Shown here: positions 1 through 33,684 of the stretch, one piece after another
Position numbering within the stretch: position 1 is the stretch's first letter
Layout of the letters: the number at the start of each line of letters is the position of its first letter
DNA from: Nitrospira sp.
Lineage (GTDB): Bacteria; Nitrospirota; Nitrospiria; Nitrospirales; Nitrospiraceae
Assembly (NCBI GenBank): GCA_030444405.1
Contig: JARFPM010000052.1
Span: 1-33,684 of the forward strand
Length of the DNA stretch: 33,684 bases
Reading direction: 5' to 3'
Translations under genes and position numbers: made by a program
The notes under the pieces: generated by a model
Told to the model about the DNA's origin: nothing
Database searches by the model: none
What the model saw: the letters and a program-made list of their open reading frames with translations, nothing else

Positions 1-179
1 GAAGATTTTAAAGTGTTGGTTTAAGGAGTCGGATACCTTTCATTCCCCGACCTTGCCACGACGAAGCACGTTTTTCCACAAGCATGTCCTTATGGAGTGA
101 GCCTTTTGAGAGTTCGATAGTGTGAGCACATCAGGGGATGTTCGCCGTGCCAGTACCAACGGCGTTACTTCACTGCTAG

Positions 180-272
180 CTTCGCAGATTTTCCCGCATG
201 GAGATATTTTATTAATCCCCGCCGACATTTTGCGCCCTTCGGCAATGGCCCAGACGATCATCGATTCGACGA
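180..272 (-). pseudogene. Remnant of a second gltD 3' end
   Basis: Read on the minus strand this stretch encodes SMIVWAIAEGRKMSAGIN, which matches SLIVWAIAEGRKMAAGIN near the C-terminus of the intact gltD at 1314-2750 (15 of 18 residues). By eye the DNA is about 85% identical over the best 49 bases, and most differences are silent in the gltD frame. Homology starts abruptly near base 272, at the tail of the 72-aa gene, and fades around base 180. There is no gltD-like stop, and the frame runs on into unrelated sequence. It is the terminal fragment of a diverged gltD, separated from the intact gene by a three-gene cassette, and is probably not functional. Confidence 0.75.
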
Positions 273-476
273 TCCCGTCGCATCCCATTCTTCCTTGGTC
301 ATCATCCGCCTCGGCTTCAAGGCTCCGGTCGCATAGGCCAGCTGCAGTACCTCCTCTAACCAGGCTATTCGTTGCGTCGGCGTCGCCATCAATGTCGCAG
401 CAAGCAGATTCTGGTCATCGGCACTCCAATTGACTTCCCCAGTTGGCTCTGAAGAAGGTGCCGGCTTATCGGTCAT
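258..476 (-). CDS. Small conserved protein of nucleotidyltransferase cassette (72 aa)
   Basis: This 72-residue protein has a disordered, Pro/Ser/Glu-rich start followed by a short amphipathic helical segment (about residues 27-60) with the pattern ATPTQRIAWLEEVLQLAY and then GALKPRR. I recognise this pattern loosely from small proteins encoded next to AbiEii-like nucleotidyltransferases; no function is known to me. Its ATG overlaps the stop of the upstream nucleotidyltransferase gene by four bases (ATGA), so the two are translationally coupled. Its last codons run to the edge of the gltD 3' remnant, which makes this gene the distal end of the cassette. It may be an antitoxin or accessory subunit, but that is inferred from position only. 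Confidence 0.65.
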   Translation of the reverse strand: MTDKPAPSSEPTGEVNWSADDQNLLAATLMATPTQRIAWLEEVLQLAYATGALKPRRMMTKEEWDATGSSNR

Positions 477-1120
477 TTACGGATTCCCTTGCCTCTTGTC
501 CTCCGTCCTTTTCGAATAACCTGTTTCCTAAGTAGCGAGCTGATGTCGTTCCACAGTTCCGGCATATCGAGCGCCTCCCCAAATTCTTCAACATATTTCC
601 TGATGTACTCCACATCCAGACGAGGTTGTGACCCAACAATGCCTCGAATGTCTTCGAGATCCTTCGGACGATGTGCGATCGCTTTCATCACGATCAGGTC
701 TTCCGGCGTGGGTATAGGAATATGAACCCCGCCACGCCGTTTCATCTTTGCTCGTTTTACTGCAAGAAACTCAAATGGAATCCGCCCCTGATTGATATCA
801 ATAGGGGTTCCAGTGGCGTCGTGCCGTAGCAGTAACATGGCTGACCTGCGCATGAACTCGGCAGGATGTTTGATACGAGGAGAGAGTCCTACTGTGGTTG
901 CTTGAGCCAAGAAGTGATCGAGGTCCTTGTCATCGATCATCACGGTCGCATCGATATCGATAGTCAAACGTGCCTGACCGAGCACACTTGAGGCCACACC
1001 TCCTATGATCATGCCTTGTTTCTTGGATTTCTTGAGAAGCTCGCACAACGCGCGGAGAGCAGGAAGAACCGGAGAGAGAAACTGGGACTTTATGCTGCGA
1101 GGCCTTTTAGGCGGCGCCAC
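473..1120 (-). CDS. AbiEii/MNT-like nucleotidyltransferase (215 aa)
   Basis: The protein has a basic N-terminus, then IIGGVASSVLGQARLTIDIDATV at about residues 39-61. This is the GG...R.T.DID nucleotidyltransferase motif, with the metal-binding Asp pair in the DID segment. A later segment, TPEDLIVMKAIAHRPKDLEDI, is typical of AbiEii/DUF6036-type proteins, in which the K...R..KDL.DI helix closes the domain. Such proteins occur as toxins in toxin-antitoxin or abortive-infection pairs, or as uncharacterised NTases. The start overlaps the upstream 75-aa gene by 31 bases and the end overlaps the 72-aa gene by 4, so all three form one translational unit behind gltD. The substrate is unknown. Confidence 0.8.
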   Translation of the reverse strand: MAPPKRPRSIKSQFLSPVLPALRALCELLKKSKKQGMIIGGVASSVLGQARLTIDIDATVMIDDKDLDHFLAQATTVGLSPRIKHPAEFMRRSAMLLLRHDATGTPIDINQGRIPFEFLAVKRAKMKRRGGVHIPIPTPEDLIVMKAIAHRPKDLEDIRGIVGSQPRLDVEYIRKYVEEFGEALDMPELWNDISSLLRKQVIRKGRRTRGKGIRK

Positions 1121-1317
1121 CGGAGTTGGACCTCTCTTTCACCTTTCCGCCTAGCAGCGGCATACCGCTTCAGCAATCCCAACTCCACAGCAATCTCATA
1201 ACACTGATCCAATTGCCGTAGCTTTTCGTCAATAGACAGGCGACGGCGTTCATTGCTCTGAATCTTGTCCACTAATCGCCAGCGGTCTTGATAGGCTTTC
1301 GCTTCTTTCTTCGTCAT
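1090..1317 (-). CDS. Small charged partner of nucleotidyltransferase (75 aa)
   Basis: A highly charged 75-aa helical protein. It has an N-terminal YQDRWRLVDKIQSNERRRLSI segment, a central RQLDQCYEIAVELGLL helix and a C-terminal REVQLRWRRLKGLA tail. This layout (RW..V...E...R...LS.....QL......A..LGL...RW..LK) is one I recognise from short proteins encoded just upstream of AbiEii-like nucleotidyltransferases. Its ATG overlaps the gltD stop by four bases (ATGA), and its own 3' end overlaps the nucleotidyltransferase start by 31 bases. It could be the antitoxin or adaptor of the cassette, but no biochemical role is known to me. Confidence 0.7.
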   Translation of the reverse strand: MTKKEAKAYQDRWRLVDKIQSNERRRLSIDEKLRQLDQCYEIAVELGLLKRYAAARRKGEREVQLRWRRLKGLAA

Positions 1318-2750
1318 TTCACGGCCGTTTTCGCCGACTTCCCGGCTTGCAGATACTGATTGATCCCTGCCGCCATCTTGCGTCCTTCGGCGATGGCCCA
1401 GACGATGAGTGAGGCGCCGCGTTTGGTGTCGCCGCCGGCAAAGACACCGTCGAGGTTGGTCATGAAATTCTCGTCCACTGATACCGCTCCCCGGGCGTCA
1501 TACTTTACACCGAGGTCATCGAGCAAGCCGCTCTTGACAGGACCGGTGAAGCCCATGGCCAGCAACACCAGATCGACATTCATCTCGAACTCGGTACCAG
1601 GCATCGGTTCAAACTTTCCGTTTTCAAACTTGACCCGGTTGGCATGGAGTTTTGTGACATGCCCATTGTGGCCGGTGAACTTCGTCGTGGACACACTCCA
1701 TTGCCGGTCACAGCCTTCTTCATGAGCGTGCGACGTACGAAGTTGCATCGGCCAGAGCGGCCAGGGGGTTGACTCAGCCCGTTGCGGCGGCGGTTCCGGC
1801 AGCAATTCAAATTGATGCGCTTCGGCACAGCCCTGACGGTGCGCAGTGCCGAGACAGTCGGACCCCGTATCACCTCCACCGATGATGACCACCCGTTTCC
1901 CCTTCGCCGTAATCGGCTCGTCGGTCATGGGAATGCCGGCCGTTCGTTTGTTCTGTTGGGTGAGATATTCCATCGCGAGATGCACACCCTTCAATTCACG
2001 TCCGGGAATCGGCAACTCGCGCGCCTGTTCGGCCCCCATGGTGAGGCCCACCGCATCGAACTGTTGGCGCAACTGTTCGCTGGTAATCTCCTTGCCGACG
2101 ACAACGCTGGTTTGGAACTTCACCCCCTCGGCCTTCATCTGTTCCAACCGTCTGTCGATCACCCACTTCTCCATCTTGAAGTCGGGAATGCCGTAGCGAA
2201 GCAGACCCCCGATCCGATCGGATTTTTCGAAGACGGTCACCTCATGGCCAGCCCGAGCCAGTTGCTGTGCAGCAGCCAAACCCGCCGGACCGGAACCGAC
2301 GATCGCCGCGGTCTTGCCGGTTTTCACGACCGGTAGGATCGGCGTCACGAAGCCTTCGTTGAAGCCGCGATCGACGATGTTCCATTCGATGATGCGTATG
2401 GACACCGGATCATTGTTGATGCCCAGCACACAGGCCCCTTCGCAGGGCGCTGGACAGAGGCGTCCCGTGAATTCCGGGAAATTATTCGTGGTATGCAGGG
2501 CTTTCAGTGCATCCGCCCAACGGCCGCGATAGACGAGATCGTTCCACTCGGGAATCAGATTTACGACCGGGCAACCGGTGTGGCCTTGGCAAAACGGGAC
2601 ACCGCAATCCATGCAGCGCGCGCCCTGGGCCTTTAGTTTGTCCTCGGAGATCGGTTCGTACATCTCCTTCCAATCGAGCACACGCAGCTCGATCGGCTTA
2701 CGTTTCGGGCCCTCGCGGGCGTATTTCATGAAACCTTTCGGGTCACCCAT
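1314..2750 (-). CDS. gltD: Glutamate synthase, small (NADPH) subunit
   Basis: GltD feeds electrons from NAD(P)H to the large subunit for reductive transfer of the glutamine amide to 2-oxoglutarate, giving two glutamates. At 478 aa it has the usual length. The N-terminal cysteine clusters that hold 4Fe-4S centres are present (CMDCGVPFCQ and LCPAPCEGAC, about residues 46-110). They are followed by the FAD Rossmann motif GSGPAGLAAAQ (about 153) and a second nucleotide-binding motif GGGDTGSDC (about 293). The C-terminal GGDTKRGASLIVWAIAEGRK is the standard end of the family. It lies 77 bases downstream of gltB, with the spacer filled by the intergenic repeat. Its stop overlaps the next small gene by four bases, and part of its 3' end is repeated at about 180-272. 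Confidence 0.97.
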   Translation of the reverse strand: MGDPKGFMKYAREGPKRKPIELRVLDWKEMYEPISEDKLKAQGARCMDCGVPFCQGHTGCPVVNLIPEWNDLVYRGRWADALKALHTTNNFPEFTGRLCPAPCEGACVLGINNDPVSIRIIEWNIVDRGFNEGFVTPILPVVKTGKTAAIVGSGPAGLAAAQQLARAGHEVTVFEKSDRIGGLLRYGIPDFKMEKWVIDRRLEQMKAEGVKFQTSVVVGKEITSEQLRQQFDAVGLTMGAEQARELPIPGRELKGVHLAMEYLTQQNKRTAGIPMTDEPITAKGKRVVIIGGGDTGSDCLGTAHRQGCAEAHQFELLPEPPPQRAESTPWPLWPMQLRTSHAHEEGCDRQWSVSTTKFTGHNGHVTKLHANRVKFENGKFEPMPGTEFEMNVDLVLLAMGFTGPVKSGLLDDLGVKYDARGAVSVDENFMTNLDGVFAGGDTKRGASLIVWAIAEGRKMAAGINQYLQAGKSAKTAVK

Positions 2751-2756
2751 ATCCTT

Positions 2757-2826
2757 TAGTCCTGAGTGCTGAGAGTTGAGTGCTGAGTGAAAATCCTAAT
2801 CTCAGCACTTTCTTGCTTAGCACTTA
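2757..2826. repeat. Intergenic GTGCTGAG/CTCAGCAC repeat, gltB-gltD spacer
   Basis: The 77-base spacer consists almost wholly of short units related to GAGTGCTGAG and their complement. GAGTGCTGAG at 2778-2787 and CTCAGCACTT at 2801-2810 can pair into a hairpin with a 13-base loop. Read along gltB-gltD, the element ends in CACTCAGGACT, so the AGGA lies 9 bases before the gltD ATG and may act as its ribosome-binding site. The same arrangement fills the spacer at 12253-12321. There is no U-tract on the transcribed side, so it is not an intrinsic terminator. Confidence 0.75.
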
Positions 2827-2827
2827 T

Positions 2828-5800
2828 TCAATGCACCGCGATCGCTTTTCGTTTCCGCTCCTCAAGCACACGTTTGTAGTCAACCGGCATGACCTTGACA
2901 AACTTCGGCAAGGTGGCCTCGAATGCATCCAGCACCTGCTTAGCCTTACGGCTCCCCGTGTACATAAAGTGCTTGGTGATCAACCCGTGGAGCAGCTGCT
3001 TGTCTTCCTTCGCCGTCACCGGGTCCAGCTCGACCATCCCGGTGTTACAGCGGCTCTGGAACGTCCCGGCGTCGTCCAGCACGAACGCCACTCCCCCGGA
3101 CATGCCAGCCGCGAAGTTGCGACCTGTCCTGCCGAGCACCACAACCACACCACCGGTCATGTACTCACACCCGTGATCGCCTGTTCCTTCAACCACGGCC
3201 TGCGCCCCGCTGTTGCGGACTGCAAACCGCTCACCCGCCATCCCGTAGAAATAGGCCTCTCCTTGCGTAGCTCCATAAAGCGACGTGTTGCCGATCAAAA
3301 TCGTCTCTTCCGGGCTATAAAGGATGTTCTTCGGCGGGAAGACGATGACCTTGCCGCCGGACAATCCTTTTCCGATGTAGTCATTGGACTCCCCTTCCAG
3401 CGTCAGCGTGATGCCTTTCGCGAGGAAGGCTCCGAACGATTGGCCGGCCGAGCCAACAAACTTGATCGAGATCGTGTCTTCCGGCAACCCGTCTGGCCCA
3501 TACTTCTTCGCAATCTTGCTCGAGAGGACCGTGCCGGTCGTCCGGTTGATGTTCCTGATTGGGAGATCGAGTTTGACTTTCTCACCCTTCTCGATCGCCT
3601 CTTTGCAGAGCTCAACAAGCTTGTTGTCGAGGATGTCGGCAAGACCATGGTCCTGCTTCTGCACGCAATAGCGGGGTACCTCCGCCGGAACATCCGGAGC
3701 CGTCAGCAGCGGCGTGAGATCCAGTCCTTTAGCCTTCCAATGATCGACGGCTTTAGTGATCTTGAGCTTGTCGACACGGCCGACCATCTCGTTGATCGTC
3801 CGGAAACCGAGCTTCGACATCAACTGCCGGGCTTCTTCAGCCACAAAGAATAAGTAGTTGACGATGTGTTCCGGCTTGCCGTTGAACTTTTTGCGCAATT
3901 CAGGATCTTGGGTCGCGATCCCGACCGGGCAGGTGTTCAGATGGCACTTGCGCATCATGATGCAGCCTTCGACGATGAGGGGGGCCGTCGCGAACCCATA
4001 TTCTTCCGCACCGAGCAACGTGGCAATGACCACGTCGCGGCCGGTCTTCATCTGGCCGTCCGTTTCAACGCGGATGCGCCCCCGCAGATCGTTGAGGACC
4101 AACGTCTGGTGGGTCTCAGCCAGCCCCAGCTCCCAAGGGATCCCGGCATATTTGATCGACGACAACGGTGACGCACCCGTGCCGCCCGAGTCTCCGCTGA
4201 TGAGCACCTTGTCCGCATGGGCCTTGGCTACACCGGCTGCGACCGTGCCGACGCCGACTTCTGCCACCAGCTTTACGGATACACCGGCATCCACATTGGA
4301 ATTCTTGAGGTCGAAGATCAGCTGTGCTAAGTCCTCGATCGAATAGATGTCGTGGTGCGGCGGCGGCGAAATCAGTTGCACGCCCGGCGTGGCATACCGG
4401 AAACGAGCGATGTGCTCGTCCACCTTGTGCCCGGGCAGTTGGCCGCCTTCGCCGGGCTTGGCGCCCTGCGCCATCTTGATCTGCAATTCCCGGGCGTTCA
4501 CGAGGTAATGCGCCGTGACTCCGAATCGGGCCGACGCCACCTGCTTGATATAGCTGTTCTTCGAATCGCCGTTCGGCAAGGGTTTAAACCGCTCGGGATC
4601 TTCACCGCCTTCGCCGGTATTGCTCTTGCCGCCGAGCCGGTTCATGGCAATCGCCAGCGTTTCATGCGCTTCTTTGCTGATCGACCCGAACGACATCGCG
4701 CCGGTGTTGAATCGTTTGACGATTTCTTTGGCTGGCTCCACCTCTTCGATGGGAATCGGCTGGGGAGCGAACTTGAAATCCAGGAGACCACGAAGGCTCG
4801 ACCGCCGCTTGCTCTCGTCGTTCACGATCTGCGCGAATTCGGCGTAGGTCTTCGGGTCATTCGAACGGCTGGCATGCTGCAGCTTGTAGATCGTCTCCGG
4901 ATTCCAGTTATGGTGCTCACCCTGGATGCGGTAGTGGATCTCGCCACCGAAATCGAGTTGGCGAATCGCCGCGGGCTCATACGCCACGCGATGACGGCGC
5001 AAGGTTTCTTTGCCGATGTCGCAGATGCCGACTCCTTCTACGCGCGACGGGGTCCCGGTGAAGTAACGGTCGATGAGTTCGCGATTCAATCCGATCGCCT
5101 CGAAGATCTGCGCGCCACAGTAAGACTGCACGGTCGAGATGCCCATCTTGGAAAAGATCTTGAGCAGGCCCTTGTTGATGGCCTTGATGAACTTGCCCTC
5201 CGCCGTCTGCGCGTCGAGTCCTTCCGGCAGATAGCTGTCGCGTTCCATGTCGACGAGCGACTCAAAAACCAGGTACGGGTTGATCGTTCCGGCGCCATAG
5301 CCGATCAAGCAGGCAAACTGATGTACATCGCGCGGCTCTCCGGTCTCAAGGATCAAACCCACTTCGGTCCTTGTACATTCACGAACCAGGTGATGATGCA
5401 CGGCTGAAATGCCCAGGAGGCTCGGAATCGGTGCCCAGTTTTCATCGACGCCGCGATCGCTCAAAATAAGGAATTTGTAACCCTCCTTGATCGCCTCTGA
5501 GGCCTGCTGGCACAGCTCATCGACCGCCTCGCCAAGCCCATCCGGACCTTCGGCGACGCGGAACAACATGCGAAGCGTTTTGCTTTTGAAGTGCGGATCG
5601 GAAATGCCGCGGATCTTTTGCAAATCGGCGTTCGTGAGAATCGGCTGCTGCACCTTGATGCGGCGGCAAGACTCCGGCGATTCGTCCATCAAGTTCGGCT
5701 TCGGGCCGATGTTGGTCACGAGCGACATCACGAGCTGTTCGCGGATCGGGTCGATGGGGGGATTCGTCACCTGCGCAAAGAGCTGCTTGAAATACTTGAA

Positions 5801-7345
5801 CAGGAGCTGCGGCCGATCGGACAGCACCGCCAATGGGGTATCCGTGCCCATCGAGGAAATCGCTTCTTCGCCGGTCACAATCATCGGGGTAATGACCATC
5901 TTGAGCTCTTCGACCGTGTAGCCGAAGGCTTGCTGCCGCTGCCGGATCGTCGGGTGGTCGGGCTGCGGGACATTCAGCGGCTCCGGCAACTCGTCCAGCG
6001 AGACACCGTACTGCGTCACCCAACTGCGATAGGGTTTGCGGCCGACGATATCGGCCTTAATCTCCTCGTCATCGATGATGCGGCCCTGCACCGTGTCGAC
6101 GAGGAACATTCGGCCTGGTTGGAGCCGGCCTTTCATGCGGATATCTTTCGATTCAGCCGGCAAGACCCCTGCTTCGGATGCCAGGACCACGAGACCGTCG
6201 GTCGTCACCTGATAGCGGCAGGGACGCAGCCCATTCCGGTCCAACGTCGCACCGATCATTTTGCCGTCGGTAAAACAGACGGCCGCCGGCCCGTCCCACG
6301 GCTCCATCATCGCCGCGTGATACTGGTAGAAGCCCCGACGATCCAGATCCATCTGGGCATTCGCCACCCACGGTTCGGGAATCAACATCATCATGGCATG
6401 CGGCAGCGAACGTCCCCCGAGCAACAGAAATTCGAGGGCATTGTCCAGACAGGCCGAGTCGCTTTGATTCTCAGAGACGATCGGGAACAGTTTCTCCATG
6501 TCGTTCCCGAACAGCTCGGAATGAAGGCGGCCTTGGCGGGCCTTCATCCAATTGACGTTCCCCTTCAGTGTATTGATCTCCCCGTTGTGGCACACATATC
6601 GATAGGGATGGGCCCGCGACCAGGTAGGAAAGGTGTTCGTACTGAAGCGTGAGTGCACCAAGGCCAGTGCGCTCACCATCCGTTCATCGGTGAGGTCCTG
6701 GTAATAGGCGGCCATTTGATGCGGCAACAGCAGCCCCTTATAGACGATGGTGTGGGCCGATAAGCTGGATACGTAGAAATGTTCGCGTCCTTGAATGGCC
6801 GACTCCGCCACGGCCTTTTCAACCCGCTTGCGGATCACGTACAGCTTTCGCTCGAACTGGGCCTCATTCAAGGCATCGCGCGCGATGAAGATCTGCCGCA
6901 TGAACGGCTCGGTCGTTCGCGCTTGGGCACCAATCTGGTCGCTCTTGACCGGCACGTCGCGCCAACCCAGCAGACGCAGACCTTCTTGCACAAGAATGTC
7001 CGTGAACAGCTTCTCGCAGAGCCGTCTGGAGTCCGCATTGGGCGGCAGAAACAACTGCCCCACCCCGTACTCACCGACTTCCGGCAATGACACGCCGGCA
7101 TCACCTGCGACCCGCTTCAGGAACGCGTCAGGAACCTGCAGAAGAATTCCGGCTCCATCTCCCGTGCAGGGGTCACAGCCTTGCGCGCCTCGATGGGTAA
7201 GATTCTCCAATACTTGAAGTCCTTTTCGGACAATGTCATGGGATTTCTTCCCTTTGATGTTGACGACAAAGCCGATCCCACAGGAGTCTTTCTCGTGCTG
7301 AGGATCGTAGAGCCCTTGTTGGCGGGGAAATCCAGGAATATTCAT
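2828..7345 (-). CDS. gltB: Glutamate synthase, large subunit
   Basis: This 1505-aa protein has the four-part GltB layout. The N-terminal class II amidotransferase domain has its catalytic cysteine at residue 22 (KDSCGIGF), implying removal of a 21-residue propeptide. A central domain follows, then the FMN-binding synthase domain ([37 protein letters not shown]) with the 3Fe-4S cysteine motif [21 protein letters not shown]. The C-terminal domain is a GXGXG beta-helix. It hydrolyses glutamine, channels the ammonia to 2-oxoglutarate and works with GltD in the cytoplasm. It is the first gene of the operon. Upstream, only a weak ribosome-binding site (TAGGTAC before ATG) is visible. Promoters for it and for the divergent ispB-like gene must lie in 7346-7569. 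Confidence 0.98.
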
Positions 7346-7532
7346 GTACCTATCTCGTTCAGAGGATGAGAGTTTTCCCTATGGTATGGGGGAATGGAGC
7401 ACGCGAGAAACCTTTGGGTGGATTTGCCCCATAGCGCCCAGGGTGAACCTCACCCGATTGTTAAGATGGGACCTTACTGGATGGGTCATTCTTCTGTCAA
7501 GGTTACGATAGGCGCATACCTCTTTCATTTGC

Positions 7533-7562
7533 TTGACTTTATTTCCTCGGCTGCCATACCAT
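7533..7562 (+). promoter_or_regulatory. Candidate sigma-70 promoter, leaderless, for ispB-like gene
   Basis: TTGACT at 7533-7538 and TACCAT at 7557-7562 are separated by 18 bases. The expected transcription start falls at about 7569, directly at the ATG (7570). No Shine-Dalgarno is visible, which fits a leaderless mRNA. The -10 match is only 4 of 6. Confidence 0.4.
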
Positions 7563-7569
7563 CCGCCGC

Positions 7570-8574
7570 ATGGCACAAGGTCCAGTGATCGCAACCCTGC
7601 ACAGCATGTCGGATGTGTGGGACGCCTATCGCGGTGAACTGGACGGAGTAGAGGATCGAGTTAGAAAAAACCTCGACTCCAGCGTGACTCTTGTCAATAC
7701 GGTCGCCGCTCACATTTTGAGCGGTGGAGGCAAGCGTATCAGACCCCTCCTCTTACTCCTGTCGGCTCGCCTCTGCGGCTATCCTGGAACCGAGCACCAT
7801 CAGCTCGGCAGCATCGTGGAATTCATCCATACCGCCACCCTCTTACACGACGATGTCGTTGATGACGCCGATCTCCGGAGAGGCAGAAGAACCGCACGCA
7901 AGGTGTGGGGGAACCAGATCAGCATTCTGGTCGGTGACTACCTCTATACGAAGGCCATGTGCAAAGTCGTCGAGTTCCAGAGTCAAGGCATCAATGAAGT
8001 CCTTGCCGAGGCTTGCAAGAAAATGGCGGAAGGTGAGGTCCTTCAGCTGTACTATAACGGTAATCCCTCGATGCCGGAGATCGATTATATCAAGATCGTC
8101 GAGCACAAGACCGCCGGCTTGATTGCCGCGGCTTGCCGCATGGGTGCCATTCTGGCCGAGGCTTCCGAAACGCAACAGAAGGCGCTGTTCCGCTTCGGCC
8201 AATACCTCGGCATCGCCTTTCAAGTCGCCGATGATACCTTAGATTACATCGCAAACGGCGAATCGCTCGGAAAAACGATCGGCCAGGATCTCCGGCAGGG
8301 AAAAGCGACGCTGCCCCTTTTGCATCTGTTGCAGCATTGCTCAGAGCAGGACCGCCAGATGATCAAGGATCGAATGGAAACTCGGACTCTCAGCACCCCC
8401 GACCTTGAACGGATCCTGTTTCTGATGGCCGATTTCGGTTCGATCACCTACGCGATGGATCGAGCGAGCTCCTATATCACCGCCGCCAAACACGAGCTCG
8501 AACGCTTCGACGATAGTACCGCACGGCGCGCGCTGTTGGTCGCAGCTGATTATATGATTACCCGAGACCGGTAG
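7570..8574 (+). CDS. ispB: Polyprenyl diphosphate synthase (IspB/HepT type)
   Basis: A trans-prenyl diphosphate synthase of 334 aa. It condenses isopentenyl diphosphate with an allylic diphosphate to build the side chain of menaquinone or ubiquinone. The first Asp-rich motif is LLHDDVVDDADLRRGRRT (about 94-111) and the second is VADDTLD (about 222). GGGKRIRP near residue 52 binds the IPP phosphate. Length and spacing suit long-chain (octaprenyl or similar) enzymes rather than short-chain IspA, but chain length cannot be read by eye. There is no ribosome-binding site before the ATG; a second in-frame ATG (MSDVWDAY) lies 12 codons inside. It is transcribed away from gltB. Confidence 0.92.
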   Translation: MAQGPVIATLHSMSDVWDAYRGELDGVEDRVRKNLDSSVTLVNTVAAHILSGGGKRIRPLLLLLSARLCGYPGTEHHQLGSIVEFIHTATLLHDDVVDDADLRRGRRTARKVWGNQISILVGDYLYTKAMCKVVEFQSQGINEVLAEACKKMAEGEVLQLYYNGNPSMPEIDYIKIVEHKTAGLIAAACRMGAILAEASETQQKALFRFGQYLGIAFQVADDTLDYIANGESLGKTIGQDLRQGKATLPLLHLLQHCSEQDRQMIKDRMETRTLSTPDLERILFLMADFGSITYAMDRASSYITAAKHELERFDDSTARRALLVAADYMITRDR

Positions 8575-8704
8575 CTGTCTTCCCGCCAGCTGGAAGGACG
8601 CTAGGCCGTAGGAGCGGCACGGCGTAGGGCGAAAGGATCCCGCTCTCTCCTGTAACCATCAAACAAACCGTCGTCACTGTCACGACATTGCCAAGGGGTT
8701 GTTC

Positions 8705-10042
8705 ATGTCACAGATCTTTCCGTTTCAGGGCATGCTGTACGACCAGACTCTCGTGGGCTCCATCAAGGATGTGGTCGCCCCGCCATACGACATTATTGAT
8801 GCGGAGGGACAGAGGCGACTTCACGACCGTCATCCCCACAACATTATCCGAATGGAACTGGGGCTCGACCAGACCGGTGACGGCCCCGCCTACAACCGGT
8901 ATACCCGCGCAGCCGCTACGCTGGAGACCTGGCTCAACGAGGGTATCCTCAAGCGCGACGCACGGCCGGCCGTTTACTATCACACGATTGAATACGCTCC
9001 TCCCCACTCAGCCCCTGATGCTCCGAAAAAGGTACTTCGGGGATTCCTGGCGCTGGCAAAGCTGGAGGCGCTCGACTCCGGACATATCTACCCTCACGAG
9101 AACACGCGCGCTGCGGCAAAGACTGATCGCCTGAATCTGATCGAAGCCTGCCGCTCAAACTTCAGCCCGATCTGGTCGCTCTACTCGGATCCGCTCGGCG
9201 CCATCATCCAAGTTCTGGAGACCGCGGTAAAAGGCAAGCCGGCGCGCTACGACTTTCAAGACGATGCAGGCTGTCGCGAATGCCTGTGGGCCGTGACCGA
9301 TGAGACTGCATTGAAACAAGTAACCACTACGATGCAGAGCAAGCCGCTTTTCATCGCGGACGGTCACCATCGCTATGAAACCGCGTTGAACTATCAAAAG
9401 CTCAGGCGACAGCAGGCGGGCCCTCAGACCGGACCGCAACCCTACGACTCGGTGTTAATGCTGCTCACCCCGCTTGAAGATCCAGGGTTGACGGTATTGC
9501 CCACGCACCGAGTCGCGACCACCCCCTTGCCCTCTTCAGACCGGATCAAGACGCTGCTGGGTGACGTGTTCGAATTTCGGGAATTCCCCTTCAGCGTATC
9601 CACGCAGCATCAGGCGCGTTCACAGTTCCTGACCAGCTTGAGAACCGAAGGAAAGAACGCCCCGGTGTTCGGGCTGACACGACAAGGCGACGACCGATAC
9701 CTCATGCTCACGCTGAAACCGGCTCATCGACCTTCCACTCAGGCATCGCCTCGGGCCAAACTCGACGTTTCCCTGCTGCAACAACTGATCGTGACCAGAC
9801 TCTGTCCAACGCAGCAGGAACAAGAAGCCATTCTGTACACCAAAGATGACCACGAAGCCCTGGACTGGGTGGCCAAAGGAACCGGGACAGGCGCACTCCT
9901 GCTCAACGCCACAAAGGTCAGTGAAGTTCAAGCCGTCGCGGCGGCAGGCGAACGAATGCCTCACAAATCGACATACTTTTACCCGAAGCCATTGACGGGG
10001 CTGGTCATCAATGTGATGGAAGGCAATACGCTACGCCGATAA
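8705..10042 (+). CDS. DUF1015 family protein
   Basis: I recognise the DUF1015 family from the N-terminal FPFQGMLYD....KDVVAPPYDII and from the central ADGHHRYETALNYQ segment (about residues 218-231). The family is widespread and conserved, but no reaction has been established to my knowledge. The open frame begins at a TTG at 8699. The ATG at 8705 is the better start because AAGGGG sits six bases before it, giving 445 aa. The 130-base gap after the ispB-like gene has no evident terminator, so cotranscription is possible. The protein is probably cytoplasmic, with no signal peptide or membrane segment. Confidence 0.88.
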   Translation: MSQIFPFQGMLYDQTLVGSIKDVVAPPYDIIDAEGQRRLHDRHPHNIIRMELGLDQTGDGPAYNRYTRAAATLETWLNEGILKRDARPAVYYHTIEYAPPHSAPDAPKKVLRGFLALAKLEALDSGHIYPHENTRAAAKTDRLNLIEACRSNFSPIWSLYSDPLGAIIQVLETAVKGKPARYDFQDDAGCRECLWAVTDETALKQVTTTMQSKPLFIADGHHRYETALNYQKLRRQQAGPQTGPQPYDSVLMLLTPLEDPGLTVLPTHRVATTPLPSSDRIKTLLGDVFEFREFPFSVSTQHQARSQFLTSLRTEGKNAPVFGLTRQGDDRYLMLTLKPAHRPSTQASPRAKLDVSLLQQLIVTRLCPTQQEQEAILYTKDDHEALDWVAKGTGTGALLLNATKVSEVQAVAAAGERMPHKSTYFYPKPLTGLVINVMEGNTLRR

Positions 10043-10076
10043 CTGTGATCCGATGATGGTTTCGTAGGAGCGTTCC

Positions 10077-11441
10077 GTGAAGGCTAAAATTCTTATTGTC
10101 GACGATGATCCAGACATCGTCATGATGCTCGAAGATCGGCTCCAAGCCTCCGGATATGAAACTGTCATCGCGACAGAGGGGCAGCAGGCGCTGGACCAAA
10201 TTGTTCATGAATCTCCGCAGCTTATCCTACTGGACCTCACACTTCCCAAACTGTCCGGTCTCGATGTTCTTAAACGCCTTTCCCACATGAAACCGGCGGA
10301 GAGCCTTCCGGTCATCGTCATGACCGCGCACGCATCCATTGAAGCCGCGGTGGAAGCCATGAAAGAAGGCGCGTACGACTTCCTGACCAAACCCCTCGAC
10401 AAAGACCATCTCCTGATCGTGATTCGCAAAGCCTTGGAGCGTGATGCGCTCCGACGCCAAGTCGCCTACCTCCGCTCCGAGGTGGACGGACGTTACGCCT
10501 CCATCGTCGGCAACAGCCTGTCCGTGAAGTCCGTCGTGGAAGCGGCACAAAGGGCCGCCAAGTCCGACGCGAGCGTGTTGCTTCTGGGCGAGAGTGGGAC
10601 CGGCAAGGAACTCTTTGCCCGGTCGATTCATCAGTGGAGCCATCGGTGCGCGATGCCGCTCATCGTCATCAACTGCGTCGCCTTGACGGAGACGCTGCTG
10701 GAGAACGAACTGTTCGGTCACGAACGCGGCGCGTTCACCGGCGCGGATCGGCAGCAGAAGGGAAAATTGGAGATGGCCGACGGCGGCACCGTCTTCCTCG
10801 ACGAGATCGGAGATATGTCCCTTTCTTTGCAGGCCAAGCTTTTACGTGTCTTGCAAGACCGCGAGTTTCAACGCGTCGGCGGCTCCAAGACGGTCTCGGT
10901 GAACATTCGTATCATCGCTGCAACTAACAGAGATCTTCGGCAAGCTGTGAGGACAGGCCAGTTCCGCGAAGATCTCTATTTCCGGCTCAACGTCGTGGCT
11001 CTTACATTGCCGCCGCTTCGGGAGCGACAAGGGGATGTCATACCCCTTGCGCAGTTCTTTCTGGAACGACATACCAGAGATGCGAAACGACCAGGCATGA
11101 CACTGAGTCACGCTGCCATGGACGCCCTGACACGTTATCCATGGCCGGGGAATATCCGGGAACTGGACAATGTCATCGAGCGCGCAGTCGTCCTAAGTCT
11201 CACGGACACCATTGAACCGGAGATATTGGCACTGCTACCTGATGACGCCAGCCTCCGTCGAAACAGCGACGCTCCGCTGCCGTATGTGAACCTTCCCTAT
11301 CATGAGTCGATGGAGCAACACAGCCGCTACATCATCGCACGCGCGATGGAGAAGGCCGAAGGCAATCAGACGAAAGCCGCCGAATCGCTCCAGCTCCAGC
11401 GAACCTACCTGGCTCGGTTACTCAAACAGCAAAAGGAATAG
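10077..11441 (+). CDS. Sigma-54-dependent response regulator (NtrC family)
   Basis: A three-domain activator of 454 aa. The receiver domain (1-120) has acidic residues D9-D11 and the phosphoacceptor D53 ([10 protein letters not shown]). The AAA+ domain has Walker A GESGTGKE (about 168), the sigma-54 contact loop GAFTGA (about 220), Walker [12 protein letters not shown] and the arginine-finger region. The C-terminal Fis-type helix-turn-helix contains [20 protein letters not shown]. The start is GTG at 10077 with TAGGAG six bases upstream. No histidine kinase gene lies beside it, so it is an orphan here. Its DNA target is unknown. One sigma-54-like promoter occurs in the window at 19030-19045, but no link between them is shown. 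Confidence 0.95.
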
Positions 11442-11493
11442 GAATGATGGAGTGACCGGCTGGTGAAACGTCGCGGTCGAGATCAACCGCTTC

Positions 11494-12252
11494 TTACTTG
11501 AGCGGAACGCGCGGCTCGAGAGACTGCCGGTGTTCCAAACTAATCAGTCCTGCTCGGACATCTCGTTCCGCCTGCGCGTAGCGCTCGGCCGTGCCGATGT
11601 CCGACCAATATCCCTGCAGGTCATACCCCAACACCGGTTCTCCCTGCTCGATCGCCTTCACATAGGGATCGATGATCGAAGAAGCCACTCCTTTCGGCAC
11701 CTCCCGGAGCAACCGAGGATGCAAGATGTGAATCCCGGCGAACATGCGCAGCGTCACTGGCACGGAATCCACAAGCCCTTTTCCGGTGATACGCAGGATT
11801 TGCCCCTTGTCTCCCATCTCAACCAGCCCCCAACGGGCCGCGTCCGAGTCTTCGCGAAGCACCAAGGTGGCCGCCGCGTTGCGGGTGCGATGAAAATCAC
11901 AGAGCGCCTCAAGATCCAATTCCACCAGCGTATCCCCGTTGAGAATCAGAACCGGCTCTCCCGAAAAATGAGGCTCGGCCTGCTTAATTCCACCGCCGGT
12001 TCCCAGGATGACCGGCTCACGGGAGTAGATGATCCGAATCCCGAATTTCGACCCGGTGCCCAGCGCCTGTTCGATCATGGGACCCAGATGATGCAGGTTG
12101 ATGACGACTTGACGGAACCCATGCCGCTTCAGCAGCAGTATGTTCCAGACAATGAGCGGCACTCCGCCGACCGGCAGCAACGGCTTAGGAATGGTATTCG
12201 TCAGCGGTCTCAGGCGGGTGCCGAGACCAGCCGCAAGAATCATGGCCTTCAT
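11494..12252 (-). CDS. murU: Sugar-1-phosphate nucleotidyltransferase (MurU-like)
   Basis: A nucleotidyltransferase of 252 aa starting MKAMILAAGLGTRLRPLT, the G.G.R..P pyrophosphorylase signature. It also has IPKPLLPV, LGTGGGIKQ and NGDTLV, where the Asp binds metal. It lies directly downstream of an AmgK-like kinase, the pairing of the AmgK-MurU route that makes UDP-MurNAc from recycled MurNAc. A mannose-1-phosphate guanylyltransferase is the main alternative. The frame is open back to 12318, but the start at 12252 fits the family N-terminus and has AGGA seven bases upstream. That AGGA comes from the intergenic repeat. Its 3' end faces the NtrC-family gene across 52 bases. Confidence 0.75.
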   Translation of the reverse strand: MKAMILAAGLGTRLRPLTNTIPKPLLPVGGVPLIVWNILLLKRHGFRQVVINLHHLGPMIEQALGTGSKFGIRIIYSREPVILGTGGGIKQAEPHFSGEPVLILNGDTLVELDLEALCDFHRTRNAAATLVLREDSDAARWGLVEMGDKGQILRITGKGLVDSVPVTLRMFAGIHILHPRLLREVPKGVASSIIDPYVKAIEQGEPVLGYDLQGYWSDIGTAERYAQAERDVRAGLISLEHRQSLEPRVPLK

Positions 12253-12321
12253 GAATAGTCCTGAGTGACGAGTGCTGCGTAGCTGGACAAACCGATTACA
12301 TGACTCAGCGCTCAGCACCCC
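12253..12321. repeat. Intergenic GTGCTGAG/CTCAGCAC repeat, amgK-murU spacer
   Basis: The whole 69-base spacer is a degenerate form of the element between gltB and gltD. In the coding direction it opens with GGGGTGCTGAGCGCTGAG just after the amgK stop and closes with CAGCACTCGTCACTCAGGACT just before the murU ATG. The terminal AGGACT again places AGGA at Shine-Dalgarno distance. Confidence 0.7.
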
Positions 12322-13425
12322 TTATTGCAGCTCAGGCACATACGGGCTGAGATGCTTTCGGAGCGTATCCAGCTCCGGATATTTCTGAAGATTCCGTTTG
12401 ACGTAGCTCAAGACGCGAGGGATATCGGCTAAGAATTTCGGGTTGCCTTTGACCCGATCAATGTAGACAAACCGGCCGGCCGCCTTCAGATTTCGTTGGA
12501 TACTCGTCATATCAAACAGCCGCCGGAACGCGGCACGATTGGTCCAGACGAATCGCCGTTCGGCCAGCTGGTCGAGATAGTACTCCACCAAATCGTCAAC
12601 GAGGGCTTCGTCAAGTTGAATGTAGGCATCCCGCAGGAGTGAGGCAAGATCGTAGGTCGCCGGTCCCATCAAGGCATCCTGGAAGTCGATCACACCGAAC
12701 CGCAGCCGGTCGACCATCAGATTACGGGAGTGGTAATCACGATGCGTGAAGACGCGCGGCTGCCCGGCTAGCAGCTCCGCAATCTTTAGGAACTCGTGCT
12801 TTATCGCCGTGGCGTGCTCATCGGACAACGGTCTGCCGTTGCGCGCCACGATTCCATACTCAAGAAAGTGGTCGAACTCCCACATCAACAACGGCACATC
12901 GAAGCTACGGTGAAACGCCACACACCCCGGATCAGCCGGCGTCGTGGCATCGATCTGCATCTGTACCAAGACATTGATGGCCTGCTTGTACCGTGACTCA
13001 ACGCTCGGCGCATCCGCCTGACTGATGGCCTCCGCCAACGTCACATCTCCGAAATCTTCCAGATAGAGCAGCCCTGCGGATTGATCATAGTAGTGGAGTG
13101 CAGGCACCGGCACCTTCGCTTTGGCCAGATGCGACATGATGTTGACGAACGGCAGTTCGGAGATCTGATGTATCTCCCCGCTGATCGCCTCTTCAGACTG
13201 TTTGAATCCCTCCGGTTCAGCCAGCTGCATCACGATCACAGAATGTGGTGGTCCGCCCGCAACGACGGCTCGATAGTAGCGCCGATTGGAGGCATCTCCC
13301 GCCAATGGCGTCAGGGCCCTCAAGACAAGGCCGGGAGGAAGACGAGTCTCGACGGCCTGAGCGATGAGTGTTTGATCGGGAGGAGACAGCGGAGCCTTGA
13401 CAGGGGTTGTGTTCGCCGGCAACAT
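12322..13425 (-). CDS. amgK: AmgK-like sugar kinase (aminoglycoside phosphotransferase fold)
   Basis: A kinase of the aminoglycoside phosphotransferase fold, 367 aa from the ATG at 13425. The Brenner-type catalytic motif is THRDYHSRNLM and the metal-binding DFQ motif is GVIDFQDALMGPATYDLASLLRD. The extended DFQDA..GP.TYDL.SLLRD string is characteristic of AmgK, which phosphorylates MurNAc/GlcNAc at the anomeric position. The downstream MurU-like gene completes the route to UDP-MurNAc and supports the call. The open frame also contains a TTG at 13434, but that codon directly abuts a consensus -10 box, so transcription should start after it. The ATG at 13425 is therefore preferred. Confidence 0.8.
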   Translation of the reverse strand: MLPANTTPVKAPLSPPDQTLIAQAVETRLPPGLVLRALTPLAGDASNRRYYRAVVAGGPPHSVIVMQLAEPEGFKQSEEAISGEIHQISELPFVNIMSHLAKAKVPVPALHYYDQSAGLLYLEDFGDVTLAEAISQADAPSVESRYKQAINVLVQMQIDATTPADPGCVAFHRSFDVPLLMWEFDHFLEYGIVARNGRPLSDEHATAIKHEFLKIAELLAGQPRVFTHRDYHSRNLMVDRLRFGVIDFQDALMGPATYDLASLLRDAYIQLDEALVDDLVEYYLDQLAERRFVWTNRAAFRRLFDMTSIQRNLKAAGRFVYIDRVKGNPKFLADIPRVLSYVKRNLQKYPELDTLRKHLSPYVPELQ

Positions 13426-13434
13426 ACTCGGCAA

Positions 13435-13463
13435 ATTATAGCGAGCGTCCCGCGACTTGTCAC
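13435..13463 (-). promoter_or_regulatory. Sigma-70 promoter of amgK-murU, near-leaderless
   Basis: On the minus strand GTGACA (13458-13463) and TATAAT (13435-13440) are separated by exactly 17 bases, an 11 of 12 match to consensus. The expected transcription start is around 13428, only about three bases before the ATG at 13425. It lies between the VanZ-like gene and amgK. Confidence 0.7.
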
Positions 13464-13486
13464 GAAGACCACGTATTCGATCGGCC

Positions 13487-13765
13487 CTACGGCAGCGCTT
13501 CTGGAATCGAGCCCACAGGCCTGAGACTCAACACCCGATGCATGGCGGTCACTCCGACCGCGGCTCCCACCGTATCTGCCAGCCAATCGAGCCAATTTGA
13601 ATCTCGAAACGGAACGAAAGCTTGGTGAACCTCGTCGCTCACCCCATACAACGAGGCCAGGAAAATGGCCGCTGGAATCGCTTGCTGTCTCCACGAATCA
13701 TTTCCACTTCCACGAAGAGCCCGATAGCACAACGCACCTAATACCGCGTATTCGACGGCATGCAA
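13487..13765 (-). CDS. VanZ-like membrane protein, N-terminally short
   Basis: The sequence HAVEYAVLGALCYRAL, then SLYGVSDEVHQAFVPFRDSNWLDWLADTVGAAVG, is the conserved core of VanZ-like proteins, small membrane proteins of unclear role first seen in glycopeptide-resistance clusters. Full-length members begin with a membrane helix before the H..EYA motif. Here the only usable start is a TTG at 13765, directly before that motif, giving 92 aa. The frame stays open upstream with family-like residues (CGEYVL), but no ATG or GTG is found before the divergent GH57 gene. It may start at the TTG or be 5'-truncated. It lies 53 bases upstream of the TTG of amgK. Confidence 0.65.
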   Translation of the reverse strand: MHAVEYAVLGALCYRALRGSGNDSWRQQAIPAAIFLASLYGVSDEVHQAFVPFRDSNWLDWLADTVGAAVGVTAMHRVLSLRPVGSIPEALP

Positions 13766-13799
13766 GACATACTCGCCACAAGAAGGGGTATCGGCATCG

Positions 13800-16001
13800 A
13801 TGAAGAATGTGCACGTGTGTTTCCTGTGGCATATGCACCAGCCTTATTACACCGATCCAGTGGCCGGATCGGCCAGCATGCCGTGGGTACGCCTGCATGC
13901 GACCAAGGCCTATTATGATATGGCTTGTTTGTTGGAAAAATTTCCTGCTGTTCGCGCCACATTCAATTTTACCCCATCCCTTCTCTTGCAGTTACAGGAA
14001 ATCGGCACCGGTAAGATCCTCGACCTTTTCCTGGAACATGCCCAACGCCCAGCGGCCAATCTGACCCTTGAAGAAAAGGCCTTTCTGGTCCGTCATTTCT
14101 TTTCGGCCAACTGGGCGACGATGGTGCGGCCCTATCCACGATACCATGAGTTGCTGGTGAAACGGGGATTGGACATAGCGGGGCATGATCTCCACCGCCT
14201 CGCCCATCAATTTTCCACACAAGAGCTGCTGGATCTCCAAGTCTGGCACAATCTCGCCTGGTTCGGATACGGCACCGTTCAACAATATCCTCGTCTGGCC
14301 GCGCTGCGCCAGAAAAACCGTGGTTTCACGGAAGACGAAAAACAGGAAGTATTGGAACTGCAACGACTGGCCGTGCGAGAGATCGTCCCCCTGTACCGAC
14401 GACTCATGGAGCGGGGGCAAATCGAACTGACCACGACTCCCTTCTATCATCCGATTCTGCCGCTGGTCATCGACACCGATATCAACCGGCGGGCTAGGCC
14501 GGACCTCCCCTTGCCCGCTCGTTTCCATGCCCCAGATGATGCCGCAGTCCAACTTCAACAGGCCGTCGATTTTCATCATCAAACATTCGGTCGGCCTCCG
14601 ACAGGCTTATGGCCGTCTGAAGGATCGGTCTGTCCCGAGATGCTTCCTCTTATCCATCAGGCCGGCCTTCGCTGGTTTGCCACGGACGAAGGCATCCTCG
14701 CACACTCGCTGGGGATGTGCGGCCGCCCATGGCATCGACAGTCCGCGCTCTATCAACCCTATCGCATCGGGGAAGACGGGCATTCTTTGACCGCACTGTT
14801 TCGGGACCGCGAGATCTCCGACGCGTTCGGATTCGTCTATCACAAGACGACGCCCGAATCCGCCGCAGAGGATCTCATGCGGCGTGTGCGGGGCATCCTC
14901 CATGATGTCCTGCAAGATAAGATCGTCATCGCCATCGTTTTGGACGGTGAAAACCCTTGGGAACACTATCACGACGGCGGTGAACGATTCCTTTCCCTCC
15001 TGTATGAGGCCTTCACAAACCACGAACTGGATCAAGCCGGACAGATCGCAGTCGAAACGTCGACTATTTCCGATGCGATCACCTCCGTTCAGCCCACGCA
15101 GCAACTGCCCTGTCTCCATTCAGGCTCCTGGATCAATTCCGACTACAAGATTTGGATCGGGCACCACGAAGACAATCGCGGATGGGATCTCCTCGGTCAT
15201 ACCCGGACACAGCTTATGAATCTCGCGCCAAGTCTTCCGCCTGACCGCGCGCGGGCGGCCTGGCAAGAGCTGTACGCCGCTGAAGGCAGCGACTGGTTCT
15301 GGTGGTACGGCGATGATTTCGACACCGATTTCAAACCGGAATTCGACCGGCTCTTTCGAACTCATCTCCGCAATGTCTGGACGCATATGGGCATTGCTTC
15401 TCCGGATCAGCTGAGCCACCCGATCTGCACCAGGGTCATCGCCTCCGAGTCCGATTCGGTCCAACAACCGCTCGTCCTGTTGAATCCCACGATCGACGGC
15501 ATAGTGACCGACTTTTTTGAATGGCGCGGCGCGGGGAGCATCAATACCCGGCCCCCGCTTGGCGCCATGTGGAAAGCTGACGGACTCTTCACCGCGATCC
15601 ACTTCGGCTGGAACCAGGATCACCTCGTGATGAGATTCGATCCCGAGGAAACGAGCACGACAAGACAGGGCCTCGACGTCGAGATTACTTTGCAAGGGCC
15701 TCAATTCACCTTTCGACTCACGTTTCCGCTTTCCTCACCAGGCCCGGAGGTATTTCTCTTGTCTCGCCGGACCCAGACGGATGCCTGGCAGGAAATCGGC
15801 TCCTATAGGTCGATCAATGCCCACACCATTCTGGAGTTGGCCGTCCCCTGGAAAGAGCTGTGCCTGGAAGAAGGGAATGCGATCCAGACGTTGATCATCG
15901 TGCGGGAGCACGGCCTCGAAGTGGCTCGCTATCCCGGCCATGGTCCGGCCGTCCTCACCGTCCCTGGGCCGGAATTTGAGGCCGGACTGTGGAGAGTGTG
16001 A
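13800..16001 (+). CDS. GH57 family alpha-glucanase
   Basis: A glycoside hydrolase of family 57, 733 aa. It opens with VHVCFLWHMHQPYY (conserved region 1, HQP). The nucleophile region GLWPSEGSVCPEML contains the expected catalytic Glu274, followed by WFATDEGIL, the FRDREISDAFGF region and LDGENPWEHYHDGG. I did not assign the acid/base Asp. The last 200 or so residues look like a separate beta-rich domain. The family includes amylases, amylopullulanases and 4-alpha-glucanotransferases; exact specificity cannot be told. There is no signal peptide, so it probably acts on cytoplasmic glycogen. The start ATG has AAGGGG 12 bases upstream. GalT follows 112 bases downstream. Confidence 0.9.
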   Translation: MKNVHVCFLWHMHQPYYTDPVAGSASMPWVRLHATKAYYDMACLLEKFPAVRATFNFTPSLLLQLQEIGTGKILDLFLEHAQRPAANLTLEEKAFLVRHFFSANWATMVRPYPRYHELLVKRGLDIAGHDLHRLAHQFSTQELLDLQVWHNLAWFGYGTVQQYPRLAALRQKNRGFTEDEKQEVLELQRLAVREIVPLYRRLMERGQIELTTTPFYHPILPLVIDTDINRRARPDLPLPARFHAPDDAAVQLQQAVDFHHQTFGRPPTGLWPSEGSVCPEMLPLIHQAGLRWFATDEGILAHSLGMCGRPWHRQSALYQPYRIGEDGHSLTALFRDREISDAFGFVYHKTTPESAAEDLMRRVRGILHDVLQDKIVIAIVLDGENPWEHYHDGGERFLSLLYEAFTNHELDQAGQIAVETSTISDAITSVQPTQQLPCLHSGSWINSDYKIWIGHHEDNRGWDLLGHTRTQLMNLAPSLPPDRARAAWQELYAAEGSDWFWWYGDDFDTDFKPEFDRLFRTHLRNVWTHMGIASPDQLSHPICTRVIASESDSVQQPLVLLNPTIDGIVTDFFEWRGAGSINTRPPLGAMWKADGLFTAIHFGWNQDHLVMRFDPEETSTTRQGLDVEITLQGPQFTFRLTFPLSSPGPEVFLLSRRTQTDAWQEIGSYRSINAHTILELAVPWKELCLEEGNAIQTLIIVREHGLEVARYPGHGPAVLTVPGPEFEAGLWRV

Positions 16002-16007
16002 TCAATC

Positions 16008-16103
16008 ATGGAAGGCCAAACCTTAAATGTGGAAAGTTGGGGGGAACACATCGTTCTCGGACTCAAGAAGATGAACCTTCTGCATCTCACGATTCGCGTC
16101 TAG
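16008..16103 (+). CDS. Possible 31-aa ORF between GH57 and galT
   Basis: An ATG six bases after the GH57 stop opens a 31-codon frame (MEGQTLNVESWGEHIVLGLK... ending in LTIRV). Its TAG sits directly before the GGAGGA of galT. A GGAGAG lies 11 bases before the ATG. The position suggests a coupling or leader peptide, but no family is recognised and chance cannot be excluded. Confidence 0.3.
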   Translation: MEGQTLNVESWGEHIVLGLKKMNLLHLTIRV

Positions 16104-16113
16104 GGAGGAAAGC

Positions 16114-17118
16114 ATGCCCGATTTAAGACGTGACCCTATTGTGGGTCGCTGGGTGATCATTTCCACCGAACGGAGGGGCCGCCCACATGACTTTATCAAG
16201 CTCCAACCAGCTCGACCGGTTTCGACGACACTCTGTCCGTTTTGCCCGGGACAGGAACGGCTCACACCGAAAGAAATCATGGCCTATCGACCGCAGTCCG
16301 GTGGACCCAATGCTCCCAACTGGACCGTGCGTGTCGTACCGAATAAGTTTCCCGCGTTGCAAGTCGAAGGGGACATGGGTCGCGAGGGGGTGGGTCTCTA
16401 CGACCGCATGAACGGCGTGGGCGCTCACGAAGTCATCATCGATACACCCAACCATGTCGAAGGCCTCGCAGATCTCCCGACCAAGAAAATCGAGGACATG
16501 CTGTGGGCCTATCGGGACCGTATGATCGATCTCAGAAAGGATCTTCGGTTCCGCTACATTCTCATTTTCAAGAATCACGGCGCGTCCGCCGGTGCGACAC
16601 TGGAACACAGCCATTCTCAGTTGATCGCCCTGCCGATCGTCCCGACCAGCGTGCAAGAGGAGCTCGACGGATGCCGCAATCACTATCAGCAGAAGGAGCG
16701 CTGCATCTACTGCGACATCCTCCGGCAGGATCTCTCGGATGGAGATCGGATCGTCGCCGAGAATCCCGAGTTCCTCTGTGTGACGCCGTTCGCGCCGCGG
16801 TTTCCCTTCGAAATGTGGATTCTTCCCAAGCGTCATGCGGCGTATTTTGAAGAAAGTCAGAAGTCGCAGTTTGAATTTCTGGCGCCAATCCTTTCGGAGT
16901 CGTTGCGCCGCATGGACAAAGTGCTGTCCCGCCCCCCGTACAACTTCATCCTCCACAGTTCTCCCCTTCATGAGAAGACCGGCGATTATTACCACTGGCA
17001 CCTGGAGATTATCCCCAAACTGACGCAAGTCGCCGGCTTCGAATGGGGCACCGGCTTCTACATCAATCCCGTGTCACCGGAAGAAGCCGCGAAGTTTCTC
17101 CGCGAAGCGGTGATCTAA
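16114..17118 (+). CDS. galT: Galactose-1-phosphate uridylyltransferase family
   Basis: A HIT-superfamily nucleotidylyltransferase of 334 aa. It starts MPDLRRDPIVGRWVIISTERRGRPHDF and has the zinc-binding CPFCPGQE motif near residue 45. The catalytic HSHSQL (H-x-H-x-Q, where the second His is the nucleotidylated residue) lies near residue 167. A second zinc-region string, CIYCDIL, and the C-terminal YYHWHLEIIPKL complete the fold. GalT exchanges UMP between UDP-glucose and galactose-1-phosphate. Close relatives act as ADP-glucose or UDP-glucose phosphorylases, which would suit its GH57 neighbour and the absence of other Leloir genes here. GGAGGA lies five bases before the ATG. The next gene begins directly after its stop codon. 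Confidence 0.88.
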   Translation: MPDLRRDPIVGRWVIISTERRGRPHDFIKLQPARPVSTTLCPFCPGQERLTPKEIMAYRPQSGGPNAPNWTVRVVPNKFPALQVEGDMGREGVGLYDRMNGVGAHEVIIDTPNHVEGLADLPTKKIEDMLWAYRDRMIDLRKDLRFRYILIFKNHGASAGATLEHSHSQLIALPIVPTSVQEELDGCRNHYQQKERCIYCDILRQDLSDGDRIVAENPEFLCVTPFAPRFPFEMWILPKRHAAYFEESQKSQFEFLAPILSESLRRMDKVLSRPPYNFILHSSPLHEKTGDYYHWHLEIIPKLTQVAGFEWGTGFYINPVSPEEAAKFLREAVI

Positions 17119-18501
17119 GTGCCGACTCGGTTCCGTCTCGAAGATTCCGTGCTTGCGGGAAACCTCCGTCGTATCGAACAAACGGTTCGTCGCAATGGCG
17201 GGAGAACATGGTTGGTCGGCGGCTGTGTCCGGGACCTGCTGCTCGGTCGACAACCGCGAGACCTGGACATCGAGATTCTTGGGATTTCACCCGGTCAAGT
17301 CCATGCCCTGCTGGCTGAGCACTTCTCCGTGCAGTTCGTCGGAAAAGCGTTCGAGGTCTTCAAGCTGCAAGGTCTCCCGATCGACATTTCCATCCCCTCC
17401 CGCATCCTTGCCGACGGCATATCTATTCCGAGCCTAGCAAGACAGGCCGATCCCGGCATACCGATCGACGAGGCGCTGGCACGACGAGACTTCACCATCA
17501 ACGCGATGGCTTGGGATCCGGACACCATGGAACTTCGCGATCCCTTCAACGGACGCGGTGACCTGGATGCACGGATATTGCGCCATGCGTCGACCCGATT
17601 CGCCGAAGATCCGCTGCGCGTCTTGCGTGGTATGCAGCTGGCTGCCCGCTTTGACCTCACTGTTGCGCCGGAAACCGTGGCCTTGTGCCAAACACTGTCC
17701 CAGGAGGGTCAGCCGAGCGAACGTTTGTGGGAAGAATGGAAGAAGCTGCTCCTTCAAGGACGCAAGCCGTCGCTGGGCTTGCACTTCTTACGTCAGTGCG
17801 GCTGGCTTCGTTTCTATCCAGAACTCGCCGCCCTGCAAGGCTGCCCACAAGATCCCATCTGGCACCCGGAAGGAGACGTCTGGATTCACACCCTCCACTG
17901 CCTGGACTGGTTCGCTACGGAGCGAACCGGTCATGAGCCGGACGACCTTGCCGTCGGCTTAGGCATACTCTGCCACGACTTCGGCAAGCCGGCCACGACC
18001 AGGGAGGACTATGGGCGCATCACCTCACGGGGACACGAATCGGAAGGGGCAGGCCCAACGAGTCGTTTTCTTGAGCGACTGACCAACCAGCACGACCTCA
18101 TCGATGAAGTGATTCCTCTGGTGTGTTGCCATCTTCGTCCTCGTGCTCTCCATGAAGCCAAGGCTTCGGACAGCGCAGTCCGTCGATTGGCAAAGCAAGT
18201 CCAGCGCATCGACCGATTGGTGCGCGTGGCGCGGGCCGACCACGCAGGCCGTCCGCCGAAACAGTTTGATGGATTTCCCGCCGGCGAGTGGCTATTGGCC
18301 CGAGCACAGCAGCTAGCAGTGGACCGTCAGGCGCCTCTTCCCATTGTCATGGGCCGTCACCTGTTGGAATTGGGGGTGCAGCCAGGTCCTGACATGGGCC
18401 GACTCCTTGACGACTGTTATGAGGCGCAACTTGACGGAGACTTTGAAACGCTGGAAGAAGGCCTCACTTACGTAAAGAGCCGACTCTCTGCTCCGTGCTG
18501 A
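17119..18501 (+). CDS. cca: CCA tRNA nucleotidyltransferase with HD domain
   Basis: A 460-aa enzyme of the poly(A) polymerase/CCA-adding family. The nucleotidyltransferase motif is TWLVGGCVRDLLLGRQPRDLDIEILG (about 30-55), with the Asp-x-Glu metal pair in DLDIE. The nucleotide-binding segment is RRDFTINAMAWD (about 123) followed by D.F.G..DL....LRH....F.EDPLRVLR. An HD phosphohydrolase domain follows (WIHTLHCLDWF...LCHDFGKPATT, about 255-295). It adds or repairs the 3' CCA of tRNA. The start is GTG at 17119, directly abutting the galT TAA, so translation is probably coupled to galT. The tRNA-Arg in this window already encodes CCA. Confidence 0.9.
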   Translation: MPTRFRLEDSVLAGNLRRIEQTVRRNGGRTWLVGGCVRDLLLGRQPRDLDIEILGISPGQVHALLAEHFSVQFVGKAFEVFKLQGLPIDISIPSRILADGISIPSLARQADPGIPIDEALARRDFTINAMAWDPDTMELRDPFNGRGDLDARILRHASTRFAEDPLRVLRGMQLAARFDLTVAPETVALCQTLSQEGQPSERLWEEWKKLLLQGRKPSLGLHFLRQCGWLRFYPELAALQGCPQDPIWHPEGDVWIHTLHCLDWFATERTGHEPDDLAVGLGILCHDFGKPATTREDYGRITSRGHESEGAGPTSRFLERLTNQHDLIDEVIPLVCCHLRPRALHEAKASDSAVRRLAKQVQRIDRLVRVARADHAGRPPKQFDGFPAGEWLLARAQQLAVDRQAPLPIVMGRHLLELGVQPGPDMGRLLDDCYEAQLDGDFETLEEGLTYVKSRLSAPC

Positions 18502-18592
18502 TCAGCCTCTTAAACTCCGGCCTTTCGAACACTCACTCGTCGTTCCTGAACACTCCTTGCCCCTTGGTCGCAGGAACGCTGATCATCCTCCC

Positions 18593-18790
18593 ATGCACGT
18601 GCCATTGAACCACCCGTCGCGATCGATCGAGATCAAGGGACCGAAGCGAGCCAAAGACCTGCTGCACGGATTGAATCTTCCGGCTGAAGCGCACTTGGCA
18701 AAGCGACAGCACATCAGCCCTGACAGTACCAACCGCCATCGAAAATCCGAACAGTGAAATAGGAACACGAATATATCGTGTTTCGAGTTG
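18593..18790 (+). pseudogene. Frameshifted ThiS/MoaD-like sulfur carrier remnant
   Basis: The frame from ATG 18593 reads HVPLNHPSRSIEIKGPKRA, then KDLLHGLNLPAEAHLAKR. This resembles the first two thirds of ubiquitin-like ThiS/MoaD carriers (N.P.R..E..GPKR..DLL..L.L..EA.L..R). After that the frame turns unrelated. The +1 frame continues with ALTVPTAIENPNSEIGTRIY and RVSS, similar to the usual end, but without the essential C-terminal Gly-Gly. There is no ribosome-binding site. It is probably a decayed gene; the family call is from pattern only. Confidence 0.5.
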
Positions 18791-19029
18791 ACCATCCAAG
18801 GTAATCAGTCCTTGGATCTATTCTTTGCTTGAAACTACCTTCGATGATTTGGACTCGTAAAACGTCTGTCAACCACCCATGCCAGCTATCGGAATGAGGC
18901 AGTTTAGTCGTATCCATGCCATTCTGCTACAGCACCCTGTAGGGTAAACCATTCGCGGTTTCATGAGAGGAATTTCGTAACCTGCTGATTACCCAATGGT
19001 CTATGTTTCATCTTACGAATAGGGCAGAA
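18791..19029. other. Non-coding stretch upstream of the Lys/Glu repeat gene
   Basis: Together with the remnant before it, about 600 bases separate cca from the next intact gene. I see no coding sequence with a ribosome-binding site and family pattern here. The sequence is less GC-rich than its neighbours. Confidence 0.5.
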
Positions 19030-19045
19030 CGGCACTACCCTTGCT
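19030..19045 (+). promoter_or_regulatory. Sigma-54-like promoter (-24/-12)
   Basis: CGGCAC, five bases, then TTGCT: this matches the TGGCAC-N5-TTGCW consensus at all but the first base, with the invariant GG and GC 12 bases apart. Transcription would start near 19056, about 60 bases before the ATG of the Lys/Glu repeat protein. A perfect TATAAT at 19086-19091, without a good -35, is an alternative. Confidence 0.5.
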
Positions 19046-19114
19046 CACCATCTGGACAAGTGCCAAGTGAGCGGCACACATATTTTATAATTTCTTAATT
19101 AGGGGGTTCTCATA

Positions 19115-19321
19115 ATGAAGAGCATGTTGATGGCAGTGATGGCAGTGGCAGTGGCAGTGACCTTCACCGCTCCTTCTTTCGCCGAAGAGAAGAAGAAGGA
19201 AGAGAAGAAGGGCGGCCACGTAGTTGTGTACGGTGAAGAGAAGAAGAAGGAAGAGAAGAAGGGCGGCCATGCCGACACCTTCGGCGATGCTGAGAAGAAG
19301 AAGGAAGAGAAGGGCAAGTAA
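19115..19321 (+). CDS. Small secreted Lys/Glu-rich repeat protein
   Basis: A 68-aa protein. Residues 1-23 form a clear Sec signal peptide ending PSFA. The mature part begins with EEKKKEEKKGGH (residues 24-35), has a VVVYG linker, then an exact second copy (41-52), and ends with a partial third (EKKKEEKGK, 60-68). The mature peptide of 45 residues is extremely charged, and each unit carries a Gly-Gly-His. It should be exported to the periplasm. No family is recognised; metal binding through His, or acid/stress protection, are guesses. It stands alone, with its own promoter region (GGGGGTT-type ribosome-binding site upstream) and a strong terminator 25 bases after the stop. Confidence 0.85.
   Translation: MKSMLMAVMAVAVAVTFTAPSFAEEKKKEEKKGGHVVVYGEEKKKEEKKGGHADTFGDAEKKKEEKGK
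19184..19270 (+). repeat. Tandem 36-base coding repeats in the secreted peptide
   Basis: Bases 19184-19219 and 19235-19270 encode the same 12 residues and differ only in the last base of the His codon (CAC versus CAT). A 15-base linker separates them. The near-identity of the DNA points to recent duplication or gene conversion. Confidence 0.9.
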
Positions 19322-19346
19322 GACTCAGTTTGCTAAGGCTGGGCTG

Positions 19347-19385
19347 GGGGGCTTTCTACACAGTAGGAAGCCCCCTAGTATTTTT
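19347..19385 (+). terminator. Intrinsic terminator of the Lys/Glu repeat gene
   Basis: GGGGGCTTTCTAC (19347-19359) pairs with GTAGGAAGCCCCC (19363-19375) across a three-base loop: 13 pairs with one G-U wobble. TTTTT follows at 19381-19385. Confidence 0.9.
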
Positions 19386-19657
19386 GGTGCCCTGGAGCAG
19401 AGCCTCGGGCCCTCCCGCTCTCGATCATTCATTACCCGTCCTACCCCTCTTACAACGATCGAGGGTCACAAGATCGAACCAAGGCGTACGATTCTGATTG
19501 CCTCCTCTAGAGCCTCATCTTCCTGATCGCCGCTGGCGACTCCACTCATTCCCTTTACTTCCAATGACTTCTGTGGACACATTTCCGCGCTGACATCGGT
19601 ACAAGCTTTGCTGGTACACTAACCACCGAACGGACTACCATGACCAAGGAGTTCGAG

Positions 19658-20023
19658 ATGGAGCTCCCGAGATCGATGACCAGTCATTATCGTTGGCTTC
19701 TGATCTGCTTGTTTCTGCTCGTTACTACAGCCTGCTCTTCGCCTGACTCCGCGCCAACCAGCGAAACCGCCTCGCTTTCCAGTGAAACAGCTACGCTTTC
19801 GTGGGATGCCAGTGTGGGACCGAATATTGCGGGATACAAGGTCTATCAGGCAACAGCCTCCGGTGCCTTTGGAGCACCAATTGCGGCCGTGACCATGGAC
19901 GTCACGACTTACACTGCCACTGGTCTGGAAGCCGGTACCACCTATTTCTTCGTAGTCACGGCATACAACTCGGATGGCGCCGAGAGTTCCTTCTCGAACG
20001 AAGTGAGCAAGACTACTCTCTAA
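19658..20023 (+). CDS. Lipoprotein with a fibronectin type III domain
   Basis: A 121-aa protein starting at ATG 19658, chosen because AAGGAG lies six bases upstream; an in-frame ATG at 19640 lacks a good site. A lipoprotein signal peptide (WLLICLFLLVTTAC) ends in a lipobox with Cys as the lipidated residue. A Ser/Thr-rich linker follows, then one fibronectin III domain: ATLSWDASVGPNIAGYKVY, then TYTATGLEAGTTYFFVVTAYN and SDGAESSFSNEVSKTT. It is expected on the periplasmic or outer face of the cell envelope. The ligand is unknown. It stands alone; tRNA-Arg follows about 190 bases later. Confidence 0.85.
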   Translation: MELPRSMTSHYRWLLICLFLLVTTACSSPDSAPTSETASLSSETATLSWDASVGPNIAGYKVYQATASGAFGAPIAAVTMDVTTYTATGLEAGTTYFFVVTAYNSDGAESSFSNEVSKTTL

Positions 20024-20109
20024 GCAACCGTCTCCGAACCTCGAATCCAGACTTTTCCGACGTCCTCTTGACCCCCTCTCTTCGAGAACTGTATAAACAC
20101 TGACTCTGG

Positions 20110-20150
20110 TACGTGCTGAGACAAAAGCGCTAAGTGCTGAGGCGAGACAC
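20110..20150. repeat. Partial GTGCTGAG repeat before tRNA-Arg
   Basis: ACGTGCTGAG (20111-20120) and AAGTGCTGAG (about 20132-20141) lie in tandem and match the units of the gltB-gltD and amgK-murU spacers. The complementary CTCAGCAC half is missing, so this is a fragment of the same family or a chance match. Confidence 0.45.
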
Positions 20151-20214
20151 CATCCTTAACCATCGTCGTCAAGCTGGCCCTTTACCTCAGGACTTATACA
20201 TCGGCGGCAAATGG

Positions 20215-20290
20215 GCGCCCGTAGCTCAATGGATAGAGCACCAGACTACGGATCTGGGGGTTACAGGTTCAAGTCCTGTCGGGCGCACCA
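20215..20290 (+). tRNA. tRNA-Arg (anticodon ACG)
   Basis: A complete 76-base cloverleaf. The acceptor stem is GCGCCCG/CGGGCGC and the D arm GCTC/GAGC. The anticodon stem CCAGA/TCTGG encloses loop CTACGGA, so the anticodon is ACG. The T arm ends in GGTTCAAGTCC, and the 3' CCA is encoded. The ACG anticodon is normally edited to ICG by TadA and reads CGU, CGC and CGA. Confidence 0.97.
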
Positions 20291-20308
20291 AACCGCACTT
20301 CGTGTGGG

Positions 20309-20372
20309 CCGCGGGCTATTCAGGCGCAGCCTCTCTTCGATTGACGCCCGCGGATAAACACCTCAAGTGTTT
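20309..20372 (+). terminator. Possible terminator hairpins after tRNA-Arg
   Basis: CCGCGGGC (20309-20316) can pair with GCCCGCGG (20346-20353). A second small hairpin, AAACAC/GTGTTT, lies at 20356-20372. A pyrimidine-rich tract follows, but no clean T-run. They may terminate the tRNA transcript or the convergent treT operon. Confidence 0.35.
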
Positions 20373-20412
20373 CCTTCCCTCTTCCCTTGCTAGCGACGTC
20401 GACTCTTGTGAC

Positions 20413-21621
20413 CTACGCCGTACGTCGCGCCAAGTGAATCATGACGCCCAAATAATCCTGCACATGCCGCGTGACCAGGAAGCGATTGCGCGCGAACTCC
20501 TTTGCCTGTCGACCGATCGCTTCAATCCGTTCGGGCTCATTGAGCAAACGTTTGATATAGAAGGCCGCCCCCGCCGGTGAGTTGACGGTGTAGCCGGTGT
20601 AGCCGTGGATCAATTGCACGGTAATACCCCCAGTATCACCGCCGATGACGGGTTTGCCTTTCCACATAGCCTCTGTCACCGTCAGACCGAACCCCTCGCG
20701 TACCGATTTCTGAAGAATAATGGTCGCGGCGCGCTGGAGCGCATTGATTTCCAGATTGGCCGTCGGCGGCAGCAACAGGAATTGCACATCAGGGTCCAGG
20801 CCCACAGCCTCCTGCACCTCAGCAAGAACAGCCGCGCCTTCGGGATCGTCGGTCGCCGTGCCGCCCGCCAGCACCAGCCGGCAATCGTGGCTCTGCTTTA
20901 CGATGCGGTAGGCGGCGACCACCCCAAGCGGATCTTTAAACCGATCGAACCGCGACACTTGCAGCAAGATCGGTTTGTCCGTCGGTACGCCCAGCTTTTC
21001 CATGATCGACGTGATTTCTTCCTGCGTGAGCTCGCGATTTTTGTCGCTCAACGGATCGATGGACGGGTAGACGATGAATTGCGGCACCGGCAGACGACGC
21101 GCAAACTTCTGGAGAGAGACGATGGCTGCGTCGTACTGCGATACGAAGGGGCGCAGAAACTGCCACACCGCGGGTTGCGGAGCGGACACGTCGATGTGGC
21201 ACCGCCATAACCACCGCGCTCCCGGCGGACGGGAGCCGATGAGCGCCGCCGGTTGGGGATCGTGGATCATAGCGACGTCGGCATCGAAATTGAGTCGTTT
21301 GGCATTCTCGCGATTGATCTCCAGGTACTCGTCGAACATGGCTTTGGTGATGTGCTGCGACATCCCCTGCAAGGCGTTATGAAAACTCTTGGTCGTGTGA
21401 TAAAAGGCTTCGGAACCGGTCATGACTTCCCACCGGGTCCGGATTCCCAATTCCTCGAACAGAGGCAGCAACCGATGCAGCATTTCAGCCACGCCCCCGC
21501 CGTAGCGTGTTGAATTGACATGGAGCATTCTGGTCCCTTCCAACCGCCGACCCAGTTGCCGGAGGAATTCGATCGTGCCGGGCGGCGCGACCGCCCGGTA
21601 TTGTTCAAGCAGTTCCGCCAT
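20413..21621 (-). CDS. treT: Trehalose synthase, GT4 glycosyltransferase (TreT)
   Basis: A retaining GT4 glycosyltransferase of 402 aa. The N-terminal part, LHVNSTRYGGGVAEMLHRLLPLFEELGIRTRW, with GVAEML acting as donor-site glycine loop, is characteristic of trehalose glycosyltransferring synthase. The C-terminal half has QVSRFDRFKDPLGV and the E-x7-E-type segment REGFGLTVTEAMWKGKPVIGGDTGG. TreT makes trehalose from a nucleoside-diphosphate glucose and glucose in the cytoplasm. Its ATG overlaps the end of the DUF5752 gene by 17 bases, so the pair is coupled. The GH57 and GalT-like genes 4 kb away would supply glucose and sugar nucleotide. Confidence 0.9.
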   Translation of the reverse strand: MAELLEQYRAVAPPGTIEFLRQLGRRLEGTRMLHVNSTRYGGGVAEMLHRLLPLFEELGIRTRWEVMTGSEAFYHTTKSFHNALQGMSQHITKAMFDEYLEINRENAKRLNFDADVAMIHDPQPAALIGSRPPGARWLWRCHIDVSAPQPAVWQFLRPFVSQYDAAIVSLQKFARRLPVPQFIVYPSIDPLSDKNRELTQEEITSIMEKLGVPTDKPILLQVSRFDRFKDPLGVVAAYRIVKQSHDCRLVLAGGTATDDPEGAAVLAEVQEAVGLDPDVQFLLLPPTANLEINALQRAATIILQKSVREGFGLTVTEAMWKGKPVIGGDTGGITVQLIHGYTGYTVNSPAGAAFYIKRLLNEPERIEAIGRQAKEFARNRFLVTRHVQDYLGVMIHLARRTA

Positions 21622-22303
21622 GTGCCATCAGCTCCGCGTCACATAAGGCAACGATGCGAGCTCTCATACCTTCTAGATTGAGACCCAGGCGCACCACGCG
21701 CTGGACTTGAGCCGCGAGCTCCGGCATGCTCAAACCGTCCCTCGCGGACAGCCAATGAGAAAAATCGTCGAACCCCGTCGTTTTCCGCATCCGCGCCTCG
21801 CAGAGATGGAAGTAGAGCGCGCCGGCTTCGACCTCGCGCACGGCGTTTCGGAATTCCGACAGCGTCCAGGCTTGGCGGTCCAATGGTGCTTCAATGACAT
21901 GAGACCGTATGAAGTCGAAGGGCTCTCCGCTCATCGCGCGATAAACCGCGGGATGGGAGCTCAAATGGTCGTCGATAATGGTGATAATCTCCTGACGGAG
22001 AGCGTCGAGAGAAAGATACGCAAAGGGATCCAGTACACCCAGCTGCTCACCGAGGACGCGATCATGAGCATAGAGAGCCACCCATGTGGCGAAATCGTTG
22101 GGGTACAGCGTTTGTGCGTATGAGTGGCGCAGGTAGAAGCTGTGCGTATGATAATAGATAGAGTCTAACGGAACTTCTTCCATCAGCTCCAGCAGACGAA
22201 CCACGTCCGTCGCGCGCTTGCCTAATACCTCGCGCAGCTCCATACAACTGACAAACTGAAACGGACGCAGCGCTCTACGGTATTCGTTGACGGATGGGTT
22301 CAT
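21605..22303 (-). CDS. DUF5752 family protein
   Basis: A 232-aa cytoplasmic protein. The segment ALRPFQFVSCMELREVLGKRA, then LLELMEEVPLDSIYYHTHSFYLRH and NDFATWVA, is the DUF5752 pattern; these proteins are commonly encoded next to TreT-type glycosyltransferases. Its function is unknown; a regulatory or partner role for TreT is inferred from the overlap of 17 bases with treT. No ribosome-binding site precedes the ATG. Instead TATAAG at 22312-22317 lies eight bases before it, which suggests a near-leaderless transcript. Confidence 0.85.
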   Translation of the reverse strand: MNPSVNEYRRALRPFQFVSCMELREVLGKRATDVVRLLELMEEVPLDSIYYHTHSFYLRHSYAQTLYPNDFATWVALYAHDRVLGEQLGVLDPFAYLSLDALRQEIITIIDDHLSSHPAVYRAMSGEPFDFIRSHVIEAPLDRQAWTLSEFRNAVREVEAGALYFHLCEARMRKTTGFDDFSHWLSARDGLSMPELAAQVQRVVRLGLNLEGMRARIVALCDAELMAHGGTA

Positions 22304-22311
22304 GCAGCCGA

Positions 22312-22317
22312 CTTATA
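22312..22317 (-). promoter_or_regulatory. Candidate -10 box for DUF5752-treT
   Basis: TATAAG (5 of 6 to consensus) ends eight bases before the ATG at 22303, in a gene lacking a Shine-Dalgarno. No convincing -35 is found at 16-18 bases. Confidence 0.3.
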
Positions 22318-22378
22318 GGAGAGAATCAAATGACTTAAGAGCACCCTCCGGTGAGGGTTGAATCTCCAGAAGTAACCG

Positions 22379-22582
22379 TTACCAGTCGAATCTCTGAGAG
22401 CAACCGTGGAGCAGATGAGCGATATCGGCCTCCTCATAGCCCTCCCGATCCATGACAAATGCCCTCGACCAATTCATTTCCTCCACCGAGACGAATTGTA
22501 CGCCCTCTCTCAAGAGCGTCACCAGCGGAGCTTCACTGAACCAGTTGGCATCGACAGTACAAATACCATTTACCGTATCCAA
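22379..22582 (-). pseudogene. Nucleotidyltransferase-family fragment
   Basis: The 67-residue frame carries ANWFSEAPLVTLLREGVQFVSVEEMNWSRAFVMDREGYEEADIAHLLHGCSQRFDW. This strongly resembles the middle of a nucleotidyltransferase-like family with the string EE..W.KAFVMERER.DGADIAHLL....LDW. In intact members the protein extends on both sides; here a TAA follows the final Trp at once and no N-terminal GG..D.D motif precedes it. No ribosome-binding site is seen. It is the leftover of a once longer gene. Confidence 0.65.
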
Positions 22583-22633
22583 AAATCACGTCAATGCACT
22601 CTTGTCCAAAATAACTTTTCTGAGTAGGGGATC

Positions 22634-22771
22634 TTGGACAGCATCCGACCACAACACTTGGGCCTCAGGGGTATCTGAATGCGCCGCAGGGCTCTGGACA
22701 ACGTGAATTCTCGCGGTATGCGCTGGCGCTGCCTTATGCGGAACCCTCGCCTGGGTTTTGGACAGCATCCG
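22634..22771. repeat. 14-base direct repeat, 124 bases apart
   Basis: TTGGACAGCATCCG occurs at 22634-22647 and again at 22758-22771. Both copies lie in sequence with no recognisable gene. It may mark duplicated debris of an old insertion. Confidence 0.6.
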
Positions 22772-22921
22772 CATAGCCAGAAATCCTCAATTCAGAATCA
22801 AAATGCGCCGGCAATGATTTCAAGAGCTTAGAGGAAGAAAGACCCCGGCAAATTCTGTTTTGGAAAGCAGTGGGTCAGACAAGGACTTTCATGCCGACTA
22901 GCCTACGAGTAGGCGCGTCGT

Positions 22922-23452
22922 TCATGAATTAAGCGCGGCGGCATTCCATGTAGATGTGTATCGGGCAATAGCGGCAACAGTGAGGCCAATCAAGACAGTC
23001 CAGAAGAGGAACCCAAGACCAGTCAGGGTCGTGGATGTGTCCGGTCCCTGCTGAGTTGAGACATTTGCCTGGGCATGCGCCCTGGCGGACTGATAAGAAG
23101 TACTCCCCACCCAAAACAGTACTAAAACACCGACTATGGCGAGGGAAGAAAGCCAGTAATGCCCCACAGCGTCGAACCGGAATGGTATCAGCCAGAGACC
23201 ACCGGCCCATATCAAGAGCGTAGGCAGAGAGGCCCACTCTTCCATATAATGATTACCCGCTCCGGCTACCATGATCGCTAGCACGGCTAACGTAAAAAGA
23301 CCCGCTCCTACTATCTCCACACGTTTGCTCCGTTCCGGAGCTTGCAACGATTGAGCAAGGGTTTTGATAGGAACGGCGATCCTATCTATGCCTCCCCATG
23401 CGATGGTGATCACAAACAAACCTAACGTCCACAAGATAAGAATTTCTACCAT
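22922..23452 (-). CDS. Membrane protein of unknown function (176 aa)
   Basis: I do not recognise a family. The protein is strongly hydrophobic, with probable membrane helices at about residues 3-25, 45-63, 74-92, 98-115 and 142-165. A polar loop (RAHAQANVSTQQGPDTSTT) lies before the last. A charged cytoplasmic-type segment (KTLAQSLQAPERSKRVE) follows helix 1. The ATG has AGAGG six bases upstream, so it looks translated. It is flanked by gene fragments and a MITE-like repeat, in sequence poorer in GC than the rest of the window. Confidence 0.65.
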   Translation of the reverse strand: MVEILILWTLGLFVITIAWGGIDRIAVPIKTLAQSLQAPERSKRVEIVGAGLFTLAVLAIMVAGAGNHYMEEWASLPTLLIWAGGLWLIPFRFDAVGHYWLSSLAIVGVLVLFWVGSTSYQSARAHAQANVSTQQGPDTSTTLTGLGFLFWTVLIGLTVAAIARYTSTWNAAALNS

Positions 23453-23783
23453 GGAAAGCCTCTCGATGTATCTTGTGCTCGTGCTTACTCAATGACCAGT
23501 GGAGGTCACCGCTGAATCTCAACAAAAGTTTTAGTTCTATTCAGCGCTTTCTGTTCCTTCCATTCCGCCCTGGAGCGACGTGGATGACATATCACATTTG
23601 GCACTCTGCAAAATGCGCACCACGCTATTACACATAGCGAATCGTTCGCCTAGTCTTTGCCAAGATATAACTTTTTTAACCGGCTCTGGTTGGAGTTGAA
23701 GGCCGTTCGGCTATCCAATGAGTACAACATGATTGTGGCGAACGCTCTTGAGGACTTGCTGTCTAATCATTGGAGCGCGTCCC
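23453..23783. other. Non-coding stretch upstream of the membrane protein
   Basis: About 330 bases of relatively AT-rich sequence. I see no gene with a recognisable family or ribosome-binding site. It must hold the promoter of the 22922-23452 gene, but I cannot place it with confidence. Confidence 0.5.
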
Positions 23784-23990
23784 TAACAGGCTGCGGAAAA
23801 ACTCATTCGGCACCCTGTAGCCGTCACGAATATCGAGGGTTGAGACGACGCTGAACAGCCATGCAGGATGCGCAAAAAGGCCGTCCAGCAAGGCCGCAGC
23901 GAGCGAAGAGGCGAATCGTACTCTGTGCTGTACGTTGAGCCTCTGAGTGATGCGAGAACGCTGCTGGCGGGTTTTTTCCGCATCCTGCTA
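23784..23990. mobile_element. MITE-like inverted-repeat element
   Basis: The left end, TAACAGGCTGCGGAAAAAC (23784-23802), matches the complement of the right end, TTTTTTCCGCATCCTGCTA (23972-23990), at 16 of 19 positions. TA flanks both ends, as in IS630/mariner-type insertions. A third copy of the terminal motif, GCAGGATGCG at 23863-23872, pairs perfectly with CGCATCCTGC at 23979-23988. This gives an inner 126-base palindrome with further pairing (CCAGC/GCTGG, GAGGC/GCCTC). It encodes no transposase. The apparent reading frames across it are artefacts of the palindrome. It is a small non-autonomous element or a dispersed hairpin repeat. Confidence 0.7.
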
Positions 23991-24333
23991 ATGGATACAC
24001 ATGCCCATCGGACGGCACGATGGATCTGTACTGTGTTCCACCAGCGGATTGAGCGGCAACTTAACAACTACGTGGGGACCAGGGGGTTCTACGGTGGCCT
24101 TGAATTCTGTTGTGGTTCAGATCAACCTTGCTCTTTTTTGGCCGGAGGTGTTGCTTAATCGACACGCTGAATCGGAGTACGATCACATCACGCATTTCTC
24201 ATTGAGAATCGTTAGGTCGAAATTTCTCATGCAGCTTTCTCCATTTCCTCTCAATCCATACGAAAGCCAGATACTTCAGCAAATCTTTGAGCACGACCAT
24301 CCCGACAAGCCTGTAGCCATCAAGCACAAGTAA

Positions 24334-24560
24334 TCAGCTCGATCTGGCCTTGCTCATTTGAGCCAATGCTCTGAGAGCATCGTTTTCGGCTTGAACTGTA
24401 TTGACTGGAGAACAGCCAGCCATGATATCTGCTACCGTCTTGTGAGGCCACTCAATGCGCGGTAAGATCGCAGCTTCCTGCTTCGAGACACAGCCCACGA
24501 CTTGTGTGTCCACCACCATGGAACTGATCGGAACGCAGAATTGGGCAGCACTTTGAATTG
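24334..24560 (-). pseudogene. CBS-domain protein fragment (site-2-protease type?)
   Basis: Read on the minus strand the frame gives SSMVVDTQVVGCVSKQEAAI, then LPRIEWPHKTVADIMAGCSPVNTVQAENDALRALAQMSKA. This is the typical join between two CBS repeats (VV....VG.VS......P...W....V.DIM.......V...D.AL.AL..M). The W-x-x-TV spacing recalls the CBS tail of site-2-type M50 proteases, but no HExxH segment is present. Sequence further upstream in the frame is not protein-like, and the frame stops early. It is the remains of a longer gene. Confidence 0.55.
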
Positions 24561-24831
24561 CGTCGATGCGGAGACAAATCTGACAGTTACGGAGAATCCA
24601 ACGGTCATAGTGGCTATCGTCGTGTGATTCCGGATGGCGGGTGCTCTCCGCAGAACAGCACCCGCCTCGCACAGGTAAGACGCGCTTACGGTCTGAAGAT
24701 CTGAGGTTGACCGACCGCACTTACGCAATCGGTCTGGGCTCCTCTCGCGCGGAACGAATGTGCGCCCCTGTCCGAGCAAGCAGTTCCCTTTGCAAGGCCT
24801 CGATATCGGCCCTGGCTCCCAGCGCGAGCTC

Positions 24832-26025
24832 TTAAACCTTACGTTCACTCTCCGGACCCGGCACATGGGAAAACTCATGGGAGTCTTCATAAGCCTGCTC
24901 TGTAGTGCCTGTGGCTTTGATTACCATACCGGCGATGACTCCTCCCACAATCGCGATGACAAGCGTCAGAGCGATGCCGGTCAATTGTACACCGGCCACA
25001 CCAGGCACTACAAAGATCGCACAGATACCGCCCAGCAAGCCCGGCATCCCGTGTAGATTGTGGACACCGCAGGTATCGACTAGCTTAATTCTTGATTCCA
25101 GCATGGGCAGGATAAACACGAACCCAATGACGGACAACGCGCCGGCGAGCAATCCAATAGAGAAGGCACCGACGGGGCTCACAAGATTGCAGGTCGAGCC
25201 AATGGAGACCCCACCCGCCAACGCGGCATTGGCCATATCCACCATCGACGTTTTCCCATGATGAAAACGTGTGCTGAGGAAATAGGTGGCAAGCGTGGCC
25301 CCGCTCAGAGCAAGGATTGTGTTCACGATGGTTTGGGGCATTTGCTCAAATGGCACAATCGCGGTTGCAAAACTCGGCCAAAACAGCCACAGGACCATGG
25401 AACCGAGCATCGCGAACCGATCGGAGGTTGGATCGGATTCAATCGGCTGACTGCGCTGCTGCTCGGTGGTCAAAACCAGGGACGCAGCAAGTCCGAAATA
25501 GGCCCCGAACGCGTGAATCACGATCGAGCCCGCCGAATCCTGAAACCCCTTTGTCAGTCCTGAGCCATTGTCCAGCACCAAATATTCGTTCAACGCATAG
25601 AGTGGCACCAAGAGCAGCGTGAGTAACGCATACTGAAACACCCGTAAGCGTCCGAGCACCGCACCCATCGCGATCAACGCCGTCGCCACCGAAAATTCTG
25701 CCAGCATCAGCGTCTCGACCGAATGGGCCTGTATCGTATGCCCCACCACCCCGTTCGCACGCAACAACATGTACAGAGGCAACCCGGTTGCGACCACGAG
25801 ATAGGTGCCGGTCGTTGCCCCGAAGCCATACCGTCGGACGAACACCATGAGAAATCCGAAGCCGACCACCAACATGGCCAGGATGTGAATCGAATAGTTG
25901 TATTGCGCGACCAGGCGTGCCTCGTTGACGGCACCCGCCGGCTCTTCGGCACCGACCCAACTCGTGACACACAAGAGAAACAGACTTGCTGCGCTGAGCA
26001 TCTTCAACCAGAAGCTGTTCTGCAT
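24832..26025 (-). CDS. Rh-type ammonium/ammonia channel
   Basis: An Amt/Rh-family channel of 397 aa starting at ATG 26025, which has AAGGAGG five bases upstream; the open frame runs back to 26103 without support. Residues 1-26 form a cleavable signal peptide (ending WVGA). The twin pore histidines are His171 in GSIVIHAFGAYFGL and His322 in DTCGVHNLHGMPGLLGG. Both strings are of the Rh rather than the AmtB type. Eleven membrane helices are expected. Rh50 proteins conduct NH3 and are known from ammonia oxidisers such as Nitrosomonas. No PII (glnK) gene is adjacent. Its surroundings are gene fragments, which hints at acquisition by transfer. Confidence 0.9.
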   Translation of the reverse strand: MQNSFWLKMLSAASLFLLCVTSWVGAEEPAGAVNEARLVAQYNYSIHILAMLVVGFGFLMVFVRRYGFGATTGTYLVVATGLPLYMLLRANGVVGHTIQAHSVETLMLAEFSVATALIAMGAVLGRLRVFQYALLTLLLVPLYALNEYLVLDNGSGLTKGFQDSAGSIVIHAFGAYFGLAASLVLTTEQQRSQPIESDPTSDRFAMLGSMVLWLFWPSFATAIVPFEQMPQTIVNTILALSGATLATYFLSTRFHHGKTSMVDMANAALAGGVSIGSTCNLVSPVGAFSIGLLAGALSVIGFVFILPMLESRIKLVDTCGVHNLHGMPGLLGGICAIFVVPGVAGVQLTGIALTLVIAIVGGVIAGMVIKATGTTEQAYEDSHEFSHVPGPESERKV

Positions 26026-26072
26026 TGAGTCCTCCTTGGACAGTAGGAGTGAATGGGGGATTGTGGGCTGGC

Positions 26073-26103
26073 AGTGTACTCTACTGGCAAGCGCGTTTGT
26101 CAA
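26073..26103 (-). promoter_or_regulatory. Candidate sigma-70 promoter of the Rh channel
   Basis: On the minus strand a perfect TTGACA (26098-26103) is followed after 19 bases by TACACT (26073-26078). The spacing is long. Transcription would start near 26066, about 40 bases before the start codon. Confidence 0.4.
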
Positions 26104-26259
26104 ACCCCACCGAAGGGCTGCTCACCAGCTCAGTGATCTACCTCGCGACATCGATCAGTTAGAAACCACGAGGAGGCAGGCGACAAACTGTTGGAAATAC
26201 CATCACTTAGCACTGATCGGCGGCGTGACTGGTAGAGGTCAGTGGCATGTATGCGATTA

Positions 26260-26482
26260 GGCTTTGGTGAGGTGAGGCATGCGTTTGCCCCATCGGAACA
26301 ATACGTCGTCCCCCCGCGAACGGCACACCAAGAATGGGGATGTCGTACTCGCCACACGTACGCACGTCCTCCACGTATGGCGACTTGACGAATGTGTTGA
26401 TCCCGGCGAAGTGCGGGAGCTCTCTACAGCTGAACGTGGGAATATTGCGACGGCCATTCCGTACATACCGCGGGTGGGGCAC
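26260..26482 (-). pseudogene. Frameshifted agmatinase/ureohydrolase-family fragment
   Basis: The minus-strand frame from 26482 reads PHFAGINTFVKSPYVEDVRT, then CGEYDIPILGVPFAGG. This matches the N-terminal region of agmatinase-like ureohydrolases (FAGI.TF...PYVED......D..ILGVPFD.G). At about base 26312 the frame breaks. The next frame continues GGTTYCSDGANACLTSP where the family has GTTYRPGARFGPRAI. Nothing of the metal-binding core follows. Agmatinase, guanidinase and related hydrolases share this N-terminus, so the original substrate cannot be told. Confidence 0.7.
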
Positions 26483-26569
26483 TCACCGACTGGTTATCTT
26501 TCAAGGGCTCACTCTTACTCTCCAGCCCTACAAACCAAGCCCTCGATTACGCTCCATTTTACGGCCCGC

Positions 26570-26597
26570 TAGACAGCTGGTCTTCCCTGAGTATAAT
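26570..26597 (+). promoter_or_regulatory. Sigma-70 promoter of the FlgO-like gene, near-leaderless
   Basis: TAGACA (26570-26575) and a perfect TATAAT (26592-26597) are separated by 16 bases. Transcription should start near 26604, about five bases before the ATG at 26609. No Shine-Dalgarno precedes that ATG. Confidence 0.6.
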
Positions 26598-26608
26598 GAC
26601 ATGAGTTC

Positions 26609-27577
26609 ATGCCTATGATCGGACTTCTGGTACTGCTGGTCGGTCTCGCGACCTCCTTCTCACATCCGACATCGTCGTGGGCTGGAGCGAGTTATGAGGA
26701 GAGTCTCAAACAATTGGCGGAAGGAGTGACGGAAGGGGCCGCTAAAGCTAAGAAACAGCGACTCGCCTTCCTCGACTTTACCGATTCATCGGGGCAACCC
26801 ACGCCTCTGGGTCAGTTCCTTGCCGAGGAGCTTGGAACACAAATCATGGTGGCCGGCGAATTGACGGTGGTAGATCGAACGTTGACATATTCGACACTAA
26901 AGAAGATGCAGGTGGACCATCTGGAGCCGGCCCAGGCGAAGGCGGTACGGCGTGCGGCGAAGGCAATACGAGCCGACCTGTTCGTCCGTGGGGTGGCGAT
27001 CGAGATGCCCGAAGGGGTGCAGGTCACGGTCCGTCTGATCAACCCGTCGAATGTCCAGCCGATCGGAGCCACGCGAGGGCTGCTGCCCAAAGCCGGGCCT
27101 CTGAACGCGTTCTTCAAAAAAGAGGAGTCGCCGCAACCGATCGTGAAGGTCGAGAGTCCGACAGAGGTACCCCCGCAGGTTGGTTTAGGGACTCACCGGA
27201 ACGAATACTACGAAATGGTCGTCAAGTCGATCGAACTGCAGACCGGCCGAGCCAAGGTGGATCTCACCGTCGAAAACCTTTCGCAACGCGATGTGAAGCT
27301 CCTCTGTCACTTGCAGGAAACGCTCCTGAAGGACGAACATGGAACGGCCTGGCATCAGAGCATCGAGGACAATCGGGAAGGTCTGTGTACCAGGGGCGTC
27401 GAACTCTCCCCTCGCCGGAAAGAACGAGCCATCCTGACGTTCACTGGTTCATCTGAGGCAGCACCCACTCAGTTCACGCTTTATTTTCGCGAGAAATTGC
27501 CGAGACGAGACGCCTCCTTCATCATGGACGGCTTAAAAGTTACCTCGTCGTCGGAACCTGCACAGACAACTCCGTAA
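26609..27577 (+). CDS. FlgO-like envelope protein
   Basis: A 322-aa exported protein with a signal peptide ([20 protein letters not shown]). It is followed by a FlgO/CsgG-like domain at about 45-160: [31 protein letters not shown], then ELTVVDRTL and [26 protein letters not shown]. These domains occur in outer-membrane-associated proteins. The second half (about 195-310) looks like an immunoglobulin-like beta domain ([26 protein letters not shown]). It is expected in the periplasm or on the outer membrane; its role is unknown. A second in-frame ATG lies two codons inside. thiD starts 10 bases after its stop. Confidence 0.75.
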
Positions 27578-27587
27578 AGGATCATTC

Positions 27588-28388
27588 ATGTCGAAGACGC
27601 TGAAACAGGTGCTCACCATTGCCGGCTCGGATTCCGGCGGAGGCGCAGGTATCCAGGCGGACATCAAAGCCATGTCCGCCAACGGTGTGTTCGCCATGTC
27701 CGTCATCACCGCCATTACGGCTCAGAATACCGAAGAAGTGACGGATGTCTTTGAATTACCCCCGGCCATCATTGCGTCGCAACTCGACGCAGTCTTCGAC
27801 GACTTCGACGTCGCCGCCGTCAAAACAGGCATGCTGTCCTCGGCGGCCATCGTCGAAGTGGTCGTCACCATGCTGGTGCCGCAACGCATCGCCAACTTGG
27901 TCGTGGATCCGGTGATGATCTCCAAGAGCGGTCATTCCCTCTTGCGGCCGGACGCCATCGAGGCCGTCAAGACGAGGTTGCTCCCCCTTGCCTTGGTCGT
28001 GACACCGAACATCCATGAGGCCCAGCAACTGTCGGGGATCCAGATTACGTCGTTGGCGGATGCGCGACGAGCGGCCAAAGTGATTCATGGCTTCGGGTGC
28101 AAGCATGTCCTGATCAAAGGGGGACATCTGCTCTATGAACGGGCGACAGATCTGCTCTATGACGGACGGTTTTTTAACGTCCTGAAGGGAGAGTTCATCG
28201 AGACCCGCCATACTCATGGCACCGGCTGCACGTTTGCCTCCGCATTGGCCGCTCATCTTGCTCGAGGGCGATCCGTTTTGGAGGCTGCGCAGGCCGCGAA
28301 GTCGTACGTCACGGAAGCGATCCGACATGGCTTAGCAATCGGCCACGGACAAGGCCCGACGGACCATTTTTATTTCCTAGAGCGATAA
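27588..28388 (+). CDS. thiD: Hydroxymethylpyrimidine/phosphomethylpyrimidine kinase
   Basis: A ThiD of the ribokinase fold, 266 aa. The N-terminus [41 protein letters not shown] is diagnostic. [13 protein letters not shown] and the ATP/anion-hole motif [19 protein letters not shown] complete the active site. The enzyme phosphorylates HMP and HMP-phosphate to HMP-diphosphate for thiamine synthesis in the cytoplasm. AAAGGA lies six bases before the ATG. No TPP riboswitch is evident in the ten-base gap upstream. The heme-copper-oxidase-like gene starts four bases after its stop, so the genes around it are probably one operon. Confidence 0.96.
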
Positions 28389-28392
28389 TCGC

Positions 28393-29724
28393 ATGCCGAT
28401 GTTCCCCCGAACCATTCCCCCTCTCACGTTTTGCGTCACGGGTTTCAGCTGGCTGATGCTTGCGTCGATTCTGGGTATGGCAACCCTGGTCGGAGTGGTG
28501 TTTGGTACCCCATTGCCGTCCTGGGTGAGGGCGCTCCATGTCCATGCAGTCCTGGTCGGCGGTGTCGCCCAGATCATTCTCGGCGGATTTCTCCTGCTCA
28601 TCCCTCCGCCGAGTTCGGCAAACCGAACGGAAGCGGACTTCCATCCCCTTACATTCTTGGGGTTGAACGGCGGCTTGATGGGAATGCTCGTGGGATTCTG
28701 GCTACATCGGTACGTGGTCGTGGCTGTAGCAGGCTTCGTGGTGATTGCCGCGTTTCTATCCGTCATCTACACCGTTTGGATGCGTGCGAGGGGGGCTTGG
28801 AAGTTCTCAAGCAAAGAGGCTTGGTATTACGCGCTCTCCCTCTTCTGCCTTGTGGGCGGGTCGGCCATCGGAGAAATCGTGGTGCTCGGGTTCATTCCGG
28901 AATCCTATGGCTACCTGCGACTCGCGCACATTCACCTCGTGGTGCTCGGATTTGCCAGCCTGGCCATTATCGGGATGGTACACCATCTCCTGCCGACGGT
29001 CTGGAATCGTCCTCGGTTGGTCTCCAAACTTACCCAGATAAGTACGATCTTGATACCGACAGGCATGGCCGTCCTCGTCGGTGGCTTCTTGAACTCATCG
29101 GTCCCGATTGAACTGGCCGCCGGCGCCATTGTTTTCATGGGTGGGATCCTCTGGACCGCCAGTCTGTTTCGCACGTGGCTCTCCTCACCCCATACCGGCA
29201 GCGCCGCCTCGGACCACCTTTTGGTCAGTACCTTCTTTCTCCTGTTCACCATTATCCTCGGCATCCTTGTAGGAGCGAATAGTCTATCCAGTCCCCCGAT
29301 GCTACCGTACGGCAAGCTACACCTCGTCGCCTATACACATATGGCATTCGTCGGTTTCATCGTGAATGCCATCATGGGCGCATTCTCCTACCTGATTCCG
29401 ATCACCCTAGCAGCCGACCGTATCCCTGTTACCAAGAAGCGCGGGCCGTATCTTGATCAACTGAACGCTATCATGAACCGCTGGGGGACCGTCCAAATCG
29501 CCTCACTCAGTCTGGGAACCATGGGACTTGGCCTCTTGGCCGCACTCACCTGGAACGTGCCGCTGACCTCAATCTACATCCGTGTTGCAACCTGGACCAG
29601 TCTTGGCCTCCTGATGACCGGCTCTGTTCTCTTTTCAGTCAAGCTGACCTCGATGATCGCTAAGAAACCGGAGACGCTTCGGACAGGACAGACCTCCACC
29701 GACGAACTCAAGCTCACGGCCTAA
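28393..29724 (+). CDS. Polytopic membrane protein, heme-copper-oxidase-I-like
   Basis: A 443-aa integral membrane protein with about 12 hydrophobic helices. Histidines sit in helices in a way that recalls subunit I of heme-copper oxidases and NO reductases: LHVHAVLVGG (His49, His51), LAHIHLVVLGFASLAIIGMVHHLLP and YTHMAFVGFIVNAIMGAFSYLIP. These could be heme ligands, but I cannot match the full set of six oxidase histidines, and no subunit II or cytochrome c gene lies nearby. It starts four bases after thiD and is probably cotranscribed. Related uncharacterised oxidase-like proteins exist in several phyla; the function is unknown. Confidence 0.65.
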   Translation: MPMFPRTIPPLTFCVTGFSWLMLASILGMATLVGVVFGTPLPSWVRALHVHAVLVGGVAQIILGGFLLLIPPPSSANRTEADFHPLTFLGLNGGLMGMLVGFWLHRYVVVAVAGFVVIAAFLSVIYTVWMRARGAWKFSSKEAWYYALSLFCLVGGSAIGEIVVLGFIPESYGYLRLAHIHLVVLGFASLAIIGMVHHLLPTVWNRPRLVSKLTQISTILIPTGMAVLVGGFLNSSVPIELAAGAIVFMGGILWTASLFRTWLSSPHTGSAASDHLLVSTFFLLFTIILGILVGANSLSSPPMLPYGKLHLVAYTHMAFVGFIVNAIMGAFSYLIPITLAADRIPVTKKRGPYLDQLNAIMNRWGTVQIASLSLGTMGLGLLAALTWNVPLTSIYIRVATWTSLGLLMTGSVLFSVKLTSMIAKKPETLRTGQTSTDELKLTA

Positions 29725-29751
29725 CCAAACCTTCTTCCACTCATCTCCCCC

Positions 29752-29780
29752 CTGACTGTCAACGCCGGCTCTGGTACAAT
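29752..29780 (+). promoter_or_regulatory. Candidate sigma-70 promoter of the hydrolase, leaderless
   Basis: CTGACT (29752-29757) and TACAAT (29775-29780) are separated by 17 bases. The -10 box overlaps the ATG at 29779. Transcription would start at about 29787, next to a GTG at 29788. Confidence 0.45.
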
Positions 29781-30555
29781 GCCCCCCGTGGAAGAACGGT
29801 TCTCTTTTCTCGATCCTCATGGTCATCGAGTCGCCGCCATCTTGACCATCCCCAACGGAGGGACGGACAAGATCTCCATTCTGTGTCACGGGTTTCTTTC
29901 ATCGAAAACCAGCTCGACGAATAATGCGCTCACGAGGGCGCTGGTGAGCCAGGGTATTGCCACCTTTCGTTTTGACTTCTTTGGGCAGGGGGAAAGCGAG
30001 GGCCCGTTTGATCAGATCACCGTCAGCATGGCAGTTGAACAAGCCCATAGAGCGGTCGATCTCATGAGAGATCGCGGGTATCGGCACATCGGCCTGATGG
30101 GATCGAGTTTCGGCGGTCTGGTGTCGATTTTGACTGCTTCGCAACGGACGGACTTGGCCTGCCTCGCACTCAAATGCCCTGTTGTCGATTTCGCAGAGGA
30201 GTTACGGCTGGAGTTCGGTGACGAGGGAATGACGCAATGGAAGGCAACCGACACGATTCCGAACATCATGGGTGGTCCCGACCCGATCAAGCTTCGCTAC
30301 GCCTTTTACGAGGACTGCCTCCACCAGATCGCGTACGACCCCGCTCGGTCGATCACGGCTCCAACCGTTATTGTGCAGGGCGATAGGGACGAGCATGTCC
30401 CGCTCCATCAAAGCCGGCAGCTTTACGAAGCGCTACGGATCAAAAAACACCTCGAGCTGTTGCCCGGTGCCGATCATCAGTTTACGAAGGGCGATGATTT
30501 CAAACGAATGACGAACGTGATCGCCGACTGGCTGACCAGCTATCTCACTGAATAG
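29779..30555 (+). CDS. Alpha/beta hydrolase
   Basis: An alpha/beta-fold hydrolase of 258 aa (255 if translation starts at the GTG at 29788, which the overlapping -10 box favours). It has the oxyanion-hole segment ILCHGFLSSK, the string FRFDFFGQGESEG, the nucleophile elbow GSSFGG with Ser110, and the Asp region VIVQGDRDEHVP. The His lies in GADHQF near the end, completing the Ser-Asp-His triad. It resembles esterase/acyl-hydrolase types that lack a lid of known specificity. There is no signal peptide, so it is cytoplasmic. The substrate is unknown. It faces the phosphodiesterase gene convergently. Confidence 0.85.
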   Translation: MPPVEERFSFLDPHGHRVAAILTIPNGGTDKISILCHGFLSSKTSSTNNALTRALVSQGIATFRFDFFGQGESEGPFDQITVSMAVEQAHRAVDLMRDRGYRHIGLMGSSFGGLVSILTASQRTDLACLALKCPVVDFAEELRLEFGDEGMTQWKATDTIPNIMGGPDPIKLRYAFYEDCLHQIAYDPARSITAPTVIVQGDRDEHVPLHQSRQLYEALRIKKHLELLPGADHQFTKGDDFKRMTNVIADWLTSYLTE

Positions 30556-30582
30556 CAAATCGGGATACCCAACCCACTGGTG

Positions 30583-30600
30583 CGGCAAAGAACCTTGCCG
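30583..30600. terminator. Weak hairpin between convergent genes
   Basis: CGGCAA and TTGCCG (6 pairs, 6-base loop) lie in the 57-base gap between the hydrolase and the convergent phosphodiesterase gene. There is no long T-tract, so its role as a terminator is uncertain. Confidence 0.35.
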
Positions 30601-30612
30601 TTAACATGCGAT

Positions 30613-31401
30613 CTACACTGTAATAACCTGATCTTCCTTTAGAAACCCCACTCGCTCAATACCGAGCCGGCTGATTTGCTCTTCAATCTGGTTACGAAAT
30701 GCGGGTTTCATGTGATAGGCGTAGACCGGCAGGTCGGGACGGTTGAGTTTTTGAAACTCTTTGAGGAACAGCGAGGGGGTGAGGTGTTTTGATCTTTTGG
30801 CCAACTCCCCCAGCTCGTCAGGAAAGGATGATTCAATGAAGGCGGCCTTGAGTTCGGGAATCATCCGGCCCAAGCTCCAAATTTCCTCCGTCTGATAGGT
30901 ATCACCGCTATAGAGCAAGGCAGCTCCCCGGTCCTTCACCACGTATCCCACGGTGGGGACTGTGTGGTTGACCGGAACGGGAATGACTTCGAGATGGCCC
31001 AACGTGACCGATTTCCCCGGGTCGAGCACTTGCGTCCGCAGGACCGGATGGTCCTGATTTGGTATCTTGAAAAAATTCGGATAGACCTTGTCGTTAAACA
31101 CATGGTCGATCAACCCTTGAATCACCGGTTCAGTGGCCGCCACGATGACAGGAGCAACGAACCATTCGGCCAGATTGTCGACCAGTAATGGAAGGCCCTT
31201 GATATGATCAAAATGAAGGTGGCTGAGGAGCACGAACCGGATACGATGCTGTTCTGCCAAGGTGAGTCGCGTCCCGATCGTTCCGGCGTCCAGGAGCACG
31301 GAGTCATCGATAAGGAACCCACAGCTCTCCTGGCGGACCGGCCTATCCCTAGCCTCCACGAGACAATCAGCCCCGTGGCAACCCAACACTCGTATCTGCA
31401 T
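30613..31401 (-). CDS. Metallo-beta-lactamase-fold phosphodiesterase (class II cAMP PDE-like)
   Basis: A 262-aa hydrolase of the metallo-beta-lactamase fold. The zinc motif is SHLHFDHIKGL (His61, His63, Asp65, His66), later ligands are VPVNHTVPTVGY and LLYSGDT, and a His lies in AYHMKP near the end. The string GCHGAD at the start and the SH.H.DHI.GL form fit the class II cyclic-nucleotide phosphodiesterases, which open cAMP to AMP. Other ring-opening or RNase Z-like activities are possible. It is cytoplasmic, since no signal peptide is seen. No clear ribosome-binding site precedes the ATG. It is transcribed away from the gene-poor stretch upstream. Confidence 0.8.
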   Translation of the reverse strand: MQIRVLGCHGADCLVEARDRPVRQESCGFLIDDSVLLDAGTIGTRLTLAEQHRIRFVLLSHLHFDHIKGLPLLVDNLAEWFVAPVIVAATEPVIQGLIDHVFNDKVYPNFFKIPNQDHPVLRTQVLDPGKSVTLGHLEVIPVPVNHTVPTVGYVVKDRGAALLYSGDTYQTEEIWSLGRMIPELKAAFIESSFPDELGELAKRSKHLTPSLFLKEFQKLNRPDLPVYAYHMKPAFRNQIEEQISRLGIERVGFLKEDQVITV

Positions 31402-32642
31402 GTAAAGACAGCTATGCTTTATTTACGTGGCTGGCTACCGGAGGACTGCTTCATGCCGCGTAGGATCGTGCGATCCCCTACATCATGCCCAAGCCGGAGA
31501 TGGTACCATACCATAGTGAGGTTCCCCCTGTCATTGCCCAAAGCCTCGACTTTCCTGATATAAGCAGCACAAGATTTGGCGTGAGGACGCGATGAGAGAG
31601 CCCATCAACTGAAAGAACCCTCCACAGACGTCTAGGCGTCATCAACACCGAATAGTTCGGTATCAGAATTTATACTGGCATTACAATGCATCCCTGCTAG
31701 CTGTATCCAAAACCATTCTGAATCTATTTGCATACATAATTCGGTTCACCCGCATCGCATAGTCGCTCAACTCCTTCATAAATCATCAATAGATCGCGAG
31801 CTCGCGTATAACTCATGAGAAGGCCCACCACATTCAATCCTGGCTCGATCCTTGCTCACTGCCACACGACAAGAAAACGAAGTTGCAAAACATCTTAAAT
31901 ACATGCAAAGCTCCCGTCTCAAGTGCGAAAAGGGAGAAGCAGGTTCCTCGTATTTGAAAACAACAGGAGGACCTCCAACTGGAGACATCGCAATGGTTTC
32001 AGGTGGCGCTGAGGACATCAACGACACCATCGGGTTACTCGAGGAAAAGCACACACCACAACGTTGACTGCTAGGCAGCTGAGAAGCCGCTCACAGTGAG
32101 GCCTCCATGATAGTTATGGAGAAGCGTCCGCTGATCTCGGGAGTTGTCTCAATTCCGCCCGTGATGGAAGTCATCGGTGATTTTGTTACTTCCATCCATT
32201 CTGAGTCCACCGCACGTTCGATCCAGCTCCTTCGTTGCTCGCCCATTACTCTTGCGCCTGAGAGAGCTAGCGGCCAGAAGCGAATCCAATCGGAGTCACT
32301 GAATCGGAAAAGGTTCGCCCCCTGCGCCTCCTTCTTGTGGAGCAGTGGCACAATTCTTCTGAACTTATTCATTAACGTGGGAACTCGATATGAGAGACCT
32401 GTACCTTTGCCGGAATTCAAATAGTTTCACCGTCGATTTGGCCAGGAACCGAATGGCACGTGTTGAAGATAGAGCCCACGCACAGACGGAATTCTCTCGA
32501 TTGGACCAAACCCTCATGCGTGGGGACTGTAGGAACTATATTGAAGCGCAGACGAGCATGCAGCAGGGGGGCGTACCGAAAGACCTTGGGTGCGCGATCC
32601 GAATCACATCATGACATTGACCTTACACAGGAGGAGGTGCCC
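31402..32642. other. Gene-poor, AT-richer stretch
   Basis: About 1.2 kb in which I can support no gene. Open frames of 70-110 codons exist on both strands (for example 31852-32067 plus, and 32091-32420 minus overlapped by 32107-32424 plus). None has a ribosome-binding site and a recognisable family. GC content is visibly lower than in the flanking genes. It probably holds the promoter of the secreted protein starting at 32643, and may contain decayed genes. Confidence 0.5.
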
Positions 32643-33684
32643 ATGAAGTATCGAGAGGGTCGACAACGTATGAGCGTTATTTCTCTGCTGCTGGCCGGCG
32701 GAGTACTGGTCGGAGCCACCGTTACGCCTCCAGCGAAGGCGGGAACGCCGACTCTCAGATTGCAGGTTGATAGTGGCACCAGTGTAGACATTCTTGGCGC
32801 GTCAACTGGCTGTCCGAGCGGGTACACTCAATGTTACAAGGTCAATTATGCTGCCGCCAACGCGGTCGGCAGCAACAGTAGAAGTTACAATGTTAAGCTT
32901 GCTCCCAGCACCACGGATATCGCGAAACTCCTCATCAACGATACCTCGTCGGATAAGGTTGCGCTTACCGGCGTACAATTTGTACCAACGTCCGGGACGA
33001 GCAGCTGGCCCAATACTGAAACCCATGTGCTGAAAATCACCTGGACACACACTTACGACACGAGCCCCAACACGGCAGGCAGTTACGTGTTTGGCTTAAG
33101 CTCCACAGGGTATTTGCAAGCCGCAGCCGGAACCTCTCCCCTCTATACACAGTACGATGGGATTCGATTTGAGGGATGGGGAGTATTCAATCCCTCTCAT
33201 ACCACCCTGAATGGGGGTAAGGGTGCCGCAATTCTCAACGTGTCGCCGTACACAACGAATCTGACGCCCTTAACCCTGCCGGGAATCGCGAACCAAGCGA
33301 GTGCCACAACCTTTACCCTCAGTCAAGTCGTCACCTATCCGACTCTTGGCTGTGATGCCGACGGCAGCGGTTCCGGCACAACATGCAAGCCGAAAATTAC
33401 GATTACGATGACCGTCACGGTGTATGGTCCAGACACACTAGTCCTTACGAATAGCGCGATAGGGGTCGGCGGAGGGCCTTGCAAGTTAACGCCGGCAGAT
33501 GAGGGCGTCACCCAGCCGACCGGCAACCCAATCCCCTGTCACGCAAGCGGCGGAAAGAAAAAGAGCCAAGACGACCCCATCGCGGAGGAAATCACTACAG
33601 ACGTTACTAGGAGCCTTAGTGACGCAGCTTTGGACGGTGTCACGGTGGCGGCAGTTGCCTGCACACCGGAGGACAATTGTCCAT
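32643..33684 (+). CDS. Large secreted protein, N-terminal part (runs off the window)
   Basis: From the ATG at 32643, with GGAGG five bases upstream, the frame stays open for 347 codons to the window end. A Sec signal peptide (MSVISLLLAGGVLVGATVTPPAKA, after a basic start) precedes a Thr/Ser/Gly-rich, beta-type mature region with scattered cysteines: CPSGYTQCYK, LGCDADG, TTCKPK, GGPCKL, PCHASGG, ACTPEDNC. A basic GGKKKSQDDP stretch lies near residue 300. No family is recognised. It may be an exported, disulfide-bonded surface or S-layer-like protein, but only the signal peptide is firm. Confidence 0.8.
   Translation, partial: MKYREGRQRMSVISLLLAGGVLVGATVTPPAKAGTPTLRLQVDSGTSVDILGASTGCPSGYTQCYKVNYAAANAVGSNSRSYNVKLAPSTTDIAKLLINDTSSDKVALTGVQFVPTSGTSSWPNTETHVLKITWTHTYDTSPNTAGSYVFGLSSTGYLQAAAGTSPLYTQYDGIRFEGWGVFNPSHTTLNGGKGAAILNVSPYTTNLTPLTLPGIANQASATTFTLSQVVTYPTLGCDADGSGSGTTCKPKITITMTVTVYGPDTLVLTNSAIGVGGGPCKLTPADEGVTQPTGNPIPCHASGGKKKSQDDPIAEEITTDVTRSLSDAALDGVTVAAVACTPEDNCP

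Follow-up and report, generated by a model that had tools for sequence, protein, structure and literature searches.

Small periplasmic proteins under sigma-54 control are exemplified by the ZraP type, which is governed by an activator of the NtrC family; ZraP itself is folded and binds zinc. The gene that we describe here, in a 33,684-nucleotide stretch of Nitrospira sp. DNA (contig JARFPM010000052.1, positions 1 to 33,684; the whole stretch is called the window below), shares with ZraP a small, predicted periplasmic product and putative sigma-54 control, but has no sequence similarity to it. Two other groups offer comparisons. The PEP-CTERM genes, which are controlled by PrsK/PrsR and RpoN (PMC1569441), encode exported proteins in scattered single-gene operons with a long upstream region, a common enhancer and a -24/-12 promoter, and the gene of the window resembles them in each of these respects. 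Hydrophilins are recognized by a Gly content above 6% and a hydrophilicity index above 1 (PMC7448490), and they and LEA-like proteins such as Zmo0994 of Zymomonas mobilis (PMC7448490) and plant dehydrins have in common with our peptide a very hydrophilic composition with more than 6% Gly, predicted disorder, and repeats rich in Lys, Glu and Gly. Zmo0994 is in addition secreted, as is, by prediction, the peptide of the window.

The open reading frame and its flanking elements are listed in Table 1. Its translation agrees with the description in the initial annotation, and it begins with a well-formed, conserved signal peptide of 23 residues that ends in PSFA. The mature peptide (45 amino acids, 5.1 kDa, pI 8.9) consists of two 17-residue units and a partial third, arranged as EEKKKEEKKGGH-VVVYG, EEKKKEEKKGGH-ADTFG and then the shorter DAEKKKEEKGK, with an EEKKKEEKK core common to the three copies; at the DNA level the repeat has a period of 51 nt, 2.5 copies and 80–81% identity. 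Lys (15 residues), Glu (11), Gly (7) and His (2) together account for 78% of the mature peptide. The initial description of it as almost entirely Lys, Glu and Gly-Gly-His (GGH) went slightly too far, since a VVVYG or ADTFG segment is a constant part of each unit.

Table 1. Coordinates of the peptide gene and its predicted control elements in the window.
Feature	Position	Strand	Details
Predicted enhancer (upstream activating sequence), paired half-sites GAGGCAGTTTAGTCGTATCCATGCCATTCTGCTACAG	18896..18932	+	-24 element starts 135 nt 3' of enhancer start
Predicted sigma-54 (-24/-12) promoter, GGCAC-TACCC-TTGCT	19031..19045	+	predicted transcription start ~19056
Inverted repeat (likely hairpin), GTGCC-AAGTGAGC-GGCAC	19060..19077	+	predicted 5' end of transcript
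Shine-Dalgarno sequence AGGGGG, strong	19101..19106	+	from sequence; purine-rich run conserved among members
Peptide open reading frame	19115..19321	+	68-aa preprotein, MKSMLMAVMAVAVAVTFTAPSFA followed by EEKKKEEKKGGHVVVYGEEKKKEEKKGGHADTFGDAEKKKEEKGK (translation)
Sec signal peptide of 23 residues, cleavage predicted after SFA	19115..19183	+	translation; near-universal P-x-F-A cut-site motif; dN/dS 0.14
Repeat unit 1, EEKKKEEKKGGHVVVYG	19184..19234	+	51-nt tandem repeat
Repeat unit 2, EEKKKEEKKGGHADTFG	19235..19285	+	80% DNA identity with unit 1
Partial third unit, DAEKKKEEKGK	19286..19318	+	translation
Predicted Rho-independent terminator, strong	19343..19389	+	17-bp stem, then T-rich tail; comparable hairpin 3' of many members

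Searches with the single sequence found matches in 76 of the 79 genomes of the genus, and a profile search extended the family to 150 of 175 Nitrospiraceae genomes (102 of the 114 of good quality) in 11 of 22 genera, with one to five copies in each. Beyond the Nitrospiraceae, a sample of 395 genomes from the phylum gave only four marginal matches, the best with an E-value of 1e-6. In 84,980 named species a scan found 117 loci; the 80 listed, among them those of N. moscoviensis NSP M-1 and N. lenta, are all Nitrospira or Nitrospiraceae-type records, one of them titled 'Nitrosospira'. Judged by these searches, the peptide belongs to a paralogous family that is nearly exclusive to the Nitrospiraceae. 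The initial annotation had named a lack of homologues as grounds for rejecting its proposal, and the distribution of the family decisively contradicts this condition. It had also suggested that the number of units may vary between strains, and variation is seen both between species and between paralogs: the second family member in the same genome (contig C42) is 51 amino acids long with one GGH, some members elsewhere have three or four units, and tandem gene copies are also present. A further match in this genome (C59:42913) was rejected as a third copy, because it is a truncated haemoglobin that has only the signal peptide in common. At two loci (L134 and L135) runs of N, which mark gaps in the assembly, lie within or at the peptide genes, and the copy at L138 carries a frameshift of a single base close to its start; the repeats of the gene probably break short-read assemblies.

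The peptide matches no Pfam or NCBIfam family above its curated cut-off, no PDB chain and no Rfam entry, in line with the earlier statement that no such family was known, and the family is undescribed in the libraries that we searched (for the literature, open-licence papers). We rejected the matches below the cut-offs, namely ExtJ (NF040942, 19.3 bits against 52.5), CopK (NF033793, 13.1 against 123), the precursors of MNIO-type RiPPs (12.9 against 50) and EF0750 (far under its cut-off). ExtJ and CopK are also small and exported, but their weak matches reflect only similarity of composition or of the signal peptide.

Pooled over 3148 informative pairs, the signal peptide has a dN/dS ratio of 0.14 and the mature part one of 0.28; these are simple counting estimates from pairs that are not independent, and both values are far below 1, so the gene is evidently translated and under purifying selection. 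A chance reading frame is ruled out by these ratios together with the conservation across genomes. Among the family members, the lower value in the signal peptide is the reverse of the usual trend. Composition varies little among 94 distinct mature sequences, in which the median content of Lys plus Arg is 32%, of Asp plus Glu 27% and of Gly 18%. Arg is nearly absent (five residues in the whole set), Cys and Trp are absent, there are usually two aromatic residues per member, and the net charge is mostly +1 to +3.

Upstream of the gene lies an arrangement that the initial annotation overlooked, as it did the genus-wide paralogous family: an enhancer, a sigma-54 promoter and a 5' hairpin (Table 1). 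The promoter has the GG-N10-GC (-24/-12) form of sigma-54-dependent genes and is plausibly spaced from the start codon, and a GGCAY-N5-TTGC sequence occurs 58–92 nt before the ATG in 82 of 99 distinct members, against a chance expectation, by a simple estimate, of about 0.1% of 140-nt windows. In 70 of these 82 sigma-54 members, paired half-sites 30–32 nt apart are present 91–115 nt before the -24 element. We searched the genus blindly for the enhancer motif, TGAGGCRGTTTAG-N-YTNYGCYACAG, using the motif alone and no protein information. The pattern occurs at 46 sites in 76 genomes, and the reversed pattern at none. All 30 sites that were inspected precede a family gene; three that the first filter missed belong to members interrupted by gaps in the assembly or by a frameshift of one base; and by coordinates 45 of the 46 precede a member, the remaining site running off its contig. 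Because the sites found blindly sit ahead of family genes, the enhancer is dedicated to the family.

The inverted repeat begins about 4 nt past the predicted transcription start, and in 51 sequences 93% of its cells are paired. It is likely to be an RNA hairpin and less probably a DNA palindrome, with too few two-sided changes to tell them apart, and it matches no structured RNA in Rfam. Seventeen of the 99 members have no sigma-54 match, and those inspected have a sigma-70-like arrangement with a comparable hairpin. They include L013, L014, L019, L026 and L027, where the hairpin is kept near the predicted start. This pattern suggests a division of labour between constitutive (sigma-70-like) and regulated copies.

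The genome of the window encodes about 22 sigma-54 activators, and three small genomes with an enhancer-driven copy (G030, G224 and G353) encode three or four each. Only two orthogroups of activators are common to all four genomes: L182, an NtrX-like regulator adjoining an NtrY-like kinase, and L185, an AtoC/ZraR-like regulator adjoining a kinase. Comparison of gene content thus leaves L182-type and L185-type regulators as the two possible activators, provided that no activator was missed in the three drafts, which are 91–99% complete. Neither orthogroup is exclusive to the family, since two genomes that lack it have both as well. The window itself contains an NtrC-type sigma-54 response regulator (10077–11441) with no kinase gene evident alongside; we rejected it as the regulator because it is absent from the three small genomes, whose copies carry the enhancer and the sigma-54 promoter.

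What might such a peptide do? Gly makes up 15.6% of the mature peptide in the window and 9–24% across the 94 members, and the mean Kyte-Doolittle value of the mature peptide in the window is -2.14, so both values fall on the hydrophilin side. For the soluble helix that the initial annotation had suggested as one option, AlphaFold2 offers no support: it gave no confident structure (mean pLDDT 52, from a shallow alignment), which is consistent with a disordered polyampholyte. The peptide differs from described hydrophilins in having no detectable homology to them, in its length of 45 residues, in its dedicated sigma-54 enhancer, and in the regular spacing of GGH and aromatic-Gly motifs. That it works like a hydrophilin is the best explanation, with the class assigned on physico-chemical criteria and not on homology. 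In the mechanism that we propose, the gene would form a stand-alone transcript, initiated at the sigma-54 promoter by an NtrC-type activator acting from the dedicated enhancer, with a hairpin at its 5' end and a strong terminator behind the gene. To judge from its signal peptide, the small product would be exported to the periplasm by the Sec system. Its mature part, a balanced Lys/Glu chain with short VVVYG/ADTFG segments and few His, could then serve as a hydrophilin-like periplasmic filler of presumably high abundance and protective effect, which would buffer charge and would hydrate and shield the proteins of that compartment, among them the periplasm-facing nitrite oxidoreductase (NXR); any metal binding would be weak and of low affinity at most. 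We put at roughly 40% the probability of this reading, in which an abundant, disordered polyampholyte is exported and behaves as a hydrophilin of the periplasm. Two observations count against a filler: GG-(H/K) and aromatic residues recur at regular positions, which suggests selection beyond bulk composition, and the stronger conservation of the signal peptide than of the mature part is not predicted by a pure bulk role.

The His residues raise the alternative of a periplasmic metal buffer, which we consider unlikely. The periplasm of nitrifiers is rich in metals, and Cu(II), Ni(II) or Fe could be bound by His with nearby carboxylates, or by an N-terminal Gly-Gly-His released by proteolysis, for delivery to cytochromes, NirK or (in comammox organisms) ammonia monooxygenase. 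Members have one to five His, usually in xGH, and 93 of the 94 keep at least one, the other having none. In the classical amino-terminal Cu/Ni motif, the ATCUN motif, His stands third from a free mature N-terminus. No member has GGH at this end, which by the predicted cleavage site reads EEK.. or GEE..; GGH is internal, and the classical motif would therefore need an extra cleavage. Each His is also individually replaceable by Gln, Lys or Tyr: in several members the first GGH becomes GGQ, PGQ or PGK, and in others the second becomes GGY, GGK or DGK. There is no Cys or Met cluster, recurrent neighbouring genes do not include metal transporters, and the CopK match is far too weak. The initial annotation had proposed that the GGH units could bind Cu or Ni; with GGH internal and replaced in members, and one member free of His, a specific metal-binding role is unsupported. 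Its other main points, a real gene, export (by prediction), variation in unit number and the lack of a described family, have held.

An extracellular role also seems unlikely. In this case the peptide would be secreted past the outer membrane as a polyelectrolyte of the matrix or envelope, its lysines would bind exopolysaccharide or nucleic acid, possibly with coacervation, and it would help to build the dense microcolonies of Nitrospira, under sigma-54 control that parallels the PEP-CTERM genes of floc-forming bacteria. The arrangement of enhancer, -24/-12 promoter and long upstream region before single-gene operons is indeed that of the PEP-CTERM genes (PMC1569441), the bacterial exterior is broadly under sigma-54 control (PMC3162934), and the repeated aromatic-Gly segments could serve as stickers. 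The enhancer sequence is different, however: that of the PEP-CTERM genes is of the TTTACA type, a motif absent from the Nitrospiraceae-restricted TGAGGCRG..CTGCYACAG enhancer of the peptide family. The PEP motif, transmembrane helix and basic cluster that mark the C-terminus of PEP-CTERM proteins are absent from the member sequences, there is no Pfam match above cut-off, neither a lipobox nor any other sorting signal is present (the mature sequences have no Cys that could follow the signal peptide as in bacterial lipoproteins), and exopolysaccharide genes are absent among the recurrent neighbours.

The unusual conservation of the signal peptide relative to the mature part could be understood if the peptide were a precursor, from which either the signal peptide or the repeated units are excised as a signal, or whose units are enzymatically modified; the units, variable in number, do resemble those of multi-core precursors. 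We think this improbable, as no protease, maturase or transporter gene recurs alongside, the match to MNIO-type RiPP precursors is well below its cut-off, and the units contain no Cys, Ser or Thr cores. Least plausible is an envelope tether of the Braun lipoprotein type with its C-terminal Lys linked to peptidoglycan, which would suit a small, exported, possibly abundant peptide whose C-terminus is always Lys or His (mostly Gly-Lys), but about one-fifth of members end in His and are incapable of an equivalent link, and there is neither a lipobox nor a coiled-coil heptad pattern in a chain that appears disordered.

The abundance that a hydrophilin-like polyampholyte would require can be approached through N. 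moscoviensis, in which, as Mundinger et al. (PMC6606698) report, transcription is highest for four genes: NITMOv2_2496, nxrA, nxrB and nxrC. The third, divergent family member of this species lies at 2,324,084–2,324,278 on the minus strand and begins MKRFSMMVALAAFVGAGAMATVAMADEDKKEEKKGGH; it appears to have a sigma-70-like promoter. The bacterioferritin gene NITMOv2_2541 is at 2,379,653, and about 40–50 genes were counted between the two, so that the member lies about 41–51 genes before it, which places tag 2496 at or within a few genes of the divergent member. By this counting the divergent paralog is probably NITMOv2_2496, and the argument from expression concerns that paralog and not the copy in the window.

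Two locations recur among the genomes: downstream of cca/galT/GH57, as in the window, and between fabI and NUDIX/gcvT, as for the other copy. Both are conserved stand-alone sites with housekeeping genes as neighbours that give no hint of a function, and we therefore rejected an operon partner or a dedicated transporter. In 34 genomes the fabI/NUDIX copy is 10–23 kb (median 11.9 kb) from an nxrB-type gene and always convergent with it; in N. moscoviensis (L220, positions 230000–249999), where the NxrA and NxrB reading frames were checked, as in the 33 others, the distance to nxrAB is about 12 kb. The intervening genes look like housekeeping genes, so the proximity may be inherited gene order and not a functional link. 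No sigma-54 element was seen in the region upstream of nxrA. Co-occurrence with nitrite oxidation was rejected as an argument, because nxrB-type genes are also present in genera without the family and the absence of nxrB from metagenome-assembled genomes is unreliable. Six Nitrospiraceae (G045, g3, g8, g10, g12 and g13) have an nxrB-type gene and no family member, so the family is not required for nitrite oxidation. It is a speculative and, in our view, rather unlikely extension of the hydrophilin-like reading that these lineage-specific exported polyampholytes, in amounts comparable to NXR, condition the periplasm for nitrite oxidation with their own sigma-54 enhancer circuit as the switch; they may, for example, shield, hydrate or buffer the periplasm-facing NXR.

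No nitrite oxidisers are more widespread than Nitrospira, which also include complete ammonia oxidisers; to our knowledge, a role has yet to be assigned to most of the exported proteins that they conserve. Its dedicated enhancer makes this genus-wide family a concrete handle, with a defined regulon, two candidate activators and, in N. moscoviensis, a relative that may rank among the four genes with the highest transcription. Should the peptide prove abundant, it would represent a new type of periplasmic component in an organism of global importance and would give biophysics a natural Lys/Glu polyampholyte. Directly 3' of the peptide gene, the window contains a gene for a short exported protein with fibronectin-III-like sequence (19640–20023), and a similar gene is in the equivalent place at about 15 loci. 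A tRNA-Arg (ACG) gene, at 20215–20290, shares the same intergenic area as the peptide gene.
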